The notes below the pieces were generated by a model. It had not been told where the DNA came from. It ran no database searches and worked only from the letters and a program-made list of their open reading frames with translations. Shown in pieces: positions 1-64,000 of a stretch of DNA of 64,000 nucleotides. This stretch comes from Phycisphaerae bacterium (lineage in GTDB: Bacteria; Planctomycetota; Phycisphaerae; Phycisphaerales; UBA1924). The stretch lies in NCBI GenBank assembly GCA_030429705.1, contig JAUIES010000004.1, forward strand, positions 1-64,000, read 5' to 3'. Position 1 is the stretch's first letter. Each line of letters opens with the position of its first letter. Both the position numbers and the translations under genes were made by a program.

Positions 1-825
1 CTGCTTGATCCTTCGCGATCGCCGCATTTATCAAGTTTTGCAGCGCTCGGGATGCCGCCGGCACTTGAGCAAGACTATCTGAAGCAGATTTCGCGCACCA
101 GCGGCATCGTGCTCTCGACCGGTCCAACCGGCAGCGGCAAGACGACCACGCTCTACGCGAGTCTCGCGTGGGTCAGTGCAACCAACGCGGGCGGCTCGGT
201 GCGTGGCTGCGAACTCAACATCGTGACCGTCGAAGACCCGGTGGAATTCGACCTGTCAAGTACTGGTCTGGCCATCAGTCAGACACAGGTCGATGTGAAG
301 AAGAAAGTGACCTTTGCGACTGGCTTGCGTCACATCCTGCGGCAAGACCCTGATGTCATCATGGTCGGTGAAATCCGAGACGAAGAGACGGCACGCATCG
401 CGGTGCAAGCGAGTCTGACAGGGCACTTGGTCTTGTCGACGCTGCATACGAGCGACTCTGCGAGTGCGGTTGCGCGCCTGCTCGACCTTGGCGTCGAGCC
501 ATTCTTGGTGTCGTCGTCGCTCAGTGCGGTGTTGGCCCAGCGGCTTGTGCGGAAGATCCACACGGAATGCAAAGGACAAGGATGCAAAGCGTGCATGGAA
601 ACCGGCTTCTTCGGGCGGGTGGGGGTCTTTGAACTGCTCGTGATCGACGGCCGACTGCGTGAGATGATCGGCGAACGCACATCGGCGGTGGCGATATCCA
701 ATGAAGCCCGATCGCGCGGCATGGCCACCCTGCGACAAATGGGCATGGACCTCGTCGAGTCCGGGCAGACCACGATCGAGGAACTCACACGAGTCATCGA
801 TGCTGTCGAGGAGCTGCAGACATGA
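1..825 (+). CDS. gspE: Type II secretion/type IV pilus assembly ATPase, GspE/PilB family (5' truncated)
   Basis: The reading frame is open from base 1, so the gene starts before the window; about 274 C-terminal residues remain. The family hydrolyses ATP at the cytoplasmic face of the inner membrane to drive pseudopilus or pilus assembly. Visible motifs are Walker A (GPTGSGKTT, about residue 41), the Asp box/Walker B with [10 protein letters not shown], and the His box [11 protein letters not shown]. The C-terminal cysteine motif is shortened: only CKGQGCKAC remains of the usual zinc-binding CxxC pair, followed by [12 protein letters not shown]. The stop overlaps the next start (ATGA). The membrane-assembly genes that follow point to a GspE/PilB role rather than a retraction ATPase. 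Family assignment is firm; GspE versus PilB is not. Confidence 0.9.
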
Positions 826-1286
826 GTCGCGACCCAAGGCAATCTGCTGTTCGCTGGACAGTGAGCCCACTGGTCATCGGCGCGTGTGCTGTTTGGGCGC
901 TTTGGCCGCTTGACGGCGAGTCCGTACCGAACTTCACAACTTCAACGACCACCTCTACAGATGAAGTCGATTCGATTGCACTCGACCAGTCCGCCTTCGC
1001 CGCCCCGATCTGGTATGCCCCCCCGCCTGAACCTGAGCCAAACGCCGAAATCGCCAAGAAGCCTCGCATCGTGCCGCCCTTCGAACTGGAACTCATTGCG
1101 ATCGTCCACATGCAAGGGCAACCCACAGCCGTCTTCTACGACCCGGCGCGTGATGCGATACTCGAAGTGGCTCCCGGCGAATCGCTCTCAGCCGATCGGT
1201 CTGTCGAGTCCATCGAGGGCATCACGGTCGTCGTCCGCGAGACAACTGGACTCCGCACGGTCAAACTGGTCCAAGGTGAGCCATGA
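822..1286 (+). CDS. GspC/PilP-like secretion assembly protein (tentative)
   Basis: A 154-residue protein coupled to the ATPase by an ATGA overlap. It has one N-terminal membrane segment (about residues 14-28), a Pro-rich linker ([10 protein letters not shown]), then a small domain containing [23 protein letters not shown] and a GESL turn. In layout this matches the HR domain of GspC or the lipoprotein PilP, which link the inner-membrane platform to the secretin. It would sit in the inner membrane with its C-terminus in the periplasm. The assignment rests on layout, this short motif and operon position; sequence similarity to named families was not tested. Confidence 0.55.
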
Positions 1287-2104
1287 ATGCGTTCCCTCCG
1301 AGAACAGATTCATCACACCTGGTCTGGCCGCCAGAGCAATTCTATTGGTCTGTGGTTGAACATACCGCATACGCCGGTCGCGGTGTACTCCCCCCCGGGC
1401 TGGTCGCTGATGTGGCTGATGACTTTCCCGTCGATGTCGAATCGCTCCATATCGTGACCATCCCCGACGAGCATGGCTCACTCATTGTCTGTGCGGCTTG
1501 CCGAGAGATGCTCGCAGCACTCGACAAAGATGTCGTCTCCGTGAAGCCGTCGAGTGCGCCGCCCGCCCTCGATGTCGATGTGTCGCAACTGGAACTGATG
1601 ACTGGGTCATTTGAGCCGGTCGCCACGCGTCGAAGACGGCTGCGTGGCCATCTCACCTCGGCTGCGACCTGTATCTTGTGCACAGGACTTGTCATCACCG
1701 GCCTGCAGCGCCGCATCGACATATACAGCAGTTTTGCACACGCTCTGTCTGAAGCCCGGGCAGGCCTCTTCGCAGCCGCTGATATCGAACCTGACTCACT
1801 CGATGGCCTCGTCGAACGAGCCAACGCACTCGATGAACTTACCATTGAACCGACAGTTTCGACTGACGCGAGCAACCACCTCGCGGCCCTGCTCAACGCC
1901 TGGCCGCCTTCATCTGATATGACTGTCGAGTCCATGTCAGTCACCGACGGCAAAATACTGGCTTCCATCTCACTCACATCGGACCCTTCAGGCTTCCTGA
2001 GTGCTTTCACACCTCCGTCTGGCTGGCAGCTCGAGGAACCTCGCCTCTCAAGCACCCGTGGCCTCACCCGACTTTTGCTGCAACTCACGAAAGCCCAACC
2101 ATGA
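1283..2104 (+). CDS. GspL/PilM-PilN-like inner-membrane assembly protein (tentative)
   Basis: A 273-residue protein overlapping its neighbours by 4 bases on both sides. A cytoplasmic half of about 125 residues is followed by a single hydrophobic segment (around residues 130-148, LTSAATCILCTGLVITGL) and a periplasmic half with a helical stretch and a ferredoxin-like ending. This cytoplasm-TM-periplasm order, between a GspC-like and a GspM-like gene, fits GspL or a PilM/PilN fusion, which anchors the ATPase to the membrane. No actin-fold ATPase motif is obvious in the N-terminal half, so the call depends on topology and context. Confidence 0.5.
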   Translation: MNAFPPRTDSSHLVWPPEQFYWSVVEHTAYAGRGVLPPGLVADVADDFPVDVESLHIVTIPDEHGSLIVCAACREMLAALDKDVVSVKPSSAPPALDVDVSQLELMTGSFEPVATRRRRLRGHLTSAATCILCTGLVITGLQRRIDIYSSFAHALSEARAGLFAAADIEPDSLDGLVERANALDELTIEPTVSTDASNHLAALLNAWPPSSDMTVESMSVTDGKILASISLTSDPSGFLSAFTPPSGWQLEEPRLSSTRGLTRLLLQLTKAQP

Positions 2105-2631
2105 GACTCTCACTCGCGGCACTGTGGGTCGGGACGGTGGTGCTCTGTGCCGGATTGATCGGCTGGTCACTGAGCGCCTTCAAAGCCAGCCGAGCTCGCT
2201 CAACAACAGAGCAATCGGCGTACATCCAGGCGGCCACGAAGATTGCGCAGGTCGAAGCCGCACCAAGCCTGCTCAGAGTAGACAGCGCCTCCGAACGAAC
2301 GACACTGGCCTCGCGGATCGCTGATGCGATGGCTCAGACCGGCCTGCCACATTCAACACTTGAAGGTCTCTCACCAGAATCTGAACGAGTCATCACTGCC
2401 CAATCAGACGTCACCGTCGTCCGCACAGGTGCCACGCTCACGCTCTCACCGATCACGCTTACCGAGCTCGGTCGATTCCTCGCCACTTGGCGAGTGGAAG
2501 AGCCGCGCTGGACTGTTGCCTCGATCGACATCACGCCGAATCGCCGGGCGACCACTGACCGGGGGGGCGACCTGCCGCTGCGGGTCATTGTGACCATCGA
2601 GTCGATCCGCGTCCGAGGAGAATCACCATGA
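2101..2631 (+). CDS. GspM/PilO-like inner-membrane assembly protein (tentative)
   Basis: A 176-residue protein with one N-terminal membrane segment (residues 4-24), a short helical neck (SRARSTTEQSAYIQAATKIAQVE), then a periplasmic domain with alternating strands (VTVVRTGATLTLSPITLTELGRFLATW) and a final beta pair. This is the usual plan of GspM or PilO, which dimerise with GspL/PilN. It begins inside the last codons of the gene before it and ends in an ATGA overlap with the TPR lipoprotein. Primary sequence conservation in this family is low, so the call is from topology and operon order. Confidence 0.5.
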   Translation: MRLSLAALWVGTVVLCAGLIGWSLSAFKASRARSTTEQSAYIQAATKIAQVEAAPSLLRVDSASERTTLASRIADAMAQTGLPHSTLEGLSPESERVITAQSDVTVVRTGATLTLSPITLTELGRFLATWRVEEPRWTVASIDITPNRRATTDRGGDLPLRVIVTIESIRVRGESP

Positions 2632-3212
2632 TGGGTCGGCCTGCTTTCGTCGTCGTTACAGTCCTGAGCGTGTCAGTGATGTCATTCGCCCTTGGTGCGT
2701 GTAGCCAAAGCCGCTCCACGAGCCCCTATACCGCATCCACTGAATTTGCTCGCGACCCCATCAAAGCGCAACGGCTCACGCTTGAAGCCGCCGCCATCAG
2801 CGATGTGGACCCAGCCAAAGCAGAGAGCCTCCTCCGCGAAGCGCTCACCGCCGACCTCTATCACGGCCCCGCCCACAACAACCTCGGTGTGTTGTACCTC
2901 AAACAAGGCAAACTCTACGAAGCCGCTGGAGAATTCGAATGGGCCCGTAAACTCCTGCCAGGCCACCCCGACCCGCGTCTCAACATGGCCATCACACTCG
3001 AACGCGCCGGCCAGATCGACGAAGCAATCGCAGGCTACCACGCAGCACTCGAGGTCTACCCCGAGCACCTGCCAACCGTCCAGGCGCTTGTGCGATGTCA
3101 ACTCCGCAATAACCGAACCGACGCACACACCGCACGCCACCTCGAATTCATCGCTCTGCGCGGAGATGAGCAATGGCGGGAATGGGCAAACACCCAAACT
3201 CTCAACAAGTGA
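2628..3212 (+). CDS. TPR-repeat lipoprotein
   Basis: A 194-residue protein with a lipoprotein signal ending in a lipobox (LGAC, Cys about residue 25), then TPR repeats between about residues 60 and 160. TPR hallmarks are AHNNLGVLYLKQGKLYEAAGEFEWA and LNMAITLERAGQIDEAIAGYHAALEVYP. It would be anchored in a membrane facing the periplasm. As the last gene of the secretion/pilus operon it resembles PilF/PilW/TadD-type pilotins or assembly scaffolds. Two adjacent ATG codons could start it; the first overlaps the upstream stop. The exact partner is unknown. Confidence 0.75.
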   Translation: MMGRPAFVVVTVLSVSVMSFALGACSQSRSTSPYTASTEFARDPIKAQRLTLEAAAISDVDPAKAESLLREALTADLYHGPAHNNLGVLYLKQGKLYEAAGEFEWARKLLPGHPDPRLNMAITLERAGQIDEAIAGYHAALEVYPEHLPTVQALVRCQLRNNRTDAHTARHLEFIALRGDEQWREWANTQTLNK

Positions 3213-3530
3213 AGGCAAGCCGCGCAATACTCAAAACGCTGATGAACCGGAGAACCACTCACGGATCGAGATCGTCCGACTTGAATGGGACAATTGCAAT
3301 CGGGCACGCAGGAAATATGGACACCGCAGCTAAGGTGGCTGACTCGTTGGCGATGTCCTGAGCCCATTTTCACGAGGCCACAGCTCAAGATGGTCGCGTT
3401 AATAATTGTCAACTTCAGATTCAAACAGGAGATTCCACCAACAGGACTCATAGCGTCCATCACCGAGTCCATCTCCACATCAACGAAACTCTGTTTTGAG
3501 TACTTGGACTTCGAGTATCTCGATTCGTTA
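3213..3530. other. Intergenic stretch after the secretion operon, no gene recognised
   Basis: About 320 bases between the TPR lipoprotein and the minus-strand terminator. Short open frames are present on both strands but none has a recognisable motif or a clear ribosome binding site. I see nothing further to annotate. Confidence 0.6.
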
Positions 3531-3566
3531 CCCAAACGAAAACGCCACCCCTTGCGAGGGTGGCGT
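3531..3566 (-). terminator. Rho-independent terminator downstream of the tmRNA-like 3' end
   Basis: A perfect 9-bp stem (ACGCCACCC/GGGTGGCGT, 3542-3550 with 3558-3566) around a 7-base loop. On the minus strand it is followed directly by TTTTCGTTT. It lies 4 bases after the tmRNA-like 3' end, where a terminator for that RNA is expected. The plus strand has no T-tract after the stem. Confidence 0.8.
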
Positions 3567-3570
3567 CAAA

Positions 3571-3760
3571 TGGAGCCGGGGGGAATCGAACCCCCTAACC
3601 CGGCCGCAGGCTCTGTATAGAGAGATGTTTATAGCTACCGACTACTCCCTTCGGAACTTCACACTTTAGGGAGTAGCCGTCGCAGGAACAAGCCCGCTTG
3701 AAGCCTGGGGGCAACATGGCCCCACCGCGGCAACTCCGGCAGCGGCTTGGCGGCGAATGG
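3571..3760 (-). ncRNA. tmRNA (ssrA)-like 3' portion, apparently lacking its 5' half
   Basis: Read on the minus strand the segment ends in a 5-bp T-stem (GGGGG/CCCCC), the loop TTCGATT and an acceptor strand CGGCTCC plus A. This is the usual tmRNA 3' end without an encoded CCA; tRNA-Gln in this window also lacks encoded CCA. About 39 bases upstream is CTATAAACAT, at the spacing of the conserved CUAAGC/UGUAGA region of tmRNAs. Before that is an 11-bp hairpin (GGCTACTCCCT with AGGGAGTAGTC) that could be the last pseudoknot. No matching 5' acceptor strand (GGAGCCG) and no tag-peptide frame ending in ALAA is visible upstream, where the RES gene begins. It is probably a displaced 3' fragment left by integration. 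Its 5' limit is arbitrary. Confidence 0.5.
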
Positions 3761-3769
3761 CTGTGGGAA

Positions 3770-4990
3770 TCAGACTTGCACTTCGCTGGCTGGTGTGGCT
3801 CGCAACGATCTATTGTCAAAGCTGAGCCATCGATCAACTTCGTAGCCGTCCGGTTCGTTGATGCACTGATCCTGACTACAAAACAGCACAACGCAGGGCC
3901 TTCTGTTTCGAGCGCTTGAATAGCGAATACCGTGAACGGCTTGAGGTTCTGACCCGGTCAGTTGAAACCGCACATACTCAGTGAATGCTTGCGTGGGAAC
4001 GTACTCGATGTGCTCTCTTCCGTCACGTAGTATTGGCTCAGCCAGATCCTTGACGAACTGCCTGAGGAATATGACTGCGAGTCGCTCATCTCTTCGATCG
4101 ATATCAAAGTAGCTGGGCTGCTTCGGCAGGTTGACAAGATCAAGCACTCGCAGCGGTTTGAGGGTACGGAATCGGCCTGCATATACCGCCTTTTTCTTTG
4201 CTCGCTTGAGATCGACCGTCTCTGCGCATGCTGTCTCGTAGTCTTCCGCCCCATAGAACATCGGAATGCCTGAAGGGCTCATTCTGTTTGGCTGGCGAGT
4301 CCGATCTGCTGGGGGCGGGCTCAACTCGTGGTCGAAGCGCAACGGCTCATTGATTTCATGCACACGAACCCGCCAGTATTCAGTCCCTATCCCGATTTCC
4401 TTGAGCAGATCAGAAGCCCGCACCAATGACCCGATCTCTTCCAGTGTTTCGCCCACGGCCATGTAGTCAGGATGCCCGAAGTCGTTCGACTCATCGCCCA
4501 TTGACCAGAACGTGAATCGCCGTTGATGCTTGACCGCCTCCTTGAACCGATGCCACCCATACACCCGCCGCTCGGTTGGCCGCATGATCCCATAGTCTCG
4601 GTCGCAGAACCTTCGATCCGAAAATGCCGAGTGAATCGCCTCCATGACTGACCAATTGGAGGCCTCGTACCCGATATCGCCCATTACGTCGTAAATGTCC
4701 ATCACGACACCTGCCCAGCTCGTGTCGGACTCCTTGTCAAGAAAGAGTTCGTTCTCTGGCGTCGAGTAGTCCAGGTACAAGGCATGAGCTATTCGCTCCA
4801 ACACTGCATCGAAGCAACCGACATGCTTCCTCCGTTTGCCGCAAAAGGAGCACATGGCTTGTTCTGGATGCGATCGCACTACAGCAGCAAGAGCATTGTC
4901 TTCGACACACTTGGTGCAAATCGATCTGTCATTCCAAGATGAATAGCCAAGCGACTCTTGCTGCATCATGCGGTCCTTGACGCCACCCAT
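3770..4990 (-). CDS. RES-domain protein with N-terminal zinc-finger/HEPN-like region
   Basis: A 406-residue protein. RES domains cleave or phosphorolyse NAD+ and act as toxins. The C-terminal half carries the RES signature order: an RMSPSGIPMFYGA loop, DYETACAE, an AFTEYVRF helix and GIRYSSARN. The N-terminus has paired cysteines (CTKC near residue 25, CSFCGKRRKHVG near residue 50) and a mainly helical region resembling the HEPN/RES N-terminal domains. I chose the ATG at 4990 because AAGGAG lies 4 bases before it; an in-frame ATG 15 codons upstream has no such site. There is no small antitoxin gene beside it, so it may be a defence effector rather than a classical toxin-antitoxin module. It is the first gene inside the putative island. 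Confidence 0.8.
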   Translation of the reverse strand: MGGVKDRMMQQESLGYSSWNDRSICTKCVEDNALAAVVRSHPEQAMCSFCGKRRKHVGCFDAVLERIAHALYLDYSTPENELFLDKESDTSWAGVVMDIYDVMGDIGYEASNWSVMEAIHSAFSDRRFCDRDYGIMRPTERRVYGWHRFKEAVKHQRRFTFWSMGDESNDFGHPDYMAVGETLEEIGSLVRASDLLKEIGIGTEYWRVRVHEINEPLRFDHELSPPPADRTRQPNRMSPSGIPMFYGAEDYETACAETVDLKRAKKKAVYAGRFRTLKPLRVLDLVNLPKQPSYFDIDRRDERLAVIFLRQFVKDLAEPILRDGREHIEYVPTQAFTEYVRFQLTGSEPQAVHGIRYSSARNRRPCVVLFCSQDQCINEPDGYEVDRWLSFDNRSLRATPASEVQV

Positions 4991-5101
4991 GACACTCCTT
5001 TTCTTGGTGCGAGCATCATTCGTACTGCACAACACAACTATATCTTAACGAGCTTCCGTGGATGACGGACATTGGTTCCACTTCATCGCCGATAGACCTG
5101 T

Positions 5102-5212
5102 ATGTCATCATGTCTTGTAGCACTTACTGTGAACCGCGCTGTGGTCTTTGTGCCACTGTACAACGAAGGGCAGAGAGCTTGGGCGATTGTTGATCCGTGA
5201 GACGCTGATCGG
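5102..5212 (+). pseudogene. 5' remnant of the HNH endonuclease frame, ended by a TGA at 5198
   Basis: In frame with the HNH gene that follows, bases from ATG 5102 read on to VPLYNEGQRAWAIVDP, then TGA (5198-5200), then DADRVSRFAWF, which runs into the annotated protein. HNH homing-type endonucleases usually begin with such a segment (a PLTxGxxAIVDxEDxxRVSxxxW pattern). The original frame therefore seems to have been broken by one nonsense codon. Confidence 0.6.
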
Positions 5213-5608
5213 GTGTCAAGGTTCGCCTGGTTTAAGAACCGCAAAGACGGGTATGCCCGCACCAAGATCGGCGGCAGGCGACTCGTCAGCATGCATCGCT
5301 GGCTGATGTGGGGCCAGCCAAGGCATCTGGTCATCGACCATATCAACGGCAACAAGATCGACAATAGACGATCGAACCTGCGAGCGGTGACGGCTGCTGA
5401 AAATGGTCGCAACCGTCATGGAGCAAATTGCAACAACGGCTCATCAGGAATCCGAAACGTCAGTCGTGACAGCACGAGTGGGAAATGGCGTGTTCACTGC
5501 CATAAAGACGGCAAGGACTATTGGGGCGGTTCGTTCAATTCGTTCAAAGATGCCGAGAGTGCCGCCAAGTCGCTGCGCATGAGACTTGGTTTTCCAGCCG
5601 ACAACTGA
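5213..5608 (+). CDS. HNH endonuclease with AP2-like DNA-binding domain, probably N-terminally truncated
   Basis: A 131-residue product if translation starts at GTG 5213. The HNH part is SMHRWLMWG ... VIDHINGNKIDNRRSNLRAVT, with the H..DH..N..N catalytic/zinc pattern at about residues 27-65. The C-terminal half, GIRNVSRDSTSGKWRVHCHKDGK ... FNSFKDAESAA, is an AP2-type DNA-binding fold. This pair is typical of free-standing homing endonucleases. The preceding in-frame sequence, broken by TGA at 5198, looks like the missing N-terminus, so the gene may be a pseudogene or be rescued by the internal GTG. No good ribosome binding site precedes the GTG. It lies between the RES gene and the protease. 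Confidence 0.75.
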   Translation: MSRFAWFKNRKDGYARTKIGGRRLVSMHRWLMWGQPRHLVIDHINGNKIDNRRSNLRAVTAAENGRNRHGANCNNGSSGIRNVSRDSTSGKWRVHCHKDGKDYWGGSFNSFKDAESAAKSLRMRLGFPADN

Positions 5609-5618
5609 TAGTCGTCCC

Positions 5619-8105
5619 TCATCCCTCGGCGACTATCCCAACCTCGATGTCTGTTTGAGTAGTCAACAGATTATAAAGATCGATAGCCTCAGGGGGAGTC
5701 TCGATCGAGACAACCAGACTGTATCGAGCCGGCGACTCGACTTTGCCAAGAAACGCCCGTTCCTTCCACCAGCCTGTGACTGGATAGACGGCGATAGCGT
5801 GGCTTCCTGCAAGCTGAGTTGCCGTTCCTTCCCACCAATCCCCCTGAAGCGACCCTCTGGCACGACCATCGACTCCGATGACCCAGTCTCTCGACTCGCC
5901 TGTCGTGTCGATGTCTGCATCAGGGCCGTCCCGCTCTGCGGCGGAGACCCGCTGCCGAAACTCCTCGACGGTCTCGCCAGGACGAAGCACATCAAATCGG
6001 AGGCCATGCGATGCATAGCGAGTCCGAGGGATCTGGCCTCGACGCCCGGGATTGGGTTCGATGAAGTACGACAAAGTAATTCGCATACGCACTTGGACAT
6101 CACCGAGGGCATACAGAGCCTCGCTTGGCCATGGCAACTCGTGAAGTCCCATCTGGTTTGCCTTAGCTCCATTGCTGCCGGTCGTGTATGGCGTGATCGC
6201 TGCTTCCGAGACGAGCGATACAGCATTCGACAAGCTCGACATGGCTCGCACCTCGTTCGGGACGCCGTACCCGAAGGTGCGAACTCGACGGCGAACCACC
6301 TCCTTAGTCGAGCCCGGAACTTGCTCCCGCATCGCATCCGTCCATTCGGCTGAGTGAACAAGAAGTGCCCGTATGGTCTCGGGTCTCAACGAGGGGTACT
6401 TCGCCATGATTCTGGCGGCCAATCGAGAGGCCTGAGCGACCCCTGCGCTGGTTCCTGAGTTCGTGTCAAAGAGCGCGCCAGTAGTTGCGACCGATGTCGT
6501 CAGCAGTTCTGTTTCGGCGCATGGAGACACCGCTGATGATGCGTCAGTGATTAAATTGCCGCCCTCGAGAACGATGTCGGGTTTGAGTGGCCACGGAGAG
6601 CGATTCCCTTGATCCCATGCGGCGCTTGTTCGGCTCATGGGAGCAAGGCCACCAGTGGGGGCAATCGCATTCCATCCTGCGTACTCAGGCGATAGCTGCG
6701 TTCGTTGAGTGAATGCTCCGACGACTAGAGCATTTGACGCTTGGGCGGGATCGTCGAGCATACCCACTGCATCGAGATTCGACTGCGGGTATGCGTACCC
6801 ATGTGTGTACTCCCGAATGTTTCCCGCTGATACGAGAACCATCCGAGTTGACTCCCCGTCTCCAAATGCCAACTGGTCAACGGCGGCAGACCACGAACTC
6901 GGTGCGCCTTGCCCAGATGCGTCCTTTGCAGTGACGGCGAGGCAAACGGCCCTACTGCGAGCGGGCGCAGCTACCTCAGCAAGATAGACCGCCTGCTGCG
7001 TGATCTGTCCATAAAGCTCAGGGTCGTTGTTGCCTCGCCTCGGAAGAATTCGGATGGACTCAAGTCGGTGGCTCAAGCTGAGAGTCCCAGACTCTCGAAG
7101 GCGTTCACCAAGATCGCCGAAGAGCGCAGTCCCCGCCATCAGCGTTCCATGCGGCCCATGCCCCTCATTTTCAGCGTTGTCAGCAGATCCCCAGATTTTA
7201 TCGACGGCTTGCCAGTCGGCTTCCAGAAGCGAGTCTTCGAGAAGCGGATGCCCTCGATTCACCCCGGTGTCAAGCAAGCAAACGGCCGGCGCATTGGGAT
7301 GCGCAACTCGGATGCGAGTCTTGAGGTTGTTGACCCAATCGGCCAGTTCAACAGGCGAAAGATTCAGGTATGGAGCAGCCGGCTCAATGGGGGCTCGCAA
7401 TTCTGCCACTGTTTCGAGCAACTGACGCGATCGAGCCCAATCAGAAGGGCGTGCCTTTACGAGGGTGACGAGGCGTTCAGAGAACTTGAGCCATCTTCCA
7501 CCGATATCGAGCCCAAGGTTTGCGGTTATCTCCGACAACTCACCGTGGAGGACGGACGGCTGTTTGCCGTCTAAGGGAATCCAAGCCTCCCACCAATTCG
7601 GGGCATCGATTTCAGGGAACGGCGAGGGGTCAGACCACAGATCCTTGGCCATGGCCAATCGGACCTTCTCGATGCTGTCGATCAGCTTGGCATTCCGAGG
7701 TTTCCCTGACTTCGTGTCCAAGCTCTCGTATTCCTTCACACGAACCGCGAAGTATCCAAACGAGCTGCGAGGTACGAACACGACTGCTTTCTGGATATCT
7801 CCTTGTTGACTTACGAAGAGGAGCTTGATCCCCTTTTGCCGATTCTCAAGGCTCTGAAGGCGAAGCTCGAAGCCACTCTGGCTTTCCATCACGAACTGCA
7901 AGCCCAGCACATCGGTCGGAACAGGTTGCGCAGCGATCTCCCGTTCACCCGCCTCAAGAGCGAACTCGATGCTCTGACGCACTGAATGCGCATGCGTAAG
8001 GCGATCGCGCTGTGGGGGCTTGAACTTGTCACGAGGCTTGCCGGGTCTTGTAAACGGAACCCCGCTGACGCCACCAATAAGTTGTAGATGCGGCAGTTGC
8101 GACAT
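5619..8105 (-). CDS. ietS: Subtilisin-family (S8) serine protease, IetS-like antiphage component
   Basis: An 828-residue subtilase without a signal peptide. The catalytic triad is present: Asp279 in CLLDTG, His319 in GHGPHGTLMAG and Ser553 in GTSAGVAQ, with oxyanion Asn in SAGN (about residue 429). The N-terminal 250 residues are a separate region that I cannot assign. The C-terminal 200 residues after the protease fold contain beta-rich segments (VRMRITLSYFIEPNPG, WWKERAFLGKVESPARYSLVVSIETP). The gene starts 9 bases after the AAA ATPase stop. An AAA ATPase plus cytoplasmic subtilase pair of this kind is the IetAS defence system reported in a screen of prokaryotic antiviral systems; equivalence here is inferred from architecture. 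Confidence 0.8.
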   Translation of the reverse strand: MSQLPHLQLIGGVSGVPFTRPGKPRDKFKPPQRDRLTHAHSVRQSIEFALEAGEREIAAQPVPTDVLGLQFVMESQSGFELRLQSLENRQKGIKLLFVSQQGDIQKAVVFVPRSSFGYFAVRVKEYESLDTKSGKPRNAKLIDSIEKVRLAMAKDLWSDPSPFPEIDAPNWWEAWIPLDGKQPSVLHGELSEITANLGLDIGGRWLKFSERLVTLVKARPSDWARSRQLLETVAELRAPIEPAAPYLNLSPVELADWVNNLKTRIRVAHPNAPAVCLLDTGVNRGHPLLEDSLLEADWQAVDKIWGSADNAENEGHGPHGTLMAGTALFGDLGERLRESGTLSLSHRLESIRILPRRGNNDPELYGQITQQAVYLAEVAAPARSRAVCLAVTAKDASGQGAPSSWSAAVDQLAFGDGESTRMVLVSAGNIREYTHGYAYPQSNLDAVGMLDDPAQASNALVVGAFTQRTQLSPEYAGWNAIAPTGGLAPMSRTSAAWDQGNRSPWPLKPDIVLEGGNLITDASSAVSPCAETELLTTSVATTGALFDTNSGTSAGVAQASRLAARIMAKYPSLRPETIRALLVHSAEWTDAMREQVPGSTKEVVRRRVRTFGYGVPNEVRAMSSLSNAVSLVSEAAITPYTTGSNGAKANQMGLHELPWPSEALYALGDVQVRMRITLSYFIEPNPGRRGQIPRTRYASHGLRFDVLRPGETVEEFRQRVSAAERDGPDADIDTTGESRDWVIGVDGRARGSLQGDWWEGTATQLAGSHAIAVYPVTGWWKERAFLGKVESPARYSLVVSIETPPEAIDLYNLLTTQTDIEVGIVAEG

Positions 8106-8114
8106 GCAACCATG

Positions 8115-9119
8115 TTATGTCGTTCGGGAGCGGTTCGCCCGAACGGAGGGGCGCTTTCGGGCCATGAGAGCGCTGACAATCTGGGCCGTTGCTACCACAG
8201 ATTTGTGCCCCAGCACCACCGCCTTGGCAGCATCCTCGCAGGCCTTTACAACTTCGGCATGGCTCAGGCCCTTCGCCGCAGTAGAAATATCCGTCCAACG
8301 AAGTCTCAGAGGAGCGAAGGCAGCAAGCCTGTTCTCGACAAGTCTCCGAACGTCAGCAGCGCGCGGCTTGCCGAACTGGACGATGTCATCAAATCGGCGA
8401 AACAAAGCCACATCGAGCTTGCCTGCCATATTGGTCGCTGCGATGACGATGCTCTCTGAGTCGTCGTGTTCGAGCAGTTGGAGAAAAGAGTTGACCACTC
8501 GTCGGGCTTCACCAACATCGTTGCTCGCTGATCGGCTGGTGCCGACAACGTCGAACTCGTCGAAGAGGTACACGCCTCTGGTCGATGACATCGACTCAAA
8601 GATGGCATGGAGCTTCGCGCCCGTCTCGCCCATGTACTTGGTGATGAGGGCATGAAATTGGACCACGAGAAGCGGCAGTCCCGTTTCCCCTGCGATCGCT
8701 CTTGCCGTCATGGTCTTGCCACAGCCAGGAGGGCCAGCGAGCAGGACTCTTCTTCTTGGCTCGAATCCATGGGCGCGCAGCGTGTTAGCTGACCGGTTCT
8801 CTTCGAGAATCCGGTCAAGGATGGCCTTCGACTGGTTCGGTAAGACCATGTCTACGAACCGAGTCTTCGGATATGAGATAGTCAACAGAGGCGCTAACTC
8901 GCCCGCCGGTCGGGATATCGGCACGGCCTTCGGGCCGACCGATGGCAGCGCGGATCTTCGGGATCGATCAACCATGGCCCGGACAGAACTTGCCAGCTTT
9001 TGATCCCCCGCTTTTGCCGCTGCGGCTGCGATATCAAGTGCGACCGTACGAAAGCGTTCATCATCCCGCTCAGCAAACGAATCGACCAGCAATCGGATTA
9101 GTTCGGGAGAGGTAGCCAT
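8115..9119 (-). CDS. ietA: AAA+ ATPase, IetA-like antiphage component
   Basis: A 334-residue protein. An N-terminal helical region of about 110 residues is followed by an AAA+ domain with Walker A GPPGCGKT, Walker B VYLFDEFD, sensor 1 IVIAATN and a likely arginine finger in FRRFDD, then a small helical lid. It resembles the ATPases paired with S8 peptidases. It is upstream of and translationally close to the protease, so it presumably senses or unfolds something and controls the protease. It is the likely first gene of a two-gene minus-strand operon; I see no clear promoter. Confidence 0.8.
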   Translation of the reverse strand: MATSPELIRLLVDSFAERDDERFRTVALDIAAAAAKAGDQKLASSVRAMVDRSRRSALPSVGPKAVPISRPAGELAPLLTISYPKTRFVDMVLPNQSKAILDRILEENRSANTLRAHGFEPRRRVLLAGPPGCGKTMTARAIAGETGLPLLVVQFHALITKYMGETGAKLHAIFESMSSTRGVYLFDEFDVVGTSRSASNDVGEARRVVNSFLQLLEHDDSESIVIAATNMAGKLDVALFRRFDDIVQFGKPRAADVRRLVENRLAAFAPLRLRWTDISTAAKGLSHAEVVKACEDAAKAVVLGHKSVVATAQIVSALMARKRPSVRANRSRTT

Positions 9120-9935
9120 ATGCGTCTTTATTCTATCGGGCTGACAGCAGCGTCACTTCGACCGGGCTTGCCAGTAGTCGTGGTCACTCGCCATAGTCGT
9201 TCGTCGGAGAAGCAGATCAAGATGCGTGACTGTCGGGTAGCGAGCGTATCAGAACCTCGCAACGACTGCAGGAGATCTTCGACGAACAGGCGCGACTAAT
9301 CTCCACAACGTGCAGATGCATATGTGTGAGGCCCATTGCACGAGCACTGACCAATGGCACGGACGCGCCGCTCACTGATTCCCGATGATACCCCTAATCC
9401 ACAAACGGTACAGGTCCAGACGCTTACGACAGGGCTGGTGGGGCCGATGTCGTCCCACACGTCAAATGGCAATTCATTGCCTGATTCCTCGCCGGCAACA
9501 CTTGAATTTCCCAGAGTGCCAGCCGTATTTGTCCTTGGCTGTCAACGCCTCGAGATGGTTTAGGAGAAGGCACCTCATGACGGAAAAAATTGACAAGCAG
9601 TCGAAGCCATCAACCACATGACAGTGAAGCGGCTGCGTTTGCGATCTGTCGAATTCGTCGGAGAAGGGACGCACTCAATCAACGATCAGCGGATGCGACA
9701 GGAATAGTTTGGCGACTACAGACATGGCCAGAGGAAAACTCTGGCTCAAAGCGGGCCTTACCGGGCAGCGCGGAACTGCGGGTGCGTTCGATCTTCGCGG
9801 AGTCCTTGCCCCCGGGGATGTCATCCAGAGGCGGCTCCCGCAGTCCACTGTATTAATCAATGACCGCCCGCTTCAGTCTCGATGATGTTGCGGCTCTGTA
9901 TTCGAGTTCACCGATGTACCTCGACTTGATTCTGA
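9120..9935. other. Gene-poor stretch inside the island, nothing recognised
   Basis: About 800 bases between the start of the AAA ATPase and the palindrome at 9936. The longest open frames are under 90 codons on either strand, without motifs, ribosome binding sites or codon use like the neighbours. No integrase or transposase remnant could be recognised. Confidence 0.6.
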
Positions 9936-9953
9936 GCGCGGTGTACACCGCGC
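9936..9953. repeat. Perfect 18-bp palindrome near the island's right end
   Basis: GCGCGGTGTACACCGCGC is identical on both strands. It is followed by short direct repeats of the type CGCAAA/CGCAAT (9951-9991). It lies about 100 bases before the tRNA-Pro fragment, the usual place for recombinase or excisionase binding sites, but nothing here proves that role. Confidence 0.5.
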
Positions 9954-10056
9954 AAACCCGCGCAATCGTATGATAAACCACGCAATGTTCGCAACAGTTG
10001 CAATCTACAACCCTCCGTCGTATCGTCGTTTAGTGACCCGCTCTGGAGCCGGTTGG

Positions 10057-10100
10057 CGTTCGGGACGAGAAGGTCGGAGGTTCGAATCCTCTCACCCCGA
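10057..10100 (+). other. Displaced tRNA-Pro(CGG) 3' half, candidate attachment site
   Basis: The 44 bases match the 3' part of bacterial tRNA-Pro: anticodon loop TTCGGGA (anticodon CGG) at 10059-10065, 3' anticodon stem CGAG, then GGTC, T-arm GGAGG-TTCGAAT-CCTCT, and acceptor strand CACCCCG with discriminator A. The 5' side does not fold: no CGGGGTG acceptor strand is present, and GGCG stands where CTCG is needed to pair with CGAG. Conservation starting at the anticodon loop is the usual extent of a tRNA attachment site. The island would then lie to the left, with the intact tRNA at its far end outside this window. A small CGC-GAAA-GCG hairpin follows. Confidence 0.6.
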
Positions 10101-10189
10101 TTTCTTCTTCGCGAAAGCGAGGGGACAGAGGTCTCCTGATCTGCATCAGAGATCTTGATCCACCACGACAAGGCAGGCTTCGTTGTTGG

Positions 10190-10915
10190 TTACCGTCGTG
10201 CATCTTTGATGATTCGAGGCAGGGCGGAATCTTGCTGATTCAAAAGGAATACCTCGATGCGCTTTGGGTCATGCTTGGCCGCTTCTCGCAGAGCCCACCC
10301 AATCGCCTTCTGGACAACCGGATCGTCCTCCTGCATCAACGGTTCGCAGAGATCGAGCACAAGCTGGACATTGCTCTTCCCGCCCTGATTGAGCGCGACC
10401 GCGGTCGCGAGCGCAAACCGTCGCCTCCAAGGATTTGACGAATCTACCCAGCGCGTGAGTTGGACCGAAAGGCTGGGTTGTTTGTGTACCAATGTGGACA
10501 CAACATGCTTGGAGAGCTGGTCGCAGACCTCCCAGTTTTCGATATGGTCAACCCAGGTGTCCACCCGGTCCCACATCGCCGGGTCCAGTTTTCGGCGGAA
10601 CCGCTCAAGAATCCCTTGCGTGAAGAGGAGCTCTTCCCGGCAGGGATTCTTGAGACAATGCTCGTACAGATCGCACGCCTTCTCGGCATCGATCGTTGGA
10701 TAATCCGCCACAAACTCACGTGCGAGCAAGCGGATGGCAGGAACCCGCACGCCGAGCATCTCCATGCTGGTCGGAACAAGCTCTGTGATACGAACGGCAT
10801 ACTCCGGTTCGATATGGTGCTCCAAGCGACTGCGGAGCTCGCGACGGAGCGCCGAAACCGAATGTTGCTTGCTCGTTCCGGCCGGTGGGTTACGGACGCT
10901 CAATGGGCGCTCCAT
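10190..10915 (-). CDS. DNA alkylation repair protein, AlkD-like HEAT-repeat family
   Basis: A 241-residue helical protein. It matches the AlkC/AlkD superfamily, HEAT-repeat glycosylases that excise alkylated bases from DNA. Characteristic stretches are a WEVCDQLSKHVV helix, SSNPWRRRFALATAVAL and DPVVQKAIGWALREAAKHDP. The start overlaps the end of the zinc-ribbon gene by 16 bases. It is third in a TetR-zinc ribbon-AlkD operon, so expression is probably under TetR control. The catalytic Asp of AlkD cannot be placed with confidence by eye. Confidence 0.8.
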   Translation of the reverse strand: MERPLSVRNPPAGTSKQHSVSALRRELRSRLEHHIEPEYAVRITELVPTSMEMLGVRVPAIRLLAREFVADYPTIDAEKACDLYEHCLKNPCREELLFTQGILERFRRKLDPAMWDRVDTWVDHIENWEVCDQLSKHVVSTLVHKQPSLSVQLTRWVDSSNPWRRRFALATAVALNQGGKSNVQLVLDLCEPLMQEDDPVVQKAIGWALREAAKHDPKRIEVFLLNQQDSALPRIIKDARR

Positions 10916-11142
10916 GCGGGGAGATTTTTTATCGCCTGCCGAGCCATTTGTCGGGCCGCTGACTTATCGATGCCCTGGGTCTGCACCATAAATGCTGCCA
11001 TGCCATCGAGTACTTCGTCATGGGATTTCATCGAGCCATCGGGGCGGGCGCAGTGTGTGCAATAGGCGGTTGCTGTATCGTTGTTCGCGTGGTCTGCAGA
11101 GTTGGTCATCGGCATACCGCACGCAATGCATTTCGTGGTCAT
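10900..11142 (-). CDS. Small zinc-ribbon protein
   Basis: An 80-residue protein starting MTTKCIACGMPM, with a second pair at YCTHCARPDGSM, which makes a four-cysteine zinc ribbon in the first 35 residues. A helical tail follows (DEVLDGMAAFMVQTQGIDKSAARQMARQAIKNLP). This is the plan of the putative zinc-ribbon domain proteins often found next to regulators. The role is unknown. It overlaps the TetR gene by 4 bases and the AlkD-like gene by 16, so the three are translationally coupled. Confidence 0.75.
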   Translation of the reverse strand: MTTKCIACGMPMTNSADHANNDTATAYCTHCARPDGSMKSHDEVLDGMAAFMVQTQGIDKSAARQMARQAIKNLPAWSAH

Positions 11143-11762
11143 TGGGGTGTCTCCTTTGGGTGTACGTACAAGAGTGAAACAAAGCGTTCCATCAGTTGCG
11201 GCCCATGCTGCTGGAGCACGGAATCGTTCGGTGCAAAGAGGTCTCGATTGACAAGATAATGATGGATCATTCCGATCCAGAGGTTGAACACGAATGCCTC
11301 GGGCATCGCGCGGAATCGTCCATCCTGAACGCCACGCCGATACGCGCTCGCAATATGCGAGGCGATCGCGGATTGGATGCCGGTGACCGTGCTCCTCGTG
11401 TCCGCATCCATCGATGGTGTTTCCGCAACGAGGCGTGCATAGAAGGCCTCGTGTTCACAGAGGCCTTGAAGATGTGCCTCCAAGATTGTGCGTAAATCCG
11501 TGTCGCTGGCTGCGAGAGCGTGAAGGCGCAACGCGATTTGACCTGCATACCTGCTGATCACCGTTGAGACCAAGGCTTCACGGGTCGGGAAGTGCGAGAA
11601 TGCAGTTCCGTGCGCCACTGAGGCTGCTTTCGCGATGTCGGTGACGCGAGCAGCTGCGATCCCGTGCTCACAGAACTGCGCGTGGGCACTCCTGACCAGA
11701 CGCTCGAAGGTGTCCCGTTTGCGATGCTGTCGGGTTGTCGGTGGGGTTCTTGCAGGTGACAA
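11139..11762 (-). CDS. TetR/AcrR-family transcriptional repressor
   Basis: A 207-residue protein with an N-terminal TetR helix-turn-helix (residues 18-62: ERLVRSAHAQFCEHGIAAARVTDIAKAASVAHGTAFSHFPTREAL) and a helical ligand domain. The start is TTG 11762, chosen because GGAG lies 5 bases upstream and no ATG fits. Immediately upstream are a consensus sigma-70 promoter and a 27-bp palindrome overlapping the likely transcription start, so it probably represses its own operon, which also holds the zinc-ribbon and AlkD-like genes. The ligand is unknown. Confidence 0.88.
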   Translation of the reverse strand: MSPARTPPTTRQHRKRDTFERLVRSAHAQFCEHGIAAARVTDIAKAASVAHGTAFSHFPTREALVSTVISRYAGQIALRLHALAASDTDLRTILEAHLQGLCEHEAFYARLVAETPSMDADTRSTVTGIQSAIASHIASAYRRGVQDGRFRAMPEAFVFNLWIGMIHHYLVNRDLFAPNDSVLQQHGPQLMERFVSLLYVHPKETPQ

Positions 11763-11765
11763 TAT

Positions 11766-11821
11766 GACTCCAAAGTCAATGACTTTAGAGTCAATATATT
11801 GAATTCCTCTCGCTATGTCAA
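11766..11821 (-). promoter_or_regulatory. Promoter and palindromic operator of the TetR operon
   Basis: On the minus strand, -35 TTGACA (11816-11821), a 17-base spacer and -10 TATATT (11793-11798) form a near-consensus sigma-70 promoter. The inferred transcription start, near 11786, falls inside a 27-bp near-perfect palindrome (11766-11792) with half-sites GACTCnAAAGTCA. The palindrome also covers the GGAG ribosome binding site. Confidence 0.75.
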
Positions 11822-11955
11822 GGGCAAGTAGACGAAAGTCAGGCGGCTAATTCGGAAAACGATCGAGGATGGTGAAGCTGTGTTCGGAACTCTTACATGA
11901 GCCAGACGAACTCGTGAACCCGGGCGACTGACAATGAGGCAGCGATCGACTCCAC

Positions 11956-12066
11956 AAAAAGTTCAATTGGAGTTCTGTCACCCCGATTCACCAGACTGGA
12001 TGGCCTCGGCAAATGTCGGGGCCATCAGTATTTAGCGAAGAGTTCAATCACGTCCCGTTACCACGT
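11956..12066 (+). repeat. Interspersed repeat copy R1
   Basis: It has the family core AAAAAGTTCAATTGG ... TCTGTCACCCCGATT (11956-11988), a GC-rich hairpin TGGCCTCGGC...GTCGGGGCCA (12001-12024), a TATTT tail and a second weaker box (AGTTCAATCACGTCCCGT, from 12041). The same layout recurs at 13574, 14530, 22200 and 23655, all on the plus strand. It separates the TetR module from the ArsR module. Confidence 0.6.
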
Positions 12067-12135
12067 GTGTCGGGTCGCAGCGTTGAACTCCCTCTGACCG
12101 TTCGCCACCACAATCCACCATCTTCTTCGACGGGC

Positions 12136-12180
12136 TTGACATCATGATTGACGGTCGATACATTCAACCTAAAGGTTGAA
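12136..12180 (+). promoter_or_regulatory. Promoter and palindromic operator of the ArsR/SRPBCC operon
   Basis: A -35 box TTGACA (12136-12141), a 17-base spacer and -10 TACATT (12159-12164) put the transcription start near 12171. An 18-base inverted repeat TTCAACC-TAAA-GGTTGAA (12163-12180) overlaps the -10 box and the start. It fits an ArsR-family operator and suggests autoregulation. Confidence 0.7.
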
Positions 12181-12184
12181 TGAA

Positions 12185-12514
12185 ATGATGGGCGATCAAC
12201 TCAATCAAGTGCTCGTGGCGGTTTCAGACCCAACAAGACGAGCGATCATCGATCGCCTGTCACGAGGAGCCGCGTGTGTCACGGATGTGGCCGAGCCGTT
12301 CACGATGTCACTCAATGCGGTATCGAAGCACATCAAGGTGCTCGAACGAGCGGGATTGGTGCGGCGTCGGCGAGTAGGTAAGGAGCACAGGCTTGTACTG
12401 GATGCCGCTCCGCTTCAGGAAGTCGTGAGTTGGACGCACCGCTACGCGCGGTACTGGAACGACCGGCTGGACTCGCTTGAAGAGCACTTCAGCACGAACA
12501 GGAAGAGGAGCTGA
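12185..12514 (+). CDS. ArsR-family winged-helix repressor (metal-independent type)
   Basis: About 109 residues. The winged helix reads VAVSDPTRRAIIDRLSRGAACVTDVAEPFTMSLNAVSKHIKVLERAGLVRRRRVGKEH. No ELCVCDL metal box is present, which fits the subgroup paired with SRPBCC/AHSA1 proteins. ATG 12185 follows AAAGG by 9 bases; a TTG at 12176 is in frame but sits almost at the predicted transcription start. The gene is joined to the SRPBCC gene through a TGATG junction, and the inverted repeat over its promoter suggests self-repression. Confidence 0.88.
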   Translation: MMGDQLNQVLVAVSDPTRRAIIDRLSRGAACVTDVAEPFTMSLNAVSKHIKVLERAGLVRRRRVGKEHRLVLDAAPLQEVVSWTHRYARYWNDRLDSLEEHFSTNRKRS

Positions 12515-12948
12515 TGGCCTACACGCAACCCAAGACAACTGAACTGACCCTCACTCGCACGATCCCCGCGAGCACAGAAGAGGTCTACGACGCATGGCTC
12601 GACCCGAGCACGCCAGGAGGCCCGTGGGCTGGCCCCGGGCGAGCTATCTTGCAAACGCAAGTGGATGGATTGTTCTATCTCTGCGTCGATCACGAGGGGC
12701 GCGAATGGGCGCACTATGGGCGTTTCACAGTCCTGGACCGACCACGTCGGATCGAGTACACATGGGTCTCAGAAGCGACCCGAGGACTGGAGTCTCTCGT
12801 CACGCTTACCTTTGAACACAAGGGCGACAAGGCACTCGTCATGCTGCAACACGCGGGCGTTCCTGACGACGACTTCGGACACCAGCATCGTGACGGCTGG
12901 GGAGGTGTACTCGATGCGTTCGGCGATCTCTTCGCCAAGGATTCGTAG
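12514..12948 (+). CDS. SRPBCC/AHSA1-family protein
   Basis: A 144-residue single-domain START-like fold. The N-terminal strand LTLTRTIPASTEEVYDAWLDP and the C-terminal GWGGVLDAFGDLF helix are typical of AHSA1-like proteins, which bind hydrophobic ligands in a helix-grip pocket. The start overlaps the ArsR stop by one base and has AGGAG upstream. ArsR-SRPBCC pairs are common and are usually co-transcribed; the ligand is not known. Confidence 0.85.
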   Translation: MAYTQPKTTELTLTRTIPASTEEVYDAWLDPSTPGGPWAGPGRAILQTQVDGLFYLCVDHEGREWAHYGRFTVLDRPRRIEYTWVSEATRGLESLVTLTFEHKGDKALVMLQHAGVPDDDFGHQHRDGWGGVLDAFGDLFAKDS

Positions 12949-12957
12949 AGTAAGGAA

Positions 12958-13059
12958 ATGAGACTGATCACGAACATCACCCGCGTCACACTCGACGGTG
13001 TTGTGCAGTCACCGGAAGTCAATCGCTGCACTCATCAACAGAAATCGGAGGGAGCATGA
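12958..13059 (+). pseudogene. N-terminal remnant of a RibD-C/DHFR-family reductase
   Basis: A 33-codon frame starting MRLITNITRVTLDGVVQSP, which matches the first strand of the dihydrofolate-reductase-like (RibD C-terminal domain) family. It then diverges and stops. The full family is about 180-200 residues, so nearly all of it is missing. An AAGGAA site precedes the ATG by two bases, and the stop overlaps the VOC gene start (ATGA), so it may still be translated and couple the VOC gene to the operon. It looks like the scar of an internal deletion. Confidence 0.6.
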
Positions 13060-13493
13060 CGATAAAGCGAATGGACAATGTCGGCATTGTGGTGGAGAAT
13101 CTCGATGCTGCGATTGAGTTCTTCACTGAGCTGGGGCTTGAGCTTGAGGGCCGAGCGCCAATCGAAGGGGAATGGGCGGATGGTGTCACCGGATTGCGGG
13201 ACATGCGGGTTGAGATCGCGATGATGCGTACCCCGGACGGTCATGGTCGACTCGAACTCTCACGTTTCCTCGCGCCTCAGGTCGTCGCCGATCACCGAGC
13301 TGCACCTGTGAACGCGCTGGGCTACCTGCGCGTCATGTTCACAGTGGAGGATCTTGACGAGACGCTCGCCCGGCTTCAAAAATACGGGACGGAAATCGTG
13401 GACAAAGTGGTCCAATACCAAGAGTCGTATCGACTTTGCTATGTCCGTGCTCCCGATGGCCTTCTCATCGGGCTTGCCGAGGAGCTTGGCTAA
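13056..13493 (+). CDS. VOC-family (glyoxalase/bleomycin resistance-like) protein
   Basis: A 145-residue protein with the paired beta-alpha-beta-beta-beta modules of the vicinal oxygen chelate fold: RMDNVGIVVENLDAAIEFFTELGLELEG in the first half and YLRVMFTVEDLDETLARLQKYG in the second. Likely metal ligands include His8-equivalent positions and the Glu of RLELSRF, but they cannot be fixed by eye. GGAGGGAGC precedes the ATG. It is the last gene of the ArsR/SRPBCC module and is followed by repeat R2. Substrate unknown. Confidence 0.85.
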   Translation: MTIKRMDNVGIVVENLDAAIEFFTELGLELEGRAPIEGEWADGVTGLRDMRVEIAMMRTPDGHGRLELSRFLAPQVVADHRAAPVNALGYLRVMFTVEDLDETLARLQKYGTEIVDKVVQYQESYRLCYVRAPDGLLIGLAEELG

Positions 13494-13573
13494 CGAACGA
13501 CCTTCTTGGCGACCCCACGCACGAGTCGGCGGGCATCGAGTCCGCGTGGAACTCTGGGGCTCATCCCTGAATC

Positions 13574-13724
13574 AGGATCCTCGTTTCCAGGGCCCAGAAG
13601 CTGATCTGGGCTGCAAAAAGTTCAACTGGTGTCCTCTCACCCCGACTTTGGTTTTGGAGGGCTTCGGCAAGTGCCGGAGCCTTCTGCGTTTAAGGCGAGT
13701 CCAAACGTGTCCTGTCACCCTCAG
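13574..13724 (+). repeat. Interspersed repeat copy R2
   Basis: The core is AAAAAGTTCAACTGGTGTCC followed by TCTCACCCCGACTTT. It is followed by the hairpin GGCTTCGGCA-AG-TGCCGGAGCC (13660-13681), the tail TTCTGCGTTT and a second box at 13698-13724 (GTCCTGTCACCCTCAG). The hairpin and T-rich tail could terminate transcription of the VOC gene. It sits between converging genes. Confidence 0.65.
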
Positions 13725-13744
13725 AGCAGGATCTGTAGGTTGAA

Positions 13745-14494
13745 CTAGATTTTGCGGGCGATGTAAAATGCGTAGCTGTACCACCGGCCGTAGTCGTGGT
13801 AGAGAGACATTTCTGTCTCTTCCGCCTTGATGATGTTTCGTGCAGCACCGGTGTTTCCGTTCCGCTCCAAGAACGCCGGGAAGGCTGAACGCAGCGGCTC
13901 GTAGTAGTGCTGCTCCCAGCAGCCGCACGGTAAGAAGAAGATCCCGAGCGGTTCGTACCCCTCTTGCTCAACGAGTTGGAGCTTGGCCGAAGCGGTTGCG
14001 ATTCCAGGGTACTCGTTGTTCCAATACGACTCGACTTCAGCGGGGCGATGGGCGGTCGTCCAAGTGATCTCCGAGACGGCTATGACGCCGTCTTGCCGAA
14101 GGTGCCGACGCCACGCGCGAAATCCCTCCACGAACCCCATGTTGTAAATCGCGCCTTCGGACCAGACCAAATCAAACTCTGCATCACTGAACGGCAGCGA
14201 CTCCATCTGCCCGACCATCGGCTCGATGCGATCAGAGATTCCCCTGGCGGTAGCCTCCTCTCGCAAGCGTTCAACGAAAGGCTCAGCGAAGTCAACGGCA
14301 GTGATGTGCCCATTGAGCGTCTCTGCCAAGACGAAGCTGGATGCACCCGTTCCGCTTCCGATGTCGGCGATGGCGAGTTGCTTGTTGGGATTGAGTCGGG
14401 TGAGGTCGATTGCGCGACGCGTCTCTGCATCGCTGCCCGGCCCCTGTCGATCATTCCGAAGGTGTAAGTCGATGAGCAGGTCGAGATCGTTCAT
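13745..14494 (-). CDS. Class I SAM-dependent methyltransferase
   Basis: A 249-residue protein. Motif I is IADIGSGTGASSFVLAE (about residue 42), then the acidic AVDF after strand 2, MVGQMESLPFSDAEFDLVWSEG for motifs II-III, and a C-terminal region with FFLPCGCWEQHYYEPL. It transfers a methyl group from S-adenosylmethionine to an unknown acceptor. It is a single gene on the minus strand, flanked on both sides by copies R2 and R3 of the repeat in direct orientation, so it may have been inserted as a unit. Confidence 0.85.
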   Translation of the reverse strand: MNDLDLLIDLHLRNDRQGPGSDAETRRAIDLTRLNPNKQLAIADIGSGTGASSFVLAETLNGHITAVDFAEPFVERLREEATARGISDRIEPMVGQMESLPFSDAEFDLVWSEGAIYNMGFVEGFRAWRRHLRQDGVIAVSEITWTTAHRPAEVESYWNNEYPGIATASAKLQLVEQEGYEPLGIFFLPCGCWEQHYYEPLRSAFPAFLERNGNTGAARNIIKAEETEMSLYHDYGRWYSYAFYIARKI

Positions 14495-14529
14495 GCACCA
14501 AGAGTATTGCCGAAACTGTGCGAAGAGAG

Positions 14530-14681
14530 AATTTTCCGCGTTTCGAGACCCCAGAGCCTGATTCGAGCCATAAAGAGTTCAACTGGTGTCCTGTCACCCC
14601 GATTGGATCACGGGAAGGCTTCGGCAACTGCCGAATCCTTCTGTGTTTATGCGTAGTTCAATCTTGTCCTGTCAACCCAGG
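14530..14681 (+). repeat. Interspersed repeat copy R3
   Basis: The core is AAAGAGTTCAACTGGTGTCC then TGTCACCCCGATTGG (14572-14605). It is followed by the hairpin AAGGCTTCGGCA...TGCCGAATCCTT (14615-14640), a TCTGTGTTT tail and the second box (AGTTCAATCTTGTCCTGTCA, 14655-14681). It lies upstream of the methyltransferase and before the histidine operon promoter. Confidence 0.65.
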
Positions 14682-14859
14682 AGTGCCACATCGTGATTGA
14701 ACTCACGCGGGACCGCTTGCGCTCCATTGGGTACCACGGCGAACCGATGCTCTCGGGTTCTGCCGTAAGCGGTACTTGCTCTTGCGAGACTCGCCCGCTC
14801 TGAGCGAGTGCCATGACGCGGCAGGGGCAGGTAGCACATGTGGTTTTTCTGTCTGGCTG

Positions 14860-14887
14860 TTGACGAAGCCTGGTGACCGGCTATTCT
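14860..14887 (+). promoter_or_regulatory. Promoter of the histidine operon
   Basis: A -35 box TTGACG (14860-14865), a 16-base spacer and -10 TATTCT (14882-14887). The transcription start is predicted near 14894, essentially at the ATG of the leader peptide (14895). Confidence 0.6.
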
Positions 14888-14894
14888 TCTGCTC

Positions 14895-14960
14895 ATGAAC
14901 TCGTCCCCGGTCCATCATCACCAAGCTCATCTGAACCACCCGCGTGGGTGCCGGTTGTGA
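14895..14960 (+). CDS. hisL: Histidine operon leader peptide (putative attenuator peptide)
   Basis: A 21-codon frame beginning MNSSPVHHHQAHLNH. Five of 21 residues are His: three in a row, then two more within nine codons. It ends at TGA 14958. It lies between a promoter and a strong terminator 33 bases after its stop, directly ahead of hisG, exactly as in known his attenuators. His-tRNA shortage would stall ribosomes in the His codons and change downstream folding. No Shine-Dalgarno sequence is visible and the ATG is within a base or two of the predicted transcript start, so it may be translated leaderlessly. It is too short for most gene finders. Confidence 0.7.
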   Translation: MNSSPVHHHQAHLNHPRGCRL

Positions 14961-14992
14961 CTTTGGTCTGATGGATCCGTGATCTCAGATGA

Positions 14993-15025
14993 AAACGCCG
15001 GCCCCGAGCCGGCGTTTGTCGTTTT
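14993..15025 (+). terminator. Attenuator terminator of the histidine operon
   Basis: A perfect 10-bp stem AAACGCCGGC/GCCGGCGTTT (14993-15002 with 15008-15017) with loop CCCGA, followed by GTCGTTTT. Upstream, CACCC-GCGT-GGGTG (about 14938-14950) can form a hairpin over the end of the leader frame. GCCGG at 14950-14954 can pair with CCGGC at 14998-15002, which would break the terminator stem, so alternative pause and antiterminator folds are possible. Confidence 0.75.
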
Positions 15026-15076
15026 GGGTCCATTCCAAATCGAGCGCCGCGCCCGGGGCCTGAGGAGCCCCGAACG

Positions 15077-15952
15077 ATGACACCGCTTGTCACTGCAAAC
15101 ATGGTCCGGTTCGCCCTTCCCAAAGGCCGGATGCAGAACGATGTACTCCGACTCCTGCGCGAAGCGGGAATTGGTATGTCCGCAACCGCGCGCAACTACA
15201 GGCCGTCGATTTCGCTCGATGGCTTCGAACTCAAGGTGCTTAAGCCGCGTGCGATCGTTGAGATGCTGGATGTCGGTGCTCGGGATTGCGGATTCGCGGG
15301 CGCCGACTGGGTGGTCGAAGCTGGCGCCGATCTTGTCGAACTTCTCGACACCGGGCTGAACCCGGTGCGGCTGATCGCAGCGGCACCCGAATCCTTGCTC
15401 GTTGATGGAGAACTACCCGCTCGTCCGTTGGTCATCGCGTCCGAGTACACCGAGCTCACCCGCCGGTGGATCGAGAGGCAGGGGCTCGACGCAACGCTGC
15501 TCAAGTCGTATGGCGCGACGGAGGTACTGCCCCCGGAGGACGCAGACTGTGTCGTGGACAACACGGCGACCGGATCGACTCTAAAGGCAAACAACCTCAC
15601 GATTATTGACGAGTTGATGACTTCATCCACACGGCTGTACGCGTCGCGCAAGGCGATGGAGAATCCTCAGAAGAGAGTGCGAATCGACCGGCTCACACTG
15701 CTCGTGCGCGCTGTACTGGAAGCCAGGACCCGTGTAATGGTCGAGGTCAATGTCTCGTCGGATTGTCTGGATGCGGTGGTCGAGGCGCTTCCGTGCATGC
15801 GAGAGCCAACTGTGTCGGCGTTGCGATCCGATTCTGGGTTCGCGGTCAAGGCGGCGGTCCCGCGGGCGGATCTGACCCGGGTGATCCCAGCCGTGCGCCG
15901 GAGCGGTGGCACGGACATCGTCGTCACCACTCCCGAGTTGATTGTGCCATGA
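15077..15952 (+). CDS. hisG: ATP phosphoribosyltransferase, long form (HisG)
   Basis: A 291-residue enzyme that joins ATP and PRPP in the first step of histidine synthesis. Motifs are LPKGRMQNDVLRLLREAGI at the N-terminus, DVGARDCGFAGADW, and the PRPP loop DCVVDNTATGSTLKANNL. The C-terminal 75 residues form the regulatory domain of the long, HisZ-independent form, which binds histidine. A ribosome binding site AGGAG (15063-15067) lies partly in the loop of a GGGGC/GCCCC hairpin just ahead of the ATG, so initiation may also be modulated. The stop overlaps the next start. Confidence 0.95.
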   Translation: MTPLVTANMVRFALPKGRMQNDVLRLLREAGIGMSATARNYRPSISLDGFELKVLKPRAIVEMLDVGARDCGFAGADWVVEAGADLVELLDTGLNPVRLIAAAPESLLVDGELPARPLVIASEYTELTRRWIERQGLDATLLKSYGATEVLPPEDADCVVDNTATGSTLKANNLTIIDELMTSSTRLYASRKAMENPQKRVRIDRLTLLVRAVLEARTRVMVEVNVSSDCLDAVVEALPCMREPTVSALRSDSGFAVKAAVPRADLTRVIPAVRRSGGTDIVVTTPELIVP

Positions 15953-17691
15953 TGCCTTCAGAAACGAAATCTGCGCAATGCGTGCTACGACCAGCGGAGC
16001 GACTCCGTGGGTTGTCGCCGTACGAGCCGCCGGCAAAGAGCACCTTTGTTGATCTTTTCCTGGACGCGAACGAGGGGAGGACTGCGGGCAGCACGCTCCG
16101 CAAAGCCCTGTCGAGCTTCGATGGATCGGAACTGTGTCGCTACCCGAGCACGATTGATCTTGAACGTGTGTTGGCCGACAAGTTCGGCATCGCGCCCGAG
16201 CGGGTCGTAGTCACCAACGGTGGCGACGATGCGATCGACCGTGTGTGCCGGGTTTCGCTCGAGCCGGGGCGTGAGCTGCTCATCCACACGCCGACCTTCG
16301 AGATGATCGAGCGGAGCGCTCGTCTCGCGGGCGGTTCGGTCCGCTCAGTTGAGTGGATGGGCGGCCGTTTCCCAGCGTCACGGTTTGCGGGTGTGATCTC
16401 ATCAGAAACCTCGCTGGTTGCGTTGGTGTCGCCCAACAACCCGACGGGTGGGGTCATCTCACGCGGTGAGATGCAGGAAGTCATCGGTGCAGCTCGGAAC
16501 GCCGGTGCACTCGTCATGGTCGATCTCGCGTATATCGATTTTGCGGACAACGACCCGACGCTCGACTTGCTCGACGAACCGAACGTCGTGCTGATCGGCA
16601 CGTTCTCCAAAGCCATGGGATTGGCCGGGGTGCGGGTCGGGTACGCGTTGGCGTCACCCGCCGTCGCGGGCTGGTTGCGGACCGTGGGAGGGCCCTATCC
16701 GGTCTCGGGCGTGTCGGCGGCGCTGGCGGCTGGGACCCTCGCGGGAGAGTCAGCTCAGCGAACGTACATCGATCAGGTTCGCTCGGAGCGAGAGGAGCTC
16801 AAAGAACTACTTCAAGGATACGGCCGAGAAGTAATGGAATCGCAGGCGAACTTTGTGACCGCAAAGTTCAACGATGCGGTGACTATGCAGCGATGCCTGG
16901 AATCGCTGGGAATCGCGGTGCGGGCGTTCCCGGCTCGCCAAGATCTCAAGGGATTCCTTCGCATCACCTTGCCCGGTGATCGTATGGCTTACGAGAGGCT
17001 CCGCCATGCGATACGGACCATATTTGCACCGGAAGCGATTCTGTTCGATCTCGACGGGGTACTTGCGGATGTAAGTGATTCATATCGAAGCTCGATCATC
17101 GAGGCAGCATGCTCGTTTGGTGTTGAGCTGACACACAACGATATCTCCGCCGCGAAGCGTGCCGGCAACGCGAACAACGATTGGGAACTCACAAAGCGAC
17201 TGGTCGAAGATCGCGGCATTACGTGTGAGCTGGCCGAGGTCATTAGTCGGTTCCAGCGGTTCTATGAAGGGACGGACGGCGGGCCGGGCTTGCGCGAGTC
17301 CGAAAGGCTCATCCCTGATCCAACGACGCTGCGCCGATTCGGCGAACGCTTTGTGATGGGAATCGTCACCGGGCGCCCGAGGAAAGAAGCGGAGTGGTTT
17401 CTGAATCGCGCTGGCGTGCGTGGGCTGTTCGCGACGCTAGTTTGCATGGAGGATGCGCCGGCGAAGCCTTCGCCCGAACCGGTGCGGGCTGCGATGAAGG
17501 CGCTCGGTGTCGATCGGGCCTGGATGATCGGTGATACGCCCGATGACATCATGGCCGCCCGCACCGCGCGAGTCGTCCCGATCGGCGTGGTTGCCCCGGG
17601 TGAGGGGAGCGATGCGAGAGCCGCGATGCAGCTCGCCGGTGCTGCGGCGGTTATCAGCAGAATCAGTCAGATCGAGGAGATGATCCGATGA
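15949..17691 (+). CDS. hisC: Histidinol-phosphate aminotransferase fused to a HAD phosphatase
   Basis: A 580-residue fusion. Residues 1-360 are a PLP aminotransferase with the NPTG motif (SPNNPTGG) and PLP lysine in GTFSKAMGLAG (Lys221). Residues about 362-580 are a HAD hydrolase with DLDGV (Asp367/Asp369), GIVTGRP for motif II, Lys in AKPSPEP and a final GDTPDDIMAA. Together they would perform transamination of imidazole acetol phosphate and dephosphorylation of histidinol phosphate. No other histidinol-phosphatase is encoded in this operon, so the HAD half is the natural candidate. The start overlaps the hisG stop (ATGA); an upstream in-frame extension lies inside hisG and is rejected. Confidence 0.92.
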   Translation: MMPSETKSAQCVLRPAERLRGLSPYEPPAKSTFVDLFLDANEGRTAGSTLRKALSSFDGSELCRYPSTIDLERVLADKFGIAPERVVVTNGGDDAIDRVCRVSLEPGRELLIHTPTFEMIERSARLAGGSVRSVEWMGGRFPASRFAGVISSETSLVALVSPNNPTGGVISRGEMQEVIGAARNAGALVMVDLAYIDFADNDPTLDLLDEPNVVLIGTFSKAMGLAGVRVGYALASPAVAGWLRTVGGPYPVSGVSAALAAGTLAGESAQRTYIDQVRSEREELKELLQGYGREVMESQANFVTAKFNDAVTMQRCLESLGIAVRAFPARQDLKGFLRITLPGDRMAYERLRHAIRTIFAPEAILFDLDGVLADVSDSYRSSIIEAACSFGVELTHNDISAAKRAGNANNDWELTKRLVEDRGITCELAEVISRFQRFYEGTDGGPGLRESERLIPDPTTLRRFGERFVMGIVTGRPRKEAEWFLNRAGVRGLFATLVCMEDAPAKPSPEPVRAAMKALGVDRAWMIGDTPDDIMAARTARVVPIGVVAPGEGSDARAAMQLAGAAAVISRISQIEEMIR

Positions 17692-18278
17692 GCAACCGAA
17701 CCGCAACCATTCAGAGAGCCACGCGCGAAACACGGGTCGAGGCCGCCCTCGATCTCGACGGGACCGGACAGGCGTCCATCAGCACAAGGCTTGGGTTCCT
17801 TGACCACATGCTGACCGCGTTGGCGACGCATGCGCGGATCGACATAGAACTCGAATGCACTGGCGACCTTGAAGTTGACGATCACCACACTATTGAAGAC
17901 TGCGCGATCGTGCTCGGCGCAGCCGTACTGGAGGCGATCGGCCAGAAGCGAGGCATCCGGCGTTTCGCTTCCGCCTACGCGCCGCTCGATGAATCGCTCG
18001 CGCGGGTTGTCGTTGACATCTCGGGAAGGCCCTTCGCAGGGATCAATCTTGATCTCAAACGCGACGCCATCGGTGCCGTGAGTTGTGAGAACATCGGGCA
18101 TTTCTTTTCATCGTTTGCCATGGCAGCGAGACTCACGCTGCACGTTGACGTGTTGCGCGGCGAGAACGATCACCACAGGGCAGAAGCCGCGTTCAAAGCA
18201 CTCGCGCTCGCGTTGCGCGAAGCAGTCGTGGTCGACGCTGGCTGCGATGTGATTCCATCGACGAAGGGGCTGCTGTGA
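17688..18278 (+). CDS. hisB: Imidazoleglycerol-phosphate dehydratase (HisB, monofunctional)
   Basis: A 196-residue enzyme that dehydrates imidazole glycerol phosphate to imidazole acetol phosphate. Signature metal-binding motifs are present: LGFLDHM, DDHHTIED (residues 63-70) and ENDHHRAEAAFKAL. The length is the usual one for the monofunctional form, so the phosphatase of the E. coli bifunctional HisB is not here but apparently in the HAD half of the upstream fusion. It overlaps both neighbours by 4 bases. Confidence 0.95.
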   Translation: MSNRTATIQRATRETRVEAALDLDGTGQASISTRLGFLDHMLTALATHARIDIELECTGDLEVDDHHTIEDCAIVLGAAVLEAIGQKRGIRRFASAYAPLDESLARVVVDISGRPFAGINLDLKRDAIGAVSCENIGHFFSSFAMAARLTLHVDVLRGENDHHRAEAAFKALALALREAVVVDAGCDVIPSTKGLL

Positions 18279-18889
18279 TGGAGCCGATCGTGATCGTCTC
18301 GACGGGTGTTGCCAATATCGCATCGGTCTCCGCGGCGATCCGCCGGTGCGGTTTCGATGTCGAGTTGACCGATGAAGCGGCACGCGTCAGCGATGCCGAG
18401 CGTGTGGTGCTCCCGGGTGTTGGGTCGTTTGAAGCTGGGATGGAGTGTCTTCGCGACCGCGGGCTTGACAGCGTCATCGGAGATCGCGTTGCGGCGCAGC
18501 GTCCGCTCTTGGCGATCTGCCTTGGGCTGCAACTTCTTTGCAAATCATCGGAGGAATCTTTGGGAGTTGACGGCATCGGCGCGATTGAGGCGGACGTTCG
18601 CCGCGTCCCAGTTGGTATGCGTGTGCCGCAGTTCGGGTGGAATCGCGTCGAAGTATCAGAGGCATCGGCGATGGAAAGCGGGTACGCCTACTACGCCAAC
18701 TCCTTCTGCATCATTGACCGTCCCGATGGCTGGACGGTCGCGACATCGACGTACGGCCGCGAGTTCGTTGCGGCGTTGGTGCGAGGCCCAGTCCTGGCGT
18801 GCCAGTTTCACCCCGAACTCTCTGGTACCTGGGGCTCCCAGCTCATAAGGCGATGGCTGATGCGGGAGGAGGTTGGCTCGACATGCTGA
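18275..18889 (+). CDS. hisH: Imidazole glycerol phosphate synthase, glutaminase subunit (HisH)
   Basis: A 204-residue class I glutamine amidotransferase. The catalytic Cys is in LLAICLGLQLL (about residue 84), with His and Glu in ACQFHPELSG near the C-terminus; the substrate-side PGVGSFEAGM motif is present. It supplies ammonia from glutamine to HisF. The C-terminus overlaps the start of hisF by 7 bases, which fits the two subunits being made together. ATGATG at the start gives two possible initiators; the first overlaps the hisB stop. Confidence 0.95.
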   Translation: MMEPIVIVSTGVANIASVSAAIRRCGFDVELTDEAARVSDAERVVLPGVGSFEAGMECLRDRGLDSVIGDRVAAQRPLLAICLGLQLLCKSSEESLGVDGIGAIEADVRRVPVGMRVPQFGWNRVEVSEASAMESGYAYYANSFCIIDRPDGWTVATSTYGREFVAALVRGPVLACQFHPELSGTWGSQLIRRWLMREEVGSTC

Positions 18890-19641
18890 CAAAGCGGATT
18901 ATTCCGTGTCTCGATGTTCGAGACGGGCGCGTGGTTAAGGGTGTGCGATTTACGGGGCTCCGTGACGCGGGTGATCCGGTCGAGCAGGCTGCACGCTACC
19001 AATCGCAGGGGGCGGACGAGATTGTCATTCTGGATGTGTCGGCGACGCCCGAAGGGCGGGCAACCGGAATCGAGACTGTCGCCGCCTTGAGAGAAGTGCT
19101 CTCGATCCCATTAACCGTGGGTGGCGGGGTACGCTCGGTTGCTGATGCGGAGCGACTTTTGGGTGCCGGCGCGGATAAGGTCGCTGTGAATACCGCGGCC
19201 GTCGAGCGTCCTGCGATTCTTTCCGAGTTGGCGCGACGCACCGGTTCGCAATGTGTTGTGCTCGCGATCGACGCGGCTCGCCAACCGGGTCAATCTGGAT
19301 GGGAGGTCGTGACACGATCCGGCGTGAATCGCTCTGGCCTCGATGCCGTTCAATGGGCACGCGATGCCCAGCAGCTCGGCGTAGGCGAGGTTCTGCTGAC
19401 AAGCTGGGATCGCGATGGCACGGGCGACGGGTACGACCTCGAACTTCTCGGCGCGATGTCGGCGGCAGTGGATATCCCCATCATCGCGTCGGGCGGTGCG
19501 GCGGGATCTGACCACATGCTGGCGGCATTCCAGGCGGGCGCGGATGCAGTGCTCGCGGCATCGATATTTCATGATGGAATCAACACGGTCACAGATATCA
19601 AAGCGTCGCTTGCAGCGAAAAATGTGGAGGTGCGGTTGTGA
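18883..19641 (+). CDS. hisF: Imidazole glycerol phosphate synthase, cyclase subunit (HisF)
   Basis: A 252-residue TIM barrel. It starts MLTKRIIPCLDVRDGRVVKG, with catalytic Asp in CLDV (about residue 11) and the second in AIDAARQ. Phosphate-binding loops are VGGGVRS and IASGGAAGSD. It cyclises PRFAR with ammonia from HisH to give imidazole glycerol phosphate and AICAR. I chose the ATG at 18883, preceded by GGAGGAGG, because a longer in-frame extension lies wholly inside hisH. It overlaps the next gene by 4 bases. Confidence 0.95.
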   Translation: MLTKRIIPCLDVRDGRVVKGVRFTGLRDAGDPVEQAARYQSQGADEIVILDVSATPEGRATGIETVAALREVLSIPLTVGGGVRSVADAERLLGAGADKVAVNTAAVERPAILSELARRTGSQCVVLAIDAARQPGQSGWEVVTRSGVNRSGLDAVQWARDAQQLGVGEVLLTSWDRDGTGDGYDLELLGAMSAAVDIPIIASGGAAGSDHMLAAFQAGADAVLAASIFHDGINTVTDIKASLAAKNVEVRL

Positions 19642-20921
19642 TTATCCCTTCGATTGACTTGATGAATGGTAATGCGGTTCAGCTCATCGGCGGTGCGGAG
19701 AAGGTGCTCGATGCAGGCGATCCACGCACGATCGCAGACCACTTCGGTCTCGTCGGAGAAATCGCGGTGATTGACCTTGATGCCGCCCTCGGGCGCGGCT
19801 CAAACGAGTCTGTCGTTCGTGACCTCATCTCGCGTGCGCCCTGCCGTGTAGGAGGCGGGATACGTGATGCGGGAACGGCAACTCGCTGGCTCGACGCCGG
19901 GGCGAAGAAGGTCATCCTCGGCACCGCCGCATGCCCAGAGGTGCTCAAGGAACTGCCGCGAGAGCGGGTGATCGTCGCGCTAGATGCCCGCGACGGGGAG
20001 GTCGTGACTGAGGGGTGGACGAAGGGCACCGGGGCCTCGGTCGAGGATCGGATCACGGAACTCCGCGACTATGCCGGTGGATTCCTCGTGACCTTTGTTG
20101 AGCGAGAAGGGCGGATGCAGGGGCTGCCCATGGACCGCGTAGGACGGCTCGTTCGGCTGGCAGGACCAGCCCGATTGACCGTCGCGGGCGGCGTGCGGAC
20201 ACCCGATGACATCACGGCGGCGGACCGTGCGGGTGCAGACGCCCAGGTTGGCATGGCCCTGTATACGAGAGCATTCGATCTGGCTGATGGGTTCTGTGCT
20301 CCCCTTCGATCTGACCGGCCCGATGGACTCTGGCCAACAGTCGTGACGGATCCGTCGGGGCGAGCACTCGGGTTGACGTATTCGAGTATTGAATCAGTTC
20401 GTGCAGCGTTTGAAATGCGGCGCGGCGTGTACTATTCACGTTCGCGTCAGGGTGTGTGGAAGAAAGGTGAGACCAGCGGCGCTACCCAGGAACTGCTCGC
20501 AGTCACAACCGACTGCGACCGCGACGCCTTGCGGTTCACAGTCCGGCAACGCGGCCGTGGGTTCTGCCACCTCGGGACAGATACTTGCTTTGGGCAGCTC
20601 GCTGGATTCGGTGCTCTCGACCGGACCGTTGCTTCTCGCACAGCTGATGCGCCATCCGGTTCGTATACGGCGCGACTGCTCAACGATCCCGAGTTGCTCA
20701 AGAGCAAGTTGATCGAAGAATCGACCGAGCTCATCGAGTCTTCAACACCGAGTGGTGCCGCAGGCGAAGCGGCGGATGTCATCTATTTTGCGGCTGTTGC
20801 CGCGCACTCTCGCGGGGCATCGCTCGCTGATGTCGAACGCTGTCTCGACCGTCGCTCGTTGCGCGTGACCCGGAGGCGCGGCGATGCCAAGCTCGCACAA
20901 AAGAAGGAAGTGGAGTCATGA
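19638..20921 (+). CDS. hisA: HisA-HisI-HisE trifunctional fusion
   Basis: A 427-residue protein with three enzymes in one chain. Residues 1-228 are HisA, the ProFAR isomerase barrel (MIIPSIDLMNG, VGGGIRD, VALDARDGEV, VAGGVRT). Residues about 229-335 are HisI, PRA-CH (SRSRQGVWKKGETSGATQ, metal ligands in TTDCDRDA, then FCHLGTDTCF). Residues about 341-415 are HisE, PRA-PH (LLKSKLIEESTELIES, GEAADVIYFAAV). They catalyse steps 2, 3 and 4 in sequence. Bifunctional HisIE is common, but I know of no widespread fusion with HisA in front. The GTG start overlaps the hisF stop. The frame is continuous, with no sign of a stop or frameshift between domains. Confidence 0.92.
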   Translation: MIIPSIDLMNGNAVQLIGGAEKVLDAGDPRTIADHFGLVGEIAVIDLDAALGRGSNESVVRDLISRAPCRVGGGIRDAGTATRWLDAGAKKVILGTAACPEVLKELPRERVIVALDARDGEVVTEGWTKGTGASVEDRITELRDYAGGFLVTFVEREGRMQGLPMDRVGRLVRLAGPARLTVAGGVRTPDDITAADRAGADAQVGMALYTRAFDLADGFCAPLRSDRPDGLWPTVVTDPSGRALGLTYSSIESVRAAFEMRRGVYYSRSRQGVWKKGETSGATQELLAVTTDCDRDALRFTVRQRGRGFCHLGTDTCFGQLAGFGALDRTVASRTADAPSGSYTARLLNDPELLKSKLIEESTELIESSTPSGAAGEAADVIYFAAVAAHSRGASLADVERCLDRRSLRVTRRRGDAKLAQKKEVES

Positions 20922-22186
20922 CCCTCCTAAAACAGATTTCGCCTGATCGGATTGCGCGAGAGCTCCGCCCGCCCGTGGATCAAACCACACTCGCGGCTAC
21001 AGACGAGATCGTGCGGAGCGTCCGTTCAGACGGTTCGGCTTCCATCAGGAGCTATGCCGAGCGGTTCGGGGAGCGTGCTCCGTGCGATCCGCTCGTGCTG
21101 GGGCGCAAGGAGATGCGAGCGGCGCTCGACGCGATTTCTCCAGATAATGTCAGACTTCTAGAACGGACCGCCGAGCGGATTCATGTCTTCGCACAGTCGC
21201 AGCGTGATGCTATCAGGGAGCTTGATGTCGCGATTCCCGGCGGGCGGGCAGGTCACACCATCGAGCCGGTCGAATCCGCCGGATGCTACGCGCCAGCGGG
21301 GCGGTATCCGCTGCCGTCCTCGGCGCTCATGACGGCGGTGACAGCCCGCGTCGCGGGGTGCGATCGAGTCGTGGTTGCTTCCCCCGGTGCGCAGCCCATC
21401 ATGCTCGCGGCGGCAGCGATTGCTGGAGCGGATGAGTTCCTAGCGGTCGGCGGTGCCCATGCGATCGCCGCGATGGCCTACGGCTGTGTGGAAATGCAAG
21501 CCTGCGATGTGATTGTGGGGCCCGGAAACAAATGGGTCACCGCGGCCAAGCAACTCGTCAACGGCGTCGTGGGGATCGACATGCTCGCTGGGCCGTCCGA
21601 ACTGCTCGTCATCGCCGATGACTCAGCGGACACTGATCTTATCGCAGCCGATCTGCTCGCCCAGGCTGAGCACGACACGGACGCGGTCCCGATGCTCGTC
21701 ACCACGTCCTGCGCGGTCGCGGCCGCCGTCGAGGAGGCGTTGGCTGTCAGGCTGGAAACGCTCCCGTCGCGAGCCACGGCTCTTGAGGCGCTCGAAAATG
21801 GGTTTGTCTGCGTCGTTGAGTCTCTGGACGAGGCCCGTGCAGCCGCAGATACGATCGCGGCCGAGCACTTGGAGATCTTGACGGACGATCCTCAGCAGTT
21901 TGCCGACGCGGTTCGCAACGCCGGGGCGTTGTTCATAGGAGCGGCGAGCGCTGAAGTGTTCGGAGACTACGGCGCGGGCCCGAATCACACACTCCCAACT
22001 GGAGGAACCGCCAGATTTCAGGCAGGCCTTTCCGTCATGCACTTCCTGAGACTGCGGAGTTGGATGCAGATCGACAACACGAGCCAAGCACGAGATCTCT
22101 GTAGTGATGCCCGTCGCCTCGCAGGAATCGAGGGTCTTCTCGGGCACGCCGCCTCAGTGCAAGCCAGAAAACTCTGGAGCGCGTGA
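20918..22186 (+). CDS. hisD: Histidinol dehydrogenase (HisD)
   Basis: A 422-residue zinc enzyme that oxidises histidinol to histidine in two NAD-dependent steps. Recognisable stretches are [67 protein letters not shown] and [17 protein letters not shown], which hold the catalytic Glu/His and zinc ligands. Overlaps the trifunctional gene by 4 bases. As the last gene of the operon it is followed within 110 bases by a strong terminator inside repeat R4. Confidence 0.96.
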
Positions 22187-22199
22187 GTTTCACCGCGAA

Positions 22200-22323
22200 A
22201 TCAGATTCCGGGTTTCTGGCCCCCAGAGACCGATCTGGATCGCGAAAAGTTCAACTGGTGTCCTCTCACCCCGATTCAGCACTCCAGACGACCTCGGCAT
22301 TTGCCGAGGTCGCTTGTGTTTTT
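22200..22323 (+). repeat. Interspersed repeat copy R4, containing the histidine operon terminator
   Basis: The left part (TTCTGGCCCCCAGAGACCGA) and the core GAAAAGTTCAACTGGTGTCC, then TCTCACCCCGATT, match R2 and R3. The hairpin at 22289-22312 is a perfect 11-bp stem (CGACCTCGGCA/TGCCGAGGTCG) and is followed by CTTGTGTTTTT, making this copy a good terminator for the his operon. Confidence 0.75.
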
Positions 22324-22438
22324 GGCACCATTCTTTCAGCAGAACTCGTATAACTCGCAGACTGCTGGTTGGCTGACTGCAGTGTCGAGACCGTTACAAA
22401 TGTGCAACTCTGATGTGTACGCAGCGATATATTTGTCC

Positions 22439-23521
22439 ATGCGTCTGCGTCTTATCATCGTGTGCCTGATCGCAACCTTGCCCGCTTGCACGCGGCAGGA
22501 GGCTGTTCCTGCCCCTGTGTCGGAAGAACTGTCGAGCGAACGCACCGCGCCGCCTGAAGCGGGTGACATTGTTAACCAACTCGATAAAGGCATCTTCTAC
22601 ATCTATCAGGCTAAGGACTCGGTCTATTGGTTTGGGAGTGATGGGCAGGGTGTGTACCGCTTTGACGGGAAGGAGCTCGTTCGGTACACCACCGCGCATG
22701 GACTGAGCAGCGACAGGATCCGCGGCATTCAGGAGGATCGCTCGGGGAATATCTTCGTGTGTGGTGAGGGTGGGGTGAGCAGGTTTGATGGCCATGTGTT
22801 CAACAAGCTCAACGCTCTGGACTCGACTGAGAGCGAGTGGGGGTTAGGGCCGGACGATTTGTGGTTCCCGGGCGGGCAGGATTCAGGTGTGGTTTACCGC
22901 TGGGACGGCACATCGCTGCACAGGCTTTCATTTCCCAAGACCCAGGCTGGCGAGGCGCACATTGCTGAGTTCCCGCGATCGAAATATCCCAACGCAAAGT
23001 ACAGCCCGTATGATGTTTACACTGTTTTCAAGGACAGCAAGGGACACATCTGGTTTGGCACAGCAGTTCTCGGCGCATGCCGCTATGACGGAACAACCTT
23101 TGTCTGGGTTGGCCACGGCGAAAACGGTAGTTTCGGCGTGCGTTCCATCGTCGAGGATAGGGATGGTAAGTTCTGGCTCAGCAACGCGGTGAGTCAGTTT
23201 GCCGAGGATCCGAATGTCGTGGCTGAACCGGATTTGCCGCGCTATCGCAAAGAGCCGGGTGTCGCAACCGAGGCGGACCCCTACTCGATCTTCTTGTCAA
23301 CTGTCAGGGACAAGAGCGGCGTTCTGTGGATGGCGACACTCAGTAACGGTGTGTTTCGGTACGACGGATCCGACTGGACCCATTACCCGGTCGTGCATAA
23401 TGAAAAGCCCATTTGGGTTTATTCGATCTATCAAGACCGACAGGACAAACTGTGGCTCGGCACCCATGAGCACGGGGTCCACAGATTCAACGGAAGCAGA
23501 TTCGAGAAGTTCGAGTTCTGA
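22439..23521 (+). CDS. Lipoprotein with two-component-regulator-type beta-propeller repeats
   Basis: About 360 residues. A lipoprotein signal ends in LPAC (Cys about residue 16), then propeller repeats of the type IRGIQEDRSGNIFVCGEGGVSRFDG, VYTVFKDSKGHIWFGTAVLGACRYDG and VYSIYQDRQDKLWLGTHEHGVHRFNG. Such repeats form the sensor domain of hybrid two-component systems, but here no kinase or other domain follows. It is therefore probably a surface or periplasmic binding protein. I chose ATG 22439 because the signal peptide begins there; in-frame codons further upstream would put 46 polar residues before it. No clear ribosome binding site. Confidence 0.75.
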   Translation: MRLRLIIVCLIATLPACTRQEAVPAPVSEELSSERTAPPEAGDIVNQLDKGIFYIYQAKDSVYWFGSDGQGVYRFDGKELVRYTTAHGLSSDRIRGIQEDRSGNIFVCGEGGVSRFDGHVFNKLNALDSTESEWGLGPDDLWFPGGQDSGVVYRWDGTSLHRLSFPKTQAGEAHIAEFPRSKYPNAKYSPYDVYTVFKDSKGHIWFGTAVLGACRYDGTTFVWVGHGENGSFGVRSIVEDRDGKFWLSNAVSQFAEDPNVVAEPDLPRYRKEPGVATEADPYSIFLSTVRDKSGVLWMATLSNGVFRYDGSDWTHYPVVHNEKPIWVYSIYQDRQDKLWLGTHEHGVHRFNGSRFEKFEF

Positions 23522-23654
23522 TGCGATCGGTCGCGGAACACTTGGATCGGTGTCATCGCGAAGACGCGCGAGAAATCGTTCGCAAAGTCCGCCGCAAGAT
23601 CTGATCGGAACCGAGTCATGTTCAATCCGACTCGCACCGATGTCGCGGCGCAAC

Positions 23655-23760
23655 AAGAGTTCGCGATTCGAGATCCCAATGACCGATCTGGGCCAGAAAA
23701 AGTTCAGGTGGTTTCCTGCCACCCTGATTTTGCAGATCGGTCAAGTCCTTCAGCAAATGC
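23655..23760 (+). repeat. Interspersed repeat copy R5 (degenerate)
   Basis: GATTCGAGATCCCAATGACC, CGATCTGGGCCAGAAAAAG, TTCAGGTGGTTTCCTGCC and ACCCTGATTTT follow the family order, but the hairpin has decayed and lacks a T-tail. It fills most of the 400-base gap (23522-23921) between the propeller lipoprotein and the hydrolase; I see nothing else there. Confidence 0.55.
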
Positions 23761-23921
23761 GCCGGAGGTGTTTTCATTCTGGGCCAAACAGTGACGATGC
23801 CTATGTCGAAGCTCTGAATCCCTTTCAACTTACACGGACCATCCTGAGCAAACCGGACGAATGAGCGACTGGTTATACTCAGCAACAACGATCTGTAGTG
23901 TGCTTTTGAGTTGGAGGTCGG

Positions 23922-25292
23922 GTGAAGGAAGGGATGAATTGGACCGTGTTCGAGGCTCACCGCGCCACCGAGATGCGCGGGGCTCTTCGACTCCGTTCTT
24001 TGCGGCCGAATTCGCCGCGATTGGGGTGCGGGCGCTACACCATTGCCTTGTTGACGTCAGTGTTTTTCATGTCCATCTTCGCCGTGTCATCTGTGGTTGC
24101 GCAGGACGGGCTCGTGGAAGCGAGGCGCGACTTCCAAACTCGGCTGATCGAGGAACGGCACGAGGACCGTCCGTTGGAATCGCCTCCGTCGGACATCTAT
24201 TCGCTCGTCCAATACGAGTCACCTTCCGGCCCCATGCGAGCCTATCTGTCTGTTCACACCGATATTGAGCCGGGAGAGCGCCGGCCCGCTGTCGTGTGGT
24301 TGACGGGTGGATTTCCCGCTGCACGCGGTGGCAAAGGAATCTGGACGCTGGCGGCTGTAGAGAACGACCAGTCCGCATCGGCCTATCGCGATGAAGGTGT
24401 TGTGATGCTCGTGCCGACCGTACGAGGCACCGCCGACAACCCGGGTGTGCAAGAGGCGTTTTTCGGCGAAGTCGACGATGTGTTGGCCGCCGCCGCGTAC
24501 CTGCGTTCGCTGCCGATGGTCGACCCCGATCGCATCATCCTCGCGGGTCACAGCACCGGGGGCACGCTGGCCCTGCTCGTGGCAGAATCAACAGATCTTT
24601 TTTGTGCTGTCGTCTCGTTCGGACCGGTTGCGCGAGTCACCGATTACGGCGGGCGGACCTGGCCGTTCGATCCCGACGACCCCGATGAGGTGCGGCTGCG
24701 CTCTCCGCTGTACTTCCTCGATGCCATCAGAACGCCAACTCTGGTTGTGGAAGGCGATCGAGCGAACATAGAAGACCTTGTGCTGATGGACGAAGCGACG
24801 GACAATCCGAACATTCTTTTCGTCTCGCTCAAGGACGAGGACCACTTCACGCCGCTTGCACCTGTAAACCGGTGGCTTGCGAGAAAAGTGAGGCGAAGAG
24901 GAGATGTGGATTTCCGACTCTCGGCAACCGACCTGCACGGTGTCGTGCAAACATTCTACCGAGCGCAGCGTGAAGCACGAGACCTGCGATTGCTCGCCGA
25001 CCAACGGGCGGATGGGATCGCGCTGGGCGAGACTGTCACGCTTGAGTTCATTTGTGATCTCCGCACCTTGACGCGTCTGGATGCCGTGCGTGCTGCCTTT
25101 GACGGCTTCATGCCTGGCACCGTCACTGAACTGGTTGATGCGCATGACCGTCCGTACTTGCAGCTGCGATGGCGCCGCACGATGGCCCTTGTCCCGCAAG
25201 AGATTTTCGATGCCTCAGCCGATTTCAGCGCCGCCTGTCGGTCCGCCTGGGTACGGGATCGTGGCTGGGAACTCCCCGCCGATGGTCCCTGA
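23922..25292 (+). CDS. Secreted or membrane-anchored alpha/beta hydrolase with extra C-terminal domain
   Basis: A 456-residue protein from GTG 23922, which has GGAGG 4 bases upstream; ATG 23934 is an alternative. A membrane segment or signal (about residues 40-60, IALLTSVFFMSIFAVSSVVA) precedes an alpha/beta hydrolase of the prolyl-oligopeptidase type with nucleophile elbow GHSTGG, acid near LVVEGDRANIEDL and His in KDEDHFTP. From about residue 320 an additional domain contains GDVDFRLSATDLHG and a basic WRRTMALVPQEIF stretch. It faintly recalls RraB-like domains, but this is weak. The substrate is unknown. Confidence 0.7.
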   Translation: MKEGMNWTVFEAHRATEMRGALRLRSLRPNSPRLGCGRYTIALLTSVFFMSIFAVSSVVAQDGLVEARRDFQTRLIEERHEDRPLESPPSDIYSLVQYESPSGPMRAYLSVHTDIEPGERRPAVVWLTGGFPAARGGKGIWTLAAVENDQSASAYRDEGVVMLVPTVRGTADNPGVQEAFFGEVDDVLAAAAYLRSLPMVDPDRIILAGHSTGGTLALLVAESTDLFCAVVSFGPVARVTDYGGRTWPFDPDDPDEVRLRSPLYFLDAIRTPTLVVEGDRANIEDLVLMDEATDNPNILFVSLKDEDHFTPLAPVNRWLARKVRRRGDVDFRLSATDLHGVVQTFYRAQREARDLRLLADQRADGIALGETVTLEFICDLRTLTRLDAVRAAFDGFMPGTVTELVDAHDRPYLQLRWRRTMALVPQEIFDASADFSAACRSAWVRDRGWELPADGP

Positions 25293-25706
25293 ATATCGGT
25301 CACCGGGGCGGTGCACGACCAGCGTTTGAGGCCATCGATAGGACGCAGCTTAAATGCGCCCAGTGGCTAGCAGACATTGGCAAATGTTCGAAGGCGTGGT
25401 CATGGTTCGATGCAGATTTGGCAGGTCAGGCGAGAAGAGCCTGTCGTGTGAAGTCGATTCTGTTCCGGCATCGATGGCGTCGTGCGTGACGACAAGGCGG
25501 TTCCAAACAAAGTGCGGGAGACTGGCTTCTTCGTGGCCGTGTTTGCAACGGGACAGACGCCGCTGAGGCGAGAGGACTTGGCCAGCGGTCGAAAGTCGCT
25601 GGTCATTGCGTGTTATAGGGGGGGTTACAAGGAACCGATCGCGATCATCCGTAACCTAGACTGAAACGACTGTGCGTTGCAAGTTCATGGATCATGCACA
25701 GCGACC
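25293..25706. other. Intergenic stretch with one unassigned 60-codon frame
   Basis: About 410 bases between converging genes. A plus-strand frame from GTG 25482 to 25664 encodes about 60 residues (VRDDKAVPNKVRETGFF...) with no motif I recognise and no clear ribosome binding site. It may be a decayed gene end. Nothing else is evident. Confidence 0.4.
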
Positions 25707-26336
25707 TTACGAACTGCTGTCCGTATCTTCGGGTGGTAAGGGCTCGCCGGTCAATTCGTATCGCACACGCTCACCGAGTAGGCGCTCGATACTCGTCGGA
25801 CCCTGGTCACCGAGAGCCTGAACATGCCTGCGCGCGTCGTCGACTGAGTAGCCTTGGTACCGGACCAGGTAAGCCGTGTACAGAGTCCGCACGCGTCCGC
25901 CACGGCTGCAATGGACAAGCACATCGCCGTCGTGATCCTTCAGGGCCGCGGCGAAAGCGTCAACATCTGCAGGGCTGTATCCGTCGTCTCCGCCCAATGG
26001 TAGATGCGTGTAGCCCATGCTCAATTCATCAAGAACGCCAGGTTCATCGAACGAAAGCCCGTCCATCTCACCTTGCGTACGGCAGTTGACGACTGCTTGC
26101 ACACCTTGCGCTTGCAGATCGTGTAGTTGCGACTGCGACACCTGCCCGGAGAGAATCACCCTCCCGCTCCGATGCAGTTCCGCGTCCGCCATTGGAGTGG
26201 GATTCTGCGTCGCGGTCGTCGCACAACCGCCCACACTCAGCAGACAGAACAGTCCGATGACTGAGAGCACACGCGAACATACTCGTTGATCAACTCGAAA
26301 CGGGATGCGGCGATTGCGGTCGATCTGAGTTTTCAT
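25707..26336 (-). CDS. Dual-specificity-phosphatase-like lipoprotein (DUF442-type)
   Basis: A 209-residue protein. A long basic n-region and hydrophobic segment end in a lipobox (VGGC, about residue 38). The remaining domain has strands and helices of the cysteine-phosphatase fold, with SGQVSQSQLHDLQAQGVQAVVNCRTQGE and the active-site loop VHCSRGGRVR. The Cys-to-Arg spacing (CX4R) matches the DUF442/beta-lactamase-hydrolase-like group rather than classical CX5R phosphatases. The ATG has AAAGGA upstream. Likely anchored on a membrane facing the periplasm. Single-gene unit; substrate unknown. Confidence 0.75.
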   Translation of the reverse strand: MKTQIDRNRRIPFRVDQRVCSRVLSVIGLFCLLSVGGCATTATQNPTPMADAELHRSGRVILSGQVSQSQLHDLQAQGVQAVVNCRTQGEMDGLSFDEPGVLDELSMGYTHLPLGGDDGYSPADVDAFAAALKDHDGDVLVHCSRGGRVRTLYTAYLVRYQGYSVDDARRHVQALGDQGPTSIERLLGERVRYELTGEPLPPEDTDSSS

Positions 26337-26653
26337 TCTGGTTTTCCTTTAACTGTGCTCAAGGTGCGTACTGCGCATGGACTGGATCCAACGATCAGTT
26401 TTGAGAGTATCAACTGAGGACTTAGCCGGTCGTCACCGCAATGTAACTCAGCACTCACAACTCGCGTCATGGCGAGCCAACGGTGGCAAACGCGTCGCTT
26501 GCTCGCTTGGTGCTTTGGTTTGGCAAGACACTGGTGAACTTGAACACCTGACTGCGGGCAGTTGTTGGACGCGTGCCGGTCGATCGTTACCTTCTCGCAC
26601 TGAAGACAGAACGCAGATCATCAGAGCCGGTCGTTCGTATCTCAGTGGGGACA
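26337..26653. other. Intergenic stretch, no gene recognised
   Basis: About 317 bases upstream of the phosphatase and downstream of the SRPBCC gene, both on the minus strand. It presumably carries the phosphatase promoter, but no convincing -35/-10 pair stands out. Nothing else seen. Confidence 0.5.
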
Positions 26654-27112
26654 CTACGAGTTTGACGACAGTGCCTCATCAAGTGCCTTAAGAGCGAGAG
26701 GCCAGTTCTCTTGGTGTCCGTCGCGTGACTTGTCGGAAGCAAAACCGAAGTGGGTGAGATGAACTTCTGTGGCTGAACCCTTTGGAGTCAGTCGAATCAG
26801 TAAGACTGTCTCCGCACCTTCGGTACCTTCGCGCGAGCCATTGCCGGTGATCCAGGTCATTTCGATGCGTTCGTGTTTGACGATCTCGAGGAATCGGCCG
26901 TAGTGAGGATGCCTTCCCCATTCGTCGCGGTTGTAGAAAAAGTAGGGCCTTCCCAGTTCTGGCACCATGGCGAGTGTGCCGGGCTGGGCAAACCATGTGT
27001 CGAAGCGATCAGTCCATGCGGCGAATACATCTTGAATGCTGGCATTGACTGTGTGACTGCAGGTCGCTTGCAGCGGTCGATTGGTCAGATCAGGGCGTGG
27101 GATTTGGTTCAC
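26654..27112 (-). CDS. SRPBCC/AHSA1-family protein
   Basis: About 152 residues with a helix-grip START-like fold: ATCSHTVNASIQDVFAAWTDRFDTWF, then GRPYFFYNRDEWGRHPHYGRFLEIVKHERIEMTWIT, and a C-terminal helix. I chose GTG 27112 because a consensus AGGAGG lies 5 bases upstream; an in-frame ATG 29 codons earlier would overlap other signals and adds no family sequence. It follows the DinB gene by 49 bases, so the two are probably co-transcribed. Function beyond ligand binding is unknown. Confidence 0.82.
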   Translation of the reverse strand: MNQIPRPDLTNRPLQATCSHTVNASIQDVFAAWTDRFDTWFAQPGTLAMVPELGRPYFFYNRDEWGRHPHYGRFLEIVKHERIEMTWITGNGSREGTEGAETVLLIRLTPKGSATEVHLTHFGFASDKSRDGHQENWPLALKALDEALSSNS

Positions 27113-27161
27113 GAGTGCCTCCTGATGAACTGCGTACCTTTGATGCAGAACGAATGTTTGA

Positions 27162-27638
27162 TCATAGTTGATCCCACCCCCAGATCTGCATTTGAACATT
27201 TCGATCGAGCGTGTGCTTGCTGACTTTGAGTGTGAGCAGGATTCGGCCTCGATGGTGGGCTTCGTGGGCGATGAAGTAACTCAGCGTGGTGAAAATGCCG
27301 CGTTTGAAGCCTCGTCGTTTGGGTGCTTCGGCGAGTACATCGGTGAGCAGCGTGCGGATGGCGGCATCGGATTGTCTGAAGGCCTTCCGTAGCATTGAGC
27401 GTGAAGGTTTGGCGGTCGTGTCCAGTTTGACGATGCCCTCTGCGAGGTCTTTGGCCCGTTTTTCAAGGTGTGCGAGACGCAGATTGTGCATGTGGGCGAG
27501 TTCGCCCGAGACACCTCGGCCGCCACGGGTTGACAGTGTTGCGTGGAGACCCTCATCGGACACGGTATCCAGGATCAGACGATTGATCGTGCAGTTGGTG
27601 TCCCATGCGGTGGCGAGTTCGGCGGATTGATTCGTCAT
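27162..27638 (-). CDS. DinB-like four-helix-bundle protein
   Basis: About 158 residues starting MTNQSAELATAWDTNCTINR. The DinB/YfiT fold has a metal site of three histidines: here one in ELAHMHNLRLAHLEK and two in FIAHEAHHRGRILLTL. Such proteins are often thiol-dependent S-transferases or damage-inducible. ATG 27638 has AGGAGG 5 bases upstream; longer in-frame starts extend through unrelated sequence. It pairs with the SRPBCC gene downstream. Confidence 0.8.
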   Translation of the reverse strand: MTNQSAELATAWDTNCTINRLILDTVSDEGLHATLSTRGGRGVSGELAHMHNLRLAHLEKRAKDLAEGIVKLDTTAKPSRSMLRKAFRQSDAAIRTLLTDVLAEAPKRRGFKRGIFTTLSYFIAHEAHHRGRILLTLKVSKHTLDRNVQMQIWGWDQL

Positions 27639-27690
27639 CTGAACCTCCTGACAGGTTGCAGTTTCAATCAGAGATCGTTCACTCGCGATT

Positions 27691-28686
27691 TTATGGACTG
27701 CCGACCTCGGATGGGAGTTGGGTTGTGAATGCTCGGCTCGAACAATCGCCGAGCACGAAGCGCTCCTGGTGTGCTGGCCAATGCAGCGTGAGTGATCGAT
27801 CACCCGGTCTGTACGCAGCGACATAGAGCGTGCCCGATGCCTGAGCGTAGTTTGTACGCCAGAGCGGCGGTTGAAGAAAAGTGTCAATGGCTTGGGTAGC
27901 CGTGGTGGGGGTCGCGAGGAGTGATTCGAGCGTGCTCAGGCGTTCGACGCTTTTTGTTGAGGCACAATACTCCGGCCATTCGATTGTCGTTTGATGATTG
28001 GTCGAGGCTCGCTTGGTTACAAACCTGGTGGGCGAATCGGGGCTCGCATAGGCGGTGACGAAGGAGCCGTGCACATCGACGACGACGAAGGTATAGGGCA
28101 TGTAGACGGGGATGCGTTTGAGTGCGTGTGTTGCGTCCTCGACGGTTGCGCAGGTCTCGAGGATGTATCGGTTGATCAACGGGGCTGCAAAACCGTCTCC
28201 GACGGTGTTTCGGCCGCCGAACGCGAGCGCGATGGCGAGGCCGTGGTCGTTCATGCCATCGAGCGCCCCCCAGAGGCAATCGGCCAGCGCGATGGTGTTG
28301 TTGCCGAGCCAGGCGCTGTGCAACACAAGGTCATCGAGTAGATTCGGGTGGTGGTCGTAACTGCGGATCAGGACGGGGCCTTGATCGTCGAGCACAAACT
28401 GCGAGCACGCTCGGACGATGCGGGGGGGGTTGTAGAGTGCGAGGAACTGCTGGATTTCTTCATCGCAGCCAAACGCATGGATGAGTTGTTCGAACACGGG
28501 CACCAACTCGGGCATGTACTGCTGGAGTTTGCCGACGCTGACCTGCGCTGAAGGCGAGCCGGTTCGATGCATCCACTTCCGATAAGCCGGCCAATATTTG
28601 GCGAAGATTGGTGCGAGTGCGGCACCGGTTGGTTCGTCTCGGATTGCCCGAAATGAGATGGTGGACGGGACATCGTGATCGGTCAT
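27691..28686 (-). CDS. C45-family autoproteolytic acyltransferase/amide hydrolase
   Basis: A 331-residue protein with the Ntn-hydrolase plan of the acyl-CoA:6-aminopenicillanate acyltransferase (peptidase C45) group. The likely autoprocessing nucleophile is Cys in RIVRACSQFVLDDQGPVLIRS, followed by YDHHPNLLDDLVLHSAWLG and a GALDGMNDHGLAIALAFGG stretch typical of linear amide hydrolases. It would cut or form an amide bond. It is last in the five-gene operon and overlaps the ATP-grasp gene by 4 bases, which suggests that the two act on the same amide. Confidence 0.75.
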   Translation of the reverse strand: MTDHDVPSTISFRAIRDEPTGAALAPIFAKYWPAYRKWMHRTGSPSAQVSVGKLQQYMPELVPVFEQLIHAFGCDEEIQQFLALYNPPRIVRACSQFVLDDQGPVLIRSYDHHPNLLDDLVLHSAWLGNNTIALADCLWGALDGMNDHGLAIALAFGGRNTVGDGFAAPLINRYILETCATVEDATHALKRIPVYMPYTFVVVDVHGSFVTAYASPDSPTRFVTKRASTNHQTTIEWPEYCASTKSVERLSTLESLLATPTTATQAIDTFLQPPLWRTNYAQASGTLYVAAYRPGDRSLTLHWPAHQERFVLGDCSSRAFTTQLPSEVGSP

Positions 28687-30236
28687 AGCAACTTGAACTC
28701 GCCGGGCTCGATACCTGATTCGTGTTTGTGTTCTGGGGTGAGAGGGGTACCTTTGTAGGCTGCCTGAATGCCGCGCGTCCAGGTTTTGGCCCGTTCGGTG
28801 AGTTCAAAGTCGTCGGTCATGAATCGACCCGGGCTCACCAGGATACCGAGGTCTGCGCCGTTGTACAGGTAGTCGCCCTGACCGGAGATACGCAGGAAGA
28901 AAGCGCGGTTTTCGTGCTGCACTGTTCGGCGATGCGTCTGCATGCGAACATGTTGGATCTCTCCATGGTCGTTGATCTCCCAAAGACCCGATGGGGGGGC
29001 GTGTGTGATGTGCCGTAAATCGTCGCCGGTGTACTTCATGACGAGTTGCGACCAAGAGTCGATATTGTCTGGATCGGCCCAGCGCGCGTTGAGCTCGGCG
29101 ACATCAATCTGTGCGTCAACACCCATCCACTCAAGCAGATGGAAGAGAAAGAGCGGGGCATCGGCGTGTGCAAACGAGGCGAGGTTGGTCATGGAACTCG
29201 CCCCGGTGATACGAGGGTTGCATTCGCCGAGATAGACCTTGCCAGCGTCGAGATCGGTGAGGAAGTCGAGTTCGAAGTAGCCGCGGTAGCCAAGTGCGCC
29301 GAGTTCGTTGCCGAACGCCATTGCGGCATCTCGGGCTTGTTCGCGCGTTTCGGCATCAAATGCGCCGGCGAAGACTTCGTTGCCGCACCAGCCGCCGCGG
29401 TACGGGGTGAGTTCTTTGAAGCCGACCAGTTCGGTCATGAGCGGGCCGACGATTGTGCCTTCTCGTGTGACACATGCTTCGAGTGCAGCCCCTCTGCAGC
29501 GGATGCGTTTCATGATTTTGACTTCGGGCGCTTCGGTAATTTCTTCGGCGTATTTCTCGAAGTCGGCTTCATTCGAGATGAAAAAGGTGGTGTGACCGGA
29601 ATCGCCGTATGCGGTCTGAATGACGAGGTCGTCACCGAGGTCCATGGTGACCTCGCGGAGTGTTTTGTAAGAGTCGACTTTGGCGAGCACATTGGGGACA
29701 GATTGCACGCCGGCGCGGTCGGCGATGCGCGTTGTCTCGACTTTGTCGTCGATCTGATTGCGCAGGGCGGCGGATGGGAAACACACCTCAAGACCGAGTT
29801 GCTTGCACAACGATTCGGTCCTTTCATCGAACATTAGGAAGACCGCTTTGCCGCCCTTGCCGCGTTTGCGGATGAACTCGGCGACAGCCGGGTGAGCGAG
29901 CAGGTAGTTGTTGATGTCTTCGATGGAAGTCCAGGGTTCGTGTTCGATTTCCGGCGGGACGAAGACATTTGGGTGTTGGCCATCAAAGCAGTCGATCGCG
30001 TTGATATAGGTAAAGCCGCGCACCCATTCGTCCATGCCGAGCAGGTTGAACGGGGTTGCACTGATGAAATACACCGGCTCGGTGTTGCGGTAAAAGAACC
30101 GACGCAGGTCGGAGATACCTCGGAGTTCTTTCGCTGTTGGCTGGTGCGCTTGATCAGAAGCCAGCGGCTTGGCACCGGTGAGAAGCGATTCTTCAGCCTT
30201 GTTGACAGCGGTTCCGGTCGCTTGGCTCGTGCTCAT
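28683..30236 (-). CDS. ATP-grasp ligase (biotin carboxylase-like)
   Basis: A 517-residue enzyme. The ATP-grasp core includes SAALRNQIDDKVETTRIADRAGV, the flexible loop DLVIQTAYGDSGHTTFF, IMKRIRCRGAALEACVTREG, and metal/ATP ligands in GYFELDFLTDLDAGKVYLGECNPRITG. ATP-grasp enzymes activate a carboxylate as acyl phosphate and join it to an amine. No biotin or carboxyl carrier gene is nearby, so amide ligation is more likely than carboxylation. It overlaps the decarboxylase and C45 genes by 4 bases each. Substrates are unknown. Confidence 0.82.
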   Translation of the reverse strand: MSTSQATGTAVNKAEESLLTGAKPLASDQAHQPTAKELRGISDLRRFFYRNTEPVYFISATPFNLLGMDEWVRGFTYINAIDCFDGQHPNVFVPPEIEHEPWTSIEDINNYLLAHPAVAEFIRKRGKGGKAVFLMFDERTESLCKQLGLEVCFPSAALRNQIDDKVETTRIADRAGVQSVPNVLAKVDSYKTLREVTMDLGDDLVIQTAYGDSGHTTFFISNEADFEKYAEEITEAPEVKIMKRIRCRGAALEACVTREGTIVGPLMTELVGFKELTPYRGGWCGNEVFAGAFDAETREQARDAAMAFGNELGALGYRGYFELDFLTDLDAGKVYLGECNPRITGASSMTNLASFAHADAPLFLFHLLEWMGVDAQIDVAELNARWADPDNIDSWSQLVMKYTGDDLRHITHAPPSGLWEINDHGEIQHVRMQTHRRTVQHENRAFFLRISGQGDYLYNGADLGILVSPGRFMTDDFELTERAKTWTRGIQAAYKGTPLTPEHKHESGIEPGEFKLL

Positions 30237-32992
30237 GGGTTCATCCTTGTGGCGGTTGCGTTCATTCGTGTGTTTGACGGGCTTTGCTCAAGCGCTTGCG
30301 GGGTGAACACTCGGAGCCCCTTGACCGGGTCATACCCGTGAATCTCTTTGACATCGAGTGCGAGCAGGTATGAGAGGATCTCGTGGCTGACGACTTGACC
30401 GGGCACGAGAATCGGGAACCCCGGTGGATAGGGGGTGACGAAGGCAGCCGAAACATATTCGTGCCCGTTTTCGATGCGATTGAGTGTGCTGTGATCGAGT
30501 CCGATGAGGTCGATGTTGTCTTCGTCGTAAGCGAGGAAATAGGCACGGCGAAGATCGCCCTCGGGCGTTGGCGCGTCGTCAGGTTTGAAAGCGGCATGGA
30601 ACCGGCTGAAGTTTGGGAGCGGTGGCCCTTCGATCAGTGAATCGACGCGCGCCGAGTGGCGAGCGAGCCCTGAGTCGCTTTCGACAGAAAGTCGATCGGC
30701 GATATCGAGCGATATCTCGACGAGGGTTTCGACGAGGTAGGCGATGTCGCCGCGGGTCGTGCCGATATTGGGCATGAACAAAGCGGTGTTGCGTGATGTC
30801 TTGTTGATCTGAATGTCGTACTTGTCCATGAGCAGATGACGGAAGGTGTCGCCATCCATGCCGGTTGCGCCAATGTAAAGCGTCACCCGTGTCGGGTCGA
30901 GCGTAAACTCGTCCATGCGGTACGCGCGGTCGAGTTGCCCCCACCCGTGTTCCTGATCGTAGTAGAAACTGAGACCTGACGGACGGTGCTCGGCAGGGAT
31001 CATGTCTTCAGGTCGAAGCACGGTAAAGAATCGTGCGATATCAGGGTGTTCACTGATACGCTGGCGGAGCGTCATGGCGAGCCCGATGGTCTGCTCGACC
31101 ATTTCGAATCCTTCGAGTTCGACCTGACGCCGGCCGACATCGAGCGACGCAACAATTTGATAGTTGGGTGATGTCGATGTGTGGGTCATGAAGGCTTCAT
31201 GAAAGGAGTCCGCTGCTTTTTGCTCGAAGTCTTCATCGAACACATGAATCATCGACCCCTGTCGAAGGGAAGTGAGCGTCTTGTGCGTTGATTGCGTCGC
31301 GTAGACACGAATGCGGACTCTGTGTGGATCAACGAGCGCGTCTGCATCGCTTGCAGATGCGGTGGATTCCTGCGATTCGGCGAATCGTGTCTGATATTCT
31401 TCGGAACGGAATCTGCGGCGAAGTCGTGCTGCTGCGTCCATCGCGGTTCGGCGGCGAAGTGTTGGGCTGAATCGCGCATAGGCAAACCAGGCTTCGTCCC
31501 ACAGGAATATCATGTCGGGTTTGATGGCGAGGACGCGCTCCATGACGCGTTCGGGGTCGTAGGTGAGGCCATCAAAGGTGCAGTTCGTCAGGATGAGCAT
31601 TTTGACCTGATCGAGTTTGCCATTGGCTTTGAGATCGAGCAGTTGTCGTTCGATTTCTTCGAGCGGGACGGCGCCGTACATCGAGTATTGCGGCAATGCG
31701 TAGGAGTCGAGATAGACGGTCATCGCACCCGCAAGGACGAGCGCGTAGTGATGCGATTTATGGCAATCACGATCCACGAGCACGATGTCGCCAGGCTGAA
31801 TCATGGCTTCGGAGACGATTTTGTTTGCTGTTGATGTGCCATTGGTAACGAAGAACGACTGGCGTGCCCCGAATGCGCGGGCGGTGTTGTCCTGTGCCTT
31901 TTTGATCGGGCCGCGCGGCTGGAGCAACGAATCGAGCCCGCCGGAGGTGGCGGAAGTTTCAGCCATGAATATGTTCGGGCCGTAAAACTCGAGAAGGTCT
32001 TTGGCCCAGTGCCCGCTGCTCATGGACTTCCCACGCGCGATCGGCAGTGCGTGGAAGACACCGGTCGGTTTGGCGCTGTACTTGCGCAAGGCATCAAAGA
32101 ATGGCGCTTCGAATCTCGACCGAATGCCCTTGAGAATGCTGAGGTGTTGTTCCATGTGCTGTTCGAGGCGGTAGAACACACGGCGGAAGTTGCGACCAAG
32201 GTTGCCCGCGACGCGGTCGAGCGGCGCGTCGGTGACGAGAAACAGGTCAATCTCAGGCCGTAGTTTTTTAATGAGTTTGGCGAGTTCCACGCTTCGATCC
32301 AGCCCGAAGCAGGTTGGCATGGAGTCAGGTGTGAGGATGTCGAGGTACCGTTGGAGCGCCGGGTCTTTGTGTTCGGTACGGAACGCGTAGTTGTATCGCA
32401 GAAAGACGGTTTGAATGGTCCAGTTGAACTGCACCGCGATAAGTGCGTCTTCGAGCGATGGGACTGAGAGAACGCTATAGACGAACTCGTCGGAATCGCG
32501 TCGGCAGGATCGCAGTCCATCGCGGAGTTCTTCGCCGTCGTAGCCATCGACGCCATCAACCACGAGGACTTCAAAGTACGGTTTGCCGGCTTTGGTGTGC
32601 GGTTTTGAATGTGGTGTTTTTCGTTCGTCGCGATGATCTTCGTCGTCGTTGGTCGCGATGTCCGTGTGGCGTCTTCGATAGGCATCGCCGACGAGGAGGC
32701 GTGCGAGTTCGCGTGTTTCGGATGCGAGGTCGGCGTATTCGCCATGCGCCAAGAGTTCGGCGAGTCGCGCCATTCGATTCGGACCGGGGAACGCCCAGAA
32801 CGACTCAAAAGTCACAAGTCGGTTGAGACTCTGCTCGACGAGTGACCGGGGCTCTGTGAGGTCGCGATTTTCGCGGCTGAACTCTTTAAGCCATGCACAC
32901 CGCGATTGGAGATCGTTCCAAGTGTCCAGCCTCAACTGCGGTGCGCTGTAAGGCCCTGGCTGCTGTGACGCTGTCGTCGGGCTGAGTGACAT
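30233..32992 (-). CDS. Orn/Lys/Arg decarboxylase-family PLP enzyme
   Basis: A 919-residue protein with the layout of biodegradative basic amino-acid decarboxylases: an N-terminal wing/linker region of about 330 residues with poly-acidic HRDERK insertions, a PLP-binding major domain (FFVTNGTSTANKIV, DRDCHKSHHYALVLAG, LTNCTFDGLTYD, DEAWFAYARF, and PLP lysine in THKTLTSLRQGS) and a C-terminal domain with PYPPGFPILVPGQVV. It would decarboxylate arginine, lysine or ornithine to a polyamine precursor. It is longer than AdiA/LdcC (about 715-755). It touches the nitrilase gene by one base and overlaps the ATP-grasp gene. Confidence 0.88.
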   Translation of the reverse strand: MSLSPTTASQQPGPYSAPQLRLDTWNDLQSRCAWLKEFSRENRDLTEPRSLVEQSLNRLVTFESFWAFPGPNRMARLAELLAHGEYADLASETRELARLLVGDAYRRRHTDIATNDDEDHRDERKTPHSKPHTKAGKPYFEVLVVDGVDGYDGEELRDGLRSCRRDSDEFVYSVLSVPSLEDALIAVQFNWTIQTVFLRYNYAFRTEHKDPALQRYLDILTPDSMPTCFGLDRSVELAKLIKKLRPEIDLFLVTDAPLDRVAGNLGRNFRRVFYRLEQHMEQHLSILKGIRSRFEAPFFDALRKYSAKPTGVFHALPIARGKSMSSGHWAKDLLEFYGPNIFMAETSATSGGLDSLLQPRGPIKKAQDNTARAFGARQSFFVTNGTSTANKIVSEAMIQPGDIVLVDRDCHKSHHYALVLAGAMTVYLDSYALPQYSMYGAVPLEEIERQLLDLKANGKLDQVKMLILTNCTFDGLTYDPERVMERVLAIKPDMIFLWDEAWFAYARFSPTLRRRTAMDAAARLRRRFRSEEYQTRFAESQESTASASDADALVDPHRVRIRVYATQSTHKTLTSLRQGSMIHVFDEDFEQKAADSFHEAFMTHTSTSPNYQIVASLDVGRRQVELEGFEMVEQTIGLAMTLRQRISEHPDIARFFTVLRPEDMIPAEHRPSGLSFYYDQEHGWGQLDRAYRMDEFTLDPTRVTLYIGATGMDGDTFRHLLMDKYDIQINKTSRNTALFMPNIGTTRGDIAYLVETLVEISLDIADRLSVESDSGLARHSARVDSLIEGPPLPNFSRFHAAFKPDDAPTPEGDLRRAYFLAYDEDNIDLIGLDHSTLNRIENGHEYVSAAFVTPYPPGFPILVPGQVVSHEILSYLLALDVKEIHGYDPVKGLRVFTPQALEQSPSNTRMNATATRMNP

Positions 32993-33969
32993 TATGGGTT
33001 CCCTGCGGTTGAGGGAGCCGAATGAGGCTGGCTGGGCGTGCTCGGTGGCGTTGGCGCAGGTTGGATCGGTGCTTCTGCTGTGATAGGTGCGGCACCGGCG
33101 GCGATGCCGGCCCGCGAGCCGCGAGCCATTTTCTCGAGCGGGCCGAGTGTGTCGAGGTATGCTGCTTGACCAGAAGAACGGTCGTAGACCGTGAAATCGA
33201 CGGCCCGATCTCGAAAACTCTTGAGCGGTTGGCCGAGACCTTTGAGTCCGACCTCCCGTGATCGGCGAACACGGTCAAGGTCGAGCTCGATCGGCAGCAT
33301 TTCTTCGTTGCTGCCTGCCTGATAGAGCACATCGCCGGTGGGGGAGACAAGAAGTGATCGTCCGTTCCCGCCGTCGCCGATGCCATTGATATCGATGACA
33401 TAGCACTGGTTCATGGCGGCTGTTGCGCGCACGATCGAGAGTTCAACATCGCGATCGATGCTGCCGGTGAGTGTTGGGTGCAAGATGACCTCAGCACCCA
33501 TCGCGGCGAGCGTGCGCGAAGTTTCGGGCATCCACATGTCATAGCAGATGCTGAGTCCGAACCGGCCGATGTCTGGGACATCGAACACGCAAAATTCGGT
33601 TCCCGATTCCACACCGGTTTCGTAGGGCATGAACGGAAACATCTTGCGGCACCTGCTGATGACTTGGCCGGTCGGGTCGATCACCGGTGCCGTATTGAAA
33701 ATGCCGGTTGGTGTGGACTCATAGAGAGAGCCCGGTATCAGCCAGATGGAGTGTTTGGCGGCGAGTCTGCAATAGGTCTCTTCGACCTCGCTCGGGAGCG
33801 GGACCGCGTTGCCTGTCCACCCGCCGAAGGTGGCGAGTTCGCTGACAAGCACCATCTGAACCCAAGGGTACAGATGGACGAGCATCTCAATGCGATCGCA
33901 AATGTGCGGCAAATTTGACTGGCGACCGGAGATATTGAGTTGGAGGCCTGCGACAGCGAACGGATGCAT
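32992..33969 (-). CDS. Carbon-nitrogen hydrolase (nitrilase superfamily amidase)
   Basis: A 325-residue protein with the Glu-Lys-Cys triad of nitrilases: Glu in VLVSELATFGG, Lys in ISRCRKMFPFMPYE and Cys in GLSICYDMWMPE. It would hydrolyse an amide or carbamoyl group. In an operon with a basic amino-acid decarboxylase it resembles N-carbamoylputrescine amidase, but no agmatine deiminase is present, so this is only one option. The C-terminal 45 residues are an Ala/Pro-rich tail (APITAEAPIQPAPTPPSTP) outside the fold. It starts 3 bases after the aminotransferase stop. Confidence 0.85.
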   Translation of the reverse strand: MHPFAVAGLQLNISGRQSNLPHICDRIEMLVHLYPWVQMVLVSELATFGGWTGNAVPLPSEVEETYCRLAAKHSIWLIPGSLYESTPTGIFNTAPVIDPTGQVISRCRKMFPFMPYETGVESGTEFCVFDVPDIGRFGLSICYDMWMPETSRTLAAMGAEVILHPTLTGSIDRDVELSIVRATAAMNQCYVIDINGIGDGGNGRSLLVSPTGDVLYQAGSNEEMLPIELDLDRVRRSREVGLKGLGQPLKSFRDRAVDFTVYDRSSGQAAYLDTLGPLEKMARGSRAGIAAGAAPITAEAPIQPAPTPPSTPSQPHSAPSTAGNP

Positions 33970-33972
33970 GGA

Positions 33973-35295
33973 TTATCCTCCAGAACCGACGCGTGCCGGT
34001 TGGTTGGTGTGTGATGCAATTGCATCTTCGAGAATATCGAGCCCGCGGTCAAGTTCGGCATCGGAGATCACCAACGGGGCGAGTATGCGAACGACATCGC
34101 CATTGACTCCCGCAGGGATGACGATGAGCCCGTTCTCAAGGCAGGTTGTGATGACTTTCTTGACGAGATCTGCTGCCGGCTTGGTTGGGTCGCCGGCGAC
34201 TGAAAACTCGAGCGCCATCATGGCTCCGAGACCCCTGATGTCGGTGATTTCCTTAACTTGGTTTGCAAGCGTCTCAAACCTGGCGCGGATGCGATTGCCA
34301 GCGTGCTCCGCCCGCTGATTCAGATTGAGCGATTGGAACTGGCGAATAGTCGCGAGGGCACCCGCGCAGGCGACGGGGTTGCCGCCATAGGTTCCGCCGA
34401 GCGTGCCAGGCGTGACGCGGTCCATGACTTCGGCCTTTCCAATGACAGCGGAGATCGGCAACCCGCCACCCATGGACTTTGCCCAGGTCGAGAGGTCGGG
34501 TGTGATGTCGTAGTGTTCGTAGGCTGCCCATCGTCCGGTGCGACCAAACCCTGTTTGGACTTCATCGACGATCAGGACGATGCCATGTTCGTCGCAGATG
34601 TCACGCAAGCCCCGCAGGTAGGCTTTGGGGACGACATTGAATCCACCCTCACCTTGCACGAGTTCGAGGATGATGGCAGCGACACCTTCGGGGGCCACGG
34701 TATCACGGAGCGCGGCGCGCAGTCGCCCGAGTTCTCTATCCGACACTTCCTGCTCGGTTTCGCCGCGGTGTTGTCTGACGACCGGGTACGGGAGGCGATA
34801 GACCTCGGGCGCGAACGGCCCGCACCCGAGCTTGTAGTTCACTTTGGAAGTGAGCGTCGTCGCGAGAAGCGTTCGGCCGTGGAAGGCACCTGTGAAACAG
34901 ATGATGCCAGATCGACCGGTTGCCTGGCGCGCAATTTTGATTGCGTTTTCAACGGCTTCGGCCCCCGTGTTCACGAGCATGGCTTTGGTGCGTTCGCCGT
35001 GCGGGAACAGTTCAACCAACTTTTCACAAAGTTCTAAATACGGTTCGTATGTGGCGACATGGATACACGCATGCAGAAGTTTCTCGGCCTGCTGCTGAAT
35101 TGCCCGGACCACTTCTGCGTCGCTGTGACCGACATTCATGACTCCGATGCCGCCGGCAAAGTCAATGAACGACCGACCGTCAGCGTCGGTGATCTCGGAG
35201 CCTTGCGCGGTGGCCGCGGTCAGGTCTGACAGTTTGCCGACGCCTGAGCACACAACTCGATTGCGTCGTTCAACAAGATCAACACTTCGGGACAT
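33973..35295 (-). CDS. Class III aminotransferase (GABA/putrescine/ornithine type)
   Basis: About 440 residues. Features are LVNTGAEAVENAIKIARQATGR, FTGAFHGRTLLA, ELVQGEGGFNVVP, IVDEVQTGFGRTG and the PLP lysine in STWAKSMGGGLPISAVIG. The family moves an omega-amino group to 2-oxoglutarate. I chose ATG 35295 because GGAG lies 6 bases upstream; the longer frame adds 38 residues without family features. It is first in the operon. With the decarboxylase downstream it could process putrescine, cadaverine or GABA. The exact substrate is not readable from sequence. Confidence 0.85.
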   Translation of the reverse strand: MSRSVDLVERRNRVVCSGVGKLSDLTAATAQGSEITDADGRSFIDFAGGIGVMNVGHSDAEVVRAIQQQAEKLLHACIHVATYEPYLELCEKLVELFPHGERTKAMLVNTGAEAVENAIKIARQATGRSGIICFTGAFHGRTLLATTLTSKVNYKLGCGPFAPEVYRLPYPVVRQHRGETEQEVSDRELGRLRAALRDTVAPEGVAAIILELVQGEGGFNVVPKAYLRGLRDICDEHGIVLIVDEVQTGFGRTGRWAAYEHYDITPDLSTWAKSMGGGLPISAVIGKAEVMDRVTPGTLGGTYGGNPVACAGALATIRQFQSLNLNQRAEHAGNRIRARFETLANQVKEITDIRGLGAMMALEFSVAGDPTKPAADLVKKVITTCLENGLIVIPAGVNGDVVRILAPLVISDAELDRGLDILEDAIASHTNQPARVGSGG

Positions 35296-35652
35296 CGAAT
35301 TCTCCAGCATTGGGTCGTTCCTCGAATCAGTTGGCCGGTCGAACACTTCGACTTGACCAACGCCGCCCGACGCATCGTCGTGGCGTCGGCGGTCGGGCGT
35401 TTCAATCACACTTCGTTTTCTTAAGTGGCTTTGAACCCATTCAGATCGCCAATATCGCCAGCCACCAATGCGACCGGATCATAGGCGATCTTGGATCATC
35501 GCAAAGCGAGGCCGCCGGTCTCGGCGCGTCAAATCGTGGTTCAGAATGACGACCTGAACAAGTTGGGCAGTTGGCCGGTCAAAGGCCCGATTCGAAAGGT
35601 GTCCGCCGTCAGAACTGACATGTGCTGGTTCGACCTGATGTACACTGGGTTC
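35296..35652. other. Divergent promoter region with a leader hairpin and a 13-bp direct repeat
   Basis: It lies between the five-gene operon (minus) and the serine hydrolase (plus). A stem-loop at 35364-35399 has an 8-bp outer stem (CGCCCGAC/GTCGGGCG) and inner GACGC/GCGTC, and would sit in the 5' leader of the operon mRNA. CAGTTGGCCGGTC occurs at 35328-35340 and again at 35568-35580. I could not place -35/-10 boxes with confidence. Confidence 0.45.
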
Positions 35653-37095
35653 ATGAACAAGATCATTGTTATTGTGGCTCTGGCGATCTCCCTCTTGACC
35701 AAGCCTGCAAAGGCTCAGGCGGACCAGCACGAGCGATTCGATTATTTTGCTGCCAATCGAGAGATGATCCGCAATGGGGTGCAGGCTGTCCTGATGTGCA
35801 ACGGGCTCTTTACCTCTGAACGCTCGATCGAACAGGTCTTCGAGCAGGAACTGGCATATGTGCGTGATCGTGTTGGCACAGTCGATGGCGGCGACTACCT
35901 GATCGACTGGCAGCGCCGGGCTGTGGCTGTGGGTGGGGGTGAGAGCGGCCCGGTCATGCGGGCGGCGTTTCGAGATGGCATCGGTGCTGTGATTCTGGCC
36001 CCTGATCAGGACTTTGACGATATCGAGGCGCTTCCTCAGATCAAACAGCCTGCGCCAGCGACCGACCCATCGGCAATCGCCTGGCCGAATGGTGATCTGG
36101 TCACGATTGAGCCGCTGCCCATGCAGGTGGACGGGGGGTTGCTACAAGCAGTGTCAGACTGGGCGTTCGACCGCGCGTCACCTGAGCAGGTGACGCTGAG
36201 TTTGATCGTTGTCTACAACGGGCAGATCGTGCACGAGCGGTATGCCCCGGGCGTGACGGTGGACACCAAGACACGCACCTGGTCAACCGCCAAGAGCATT
36301 GCGGTGACGCTGATCGGCATGCTTGTCGATCGCGGGCTCATGTCGCTCGATGCGCCGCTTGATATTGCGTGGTTGCCCGAACTTCGCTCGAGCGAGACGG
36401 ATCCACGCCGATCGATCACACTCAGGCATGTGCTGCAAATGTCGAGCGGGCTCGACCCGGTTGACAGTTTTGGTATGGAGTATGCAACGGGGTCCGGGTT
36501 GGCGTATTGGGCGGGTGCGAGTTCGGTGAACGGGGCGCGAAGGCGCGGCCTCGTGCGCGAACCGGGTTCGTACTGGGACTACGAAAACTACGACACACTT
36601 TTGGCGGTGCACGCGATGCGTCAATCGCTCGGCAGCATCGATCGGTATCACGCCTTTCCCCAAACTGCATTGTTCCAACGCATCGGCATGCGCAACACGC
36701 TGGTGAGTACCGATCGTTTTGGCGATTTTATATTCAGCAGCCAGGTGTATACAAACGCACGCGATTTGGCGCGATTCGGGTTGCTCTATCTCAATGACGG
36801 CATGTGGAACGGCGAACGGTTGCTTTCGGAAGATTGGATTCAATTTGTGCGCACGCCAGCACCATCAACCAAAGAACGCGGTCGGTTCTATGGCGGGCAG
36901 TGGTGGTTGGTGCCGGACAGCCGTGATGATGTACCACGCGATGCCTATTCAACAGCGGGCAATCGTGGGCAGTATGTGGTCGTTGTGCCATCTCATGATG
37001 TGGTGATCGTGCGAAGAGGCCTCGACTTTGGTCGTCAAGGGTTCAGCCAGTGGGATCTCACACGCGAAGTGCTCAAGGCGATTGACCACGAGTGA
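35653..37095 (+). CDS. Secreted serine hydrolase, class C beta-lactamase/DD-peptidase fold
   Basis: About 480 residues from ATG 35653, where a signal peptide begins (MNKIIVIVALAISLLTKPAKAQA). The catalytic SxxK is STAKS, the YxN element is YEN in SYWDYENYDT, and the fold signatures LRHVLQMSSGLDP and ARDLARFGLLYLNDG are present. These enzymes act on peptides, esters or cyclic amides outside the cytoplasm; 6-aminohexanoate-dimer hydrolase is a near relative in general plan. The longer in-frame start at 35491 lacks a signal peptide and is rejected. Single-gene unit that converges with the transporter. Confidence 0.85.
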   Translation: MNKIIVIVALAISLLTKPAKAQADQHERFDYFAANREMIRNGVQAVLMCNGLFTSERSIEQVFEQELAYVRDRVGTVDGGDYLIDWQRRAVAVGGGESGPVMRAAFRDGIGAVILAPDQDFDDIEALPQIKQPAPATDPSAIAWPNGDLVTIEPLPMQVDGGLLQAVSDWAFDRASPEQVTLSLIVVYNGQIVHERYAPGVTVDTKTRTWSTAKSIAVTLIGMLVDRGLMSLDAPLDIAWLPELRSSETDPRRSITLRHVLQMSSGLDPVDSFGMEYATGSGLAYWAGASSVNGARRRGLVREPGSYWDYENYDTLLAVHAMRQSLGSIDRYHAFPQTALFQRIGMRNTLVSTDRFGDFIFSSQVYTNARDLARFGLLYLNDGMWNGERLLSEDWIQFVRTPAPSTKERGRFYGGQWWLVPDSRDDVPRDAYSTAGNRGQYVVVVPSHDVVIVRRGLDFGRQGFSQWDLTREVLKAIDHE

Positions 37096-37158
37096 TTGCC
37101 TGCGGCTGCCTTGCGTTGGACCGGTCTGTTGAGCCAATCGGCGGTCAATTGTGTCGAG

Positions 37159-38823
37159 TTACCACAGCACAATGTAAATGATGAGCGTGACGACGATGAT
37201 GGCTGCTCCGACTGGCTTGGCGGCTTTCCATCGAGTCATGTCGATGACTGGCTTGTCAGGCAGCGTCGCCGGTTCGGCAAGCGGGGCGATCTGCCCCCAG
37301 AGTGCCATGCCGACCACAAGAATGACGAACAGGATGAACATGTGATAGAGGAACGCGAGGCTTGAGTACGCGTGCAACCCTTGCACGAGCCCGTTCATGT
37401 TCACGACTTCTTCTGCGGTCCAGATCCACGACGGGCTTCGGCTGGCGAGGTAGATGAGCGGGCCGACGAGCAAAGCGGTGCGTGCGGCCCTGGCTGGGAC
37501 ACGGCGCATCAGGAGCCCGACAAAGAACACGGCCGCGGTGGGGGCTGAGACGAACCCCCAGAGTTCCTGAATGTAGGCGAACACGCCGTCGAAGCCATGA
37601 ATGACTGGTGCCCAGAGACAGGCGGCGATTGCGAGGATGGTCGTCACGATTCGCCCGCATTTGACGGCTTGTCGTTCGGTCATGTTGGGCGACGCGTACA
37701 CCGCCCAAAGGTCGAGCGTAAAGACCGTGGCTGCGGAGTTGAGGCCGCTGTTGAAGGTACTCATGATCGACCCTGCGACGGCAGCGATCATGAGACCGAG
37801 GATACCGACCGGGAGCAGTTCACGGAGCAGCATCGGGTAGGCGCTGTCCATCTGGTCGGCGCTGAGTTTGTCGCCGAGAATCTGCACCGCCATCATGCCG
37901 GGGATGACCACGATGAGAGGCAGGATAAGTTTAATCCCGGCAGCAAAGAACAAGCCCTTCTGCCCTTCGGCGAGTGAGCCGGCGGCAAGCGTGCGCTGCG
38001 TGATGAACTGGTTGAGCCCCCAGTAGAACATGACGGGGATCCAGATGCCCGAGATCAGCGCCAGCCCGGGCAGATCGGGGTCATTCCATTCCTGCACGAG
38101 GTGTAATCCTTCGCGGTTGGCATCCATGAATGTGCGTGTGCCGGCGAAGAATCCCTCGCCGTCGCCGAGGGCGACGAATGCGAGCACGGTGACGACCGCC
38201 CCCCCGAGCAAGAGCCCGGCACCCTGAATGAGATCTGACCAGACCACGGCCTTGAGTCCACCGAGGACGGTGTAGATGCCCGCTGCGATACCGATGCCCC
38301 AAACGCAGATCTGGAACCCGACTTTCTCAGCGGCTTCGGGGGAAAGTTCAAACCTTTCGATGAGGAACGCTGGGATATCGAGCACACCCATGAGAAAGGT
38401 CGAACCCGCGTAGAGCACGGTCGCGAGGACGGTGAGGACGAAGAACACAACCATGAGACCGGCCATGATTGAACGACAACTGCGGTCGAAGCGATATTCA
38501 AGAAACTCGGGTAGGGTAAAGATGCCGGAGCGGAGAAATGTCGGGAGAAGCCACCACGCGACGATGACCATGGCGACAGCGGAAACCCATTCGTACCCGG
38601 CGATTGCGAGGCCGTTCTTGGCGGCGCTGCCCGTCATGCCGACGAAGTGCTCGGTTGAGATGTTTGATGCGATAAGTGAAAACCCGATGAGCCACCAGGT
38701 CAGCTTGCGACCGGCTAGGAAGTAGTCTTCGCGCGTGCGTTCGCCGCGCGACGCGATGATGGACACCACTGCGACGGCCGCGAGCGCAACAAGAAGGATG
38801 ATGACATCAATGGTGTGAAGCAT
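37159..38823 (-). CDS. Sodium:solute symporter (SSS/SGLT family)
   Basis: A 554-residue integral membrane protein with about 14 hydrophobic segments. Family signatures are LIASNISTEHFVGMTGSAA, GIYTVLGGLKAVVWSDLIQG and AAVAGSIMSTFNSGLNSAATVFTLD. It imports a sugar or related solute with Na+. The gene follows the Gfo/Idh/MocA oxidoreductase by 37 bases and has CGGAGAG before the ATG, so it is probably in the same minus-strand operon; together they suggest uptake and oxidation of a sugar or sugar acid. Confidence 0.92.
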   Translation of the reverse strand: MLHTIDVIILLVALAAVAVVSIIASRGERTREDYFLAGRKLTWWLIGFSLIASNISTEHFVGMTGSAAKNGLAIAGYEWVSAVAMVIVAWWLLPTFLRSGIFTLPEFLEYRFDRSCRSIMAGLMVVFFVLTVLATVLYAGSTFLMGVLDIPAFLIERFELSPEAAEKVGFQICVWGIGIAAGIYTVLGGLKAVVWSDLIQGAGLLLGGAVVTVLAFVALGDGEGFFAGTRTFMDANREGLHLVQEWNDPDLPGLALISGIWIPVMFYWGLNQFITQRTLAAGSLAEGQKGLFFAAGIKLILPLIVVIPGMMAVQILGDKLSADQMDSAYPMLLRELLPVGILGLMIAAVAGSIMSTFNSGLNSAATVFTLDLWAVYASPNMTERQAVKCGRIVTTILAIAACLWAPVIHGFDGVFAYIQELWGFVSAPTAAVFFVGLLMRRVPARAARTALLVGPLIYLASRSPSWIWTAEEVVNMNGLVQGLHAYSSLAFLYHMFILFVILVVGMALWGQIAPLAEPATLPDKPVIDMTRWKAAKPVGAAIIVVTLIIYIVLW

Positions 38824-38860
38824 GGTGCACTCTCCGCGGAGTCGTTTTGTCAGGAGTCAA

Positions 38861-39910
38861 TCAAGCAGGCAGGGCGGCTGCCCACGCATCAAGGAGCCCC
38901 GCAATCGCCAGACTATCAGAATGATCGACCATGGGCCACTTGGGTTCGTTGCCTCGGCTTTCAATGAGGTGGGCGACAGCGATCGCTTCGAGCGCGAAGC
39001 AGTCGTACGGCGAAGAGACGGTTTCGGTGTGTTCTCCGGCAGCTGTCGAAAGGATGATGGGTGCGTGCCGACCGTCGCGCCGTTCGTCGGGAAGGAACGC
39101 CTGTGGCAGCGTGATGGCGCCGCGTTCGCCTCGAACGGTCGCGCGAAGACCGAGTTTGGTCATGGCGGATGCCTTGAGTGTTGCGATGAGTTGATCGTCG
39201 AAGCTGACCGAGCATTCGGCATGGAGTTCGACACCGGTGTCAATGCGATGGCCGATCGCACTCGTAACGACTGGCTCTGCCTGGGTTGTGCCGCATACAG
39301 CGCGGGCGATCATGGTTGCGAAGGATGCCGGATAGCCTCCGATATCGAGGATGACGCCGCCGCCGAGTTCCGGCGAAGTGAGTCGCTCGCGCAGGTTTCC
39401 ACCGCTCGCCCAGCCGAAGACGGCTTCGACTTCTTGCACCCGTCCAATGGCACCAGTAGAGACAAGTTCGAGCAGTCGTGCAATCTGGGGGTGTGTGCGA
39501 TACATCCACGCTTCGACGAGTGGCGTGCCAGTTGACCGGCTGAGGCGGATGAGTCGTTGTGTACCTGCAAGCGAGGTTGTCATTGGTTTTTCGCACAGGA
39601 CGGCTTTGCGAGATCGAAGTGCCGCCTCGACGGCAGCGGCATGCATCGGGTGCGGCGTGGCGATATAGACCGCCTCCACCTGGTCATCATCGAGCATCGC
39701 TTCGAGGTGTGTTGTTGCGTGACCGCCGAACTGTTCTGCGAATGACTGAGAACGGTCGAGGGATCGGCTGACGGTGTACGCGATGAGTCCTGCACCGCTC
39801 GCGTTGACAGCACGGGCGAAGACTTGTGCGATTTCGCCCGGGCCGACAATCCCCCACCCAATAGGCCGCTTTGGCTTCGCGAGCCACGGGAGCACGGGGT
39901 CAGTCGGCAC
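38861..39910 (-). CDS. Gfo/Idh/MocA-family oxidoreductase
   Basis: A 349-residue NAD(P)-dependent dehydrogenase. The Rossmann start is WGIVGPGEIAQVFARAV, followed by VEAVYIATPHPMHAAAVEAALRSRKAVLCEKPMTTS with the conserved EKP lysine, then the C-terminal GGGVILDIGGYPASF substrate domain. It would oxidise a sugar or cyclitol. GTG start; overlaps the end of the cytochrome-propeller gene by 11 bases. Substrate unknown. Confidence 0.9.
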   Translation of the reverse strand: MPTDPVLPWLAKPKRPIGWGIVGPGEIAQVFARAVNASGAGLIAYTVSRSLDRSQSFAEQFGGHATTHLEAMLDDDQVEAVYIATPHPMHAAAVEAALRSRKAVLCEKPMTTSLAGTQRLIRLSRSTGTPLVEAWMYRTHPQIARLLELVSTGAIGRVQEVEAVFGWASGGNLRERLTSPELGGGVILDIGGYPASFATMIARAVCGTTQAEPVVTSAIGHRIDTGVELHAECSVSFDDQLIATLKASAMTKLGLRATVRGERGAITLPQAFLPDERRDGRHAPIILSTAAGEHTETVSSPYDCFALEAIAVAHLIESRGNEPKWPMVDHSDSLAIAGLLDAWAAALPA

Positions 39911-42119
39911 GATGTGTGTCCTCGATAATCACGCTGTTTGACAGCGCATCGCCGAAGCGATCGAAATCATGAAACTTCCAGACAACTTCCTTGTCTCTCG
40001 TGATTTCGATGATTTGTGGTTGATCAGGGCCCGCGTGGCAGTTGCCGATGACGATGTTACCGTTGGACAGTTCTTGGACAGTCGTGACCCACGCAAGTTG
40101 AACACCCTCCAGTTCATCCTGAGAAACGCGCCAGACGATTTCGCCCTCGGGATTGACCTCGATCACGCTATGACCGTTGCCGGTCCCGATGAGGGTGTTG
40201 CCGTCTTTGAGTCGGATGGCGGCGAAGAGTTGATCGCCATATCCGCTGAAACTGTGACCCGGTGCCGCTTCGCGATCGAAGAGGGGGACATCGAACGCCC
40301 AGACGATCTCGCCGTCGGCGTTGTATTCACGGACCACGCCGTCGTTTTCGTGGGCGACGAGGTATGTTCCGGTCGGCGTTTTTCGTACCAGTCGGGTGTC
40401 GTGATGGGCATCTGGACGATCGACCGTGAGTTGCGTCGAGGATATGAGTTTGCCACCCTGATCGACTTCGATGATGCGTGCAGGTCCAGATTCAGCGATC
40501 ATGGTTATGCCATTCGTGAGGCGCTGAAAAGCGTGGACTTCGACTCGTTCGCCGGGCTCAGCGCGATTGGTTGTAGCTGCGTCATATTCCCAGATGACTT
40601 GTTTCGTTTCGGGGTCAATCTCGACAAGGTGCGTCCATGAGTCCTGAAACAGGATGTGCCCGTTTTCGAGCACATGCAGATCATGAATCTCTCGAACGGC
40701 GTGCTCCCAGACGGTGTCGAATCGGCCGATCGTGACCTCTCGCATAAGAGCGATCCGTCCCTTGGATGCATCGGCAGCGAGCACCATGCGAGGCCCCTGC
40801 AGCGTGAACGAATCGACCAACGCCATCGGCCCAATGACTTCGGTCGAGGGCATGGCATCGGCAAGAGCTGTCAAGTCGGTTGGTGCAATGTCGGTTTCAA
40901 ACAACACCACGCGCTGGAGCGACTTGAGCCTTGTGATATCCGTGAATGCATCGGCGGTGATACGCGTTGAGTGCAGATTCAGGACCTGCACATTGGGAGC
41001 AATGCCAAGTAAGATGCCAAGTGCATGATCATCAACCGAGGACCGTTGCAGGTCGAGTCGATCGAGTTGGTCGAGCGGACCGATGGAAGCCAGAGCCGAC
41101 GCATCGATCGTGCGCCCGGCGAAGGAAAGCACCTCGACGCGCGGCGCAACAGGATTGAGAGCGCTCAGTTGTTCACTTGTGAGTGCCGATCCAACGAGCG
41201 AAAAGTCGACACGCAGCCCGGTCGGGCTTTCGCCGGGCAATTCAATGATGATCGCACCTGTGTCGGTTCGAAGTTGTTCAAGCAACGCTGCTTGTTCTGC
41301 TTTGCTCGCCAGTTCGGTCTCCAGCGTTTGGGCGAGGCCGCCGATCGCCGCGCCATCGCGAATCCATCGCATGACAGCGTGCACCACACCTTCTTCGATG
41401 GGGTCGCCATCTGGCGGCATGAAGTCGTCGTCATTGTGTGAGAGGCTGATGCGGCGGAAAAGTTCACTCGAAGCAGGATCACCTGCGACGATCATGGATT
41501 GGATGCCGTCGACCTCGTCGAGGCGCAGTTTGCTTTTTTGCTTGGTCGGGCCATGACAATCGACGCACCGGTCCTGCAGCATTGTCAGGACGATCTGAGC
41601 GTCTTCTGTCAATGCTGCACCTTGAATCGTGATGGGCGGTTGCGCGCTGTTGCTTGATCCGCCGAGCCATGGGGGGGCGTAGCGGGTGAGATATCCTTCG
41701 CCGTGGGTAAGTGTGCCGCCGAGATGGCCGGTGAACCCGATCAGACCCATGGTGATGAGTATCATGACTGCACGCATCTGCGCGGCTTTCTTTGCGGTCG
41801 ACCAAACGAGTAAAGCGCACGCTGCCAGGGTAACTGCCACGCCAATGCCCAGCCATCGATGCCAGAACAGGGTGTCAGACGCATATTCATCGCCGACAGC
41901 GAGGAACCAACCAGCGATGGCCGACGCGACAGCCGAAGCAGCGGCGACGAAGTACATCAGCCGCAGCGGTACAGCATCAGCTTGTGATCGTCTCGCGCAG
42001 CGGAACAGTTCAAACAGCACGACGGCTGCGAACAACCCGATGGGCATGTGCACCATGAGCGGGTGCAGTCTTCCTATGAACGAAAGCCAGTCTGTCGCGT
42101 TTTGGGCAAGCAGGATCAT
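39900..42119 (-). CDS. Membrane protein combining DUF2231-like TM domain, planctomycete cytochrome c, LRR and PQQ/ASST-type propeller
   Basis: A 739-residue mosaic. Residues 1-145 hold four membrane segments with FIGRLHPLMVHMPIGLFAAVVLFEL, as in DUF2231-like proteins. Residues about 175-265 are a cytochrome c domain with the single heme site CVDCHG and a likely Met ligand in DFMPPDGDP (planctomycete type). Residues about 300-440 contain leucine-rich-like repeats (LDQLDRLDLQRSSV, APNVQVLNLHSTRI). The C-terminal 290 residues form a propeller with repeats such as GEIVWRVSQDELEG and NGNIVIGNCHAG, as in arylsulfotransferases. It lies between the DUF1501 and Gfo/Idh/MocA genes with overlaps on both sides. 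Confidence 0.8.
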   Translation of the reverse strand: MILLAQNATDWLSFIGRLHPLMVHMPIGLFAAVVLFELFRCARRSQADAVPLRLMYFVAAASAVASAIAGWFLAVGDEYASDTLFWHRWLGIGVAVTLAACALLVWSTAKKAAQMRAVMILITMGLIGFTGHLGGTLTHGEGYLTRYAPPWLGGSSNSAQPPITIQGAALTEDAQIVLTMLQDRCVDCHGPTKQKSKLRLDEVDGIQSMIVAGDPASSELFRRISLSHNDDDFMPPDGDPIEEGVVHAVMRWIRDGAAIGGLAQTLETELASKAEQAALLEQLRTDTGAIIIELPGESPTGLRVDFSLVGSALTSEQLSALNPVAPRVEVLSFAGRTIDASALASIGPLDQLDRLDLQRSSVDDHALGILLGIAPNVQVLNLHSTRITADAFTDITRLKSLQRVVLFETDIAPTDLTALADAMPSTEVIGPMALVDSFTLQGPRMVLAADASKGRIALMREVTIGRFDTVWEHAVREIHDLHVLENGHILFQDSWTHLVEIDPETKQVIWEYDAATTNRAEPGERVEVHAFQRLTNGITMIAESGPARIIEVDQGGKLISSTQLTVDRPDAHHDTRLVRKTPTGTYLVAHENDGVVREYNADGEIVWAFDVPLFDREAAPGHSFSGYGDQLFAAIRLKDGNTLIGTGNGHSVIEVNPEGEIVWRVSQDELEGVQLAWVTTVQELSNGNIVIGNCHAGPDQPQIIEITRDKEVVWKFHDFDRFGDALSNSVIIEDTHRAD

Positions 42120-43582
42120 GCGATGATCTGAGAAATGGGTTTCGCGCCTTCGACCCCGACCAGTTTTTCATCGAGTCCGTTAAAGAAGTAGGTCAAGCCG
42201 TTCGGGTCCATGCCCATCAGGCTGAGGATCGTGGCGTGGAGGTTTTTGACATGGAATCGATCCTGGACAGCCTTGGCGCCGAGTTCGTCAGTTTGTCCGA
42301 CGCTGACCCCGCCTTTGATCCCGCCGCCCGCCATCCACATGGTGAATCCCCAGGAGTTGTGATCTCGACCGGTGCCCTCGGCGTATTCGGCGGTCGGCTG
42401 ACGACCGAACTCGCCCCCCCACACGACAAGGGTTTCGTCGAGCATGCCGCGTTGTTTGAGGTCTTTGAGCAATCCCGCGATTGGTCGATCGGTTCTGCCT
42501 GCGTGGCGAGTGTGGTTGAGAACGAGGTCGCCGTGGGCATCCCAGTTGTCGTCGTTGTGGCCTCCGCCGGAGTACAACTGAATGAACCGCACGCCTCGTT
42601 CGACCATGCGTCGCGCCAGCAGGCATTTGCGTCCAAATCGGCGTGTTTCGGGCTGATCAATGCCATAGAGGTCAATCGTGGCTTGCGATTCGTCAGAGAG
42701 GTCGACCGCTTCTGGTGCTGCCGACTGCATCCTGTATGCCAGTTCAAACTGCGCGATGCGTGACGACAGTTCTGTGTTGCCCGCGCGCGATTGGGCGTGT
42801 ATCGAGTTTTCCGAGTTCAGGTGATCGAGCAGTTGGCGTTGAATGCCGCCTTGCATATGTTCGGGTGGCTGCAGATCGAGAATGGGGACACCTTCTGATC
42901 GCAGTTGCACGCCCTGATAGGACGCGGGCATGAACCCGCTGGTCCAGTTTTTGGCTCCGTTGATCGGGCCGCCCTTCTCATCGAGCATGACGACATAGCC
43001 CGGCAGGTTCTGGTTTTCTGAGCCGAGGCCGTAGTTGACCCACGACCCGAGGCTCGGGCTGCCGCTGATGATGCGTCCGCAGTTCATGTTCAGCAGCGCG
43101 GAGCCGTGGATAGGGCTCTCGGCATACATCGAATGAATAAACGCCATGTCGTCAACGCATTGACCAAGGTGGGGGAACAGGTCGGAGACCATGCGGCCTG
43201 ACTGTCCATAAGGGCGGAATCGCCATTTGGGCCCGACGACGCGGCCGCCGGGCCGCTTGCCTTGTCGTCCGAATGTCGGGACATCGATGGTTTTGCCGTC
43301 GTACTTGTAGAGTGCTGGTTTGTAGTCAAATGTGTCGACCTGACTCGGGCCGCCGTACATGAAGAGGAAGATGACACTCTTGGCTTTGGGTGCGTGGGAG
43401 AGGAATCGACCGAGATCCTGCGGAACCGGGTTTGCCGAGATGCCATCGGCAGCAAGTGCCTGTCTGCTGAGCCAGGTCGGGCCGAGCAGACCGGCCAGGG
43501 CGACCGATGCGAATCCACCTGCTGATTCCCACATGAACTCACGCCGTGTACGGCCGCAGAAGTGCTTATTGTGTTCGGTCAT
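42116..43582 (-). CDS. DUF1501 protein with Tat signal
   Basis: A 488-residue protein. It has a twin-arginine signal (RTRREFMWESAGGFASVALAGLLG) and an alkaline-phosphatase-like fold: KSVIFLFMYGGPSQVDTFDYKP, a GGGHNDDNWDAHG stretch, VVWGGEFGRQP and GRDHNSWGFTMWMAGGG, which are diagnostic of DUF1501. In planctomycetes these genes nearly always pair with DUF1549/DUF1553 cytochrome genes, as here (3 bases apart). It is exported folded, possibly with metal cofactors, and is thought to act in polysaccharide or sulfate-ester breakdown, but the activity is not established. Confidence 0.92.
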   Translation of the reverse strand: MTEHNKHFCGRTRREFMWESAGGFASVALAGLLGPTWLSRQALAADGISANPVPQDLGRFLSHAPKAKSVIFLFMYGGPSQVDTFDYKPALYKYDGKTIDVPTFGRQGKRPGGRVVGPKWRFRPYGQSGRMVSDLFPHLGQCVDDMAFIHSMYAESPIHGSALLNMNCGRIISGSPSLGSWVNYGLGSENQNLPGYVVMLDEKGGPINGAKNWTSGFMPASYQGVQLRSEGVPILDLQPPEHMQGGIQRQLLDHLNSENSIHAQSRAGNTELSSRIAQFELAYRMQSAAPEAVDLSDESQATIDLYGIDQPETRRFGRKCLLARRMVERGVRFIQLYSGGGHNDDNWDAHGDLVLNHTRHAGRTDRPIAGLLKDLKQRGMLDETLVVWGGEFGRQPTAEYAEGTGRDHNSWGFTMWMAGGGIKGGVSVGQTDELGAKAVQDRFHVKNLHATILSLMGMDPNGLTYFFNGLDEKLVGVEGAKPISQIIA

Positions 43583-43585
43583 CGT

Positions 43586-46500
43586 TTAATCCACCCACAT
43601 AAATTCGTTGAGATTGAAAAGCATCAGGCAGAAAACACGAAGTGCATCGCGTTCATTGAGATTGTGGTCCTCGCGGAGCGAACCCATAAACGCCAAGTGT
43701 CGATCAACTTCCTCGTCGTCGGCGCTTCGGCACAGCGCCAGGAGCACGCCTCGTCGAACGGCTTCATCGAGTGATCCGGTTTCCGCGTCGAGTCGGGCGG
43801 CGAAGGCATCTGCCGCGTTGTTCGTGAAGTCGCCGTTGATCGTCATCAGTGCCTGCGTCGGGACATTGGTCGGGAACCGGACCGGGCACGGGCGGTCAGG
43901 GTCCGGCTGGTCGAGGCTCTCCATCAGTGGCGGCCGAAGGGATCGCTTGGAGAACACATAGATCGATCGGCGTCGTGCATCGGCTTCGCTGGAGGTACCC
44001 CAGGCATGATCCGGTCGCGACGCCGTCGCGAGAACCGCCTCGGGTAAGGGGGGGTACACACTTGGTCCGAACATGGTGTCGTTGGCGAGACCCGCGACCG
44101 CGAGCACGGCATCACGATATTCTTCGGCGCTGAGCCTGCGCTGGTCAAAGTTTGAGAATGTATCGTTTCTGGGATCGTTGGCCTGTGCAGGCACCGATTG
44201 GCGCGAGGTGCGGCGATAGACCTCGCTCGTCATCAGATACCGATGCATGTCTTTGAGCGACCAATCGCGTGCGATGAGTTCGGTCGCGAGGTGATCGAGC
44301 AACGCTGGGTGCGTCGGTCGGTCGCCAAGTCGTCCGAAATCGCCTGCCGATCGGCACAGGCCGCGGCCGAAATGAAACTGCCAGAGCCGATTTGCCATGA
44401 CGCGAGCAGAGATGAACTGGCCCTCATGGACGAGCCAGTTGGCAAACGCGAGACGACGACCTGTCGAGTTGCTTTCGGAACTGACCGTTATCGGTTCGGT
44501 TTGTCCTGCCCATGCTAATACTGCAGGTATCTCGGGCCCGACCGCATCGCCTGGTGCATGGACGCTGCCGCGCAGGTTGATGAACTGCTCGGGCGCTTGG
44601 CTGCCCCGTTCAGACACAACGAGCGCCGGGTAGGCATCGGCGACAACGATGTTGCGCAATCGGTCGATCTGTGCAAGGCGTTCATCGACTTGCGCGACAT
44701 CGGCTTCATCGAGTGCGCCATAGTCACCGGCAGCGAATCGATCGATCCATGATGCAGGTTCTTCAAGCCAGCCGGTGCGCAGCCCTGCGTCGATGTACTG
44801 TCCGCCGCCCGTTTGTCGGCACGAGATTGCAAGTGTGTTCGACCCGACCACGAGCGCCTTCTGTGCGTCGGGTGGCAGTTGCAGATCTTGATAGTCGACG
44901 GTGTACCCGCTGACAGATGCGACAAGTGTGCCGTTGATGTAGACATCGGCATCCTCATCATGATGCAGGGAGAGGATCAAGCCGTCGGGAATCGAAGTGA
45001 GTCGGAATCGGGTGCGAATGGTGATCTGATTGCTCGGCCAGGTTGTGCCGATGCGAGCGCCGGGCGTACCAGCAGTACCGAATCCTGCTTGTCCGGTTTG
45101 CCAATCGTTGTCGTCGAATGCCTGCAACATCCAGTTGTCAGGTGCCGGCCCGAGCAGGTATCTCCACTGCGCCCCCTCGGTTCGTGCATCGCTGACGACA
45201 ACCTGCCCGGTTGTCGCATCTGCTTCGCCGCGGGCTTTGTCAATGAATGGCTTGAGTTGTGATTCGAGGTCTGCGATCTGTTCGTCGCGCTCGGCCGTCG
45301 TGATCTGGCCGGGTGATCGCTCGTCTGCAATCAACTTGGTCATGCCCCCGCCGAGGTGTTGCCCGAAGCCGCCGCCGCCATAACCGGAGACATTATTGAA
45401 ATAGGCGGTCATCGCGTAGTAGTCGCGTTGTGAGATCGGGTCTGCTTTGTGATCGTGACACCGCGCGCACCCCATGGTTATACCCATGAATGTCTGGGCG
45501 GTGGTATCGACAATATCGGCAAGTTCATCGGCGCGAGCCTGATCAGGGTCGGCGGGTTCGTCGTCCCAAACGCCGAGGCGGTAGTACCCCGTTGCGATCA
45601 GCGATGAATCAGAGTTCGGGCGTTCTGGTGCAAATGATGCCAGTTCGTCGCCGGCCAGTTGTTCGATCACAAACTGGTCGTACGGCATGTCATCGTTGAG
45701 CGCTCGGATCACCCAGTCGCGGTATCGCCAGATGTTGGTTTTGGTGCCGTCGCGTTCATAGCCATTGGTTTCTGCATAGCGAACCTGATCGAGCCAGTGC
45801 CGAGCCCAGTGCTCGCCGTAGGCAGGTGACGCGAGGAGTGAATCGATGAGTTTTGACCAGGCCGACTCGGCATCTTGATCGTACGCACGAAGAAACGAAG
45901 CGCGTTGCTCAGGGGTGGGGGGCAATCCGGTCAGATCAAAGACGGCGCGGCGAAGGAGGGTCTCGGGCGACGCGCGATCACCGACCGGGATACCGGCATC
46001 TCGAATGCCTTCGTTGATGAACGCGTCGATCGGGTGGATGGCATGGTCGTCTTCGGCCTGCGGTACCGCGCGGGCGTCGAGAGGCTGATACGCCCACCAG
46101 TCGCCGTTGTCTTGCGGGGTGCCGTCTTCATGCAGCGGGTGGGCTTTCGGGTCAGCGAGTTGACCGACAATGCCGTCGGGCCATGGTGCACCCGCAAGAA
46201 CCCACGCTTGCAGCGTCTGCAGATCCGACTCTGGCAGTTTGCCGGTCGGTGGCATGGCGAGTGACGGATTGGAATAGCCGATGACCGCCAGCAAGCGACT
46301 CGCCTCGAGGTCGTCCGGGTCGACGACCGGCCCGCGACTGCCACCGGCGGCGAAAGTCTCGCCAGTTGCCATACTCAGGCCGCTCTTGCGATCGTCCCGT
46401 CCGTGACACTCGAGGCAGCGAGTCTCGAGTACTTTGCGAACAGCCGCCCAGGCCGGTGCGCCGTCCTGTTGGTCTGCATGCTGAAGTAGGTTGGTCGGTG

Positions 46501-46681
46501 TTTGACCTGACAAGCCGACCAGGATGGAGCCTGACAGGATCAGGCCGATCCAAAGCATATCAGCGCGTTTCGGTAACGCGCGTTTGCATCCTGACCGGGT
46601 CAAGACAGTCTTGGTCGTTCGATTCGGATTGGTACATGCCATAAATGAATTGGCATGGTAACAACTTTGCGTGATTTGCAA
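43586..46681 (-). CDS. Planctomycete cytochrome c plus DUF1549/DUF1553 protein
   Basis: A 1031-residue exported protein. After a signal/TM segment (LWIGLILSGSILVGLSG) come the planctomycete cytochrome c domain (CLECHGRDDRKSGLSM, then LAMPPTGKLPE), the DUF1549 part (HPIDAFINEGIRDAGI, YGEHWARHWLDQVRYAETNGYERDGTK, and CARCHD, a second possible heme site), a jelly-roll-like insert around residues 480-640, and DUF1553 (WLVHEGQFISARVMANRLWQFHFGRGLCRSAGDFG ... MLFNLNEFMWVD). It is first in a run of four or five minus-strand genes. The start is uncertain: ATG 46681, 46642 or one nearer the signal; none has a good ribosome binding site. Confidence 0.88.
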   Translation of the reverse strand: MQITQSCYHANSFMACTNPNRTTKTVLTRSGCKRALPKRADMLWIGLILSGSILVGLSGQTPTNLLQHADQQDGAPAWAAVRKVLETRCLECHGRDDRKSGLSMATGETFAAGGSRGPVVDPDDLEASRLLAVIGYSNPSLAMPPTGKLPESDLQTLQAWVLAGAPWPDGIVGQLADPKAHPLHEDGTPQDNGDWWAYQPLDARAVPQAEDDHAIHPIDAFINEGIRDAGIPVGDRASPETLLRRAVFDLTGLPPTPEQRASFLRAYDQDAESAWSKLIDSLLASPAYGEHWARHWLDQVRYAETNGYERDGTKTNIWRYRDWVIRALNDDMPYDQFVIEQLAGDELASFAPERPNSDSSLIATGYYRLGVWDDEPADPDQARADELADIVDTTAQTFMGITMGCARCHDHKADPISQRDYYAMTAYFNNVSGYGGGGFGQHLGGGMTKLIADERSPGQITTAERDEQIADLESQLKPFIDKARGEADATTGQVVVSDARTEGAQWRYLLGPAPDNWMLQAFDDNDWQTGQAGFGTAGTPGARIGTTWPSNQITIRTRFRLTSIPDGLILSLHHDEDADVYINGTLVASVSGYTVDYQDLQLPPDAQKALVVGSNTLAISCRQTGGGQYIDAGLRTGWLEEPASWIDRFAAGDYGALDEADVAQVDERLAQIDRLRNIVVADAYPALVVSERGSQAPEQFINLRGSVHAPGDAVGPEIPAVLAWAGQTEPITVSSESNSTGRRLAFANWLVHEGQFISARVMANRLWQFHFGRGLCRSAGDFGRLGDRPTHPALLDHLATELIARDWSLKDMHRYLMTSEVYRRTSRQSVPAQANDPRNDTFSNFDQRRLSAEEYRDAVLAVAGLANDTMFGPSVYPPLPEAVLATASRPDHAWGTSSEADARRRSIYVFSKRSLRPPLMESLDQPDPDRPCPVRFPTNVPTQALMTINGDFTNNAADAFAARLDAETGSLDEAVRRGVLLALCRSADDEEVDRHLAFMGSLREDHNLNERDALRVFCLMLFNLNEFMWVD

Positions 46682-46763
46682 AGAGCGAACAGCAGCATCC
46701 AGATCGCGGTACGCGACGGAGTGGTGGACACTAGTGCGTCGGTTTCATGCGGCGAGCGATGGC

Positions 46764-48542
46764 CTAAGCAGCATTGCGGCGAGAACGCGCGTTGGCGACT
46801 TGAGCACAGACGGAGATGAGCGCCTCCCGTTCGATCGGCTTGGCGCAATACCCGTCGCAACCGACATCCAGGCATCGTTGCCGATCGGTCGGCATGGCAT
46901 GGGCGGTCAGTGCGATGATCGGTGTTGTTGTGCCGCGGTTGCGGAGCACTTGTGTCGCTTCATAACCATCGAGTTCCGGCATCTGCATATCCATGAGAAT
47001 GACATCGAACACCGGTTGATCAGGGCTGTTCAGAATGCGATCAACCGCCACGCGGCCATTGGAAGCAATCTCGATGCTCGCGCCGACTTGTTCGAGAAAA
47101 TGCCGAATGAGGCGTTGCGAATCCTCGCAGTCTTCGGCGAGCAGGATACGCAATCCGGTGAGGTCGACTTTGTGGCTCGGGTGCGCGACGGACTGGTTTA
47201 GGTCGTTCGCGGTTGGATGAGCAAGAGGACCGGTGGGTACGGTGATGCTGAACACGCTTCCCTGGCCGAGCGTCGACTCGATGTCGATGAAACCCCCGAG
47301 TTTCTCAGCAAGCATGTTTGATACGCAGAGCCCGAGTCCGGTGCCACCATATTGGCGTGTTGTCGACTGGTCTGCCTGATGAAATGCTTTGAACTCTGAC
47401 AAGGCTTGAATCTGTTCTTGGCTCAGACCAATGCCGGTGTCGGCGACAGAAATTGTGAGCAATTCGCGTTCGAGATCACACGCGACGGTGACTGCAACGC
47501 TTCCTTCGGCTGTGAACTTGACGGCGTTACTGAGGAAGTTGAGCACGATCTGTCGTAGTCTGGTCGGATCCGTCTGAATGAACCGGGGAAGCGTCGATTC
47601 GCAATCGACCTTGACTTCGATGTTTTTGCGTTGAGCACTCGGTTGGATCGTCGCCAGCGCTTGCTCGACAATCGTCTTGGGTGTGGTCGGTCGAATCTCA
47701 ACATCCAACTCGCCAGCCTCGATCTTGGATAGATCGAGAATGTCGTTGATGATGACGAGGAGATGTTGCGCGTTGCGATGAATAGCAACTACTGAGTTTG
47801 GGAGTCCTGATTGATCGAATCCATCGTCTAATGTTTGCTTCAGGATGTCGGCGTATCCGATGATCGCGGTCATCGGCGTACGAATCTCGTGACTCATGTT
47901 CGCGAGGAACCTGGATTTTAACTCGTTCGCTACGCGTGCTTCTTCTTGGGATTGCTCAAGTTGAGCGATCTTGAGTCGCAATTCGAGCTGAGATGTCGCC
48001 TGTGCAGCAAGAGCCTCCAGATCGTCAATCATGGATGGGGTGATTGTTCGCGGCACCGTATCGATGACACACAGTGTGCCGAGTGATTCGCCAGTTGAGA
48101 CCTTCAGCGGGATGCCCGCATAGAAGCGAATGCCGAGCGGGCCGGTAACCAGATCGTTGTCTTTAGTACGATCATCTTTCGAGGCATCCGAAACGATCAT
48201 GGGCTCGTCCGCGAGGATTGCATGAGCGCAGAATGCCATGTCGCGGGGCGTTTCCGTTGCGTCGATGCCAACGGCACTCTTAAACCACTGGCGATTTTTG
48301 TCGACCAGGGAAACCAGTGCAATGGGTGCTTCGCACAACCTTGCAGCGAGGCGTGTGAGATCGTCAAACTCTCGTTCGGGTCCAGTGTCAAGAATATTGC
48401 ACTGGACGAGCGTCTGCAGTCGTTGCGATTCGTTGGTTGGCAGTTGGGCAGGTGGTATGGCTGAGGCTCCGTCGTCGCACGAGGCGTTGGTACGGAGAAT
48501 TACATCGACGGAACGGCCACCTGATTGAACTTTGATTGTCAA
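46764..48542 (-). CDS. Hybrid sensor histidine kinase (GAF-HisKA-HATPase-REC)
   Basis: A 592-residue cytoplasmic protein with no membrane segments. Domain order: GAF (residues about 45-185, NRQWFKSAVGIDATETPRDMAFCAHAI, LGTLCVIDT), HisKA with phospho-His in FLANMSHEIRTPMTAIIGY, HATPase_c with N-box LRQIVLNFLSNAVKFT and G-boxes DTGIGLS and GGTGLGLCVSN, and a receiver domain with LLAEDCEDSQ, phospho-acceptor Asp in VILMDMQMPELDG, and Lys in CAKPIERE. It senses an intracellular signal and passes phosphate to its own receiver. No output regulator is adjacent. Confidence 0.93.
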   Translation of the reverse strand: MTIKVQSGGRSVDVILRTNASCDDGASAIPPAQLPTNESQRLQTLVQCNILDTGPEREFDDLTRLAARLCEAPIALVSLVDKNRQWFKSAVGIDATETPRDMAFCAHAILADEPMIVSDASKDDRTKDNDLVTGPLGIRFYAGIPLKVSTGESLGTLCVIDTVPRTITPSMIDDLEALAAQATSQLELRLKIAQLEQSQEEARVANELKSRFLANMSHEIRTPMTAIIGYADILKQTLDDGFDQSGLPNSVVAIHRNAQHLLVIINDILDLSKIEAGELDVEIRPTTPKTIVEQALATIQPSAQRKNIEVKVDCESTLPRFIQTDPTRLRQIVLNFLSNAVKFTAEGSVAVTVACDLERELLTISVADTGIGLSQEQIQALSEFKAFHQADQSTTRQYGGTGLGLCVSNMLAEKLGGFIDIESTLGQGSVFSITVPTGPLAHPTANDLNQSVAHPSHKVDLTGLRILLAEDCEDSQRLIRHFLEQVGASIEIASNGRVAVDRILNSPDQPVFDVILMDMQMPELDGYEATQVLRNRGTTTPIIALTAHAMPTDRQRCLDVGCDGYCAKPIEREALISVCAQVANARSRRNAA

Positions 48543-48693
48543 TGATGAAACAGTTACATAGAATGAGCCGCGAATCAGGCATTAATGACGATGTCAGCTT
48601 CAATATTTTAGAGAGAATTGCTCACAAGTTTGTGGGATGGTCCCTCTTTTTGGTGTTTCGGACAGAGTTAGTCTCGTGGCCTAAACTGGTGGT

Positions 48694-48822
48694 ATGAAAC
48701 TGCGACTCAATCGCAATAGCAATGGGTTTCGATTCTTGCTCGCTGGTGGGTTCGCCTTTTTCCTGATCAAGGGTCTGGTTTGGCTTGCGCTGGGCGCACT
48801 GGCGACCAAAGCCCTGATCTGA
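48694..48822 (+). CDS. Small single-helix membrane protein
   Basis: A 42-codon frame starting MKLRLNRNSNGFRFLLAGG, then a 20-residue hydrophobic helix (FAFFLIKGLVWLALGALATK) and a stop at 48820. Basic N-terminus and hydrophobic core fit a small inner-membrane protein oriented N-in. It ends 18 bases before the heme oxygenase start on the same strand, so the two may be co-transcribed. No strong ribosome binding site (GGTGGT upstream). It is short, so coding status is inferred from composition and position. Confidence 0.5.
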   Translation: MKLRLNRNSNGFRFLLAGGFAFFLIKGLVWLALGALATKALI

Positions 48823-48840
48823 TCCAGGCCGGAGTCCACA

Positions 48841-49467
48841 ATGCCCATTGCCGACGCGCTCAAAACCAAGACTGCCGAACAGCACCGCTATGCAGAAACA
48901 AGACCTTTGCAGAAAGAACTTGCGGCAGGCGGTGCATCGAAACACCAACTCGCGCTCTATCTCGCTCAGTTGAAGCGTATTCACGAGACGCTCGAATCGA
49001 TCATGGCGGGAAGTTCGACCGAATCACACCGCGAACTGATTGGATTGTGTGCCCAGCATTCGCGCCGGATCCAGGCTGATCTGACAGTACTCGATGAAGC
49101 CTCGACTGTGCTTGAGAGCACTCAAAAGTTGATTGATGTGTTGCTCGAACAGGCGAACGCGAAACCTGCGTTCGTCGTCGGGTCGATGTATGTCCTCGAA
49201 GGCAGCATGAACGGCAATCGTTTCATCGCCCGTGGGCTCGCACGGGGTCTCGATCTTGAGCCCGGGCAGCCCGGGCTGATGTACTGGGATCCGTACGGCG
49301 AGGATCAACGAGCAAGATGGGTTGCCGTCCGCGCAGCGATCGACAACATGGTGCTTTCGCCCGCGGACGAACAAGCGATCCTCGACGGTGCAGCATTCAT
49401 GTTTGACGCGGTTGCTCAAGTGAGTGAAACGGTTGGTGAAGCGACAGGCATCACAACGGGGGTTTGA
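48841..49467 (+). CDS. Biliverdin-producing heme oxygenase
   Basis: A 208-residue all-helical protein. The N-terminal ADALKTKTAEQHRYAET carries the proximal heme His (about residue 15), and AFVVGSMYVLEGSMNGNRFIAR is the distal helix with the glycine-rich bend over heme. It opens heme to biliverdin, iron and CO. It follows the small membrane protein and precedes a PfkB kinase. Roles in iron release or bilin supply are both possible; no phytochrome is in the window. Confidence 0.85.
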   Translation: MPIADALKTKTAEQHRYAETRPLQKELAAGGASKHQLALYLAQLKRIHETLESIMAGSSTESHRELIGLCAQHSRRIQADLTVLDEASTVLESTQKLIDVLLEQANAKPAFVVGSMYVLEGSMNGNRFIARGLARGLDLEPGQPGLMYWDPYGEDQRARWVAVRAAIDNMVLSPADEQAILDGAAFMFDAVAQVSETVGEATGITTGV

Positions 49468-49527
49468 GCCCGTCGCGTGTGTATCTGCGCTATCCTTGGT
49501 CGAACATTCGCACGGAGGAACGCACAC

Positions 49528-50460
49528 ATGTCGCTCGTGGTCACAGGAACAATCGGTATTGACACAGTGTACACGCCGGACGGCCAACACCGAGAAGGTG
49601 TCTTGGGCGGCTCGTGTGCCTATTTCGCGGCAGCAGCGTCGGCATATGGTCCGGTGCAGTTGGTGGCTGCGGTTGGCGATGATTTCCCCGACGAACACCG
49701 CCACACACTTTCGCAATTCACGAACATCAATACAGCCGGTCTCGAAACGCGTACTGGGTCCAAGACCTTCCGGTGGGGGGGCAAGTACCTCGACAATATG
49801 GATCATCGTGAAACGCTGTACACCGAGTTGGGTGTGCTTGAAGAGGCCCCGCCGCAGGTCCCTGATGCATACCGGGGCGCAGCGTGTGTTTTTCTCGCGA
49901 ACAGTCATCCGGCAGTACAGGCGGACATGCTTGCACAGTTTGAGCACCCGGCGCTCGTTGTTGCCGACACGATGGACCTCTGGATCAACATTGCCCGTGA
50001 TGACCTTGAGTCGCTCCTGGGCAAGGTTGACGGTCTGGTCCTGAACTATGACGAAGCCGAGTTATTTACGGGTCATCAAAACCCGGTGACGGCGGGCAAG
50101 AAGTTGCTCGAATACGGCCCGGTCTTTGTGGTTATTAAAAAGGGTGAACACGGGTGCATTCTCGTTCACCGTGATGGACTGTCGGCATTGCCGGCGTATC
50201 CGACAGAGACCGTCGTGGATCCAACCGGCGCGGGTGACACCTTTGCTGGGGGCATGATGGCCTATCTGGCCGACCAGCTGCAATTGGGTGCAATTGACGA
50301 TCCAACTTCGTTTGATGCCATTCGGCGTTCGCTCGCACATGGCACGATCATCGCGAGTTTTACCATCGAGACTTTCAGTCTCGAGCGGCTCTCGGCACTC
50401 AACCCGGTCATGATCGAAGCGCGATATGACGAGTTCGCGAAGATGATGCACCTGCAGTAG
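49528..50460 (+). CDS. PfkB-family carbohydrate/nucleoside kinase
   Basis: A 310-residue ribokinase-type enzyme. N-terminal signature VLGGSCAYFAAAASAYGPVQLVAAVG; C-terminal ATP/anion-hole motif ETVVDPTGAGDTFAGGMMAYL with the catalytic Asp in GAGD. It phosphorylates a sugar or nucleoside hydroxyl. I chose ATG 49528, preceded by GGAGGAA, over an ATG 17 codons earlier that lacks a site. The acceptor cannot be read from sequence. Confidence 0.9.
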   Translation: MSLVVTGTIGIDTVYTPDGQHREGVLGGSCAYFAAAASAYGPVQLVAAVGDDFPDEHRHTLSQFTNINTAGLETRTGSKTFRWGGKYLDNMDHRETLYTELGVLEEAPPQVPDAYRGAACVFLANSHPAVQADMLAQFEHPALVVADTMDLWINIARDDLESLLGKVDGLVLNYDEAELFTGHQNPVTAGKKLLEYGPVFVVIKKGEHGCILVHRDGLSALPAYPTETVVDPTGAGDTFAGGMMAYLADQLQLGAIDDPTSFDAIRRSLAHGTIIASFTIETFSLERLSALNPVMIEARYDEFAKMMHLQ

Positions 50461-50473
50461 ATCGAGGCGAGGC

Positions 50474-51145
50474 GTGTTCAAAAAGAAACCAAAGTCGCGC
50501 ACACCGGCACCGGTTTATCTTGAGCCCTATGCCGAGGCTGCAGAGGTGCACGGCGAAGGGTTTGGAACGCTCTTGTGGCGCAGCACCGAAGGGCAAACGA
50601 CGCGGTTTCGTGTCGTTGAAGAACTGATTGAACCAGCATCGCGGGTATTCGCTGATCTCGGGTGCGGCCGAGCGGATTTGTTGTCGTTTCTCGTTCGAAA
50701 CGGGGTTGAGCCCGCGGGTTATATTGGTGTCGATGGCATTCCTGCCATGGTGCGGGCCGGTGAATCGGTCATACGCGAAAACGGCATCAAGCGCGCGTCC
50801 ATGGTGCTCGCTGATTTTGTAGCGGAGACCTCCCTGTTTGCTCGCTTGGTCGCTGAGTTTGGCGTGACCGGGTTTGTATTCTCGGGTTCACTCAATACGC
50901 TCGAACAAGAGCAAGCACTGTCTTTGTTAAGCAGGGCTTTCGACGATCTGCCTGAGCGGGGTGTTTTGGTGTTTAATTTTCTGAGCAATCGGCTTGCTGA
51001 GGGTGGGTTGACAGATACCGGCCCGGCGTATCGGTTCGACACGCTTGCCGTGCTCGATTGGGCTTTGCGACAAACCGTGTTGGTGCAGCTTCGCCATGAT
51101 TACTTGCGCGGGCACGATGCGACGATTTGGATGCAGAAGCCCTGA
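50474..51145 (+). CDS. Class I SAM-dependent methyltransferase
   Basis: A 223-residue protein from GTG 50474. Motif I is VFADLGCGRADLLSFLV, then the acidic YIGVDGIPAMV, MVLADF, and a post-core VLVFNFLSNRLAEGG. A Phe/Lys-rich N-terminus (MFKKKPKSRTPAPVYLEPYAEAAEVHGEGFGTLLWRS) may bind the substrate. It follows the PfkB kinase by 13 bases, probably in one transcript. The methyl acceptor is unknown. Confidence 0.82.
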   Translation: MFKKKPKSRTPAPVYLEPYAEAAEVHGEGFGTLLWRSTEGQTTRFRVVEELIEPASRVFADLGCGRADLLSFLVRNGVEPAGYIGVDGIPAMVRAGESVIRENGIKRASMVLADFVAETSLFARLVAEFGVTGFVFSGSLNTLEQEQALSLLSRAFDDLPERGVLVFNFLSNRLAEGGLTDTGPAYRFDTLAVLDWALRQTVLVQLRHDYLRGHDATIWMQKP

Positions 51146-51180
51146 GCACTCTTTTCGATTTGGCCCTACCATGTCGGTCT

Positions 51181-51915
51181 ATGGCCAACATCATTGTTTT
51201 TCAGCATCACAGAATTGGGACACCGGGTCGATTTGGCATGACGCTGCGCGATCACGGATTTCGTCTTGAAACGATCCGTCTTGATCTGGATCCTGATCAG
51301 GGCGGTGGCCGAGTGCCGGACGATCTTGATGATGTGCATGGCGTGATTTCCATGGGCGGCCCGCAGAATGTCGGCGATGCGGATGGGTGGATTGCGCAGG
51401 AACAGGCGTTCATTCGAGAGGCGCACGGGCGACGCATCCCGGTCCTCGGAATCTGTCTTGGAGCCCAGATGATCGCGGCTGCTCTTGGTGGAACTGTGGG
51501 CGAGATGGATGAGCCCGAGTGCGGGTTCTTACCGGTCGAGATACTGGTGCCAGGTCAGACCGAGCCGATGCTCGCGGGATTGCCCTGGTCTCAGCCTCGA
51601 TTTCATTCGCACGGGCAAGAGGTCAAGGAACTGCCAGCGGGCGCGCAATTGCTGATGTCGAGCGCTCGCTGTAAGGTGCAAGGGTTTAAAATTGATATGC
51701 GAACCTTCGGGTTTCAGTTTCACCCTGAGTTCGATCGCTCTTCGATCGAAGCGATGCATAGCGAGACCGATCTGTTTACCAAAGCAGGTATCAGTGTTGA
51801 TGATCTCGGTCGGCAACTCGATCGGCATTACGAGCAATATGCCCGACTCGGCGATCGCCTCGCGTTGAATTTTGCCACGCTGTGCTTTCCGTTTGCCGGT
51901 CTTCTTGCACGCTGA
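51181..51915 (+). CDS. Class I glutamine amidotransferase (GMP synthase-like)
   Basis: A 244-residue protein starting MANIIVFQHHRIGTPGRFGM. Catalytic Cys in VLGICLGAQMIAAALGG (about residue 90) and His/Glu in FGFQFHPEFDRSS. No synthase domain follows, so it is a free-standing amidotransferase or gamma-glutamyl peptidase, as in the PuuD/YfeJ-type groups. The start avoids overlap with the methyltransferase and begins at the first family strand. The DNA glycosylase gene follows after 3 bases. Confidence 0.85.
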   Translation: MANIIVFQHHRIGTPGRFGMTLRDHGFRLETIRLDLDPDQGGGRVPDDLDDVHGVISMGGPQNVGDADGWIAQEQAFIREAHGRRIPVLGICLGAQMIAAALGGTVGEMDEPECGFLPVEILVPGQTEPMLAGLPWSQPRFHSHGQEVKELPAGAQLLMSSARCKVQGFKIDMRTFGFQFHPEFDRSSIEAMHSETDLFTKAGISVDDLGRQLDRHYEQYARLGDRLALNFATLCFPFAGLLAR

Positions 51916-51918
51916 GTC

Positions 51919-52896
51919 ATGGGTTCGAGACTCAATATCGCAGCACCCGCCGATTTTGTGTTGGCTCGGGATGTGTGTTCATACGGCTATTTCCGACTCG
52001 CTCCAGATCGCTGGGACCCCATCACGAAAACACTGGCCACCGTGCTCGGGCTTGCGGACGGTCCGGCTTCGTGCACCATTGCTCAATCTGAACCGGGTCG
52101 CGTTTCGGTGATCTTTGAGCGGACGCTTTCACGCGTTGAACAGGCGACCGCACGGGCGCAGATATCCCGCATGCTTCGGCTGCACGAATCGGAAGCGGAC
52201 CTCGCAGCGTTTCATGCGGTTGACCCGAGGTGGGCATCCTCAGGCCGAGGCCGAATCTTCAGGTCACCCACGCTGTTTCAGGACATGATCCGCACGGTCA
52301 CCAGTTGCAATGTCACCTGGTCGGGGACGGTTGGGATGAACGAACGCCTGTGTCAGGTTCTTGGGAAAGGGGGGGCATTTCCGACGGCACATCGCATGGC
52401 AAGAACGCGCCCTGGCACACTACGCGGGCGATGTCGGGTTGGATATCGCGATAGCCGCATGATCGAACTCGCGAAGATGTTTGTGCGCGGTGCGATCGAC
52501 GAATCGTGGCTCGAAGACAACACGGTTGCTGACGATGAGATCTATCGATTTCTGCTGACGCTGCCCGGCATCGGGCCTTACGCCGCGAGCAACATGATGC
52601 AACTGCTCGGTCGGTACGCGATGTTGGCGGTGGACAGTGAGACATTGAGTCATGGCCGAAAGACGCTGGGGTTTGAAGGCGAAGACACGGCGGTGATCAA
52701 AGCGGTGCAAGCCCATTATGAGCCGTTCGGTGCGCATCGTTTTCGGAGTTACTGGTTTGAAAAGTGGTGTGTGTATGAAGAGGCGGAAGGTCCGGCCCAT
52801 GCGTGGCCGCCGAAGAGTGACTCAACGGCTGGAAAGCAAAAAGGCGTGCCCACAAAAAAACCTCGTCAACGACGAGGCGGTTCCAAATCAGCCTGA
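51919..52896 (+). CDS. HhH-GPD DNA glycosylase (AlkA/OGG1-like)
   Basis: A 325-residue protein. The N-terminal beta domain is followed by helices with the helix-hairpin-helix LLTLPGIGPYAASNMMQLLGRY and, 8 residues on, the catalytic Asp in LAVDSETL. The residue before the GPD loop is not the Lys of bifunctional OGG1, so it is likely a monofunctional glycosylase removing alkylated or oxidised bases. The last 25 residues are a basic tail (GKQKGVPTKKPRQRRGGSKSA), and the DNA encoding it contains the terminator of the opposing tRNA gene. Confidence 0.82.
   Translation: MGSRLNIAAPADFVLARDVCSYGYFRLAPDRWDPITKTLATVLGLADGPASCTIAQSEPGRVSVIFERTLSRVEQATARAQISRMLRLHESEADLAAFHAVDPRWASSGRGRIFRSPTLFQDMIRTVTSCNVTWSGTVGMNERLCQVLGKGGAFPTAHRMARTRPGTLRGRCRVGYRDSRMIELAKMFVRGAIDESWLEDNTVADDEIYRFLLTLPGIGPYAASNMMQLLGRYAMLAVDSETLSHGRKTLGFEGEDTAVIKAVQAHYEPFGAHRFRSYWFEKWCVYEEAEGPAHAWPPKSDSTAGKQKGVPTKKPRQRRGGSKSA
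52853..52877 (-). terminator. Terminator of tRNA-Gln, inside the 3' end of the glycosylase gene
   Basis: A 7-bp stem CCTCGTC/GACGAGG (52861-52867 with 52871-52877) with loop AAC is followed on the minus strand by seven T (52854-52860). It starts 20 bases after the tRNA 3' end. Confidence 0.85.
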
Positions 52897-52897
52897 A

Positions 52898-52969
52898 TAG
52901 GGGATACAGGACTCGAACCTGTACTAACGGTACCAGAAACCGTCGTGCTGCCAATTACACCAATCCCCC
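52898..52969 (-). tRNA. tRNA-Gln (anticodon CTG)
   Basis: A 72-base cloverleaf on the minus strand. The acceptor strands are GGGGGAT and ATCCCCT (one G-U pair) with discriminator A and no encoded CCA. The anticodon stem ACGGT/ACCGT holds loop TTCTGGT with anticodon CTG, and the T-arm is ACAGG-TTCGAGT-CCTGT. The D-arm GTGTAATTGGCAGCAC is compatible. CTG reads CAG codons (Gln). Confidence 0.93.
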
Positions 52970-53026
52970 TCGGGATTGGTCGATTGTATGCTCGATGGGC
53001 CTGCGAGCAATGAAATCGTCGTGCGA

Positions 53027-53311
53027 TTAGGGGTTGGGTACATCAACACCTGGCTTCACGGCTTTGGCGCGACCAAATTGTCCACGGAGGCGGGCATATC
53101 CCGCTGCCGGTGCTGCGGGTGTCGCGCCGTTGGACGGAGATGAATCAGTCGAGGGCTCGTCTGCAGCGTTTGACACTGTTGAGGTATCATCAATGGTGGT
53201 CTCGTCGTCTGAATCTTCGCCCAGACGACGCGAGCGAGCTTCGGTAATGGATCGGTCCAGCTTTCCAAGGATGGACTTGACCTGATTGAACGCATCTTTC
53301 GGCTGATTCAT
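53027..53311 (-). CDS. Small hypothetical protein with disordered acidic middle
   Basis: A 94-residue protein starting MNQPKDAFNQVKSILGKLDRSITEARSRRL. A short helical, basic N-terminus is followed by a low-complexity acidic Ser/Thr/Asp stretch (DSDDETTIDDTSTVSNAADEPSTDSSPSN) and a Gly/Arg-rich end (AGYARLRGQFGRAKAVKPG). I do not recognise the family. GGAGGGG lies about 9 bases before ATG 53311; the longer frame adds 109 residues of non-protein-like sequence. Confidence 0.5.
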   Translation of the reverse strand: MNQPKDAFNQVKSILGKLDRSITEARSRRLGEDSDDETTIDDTSTVSNAADEPSTDSSPSNGATPAAPAAGYARLRGQFGRAKAVKPGVDVPNP

Positions 53312-53570
53312 AACCTGATTCCCCTCCGTGGTTGGCAGAAGTATCGGTCTGTCCAACCGCCGACTTTCCGGTGACGGGCGAGTCTGGTCTTGGAGGATGG
53401 CGAAACTGCCGGTCTGTGCGGTTTGGCGGGAACATGCGAACGGGTTAGACTGTGGGGTCGGATTCATTCGGTGTCTATATGGTAAATCAACTTCATCACA
53501 AAGCATGTTTCTTGCAGGCGGCTCGCGATGGCGTGCGTTCTTGTGCGGATCGGCAGCGAGGGGTACGCCG

Positions 53571-54668
53571 ATGATGCGGAAGATTGTGCTTTCTTCGTTG
53601 GGTTGCCTTGTGGGCTTGGTAGAGCCGATGGCTTGCATCGCTCAAGTCGCCGAGCCTCGTGAAGGGATCGTGGCACAACTTGATGTTGATGGCGATCTCG
53701 ATTCACGCGTGATGACGGATGAGATCGTCAACTGGTTCGCCAAGCGTGACAACACAGGTGAGGTGCTGGCGGTGTTGACGCTTGATGGCGCCAGAGCGAG
53801 GCCCGACCTCGTCTTGCGGATCGTGGACGCTGTTCAGCGATGCTCGATACCGGTCGCGGTGCATCTGGATGCCCGAGGATTGGTTGAGCCGCAGATGGTG
53901 TTAATTGGATTGGCATCGTCACGGCTGACCGCTGGGCGAGGCGTCACGGTGTCCGGATCGGATGCAACCCGCTTGAATCGACTGATACCAGACGAACCGG
54001 TCGGGTGGAAAGGGCAGAGCGAGCAGTTAGCGAGATCGGTGCTGGCTGGGCGTGACAAACTTTTGCTCGATGTGTTCGTGCCGCCACTTGGCGATGTGTA
54101 CCTTCATGATCGCGACGGCACACTCGAACTCACACGCGAATCACAAACGACAGAGGATGTACGAATCGTGGATCGAATCAATGAAGACGAATGGCATGTC
54201 GGGATTCCGCATGATGTCTTGATCGACTTGAACTTGGCTGTCGAAGCCAATGGCTTGGGTCAGGTGTTGCGGGCCAACAATATCCGTGCGTTTCGCCGAG
54301 AACGGACCGAGGTCCAGTCTGGTCTGGGCGAGGCGCTCGAAACTGTTCTCGATGTGCGCGAACACTTGGCGACAGAATCGGTACGGTTGACGAAGCGGTT
54401 GAAAGATATTCGTTCATTGCGCGATCATGAGCAACCGGAGCCGCTCGCTCATCTGCGGACACGGCTCGAAGAAGCGATCAGTCACATCGACACCGTGCGT
54501 GGTGTATTTTCGCGGTACCCGGAATTGTATCGAATGTCACCGCCTTGGATGTTTGACGAATCGATGACAGTTGCTCAGTCAGCCAAGGTTTGGGCGAAGT
54601 CGTTTGAGTCGTTGTCGGAAGACTTGACTGCGTTGCGCACAGAAGTTGAAGCGATGGAGCGGCCGTGA
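53571..54668 (+). CDS. Exported protein with a possible ClpP/NfeD-like fold
   Basis: About 365 residues from ATG 53571, with GAGGGG 7 bases upstream. It begins with a signal peptide (MMRKIVLSSLGCLVGLVEPMACIAQ). Residues about 30-150 (GIVAQLDVDGDLDSRVMTDEIVNWF ... EVLAVLTLDGARARPDLVLRIVDAVQRCSIPVAVHLDARG) follow the strand-helix order of the ClpP/crotonase fold seen in NfeD proteases. The position of the catalytic Ser, in the GxxASAG region, is not recognisable. A long helical region fills the C-terminus (ETVLDVREHLATESVRLTKRLKDIRS). Function unknown; coupled to the next gene by a GTGA junction. Confidence 0.5.
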   Translation: MMRKIVLSSLGCLVGLVEPMACIAQVAEPREGIVAQLDVDGDLDSRVMTDEIVNWFAKRDNTGEVLAVLTLDGARARPDLVLRIVDAVQRCSIPVAVHLDARGLVEPQMVLIGLASSRLTAGRGVTVSGSDATRLNRLIPDEPVGWKGQSEQLARSVLAGRDKLLLDVFVPPLGDVYLHDRDGTLELTRESQTTEDVRIVDRINEDEWHVGIPHDVLIDLNLAVEANGLGQVLRANNIRAFRRERTEVQSGLGEALETVLDVREHLATESVRLTKRLKDIRSLRDHEQPEPLAHLRTRLEEAISHIDTVRGVFSRYPELYRMSPPWMFDESMTVAQSAKVWAKSFESLSEDLTALRTEVEAMERP

Positions 54669-55267
54669 CCAATCAGAACATACCAGATGGACCCACCCCG
54701 ATGAAGCCAGCCGGCCATGCCGGGCGCAGCGATTTTGCTGCGGGTGTCATGCAGCGACGCGAGGCCTTCTGGTCGAATGTCGTGCGTGAGATTCTCAGCG
54801 CGCTTTCTGCTGCTGCGGCGACGAGCGGGCGACTGAAATCGTCCGCCGGCGGTGCCGCCATGAGTGCGGCGCCCGACCACGAGATGTTCGATGGGCGCAT
54901 GGCTGTCATAACGAGGCTTGGGCAGCGCATACCGATCGCGGATGTCTTCCCGGTGTTCGCGTGTTCGGTGCAACACACCCAAAGTGATCGGATGCTGTCA
55001 GGCGATGTGCAGTGCACGGTTTTTCAGATTCGAACACCGGCGGGCGAGGTGTACACGCTGCCGTTGCACGAGATCGTGGCGGTGCATTCGCTGTCTGAGG
55101 AGTTATTGCTCAAGATGGAAGCCGCCGCTGAAAACATGAATGACAGCGATGAGAAGGATGGACGACCGTTCGGATTTGCCGCTTACACCTCGTTGGCGAA
55201 GTCTGAACGCGAGTTTCGCGAGGGCGAAGATGAGAGCGAGGATGCTCCCGACGCTCCGCCGTCGTGA
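54665..55267 (+). CDS. Hypothetical protein coupled to the ClpP/NfeD-like gene
   Basis: A 200-residue protein from GTG 54665, overlapping the stop of the previous gene by 4 bases. It has an Ala/Ser-rich N-terminal half (SALSAAAATSGRLKSSAGGAAMSAAPDHEMF), a small beta-rich domain (RMAVITRLGQRIPIADVFPVFACSV, QCTVFQIRTPAGEVYTLPLHEIVAVHSL) and an acidic tail. No signal peptide. I do not recognise the family; coupling suggests a role with its upstream partner. Confidence 0.6.
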   Translation: MTNQNIPDGPTPMKPAGHAGRSDFAAGVMQRREAFWSNVVREILSALSAAAATSGRLKSSAGGAAMSAAPDHEMFDGRMAVITRLGQRIPIADVFPVFACSVQHTQSDRMLSGDVQCTVFQIRTPAGEVYTLPLHEIVAVHSLSEELLLKMEAAAENMNDSDEKDGRPFGFAAYTSLAKSEREFREGEDESEDAPDAPPS

Positions 55268-55365
55268 ACCATGTCGATCGGTCTTTTTCGAGAGACGGGG
55301 AATACCATTTGCCTGTTGGTCGTTTTTTGTGGCTGACGAGGTGAGCGTTCGGTTGAGAGGTGTGT

Positions 55366-56124
55366 ATGCGATCAATTGTTGTCATTCCGGTGTATAACGA
55401 GGTCGAGACGGTCGTTTCCGTCCTTCGTCGGGTTCGTGCGTTTACAGCGGATATCTTGGTCATCGACGACGCATCGACCGATGGCACTTCTCAGTTGCTG
55501 CGCGATGTGCAAGCCGAGATCGGCTTTGAGTTGATCAGCCGGGTCGAGAATGCCGGGTATGGCCGCGCGATGCAGGACGCATTCATCGCGGGCGATCGTG
55601 GAGGCTACGACTGGGTCATCACGATGGATTGCGACGAGCAGCACGAGCCTGATTGGATCCCCGGTTTCATGCGAGAAGCCGAGACCGGCCGGTTCGATGT
55701 GATCAGTGGGTCACGATATTTGTCCCTCGACGATGCTGAGGGCAGTCCGCCAGCCGATCGTCGATCAATCAATTTGTGTATCACGACAGAGATCAACGAT
55801 CGTCTCGGGCTGTCACTCACGGATTCATTCTGTGGCTTCAAGGCCTATCGCGTGGAGTCGGTGCGTCGGCTCCATCTGACCGAAGACGGGTACGCGTTCC
55901 CGATGGAGTTTTGGGTGGAAGCGGTGGCTGCAGGACTCGAGATCGGCGAAATCCCGGTGCGGTTGATCTATACCGATGCCCATCGTTCTTTCGGCGGCGG
56001 TTTGGACGACCCAACGGTGCGCGATGCGCACTATCGACGGGTGTTGTATTGCACGATCCGTCGGCGTGCTGCCTTGTTGCCCGCGCCGGCATCGAGTGAT
56101 CTGGATTGCGTGCCCTGCCCCTAG
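55366..56124 (+). CDS. Family 2 glycosyltransferase (DPM1/dolichyl-phosphate mannose synthase-like)
   Basis: A 252-residue GT-A glycosyltransferase. It starts MRSIVVIPVYNEVETVVSVLRR. The nucleotide-binding DDASTDGT and the metal-binding TMDCDEQHEPDWI motifs are present, followed by SGSRY and SLTDSFCGFKAYRVESVRRL and IGEIPVRLIY. It transfers a sugar from a nucleotide to a lipid carrier or protein at the cytoplasmic face. No membrane segments. ATG 55366 has AGAGG upstream; the GTG two codons earlier does not add family sequence. It precedes the BshC-like gene by 8 bases. Confidence 0.9.
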   Translation: MRSIVVIPVYNEVETVVSVLRRVRAFTADILVIDDASTDGTSQLLRDVQAEIGFELISRVENAGYGRAMQDAFIAGDRGGYDWVITMDCDEQHEPDWIPGFMREAETGRFDVISGSRYLSLDDAEGSPPADRRSINLCITTEINDRLGLSLTDSFCGFKAYRVESVRRLHLTEDGYAFPMEFWVEAVAAGLEIGEIPVRLIYTDAHRSFGGGLDDPTVRDAHYRRVLYCTIRRRAALLPAPASSDLDCVPCP

Positions 56125-56132
56125 ACTGATTC

Positions 56133-57473
56133 GTGACCAACCCTCCCGAAGACGGTAACGTTTTTGCCGATCCATTGCCTTCGCACTGGCACGCGATGAT
56201 GAGCAGTCAACCGAGCGATGCGGGTCTCCTGGCTGAATCGGCGACAACTTTTCGCGAAGAACTTGGATTCGTTGCAGGCGGGCCTGTTGTCATGTCTGGG
56301 CATCAGGCGGGACTTTGGCATCCCGGAATCGTGGCCAAGTATGCCGCTCTGGGCGCAGCGAAGTCACTGGGTCAGTCCGCTTGGCTGGTTGCCGATCTTG
56401 ACGATAACGACCCGACGAAAGTGCGGGTGCCAACGCGTTCGGATGACGGTGTGATTCGGGTCGAGGTCATCGATCTATGCGAATCAACGCAGCATCAGGC
56501 TGGTGTACCGACGGGATTGCAGCCATCCATCGATCCAACGAAGGCAGTGCCAGCATCACTCACTGAAGTGGCAGCGAGGCTCGAAGCGGCGAGCAGGCCA
56601 CAGCAGTCGTTGGCGGAGCAATATCACGAGGTCGTTGCGGACATGCTCGATGCAATTGGCTTGAGACGAGCGGAGAGCACCGTGTTCGCGCGCGCGCTGA
56701 ACGCAACAAATTTGTTTGCAGCCGTCCTCGAGATGATGTCGTGCGATCCTGCGTCGTGCGTCGAATCATACAACGCGGCTGTAGCATCGAATGCACAAGC
56801 GGGCGTCCGAATGCTTCAATCTGGTGCGGACGGTGGCGGGTGGGAACTGCCTATTTGGCGCGTGGCGGCGGGCGAGCCACGCCGTTCTGTTGTGCTTAAA
56901 TCTGGGGAGCGCCTTGACCACGTGTTGCACGCTCCGAAAGGTTTGCTGATGACGGGAATGATGCGGATGGCTGGGTGCGATCTGTTCATTCATGGCACGG
57001 GTGGGGGAGTCTATGACACCATCACCGAACGATGGCTCAGCGATTGGCTTGGTGCGAATCTGGCACCAGCTGTTGTTGTGACCGCGACGATGTATCTTGA
57101 CTGCGGGATCGTGTTGACGACCGACGCATCGGCACAAGCGGTGATCGCAACGGCGCACCGTGCTCGGCACGACCCGGCATTGCTCGGGGATGACGAGCGT
57201 GCACGAGCCAAACGACGGTTGGTTGACGCGATTGCCGCTCTGGATCGCGGTTCAAATGAGCGGCACCGACTGTTTCAGCAGTTACACATGTTGCTCGATG
57301 AATCACGATCCGGCGCCGGTGATCGTCTGGCCGAACTTGATCGACAGGCTGTGCACGCTCATGCAGCACTGGCATCACGCGAGGCGATTTCAGACAGGAC
57401 ATTTTCGTTTGTTCTGCACCCTTTAGAGCGATTGCAAGCGATGGACACCCAACTGCGTGCGATGTTTACCTGA
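56133..57473 (+). CDS. BshC-like protein of unknown function
   Basis: A 446-residue protein from GTG 56133. The N-terminal motif GPVVMSGHQAGLWHPGIVAKYAAL and the following AWLVADLDDNDPTKV resemble bacillithiol synthase BshC (VVTGQQPGLLGGPLY ... VFWVAxEDHD). A later LLMTGMMRMAGCDLFIHGTGGGVYDTITERWL block is distinctive. The C-terminal part is helical, with a possible coiled coil near residues 370-410. BshC joins cysteine to glucosaminyl-malate; no bshA/bshB neighbours are present, so a different ligation is possible. Similarity is from memory of motifs only. Confidence 0.5.
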   Translation: MTNPPEDGNVFADPLPSHWHAMMSSQPSDAGLLAESATTFREELGFVAGGPVVMSGHQAGLWHPGIVAKYAALGAAKSLGQSAWLVADLDDNDPTKVRVPTRSDDGVIRVEVIDLCESTQHQAGVPTGLQPSIDPTKAVPASLTEVAARLEAASRPQQSLAEQYHEVVADMLDAIGLRRAESTVFARALNATNLFAAVLEMMSCDPASCVESYNAAVASNAQAGVRMLQSGADGGGWELPIWRVAAGEPRRSVVLKSGERLDHVLHAPKGLLMTGMMRMAGCDLFIHGTGGGVYDTITERWLSDWLGANLAPAVVVTATMYLDCGIVLTTDASAQAVIATAHRARHDPALLGDDERARAKRRLVDAIAALDRGSNERHRLFQQLHMLLDESRSGAGDRLAELDRQAVHAHAALASREAISDRTFSFVLHPLERLQAMDTQLRAMFT

Positions 57474-57479
57474 ACGGTC

Positions 57480-57878
57480 TCAGGCGGCTTGGGCACCGTT
57501 TGCAGCGATCAAGTAGCGCGGATTATGAGCAAACGCGATCTGTTGGATCTGCTTGCGTTCATGGTCTTTGAGTCTGACGAAACGAAGACCAATCTCACGC
57601 TGAAACAGTCCCACGCGGCGGCGTCGCATGATCATTGCTTCGACTGTGATCGAACTCTCGTACGACTTGAGAGTGAGATGGATGGCTCGGCCGAGTCGAT
57701 ATCGACCAATGCCGAAGAGCACAACGCGGCAGCCGTCGCCGCTCAGGTCAACCACCCGTCCCAGGCTCGATTCAAGATCTTCACACACGAGTCGGCCGGT
57801 CTGACGGTCGTTGCCAACGGCGGGTTGGCTGGATTCGGATGAAGAATTGAGTCGCATCATGAGTATCGGCATCGACAC
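57480..57878 (-). CDS. PilZ-domain protein
   Basis: A 132-residue protein whose core matches the PilZ beta-barrel, a cyclic-di-GMP sensor: GNDRQTGRLVCEDLESSLGRVVDLSGDGCRVVLFG has the GxVxDxSxxGxxV element, and EIGLRFVRL is the C-terminal strand. The arginine pair needed for c-di-GMP binding would be in the DRQTGR region, but only part of RxxxR is visible, so binding may be altered. GTG 57878 starts the longest form; an ATG at 57860 is possible. Single gene, convergent with the BshC-like gene. Confidence 0.7.
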   Translation of the reverse strand: MSMPILMMRLNSSSESSQPAVGNDRQTGRLVCEDLESSLGRVVDLSGDGCRVVLFGIGRYRLGRAIHLTLKSYESSITVEAMIMRRRRVGLFQREIGLRFVRLKDHERKQIQQIAFAHNPRYLIAANGAQAA

Positions 57879-57917
57879 AATTGGGGTCTTGGTCTATGGC
57901 GTGGACGACGCACTCAC

Positions 57918-57954
57918 AAAATGAAAAGCGCGGCCGCCGGTGCAACCGCGCTTT
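57918..57954 (-). terminator. Terminator of the M14 carboxypeptidase gene
   Basis: A 9-bp stem AAAGCGCGG/CCGCGCTTT (57925-57933 with 57946-57954) with a GC-rich loop, followed on the minus strand by TTTTCATTTT. It starts about 20 bases after the stop of the carboxypeptidase gene. Confidence 0.8.
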
Positions 57955-57974
57955 GTTCTCAAGATCCTGTGTTA

Positions 57975-60275
57975 TCAACCCTGACTGAACAGGTCCAGAT
58001 AACCGAGGACATCAAAGAAGTCGAACGACCCATCCTGATTAAAGTCGGCAGCCGGGTCTTGGGCTGCGAAAAGACTGAGGAATAACTGCACATCAAAGAA
58101 GTCGAGGACGCCATCGCAGTTGGTGTCCGCCGGCGCGCACGGGCACCCGCGTGTTTCGACACCGAAATCATCAACGCCGGCTTCGACGATGGATCCGTCG
58201 CCCAGATCGCGTGCCAGGAATCGGACACGCATCTGTGAGGTGGGGGTGACAAAGTCAGCGATGTTGAACTCTTTGCGTTCCCATCGATTCAAATTCTCGG
58301 TTACCAGTTCGAGTTGAACCCAACTTGCACCGTCATTGTTCGAGATTTCAACGGGCATCGAGTCGGCGTTGGGTGAGTTGCCCTGGTCGTTTGAGTACCA
58401 GCGCGCGTAGGACAAGATGGCATCGACACCATCAGCCGCTGCAGCAGACGCATCAAACAGCGGGGAGACCAGTGTTGTTGTTCCATCGTCGACATCGAAG
58501 GTGCCGATACCGCCACCCGCAGATGCGCCTGTAATCCAACAGTTCACACCATTTTCTGAGGCATCGTCTGCTGGTTGGGCGTTGGTTGCTTGCGGATTGC
58601 CGCGTTCCCATTGGCCTGTGGTGGCATCGTCGCCACTCACACCAGCCGTCCAGCCGTTGGTGCCCGATTCCATCGCATCAAAGAACACCGAGGTTGACTC
58701 TGTACTCACGGCCACGAATGGATCGTTCGCGCCGCCCGCTGGCAGGCTGACGGTGGCGCCATTGCCAGCCATCGCGGTGAAGTAGAACTCGACGGTCGAG
58801 CCGCACGCGGTCGTTGGGAAGACGGCGTGATAGGTGTTGTGCGTGATTGTGTCGAGTTGTGATTCGACGAATGGTCCGCCATTGGTACTGGTGAGGAACC
58901 GTGTGGAGCCGATGAGGTAGTAACTTGAGCCATCAAGGACCGAAAGATCCAGTGTGGTGGGGGTGGTTGCGCCGATCGACATCGGTGCATTGTCAGCGAG
59001 GACAACGCTGATTGGCTTGATCGTTTCTTCTGCAAAGTATAGAAACCCAGCCCAGTTTTCCTGAGCGGTCGGCAGGATCTGGTCCGCGGGCAGAATGAAC
59101 CCGAAATCGCCGGTATCGCGCAACTCGATCGTGTATGCGGTCGAGCCGGTCGCCCCGTAAAACCAGTCGACTGCATTTCCGGCTGCTGGATAGAGGTCGT
59201 AGGAGGGCTGCGGCGTATATGGCAGGCCGCCGGCATCGAGGATCTCATCGCGAATGCCGAATCCAATGGTCTCGAAGCGGTCAAACTCGGCTGCGGGGGG
59301 GTCCACTTCGTCATAGCCCCAAGGCCAGAGGATCAACTGGCTGAAACTATGGTAATCGATTGATGCGACGATGCGGGCAGAGTCGGCCAGGACATAATCA
59401 CGGATGGCCGTTGTTTCGGGCTCTGAGAACGGAGCTGAACCGCGATAGATATCGCTGTCGGTGTCGCCGCTCGAACCGAGTCCGCCCCATTCCCATCCCC
59501 AGTTGCGATTGAGGTCAACACCATGACCGTTGCGCCGATTCTTGCGCCACAGGCGTTGGTTGGTCCATGAATAGACATACCCGTCAGGGTTCACGATCGG
59601 TGCGATGACGACTTCTGCAGCGTTGAGCAGGTCGGTGACGCGCGGGTTCGAGCCGTAGTCCTCCATCAGCCGTTCGGCGATATACATGACGGTTGCCGGG
59701 CCGACCCATTCGCGGGCGTGTTGTCCGCCGTTGATGAACACGACAGGCCGATTCGATGCGTCACCCGGACCAGTGATGCGCACAACGGGGATATCTCGGC
59801 CTTCGATGCTGGTGCCAGCACTTTCGCGCACGGTCAGGTTGGGGTGTGCTGCCGCCAGGTCGTTGAGACGCGACACGATTTGGTTGTACTGGTGGTAGGT
59901 GTCGTACCAGGTTCCGCCGCGCAGATTGGCAGCCGCTTGGATGGATGCCCATTCCGCATCGATGAGTTCCTGGACATTTTCGTGGACGACTCTATAGCGG
60001 ATGCCGAGCGCGTCGAGTTGGCCTCGCGTGCCTTCGTTGATCTGGATGCGCACGGTTCCGATGCCGGGGTGTTCGCTCCAGATGGTGACCGCGATGTCGT
60101 TGATCGCAGCGAGTTGTTTTTGGGTCAGAATTTGAGCATCGACGAGATCGTCGTCGTCATACCGAATGCGGCGATCTTCATCAAGTGAGACCTGATCGGC
60201 GAGCAACTGTGCGCTGGCGGCATTGACACCCATCGCAACGACAACTGCAATGCTCCATCGTCCAAAATTCTTCAT
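57975..60275 (-). CDS. Secreted M14 zinc carboxypeptidase with dockerin-like tail
   Basis: About 766 residues with signal peptide MKNFGRWSIAVVVAMGVNAASA. The metallocarboxypeptidase domain has zinc ligands in FINGGQHAREWV and IDYHSFSQLILWPWGY, substrate-site DLNRNWGW, and catalytic Glu in AYTIELRDTGDFG. An exported jelly-roll-like domain (residues about 530-690) follows, then a C-terminal tail with two calcium-loop motifs (DTNCDGVLDFFDVQLFL and DFNQDGSFDFFDVLGYL). AGGAGGGG precedes ATG 60275 by 3 bases. The tail recalls the dockerin-like GC-type sorting ends common in Phycisphaerae. Digests peptides outside the cell. Confidence 0.9.
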   Translation of the reverse strand: MKNFGRWSIAVVVAMGVNAASAQLLADQVSLDEDRRIRYDDDDLVDAQILTQKQLAAINDIAVTIWSEHPGIGTVRIQINEGTRGQLDALGIRYRVVHENVQELIDAEWASIQAAANLRGGTWYDTYHQYNQIVSRLNDLAAAHPNLTVRESAGTSIEGRDIPVVRITGPGDASNRPVVFINGGQHAREWVGPATVMYIAERLMEDYGSNPRVTDLLNAAEVVIAPIVNPDGYVYSWTNQRLWRKNRRNGHGVDLNRNWGWEWGGLGSSGDTDSDIYRGSAPFSEPETTAIRDYVLADSARIVASIDYHSFSQLILWPWGYDEVDPPAAEFDRFETIGFGIRDEILDAGGLPYTPQPSYDLYPAAGNAVDWFYGATGSTAYTIELRDTGDFGFILPADQILPTAQENWAGFLYFAEETIKPISVVLADNAPMSIGATTPTTLDLSVLDGSSYYLIGSTRFLTSTNGGPFVESQLDTITHNTYHAVFPTTACGSTVEFYFTAMAGNGATVSLPAGGANDPFVAVSTESTSVFFDAMESGTNGWTAGVSGDDATTGQWERGNPQATNAQPADDASENGVNCWITGASAGGGIGTFDVDDGTTTLVSPLFDASAAAADGVDAILSYARWYSNDQGNSPNADSMPVEISNNDGASWVQLELVTENLNRWERKEFNIADFVTPTSQMRVRFLARDLGDGSIVEAGVDDFGVETRGCPCAPADTNCDGVLDFFDVQLFLSLFAAQDPAADFNQDGSFDFFDVLGYLDLFSQG

Positions 60276-60471
60276 ACACCCCTCCTGGTTGCGACACAAC
60301 TATGCGAACAAAGTCCAGATCCACACGAAATTGGTGCGAGCGTACCTGATCAGCGTGTCGAAAAAGCCCCTCTGTGTCAAGTCATTCGTTGGTTTGGGGT
60401 GCTGAGTTGCGGAATCCGTCATTCTTGTCCAGAATCTCGTTACGCTCTTGAAGCGGAACAGGAGACTGGGC

Positions 60472-62415
60472 ATGGGCACGCAGCAAGTCAGCCAGAACAA
60501 TGAAGGCGAGCAACACCGGCGGTACATGAGTCGATTGCTCGCCGATCTGCGCGCTCTCGACCGAATGATGGCTGAGGGTCGATTCGAAACTGGCATTCGA
60601 CGGATTGGAGCCGAGCAGGAGTTGGTTCTCGTCGATCGGCACGGGAATCCGGCACCGGTGGCGACGGATGTGCTCGATCGACTCGACGACGATCGGGTCA
60701 CGACCGAGTTGGCGAGGTTTAATCTCGAGTTCAACTGTGACCCGATCGTGTTTGGAAAAGCATGCCTGTCTGATCTGCAAGCGCAGATGACGGGATTGCT
60801 TGAAATGGTCGCGACTGCAGCCAAGCCGAGTGAGGCGACACCGTTGCTGGTGGGCATTTTGCCGACGCTTCAGTTGACGGATTTGGGTTGGAACAACATC
60901 ACGCCGCGCGAGCGGTACTACGCACTCAACGACCGATTCACGAAGTTGCGCGGCGGGTCGTACGAACTGGATATCAAGGGCATCGACGAGCTCACCGTGC
61001 GCCACGATACATTGATGCTCGAAGCGCTCAATACGAGTTTCCAGTTGCATTGGCAAGTCGATCCTTCGGAGTTTGCCAACGCGTTTAATGTGGCGCAGGC
61101 GATTGCCGGACCGGTGATTGCTGCCAGCGCAAACTCACCCGTGCTGTTTGGCAAGCGGTTATGGCATGAGACACGAATCGCGATTTTCGAACAGGCTGTG
61201 GACGCACGACCGGAAGGCTCGCCCCACGAACGGGATTTGCTGGCGCGTGTTCACTTTGGTGAAGGCTGGTGCGTGCAAGGTGTCGCAGAACTGTACAAAT
61301 CTGATATTGCGCGGTACCGGTTGCTCTTCGGCCCGACGGTTGAGGAAGACCCCATTGCAGAATTGGACGCAGGTCGCACGCCGAAACTTGTGTCGTTGCA
61401 AACGCACAACTCCACGGTGTATCGATGGAATCGTCCTTGCTATGGGATAACGGATGGGAAGCCGCACCTGCGCATCGAGAACAGGTTGCTCCCGGCAGGG
61501 CCATCGATTACGGATGAAGTGGCTGGTGCGGCGCTGTGGTTTGGGCTGATGGCTTCATTACCTACCGAGATCGACAACCTCACCGAACGCATGGACTTTG
61601 ACGATGCGAAGGGCAACTTCATTGCAGCAGCGAAACTGGGACTGAATGCGCAGTTCGCCTGGCTCGATGGCGAGCGTCGACCGGCCCATGCGTTACTGAC
61701 GGAGTCATTGATTCCTGCTGCACGACGCGGGCTCTCACATGCCGGGGTTGATGAGGCCGATATCGACAAGTATCTGAACATCATTGAAAAGCGTGTCGAG
61801 AGTGGACAGACCGGCGCGCAGTGGATGTTGTCGACCGTGAATCGGATGAAAGGCATGGGAACGCGAGCAGAGCGTCTGTGTGCGCTGACAGCGGGCGTTG
61901 TTTCTCGCCAAAAATTGGGGCATCCAGTCCACGAGTGGTCGATCGGCGACCTGACCGAGAGTGGCGACTGGAGGCCGAACTATTTACGCGTTGGTCAGTA
62001 CATGACGACCAATCTGTTCACGGTGGATGAAGAGGAATCGCTGGAACTGGTCGCCTCGATCATGGACTGGCAGCAGATTCGTCATGTGCCGGTTGAAGAT
62101 GCCGCGCACCGATTGGTCGGGCTTGTGACGCATCGTGGGTTGTTGCGAGCGCTTGCGAACCCGACCGATAAGCCTCTGGAGAGAGCGGCGGTTCGCGATG
62201 TGATGTTGACCGAGTTGGTCACCGCGTCGCCGGAAATGACGACGGTCGAAGCGATCGAACTCATGCGCACGAACAGACTGTCATGCCTGCCCATCGTGAA
62301 GGACGGACAACTCGTGGGCGTGGTGACTGAGCATGATTTCATGCGCATTGCGGGGCAGTTGTTGGAAGAATCGCTGCGGGCATCGAGTACATCTTCACAG
62401 GACGAGCGCGCGTGA
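60472..62415 (+). CDS. Glutamate-cysteine ligase-like (GCS2) enzyme fused to a CBS-domain pair
   Basis: About 647 residues. Residues 1-480 are a GCS2/carboxylate-amine ligase with IRRIGAEQELVLVD, NLEFNCDP, FNVAQAIAGPVIAASANSPVLFGKRLWHETR and IENRLLPAGPSITDEV. The C-terminal 130 residues hold two CBS motifs (GQYMTTNLFTVDEEESLELVASIMDWQQIRHVPVED and DVMLTELVTASPEMTTVEAIELMRTNRLSCLPIVKDGQLVGVVTEHD), which usually bind adenosyl nucleotides. The fusion implies energy-state control of gamma-glutamyl ligation. ATG 60472 has AGGAG 8 bases upstream; an in-frame TTG at 60448 lacks one. It overlaps the next gene (GTGA). Confidence 0.88.
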   Translation: MGTQQVSQNNEGEQHRRYMSRLLADLRALDRMMAEGRFETGIRRIGAEQELVLVDRHGNPAPVATDVLDRLDDDRVTTELARFNLEFNCDPIVFGKACLSDLQAQMTGLLEMVATAAKPSEATPLLVGILPTLQLTDLGWNNITPRERYYALNDRFTKLRGGSYELDIKGIDELTVRHDTLMLEALNTSFQLHWQVDPSEFANAFNVAQAIAGPVIAASANSPVLFGKRLWHETRIAIFEQAVDARPEGSPHERDLLARVHFGEGWCVQGVAELYKSDIARYRLLFGPTVEEDPIAELDAGRTPKLVSLQTHNSTVYRWNRPCYGITDGKPHLRIENRLLPAGPSITDEVAGAALWFGLMASLPTEIDNLTERMDFDDAKGNFIAAAKLGLNAQFAWLDGERRPAHALLTESLIPAARRGLSHAGVDEADIDKYLNIIEKRVESGQTGAQWMLSTVNRMKGMGTRAERLCALTAGVVSRQKLGHPVHEWSIGDLTESGDWRPNYLRVGQYMTTNLFTVDEEESLELVASIMDWQQIRHVPVEDAAHRLVGLVTHRGLLRALANPTDKPLERAAVRDVMLTELVTASPEMTTVEAIELMRTNRLSCLPIVKDGQLVGVVTEHDFMRIAGQLLEESLRASSTSSQDERA

Positions 62416-63725
62416 GAGCAGTTGAAGTTTCGATGGATATACCGAGCCGCGTGGTGGGGTGTATCGAGTCTGAACAACCCGGTCCGACCTTGATTGTCGT
62501 TGGTGCGTTGCATGGAAATGAGCCTGCGGGTCTGGACGCGAGCCGGCAAGTACTGGTTCAACTCGAATCAGGTGGAGGGTTGCGCTGTGGCCGATTTGTC
62601 ACGCTGATGGGCAATCGACGCGCATTCGCTGAAGGCGCTCGATATCTCGATTGTGATCTGAATCGCATGTTCGCGCCAGAATCGATCGATGCGGCTCGCG
62701 CAGCCGATGTTGACGAACTCAAAACCGAAACGAGCGAGCTTGTTGAGTTGGTCGATGCTCTTGAGCAGGAACGGATGCATGCGCGCGGTGCGATGTATCT
62801 CATCGACTTGCACACGGTTTCATCGCAGTCTCCGCCCTTCGTTGCTGTAGAAGACTCGCTCGCCGGCCGGGCGTTTGCGCTGCAGTTCGGGTTGCCACTC
62901 CTTCTTGGTGTCGAGGAAGAACTGTCGGGCCTGCTTTTTGATTACTTCACGCACGCATTCGACGGGATCGGGCTGGTCGTTGAAGCCGGACAACATCAGG
63001 ATGCGAGCACCGCGCGTGTGACCGAATCGATCATCTGGCGAGCGCTCGAGTCGACCGGTCTTGTGAATGCGAGACCGGGCCACGCCGATCTGTTGAAACA
63101 ACAAGCAGCCTCCAACGCCCGAAGCATTTTTGATGTGCGATACCGGCATGTCATCGCTGATGAAGACTTCGAGGTTGAGCCATCGGTTCACGCGCTCGAT
63201 CGCGTTTCGTCGGGCGACCTGATTGGTACCGAATCGGGCAGGGAAGTCCGCGCTCCCGAACCAGGTCTTATCGTGATGCCCAATCGGCAGGAAAGCAAAC
63301 GCATTGGCGATGACGGGTATTTCATTGTGATGCCGGTCGGCCGCGTCTGGCTGTCACTGTCAGCATGGATTCGTCAACGGGCGTTCGTGCACTGGTTCTT
63401 GCCCAGATTTTTGCCGGGTGTGCGCATGCGGCCGGGGCACGACGGTCAATTGTTGGTCTCGCCGCGCGTTGCTGCGATCTGCAAACGCCCATTGTTTCAC
63501 CTGCTCGGGTATCGTCTGCTTTGCCACACGCACGAACGGCACCTTGGTCTGTTTGCACGCCTGAAACTTGGAGCGATTCACATCGGCAGTTCGCTCGGGT
63601 TCATGATCAGAGGGCTTTTCCGAGGCGGCGAATCGAGCATGCTGCGAGGCGAGTCGGCAGACGATTGGATCGTCGCACGACGCCATCTCGATACCGTTGA
63701 TAAGCCGACAAATGGAGGCATTTGA
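62412..63725 (+). CDS. Succinylglutamate desuccinylase/aspartoacylase-family deacylase
   Basis: A 437-residue protein from GTG 62412. The zinc-site motifs of the AstE/AspA family are present: VVGALHGNEPAGLDASRQV (His and Glu), MGNRRAFAEGARYLDCDLNRMF, and LIDLHTVSSQSPPF (His). A catalytic Glu is likely in GLVVEAGQHQD. The C-terminal 140 residues are an added region with a hydrophobic stretch (FVHWFLPRFLPGV, LGAIHIGSSLGFMIRGLF) that may associate with the membrane. It removes an acyl group from an amino acid. It lies between a gamma-glutamyl ligase-like gene and a gamma-glutamyltransferase gene, so the acyl amino acid may be a gamma-glutamyl compound. Confidence 0.85.
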   Translation: MRAVEVSMDIPSRVVGCIESEQPGPTLIVVGALHGNEPAGLDASRQVLVQLESGGGLRCGRFVTLMGNRRAFAEGARYLDCDLNRMFAPESIDAARAADVDELKTETSELVELVDALEQERMHARGAMYLIDLHTVSSQSPPFVAVEDSLAGRAFALQFGLPLLLGVEEELSGLLFDYFTHAFDGIGLVVEAGQHQDASTARVTESIIWRALESTGLVNARPGHADLLKQQAASNARSIFDVRYRHVIADEDFEVEPSVHALDRVSSGDLIGTESGREVRAPEPGLIVMPNRQESKRIGDDGYFIVMPVGRVWLSLSAWIRQRAFVHWFLPRFLPGVRMRPGHDGQLLVSPRVAAICKRPLFHLLGYRLLCHTHERHLGLFARLKLGAIHIGSSLGFMIRGLFRGGESSMLRGESADDWIVARRHLDTVDKPTNGGI

Positions 63726-64000
63726 TGGTGACCGGTAACTTTCGGGCGTTCTTGCTGTCATTGGTCGCGATTGTGCTTGCAGGGTGCGCGGGCAGTCAGT
63801 CTGTATCGACGCACACACGGACGACGGGTGCATATCGAGCGGTGGTCGCGGCCGATCATGAACTTGCATCGCAGGCCGGGCTTGCGATTCTTAAGCAGGG
63901 CGGCAACGCGGTCGATGCCGCGGTGGCCACATCGCTCGCGCTTTCGGTTGTGCGTCCGTATTCCTGCGGCATCGGCGGCGGTGGGTTCATGATTGTTGCA
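63725..64000 (+). CDS. ggt: Gamma-glutamyltransferase lipoprotein (3' truncated by window end)
   Basis: The first 92 residues only, starting MVTGNFRAFLLSLVAIVLAGCAG, a lipoprotein signal with lipobox LAGC. The mature start reads AVVAADHELASQAGLAILKQGGNAVDAAVATSLALSVVRPYSCGIGGGGFMIV, the diagnostic N-terminus of gamma-glutamyltranspeptidases, which transfer or hydrolyse gamma-glutamyl groups in the periplasm or outside the cell. It begins with a TGATG junction to the deacylase gene. The autoprocessing Thr lies beyond the window. Confidence 0.88.
   Translation, partial: MVTGNFRAFLLSLVAIVLAGCAGSQSVSTHTRTTGAYRAVVAADHELASQAGLAILKQGGNAVDAAVATSLALSVVRPYSCGIGGGGFMIVA

Follow-up and report, generated by a model that had tools for sequence, protein, structure and literature searches.

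The DNA ahead of the histidine operon in the window (the whole 64,000-nt stretch analyzed here, from the 3.49-Mb, 8-contig assembly of genome G000) raises the question of whether a short His-rich frame and a terminator control the operon and, if so, how a frame lying so close to its promoter is read. Comparison of the sequence with its relatives indicates that the locus is very probably a ribosome-mediated transcription attenuator of the his operon, with a leader whose 5' untranslated region is absent or nearly so.

All features of the locus lie on the plus strand unless stated. A promoter-like sequence, consisting of TTGACG (14860 to 14865) and TATTCT (14882 to 14887) with a 16-nt spacer, ends 7 nt before the ATG at 14895; the -35 element was read directly, and relatives share the placement of its TTGAC. 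The ATG opens a probably leaderless leader peptide gene of 21 codons, five of them His (14895 to 14960; MNSSPVHHHQAHLNHPRGCRL), which ends with TGA at 14958 to 14960. Thirty-two bases separate this stop codon from a terminator hairpin at 14993 to 15017, a perfect 10-bp stem with the left arm AAACGCCGGC (14993 to 15002), the loop CCCGA, and the right arm GCCGGCGTTT (15008 to 15017), followed by a T-rich tail (GTCGTTTT). The frame, its His codons, and its distance to the stem were read exactly as a preliminary description of this DNA had given them. The first gene of the operon is hisG (15077 to 15952), which matched TIGR00070 (142.8 bits) and HisG_C-term (75.7 bits), both above the cut-off. Profile models placed the remaining genes at 15952 to 22186, and the resulting order of seven genes (hisG, hisC+HAD, hisB, hisH, hisF, hisA+hisIE, hisD) agrees with the complete his operon described earlier. 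A model above the curated cut-off was found for each of hisG, hisB, hisH, hisF, hisIE, and hisD; the best hisC and hisA models scored below theirs (226 against 277 bits and 148 against 229, respectively). The locus thus holds a frame rich in codons cognate to its operon and a terminator between leader and hisG, as expected of an attenuator. The hisC frame (15952 to 17691) carries a C-terminal HAD domain (TIGR01548), presumably the phosphatase of the pathway, and hisA and hisIE share one frame (19638 to 20921). Because of these two fusions, the seven genes may cover the whole his pathway.

Conservation of the leader was investigated in the same family, where HisG (PF01634) was found in 86 of 163 genomes, G000 included, from 41 genera. 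Upstream regions were anchored in 84 genomes (G149 and G062 were lost), and G127, with only 64 nt upstream, was dropped, leaving 83. At least four His within 10 codons occurred before hisG in 79 of the 83 upstreams, the window's included, compared with 32 of 1,660 dinucleotide-shuffled upstreams, and at least five His in 75/83 compared with 2/1,660. The four upstreams below the lower threshold were those of G109, G111, G112, and G012. The 79 leaders were 14 to 28 codons long (median, 20) with 4 to 9 His (median, 6) and a gap of 21 to 50 from stop to stem (median, 34). Under a permissive rule, a hairpin was present 3' of the stop in all 79 leaders, although weak in G009, G034, and G122. This family scan had been proposed as a test that could refute the attenuator, and both the His-rich frame and the terminator proved to be kept upstream of hisG. 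Because the genomes are related, the counts across the family are not independent events. Two of them, G074 and G160, have leader regions identical to those of records labeled Phycisphaeraceae (L028) and Phycisphaerales (L030), respectively, and the assignment of the window's genome to the planctomycetes is based on these two. Among 36 distinct genomes of the class outside the family, which have a different HisG type (11 loci plus the 30 best-scoring of 169 non-family genomes with HisG, 5 shared), the maximum was 2 His in 10 codons upstream.

These counts bear on the simplest alternative, a chance open frame beside an ordinary terminator. Short frames are common, and the 32 shuffles above reached four His in 10 codons by chance; conservation in 79 of 83 upstreams, however, together with the covariation in two alternative folds described below, makes this explanation close to inconceivable. 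The terminator itself also argues against it. The nearest upstream frame (13745 to 14494) encodes a methyltransferase (Pfam) on the opposite strand, and two overlapping plus-strand frames in the same region matched no Pfam family; the terminator is therefore not likely to end the transcription of an upstream gene.

Two side observations were made in the family. In one genus (G109, G110, G111, and G112), the terminator was present in all four genomes and the leader frame had few His codons, perhaps reflecting a decaying or retuned attenuator; G110 retains the TTGAC promoter. In addition, no HisG match was obtained in 77 of the 163 genomes, or in 52 of the 112 with at least 90% completeness and at most 5% contamination, a sign that many family members may be auxotrophic for histidine or use another route.

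Leader residues other than His showed no protein-like conservation. In 11 overlapping close pairs, 11 synonymous and 44 nonsynonymous codon changes were counted in the leaders, with 26 differences at the first, 29 at the second, and 32 at the third codon position. With the other residues unconserved, the case for leader translation rests on the His codons and not on a protein-like pattern. Short His-rich peptides can bind metals, and the frame might therefore encode a functional peptide, for example a metal-binding one, with the terminator merely tuning expression. We regard this as very improbable: beyond the His run the residues are unconserved and the length varies (14 to 28 codons), the leader is absent before the other HisG type in the 36 class genomes, and the His codons have third bases adapted to an RNA pairing, as described below.

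Three mutually exclusive pairings were predicted for the attenuator, namely 1:2, 2:3 (the antiterminator), and 3:4 (the terminator). In the window, region 1 is the leader with its His codons (14901 to 14933), delimited by fold, permutation, and third-base tests and paired with 14952 to 14992 in the free-RNA fold. Region 2 (14951 to 14979), assigned from folds and covariation, comprises the leader end and the post-stop segment, with region 1 or region 3 as its partner. Region 3 (14985 to 15002; sequence and folds) is the linker end plus the left arm of the terminator, and region 4 (15008 to 15025; sequence and relatives) is the right arm plus the T-rich tail. A GCCGG segment in the leader had been proposed to pair with the left arm of the terminator. 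This segment (14950 to 14954) lies near the leader end and is part of the predicted antiterminator, in which 14951 to 14955 pairs with 14997 to 15001 and 14966 to 14971 with 14985 to 14990. In 78 of the 79 folds, the exception being G009, the left arm formed at least 4 pairs with the leader-end region, which bears out the proposed alternative fold. Folds from the leader end to the left arm had a mean z of -2.0 compared with dinucleotide shuffles. An exact GCCGG stood near the stop in 45 of 79 leaders, with variants in the remainder; because it occupies different reading frames, and follows directly after the stop in G180, G139, and G068, conservation seems to act on the nucleotides and not on the peptide.

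Duplex permutation tests were performed on 78 leaders, with G009 left out and 5,000 permutations. The mean energy of each leader's own duplex was -20.24 kcal/mol for R2:R3 (permuted, -18.34 kcal/mol) and -19.29 kcal/mol for R1:R2 (permuted, -17.32 kcal/mol), and none of the 5,000 permutations was as good in either test. In a few sequences, changes in the left arm, such as G to A or G to C, were accompanied by matching partners at the leader end as well as in the right arm. Covariation in both folds, which the preliminary description had suggested as a check, was thus observed across the relatives. When the third bases of the His codons in the 78 leaders were redrawn, 0 of 1,000 trials equaled the R1:R2 pairing, and when they were shuffled, 1 of 1,000 did. 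Third-base choice in the His codons is therefore tuned to the 1:2 pairing. In the free-RNA fold, the leader His codons pair with sequence that surrounds and follows the stop. The predicted protective pairing is thus one between the His codons and the stop-codon region, a feature absent from the preliminary description. Mutually exclusive antiterminator and protective pairings, a further hallmark of an attenuator, were found at the level of predicted folds and covariation.

The terminator was present in the minimum-energy fold of the free RNA in 77 of 79 leaders. With a ribosome stalled at the third codon of the His cluster, the minimum-energy folds contained the antiterminator in 30 leaders and the terminator in 49. 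Since this equilibrium fold prefers the terminator in 49 of 79 leaders, the attenuator model requires that the antiterminator would form first, by the order of transcription. With the ribosome at the stop, the terminator formed in 79/79, a result that is nearly built in because the fold begins after the stop and omits the leader end of region 2.

According to the proposed mechanism, RNA polymerase would start at or a few bases from the leader AUG, so that a ribosome could engage the 5'-terminal start codon as it emerges. When charged tRNA-His is ample, the ribosome would reach the stop and cover region 2, and the terminator (3:4) would form. When histidine is short, the ribosome would stall on the His codons of region 1, region 2 would become available to the left arm of the terminator (2:3), and transcription would continue into hisG. 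Without a ribosome, region 2 would be held by region 1, giving the terminator by default. The conserved His frame, the terminator, the exclusive predicted folds, and the covariation support this hisL-type interpretation, which had been put forward earlier.

The position of the promoter bears on how the leader is read. Leader starts were picked blind to promoters and comprised 67 ATG and 12 GTG codons. TTGAC started at -40 to -33 from the leader start in 64 of the 79 family leaders; on the same upstreams, it was so placed at 63 of 78 leader starts compared with 7 of 1,160 other RTG codons. TANNNT ended 5 to 11 nt before the start in 50/79 leaders compared with 14/1,166 other RTG codons, and both elements were in place in 39/79 compared with 0/1,166. 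The predicted transcript start therefore falls, in most relatives, on the leader start codon or close to it, as had been noted for the window. TTGAC was absent from the expected place in 15 of the 79 leaders, and 24 had no TANNNT within 70 nt. A correlation of 0.89 between the -35 and -10 offsets was discarded as evidence, because the -10 element had been sought at a fixed range from the -35 element. A whole-genome search with a strict leaderless-promoter pattern gave 6 matches compared with 9 in the reversed control, showing no excess. The lack of a visible Shine-Dalgarno (SD) sequence, also noted earlier, agreed with the picture over 78 leaders: the SD signal at leader starts was at background, with an anti-SD energy of -2.0 compared with -2.3 at random sites and an SD core in 8/78 compared with 13%. 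For hisG, an SD core preceded some plausible start in 59/78, which, as the best of several starts, gives a rough contrast.

Nineteen non-family loci with leaders were also examined. Five had an SD core (L038 from Sulfidibacter, L039, L166, L167, and L170), with the -35 element at -47 to -61. Ten had no SD core (L029, L031, L032, L040, L164, L165, L172, L173, L174, and L189), with the -35 element, in the variants TTGAC, TTGCC, TTGCA, or TTGAT, at -35 to -39; L029, L032, and L040 are "Proteobacteria" by their record labels only. A 16S rRNA search in eight genomes behind named loci gave no match, and the control search missed some known genomes as well (9 of 14 gave a match). A second -35 match lay elsewhere in L032, L039, L040, and L167. 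L168 gave no start, L171 and L177 had no -35 element, and L169 had it at -44, or at -38 if translation begins at an in-frame ATG two codons upstream. This association between SD presence and promoter distance provides good, if indirect, evidence that the transcripts are leaderless. Among the 17 non-family leaders with a hairpin, the antiterminator had at least 6 pairs in 12 and at most 2 in 5 (L031, L165, L167, L169, and L172).

The five SD-led loci show that leadered forms of the attenuator exist, and with the exact TTGAC missing from its expected place in 15 of 79 family leaders, they lend some weight to a his attenuator with an ordinary short 5' leader, in which transcription starts further upstream or the ribosome binds without an SD sequence (e.g., through protein S1). 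We consider this unlikely for the window, because the spacing of TTGAC and the -10 element leaves at most a few leader bases in most family members and the SD signal is at background. Leaderless reading, in the window and in the family, thus appears indirectly well supported. We infer a transcript start at the leader start codon, translation of the leader, and a response to histidine.

Next, the origin of the operon was considered with a HisG tree (70 rows, quick method, SH-aLRT support only), hisG being the sole operon gene treed. HisG of the family grouped with that of the Acidobacteriota sample and not with that of sister Planctomycetota families; support was 100 for the split from seven outgroup HisG proteins, sister Phycisphaerales among them. 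The sample covered the phylum of G407 (Sulfidibacter corallicola, L038), with a HisG match in 121 of 199 genomes, and 13 of the 16 best-scoring HisG genes had at least four His in 10 codons upstream. Five loci on a nearby branch, labeled Geminicoccaceae or Alphaproteobacteria (L033, L034, L035, L036, and L041), carry the family's HisG type (55 to 61% identity) and had no His leader, perhaps because the attenuator was lost after transfer. The operon and attenuator thus likely moved between phyla, in either direction. We lean, by a small margin, toward one his attenuator that the Phycisphaerales family and Acidobacteriota share through operon transfer, that changed between SD-led and leaderless initiation with its three-way RNA logic preserved, and in which the His codons serve as both sensor and RNA arm 1, with leaderless initiation nearly fixed in the planctomycete family. 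If so, this fixation would mean that the switch is timed in part by the entry of the ribosome at the nascent 5' end.

Known elements were searched with Rfam. No match was obtained at the window's leader stretch at the gathering threshold, at 14840 to 15100 at E values up to 1, or at 20 relative loci at gathering. The covariance model of the His leader family, presumably RF00514, matched neither the window stretch nor the 20 relatives, and no T-box riboswitch match was found in the window's leader stretch. In its available portions, the open-access literature gave no his attenuator for Planctomycetota or Acidobacteriota. A multi-phylum survey was reportedly made by Lopatovskaya and others in 2010.

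The available text of the papers cited below allows comparison with known systems. In E. coli and S. typhimurium, hisL precedes the his operon as a short leader containing a His run, together with a terminator and antiterminator (PMC3896937, PMC9413887). The window locus shares this layout; unlike hisL, its leader appears leaderless and it has no Rfam match. In the window, arm 1 consists of the His codons. Firmicutes His attenuators (Bacillus cereus group, Eubacteriales, and Erysipelotrichales) are comparative-genomics predictions with a similar His-rich leader, terminator, and antiterminator in another phylum, and the available portions of PMC9413887 make no leaderless claim for them; His leaders are also described in bacilli (PMC2965389). 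Leaderless leaders precede amino-acid biosynthesis or tRNA-ligase genes in Streptomyces lividans (LeuL1, LeuL2, TrpL1, IlvL, and others), some with a Rho-independent terminator, but these concern other amino acids in another phylum, and no his attenuator is described in the available text (PMC8079986). The attenuator RNA of Sinorhizobium meliloti trpL (peTrpL) likewise has the leader ATG as its 5' end, in this case for tryptophan in an alphaproteobacterium (PMC7298713). Mycobacterial poly-cysteine attenuators (Canestrari 2020, via PMC9031893) are also leaderless short frames with contiguous cognate codons, and are said to regulate translation of downstream genes. Because leaderless attenuators are already known for other amino acids, the his case is a variant of a known principle. 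For other phyla, the accessible portions report almost no predicted Acidobacteria attenuators with known functions (PMC2965389) and no RNA elements upstream of the histidine operons of Actinobacteria (PMC1262725). Planctomycetes in general are described as having leader genes close to structural genes (PMC4833913), and the one planctomycete of another study was grouped with species that have few SD genes and show signals of leaderless mRNA or S1 (PMC5397173). As far as these texts go, ribosome-mediated his attenuation belongs to Proteobacteria and some Firmicutes, and little was found on leader-peptide control in Planctomycetota. The present comparison suggests that hisG is usually preceded by an attenuator, mostly leaderless, throughout a Planctomycetota family, and that the same arrangement occurs in part of the Acidobacteriota sample. 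With natural leaderless and SD versions at hand, the effect of ribosome loading on the timing of transcription-translation coupling becomes testable.

Several minor observations were made alongside. The preliminary description had placed the hisG ribosome binding site in a second hairpin. The inverted repeat GGGGC/GCCCC is indeed present there, but the window fold leaves most of the SD sequence unpaired (z, +0.7), and a regulatory role was unsupported; at least three-fourths of the SD sequence was paired in 32 of 59 relatives (mean z, -1.06), and the hairpin was set aside as a weak candidate for a second control. In G000, no frame with two or more Trp was found in 440 nt around the start of the trpE frame. 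The G000 genome gave no match to acetolactate synthase (TIGR00118, ilvB), and its best leuA match (53 bits) was below the cut-off, which together point to possible branched-chain amino acid auxotrophy. Finally, a His leader (MFVLHHHSVHHHPEYVGPAEFCAI) was also seen in L189, whose genome belongs to the G407 phylum and carries the other HisG type. This leader, with its hairpin and T-run, lies about 400 nt upstream of hisG and probably stands ahead of a different gene.
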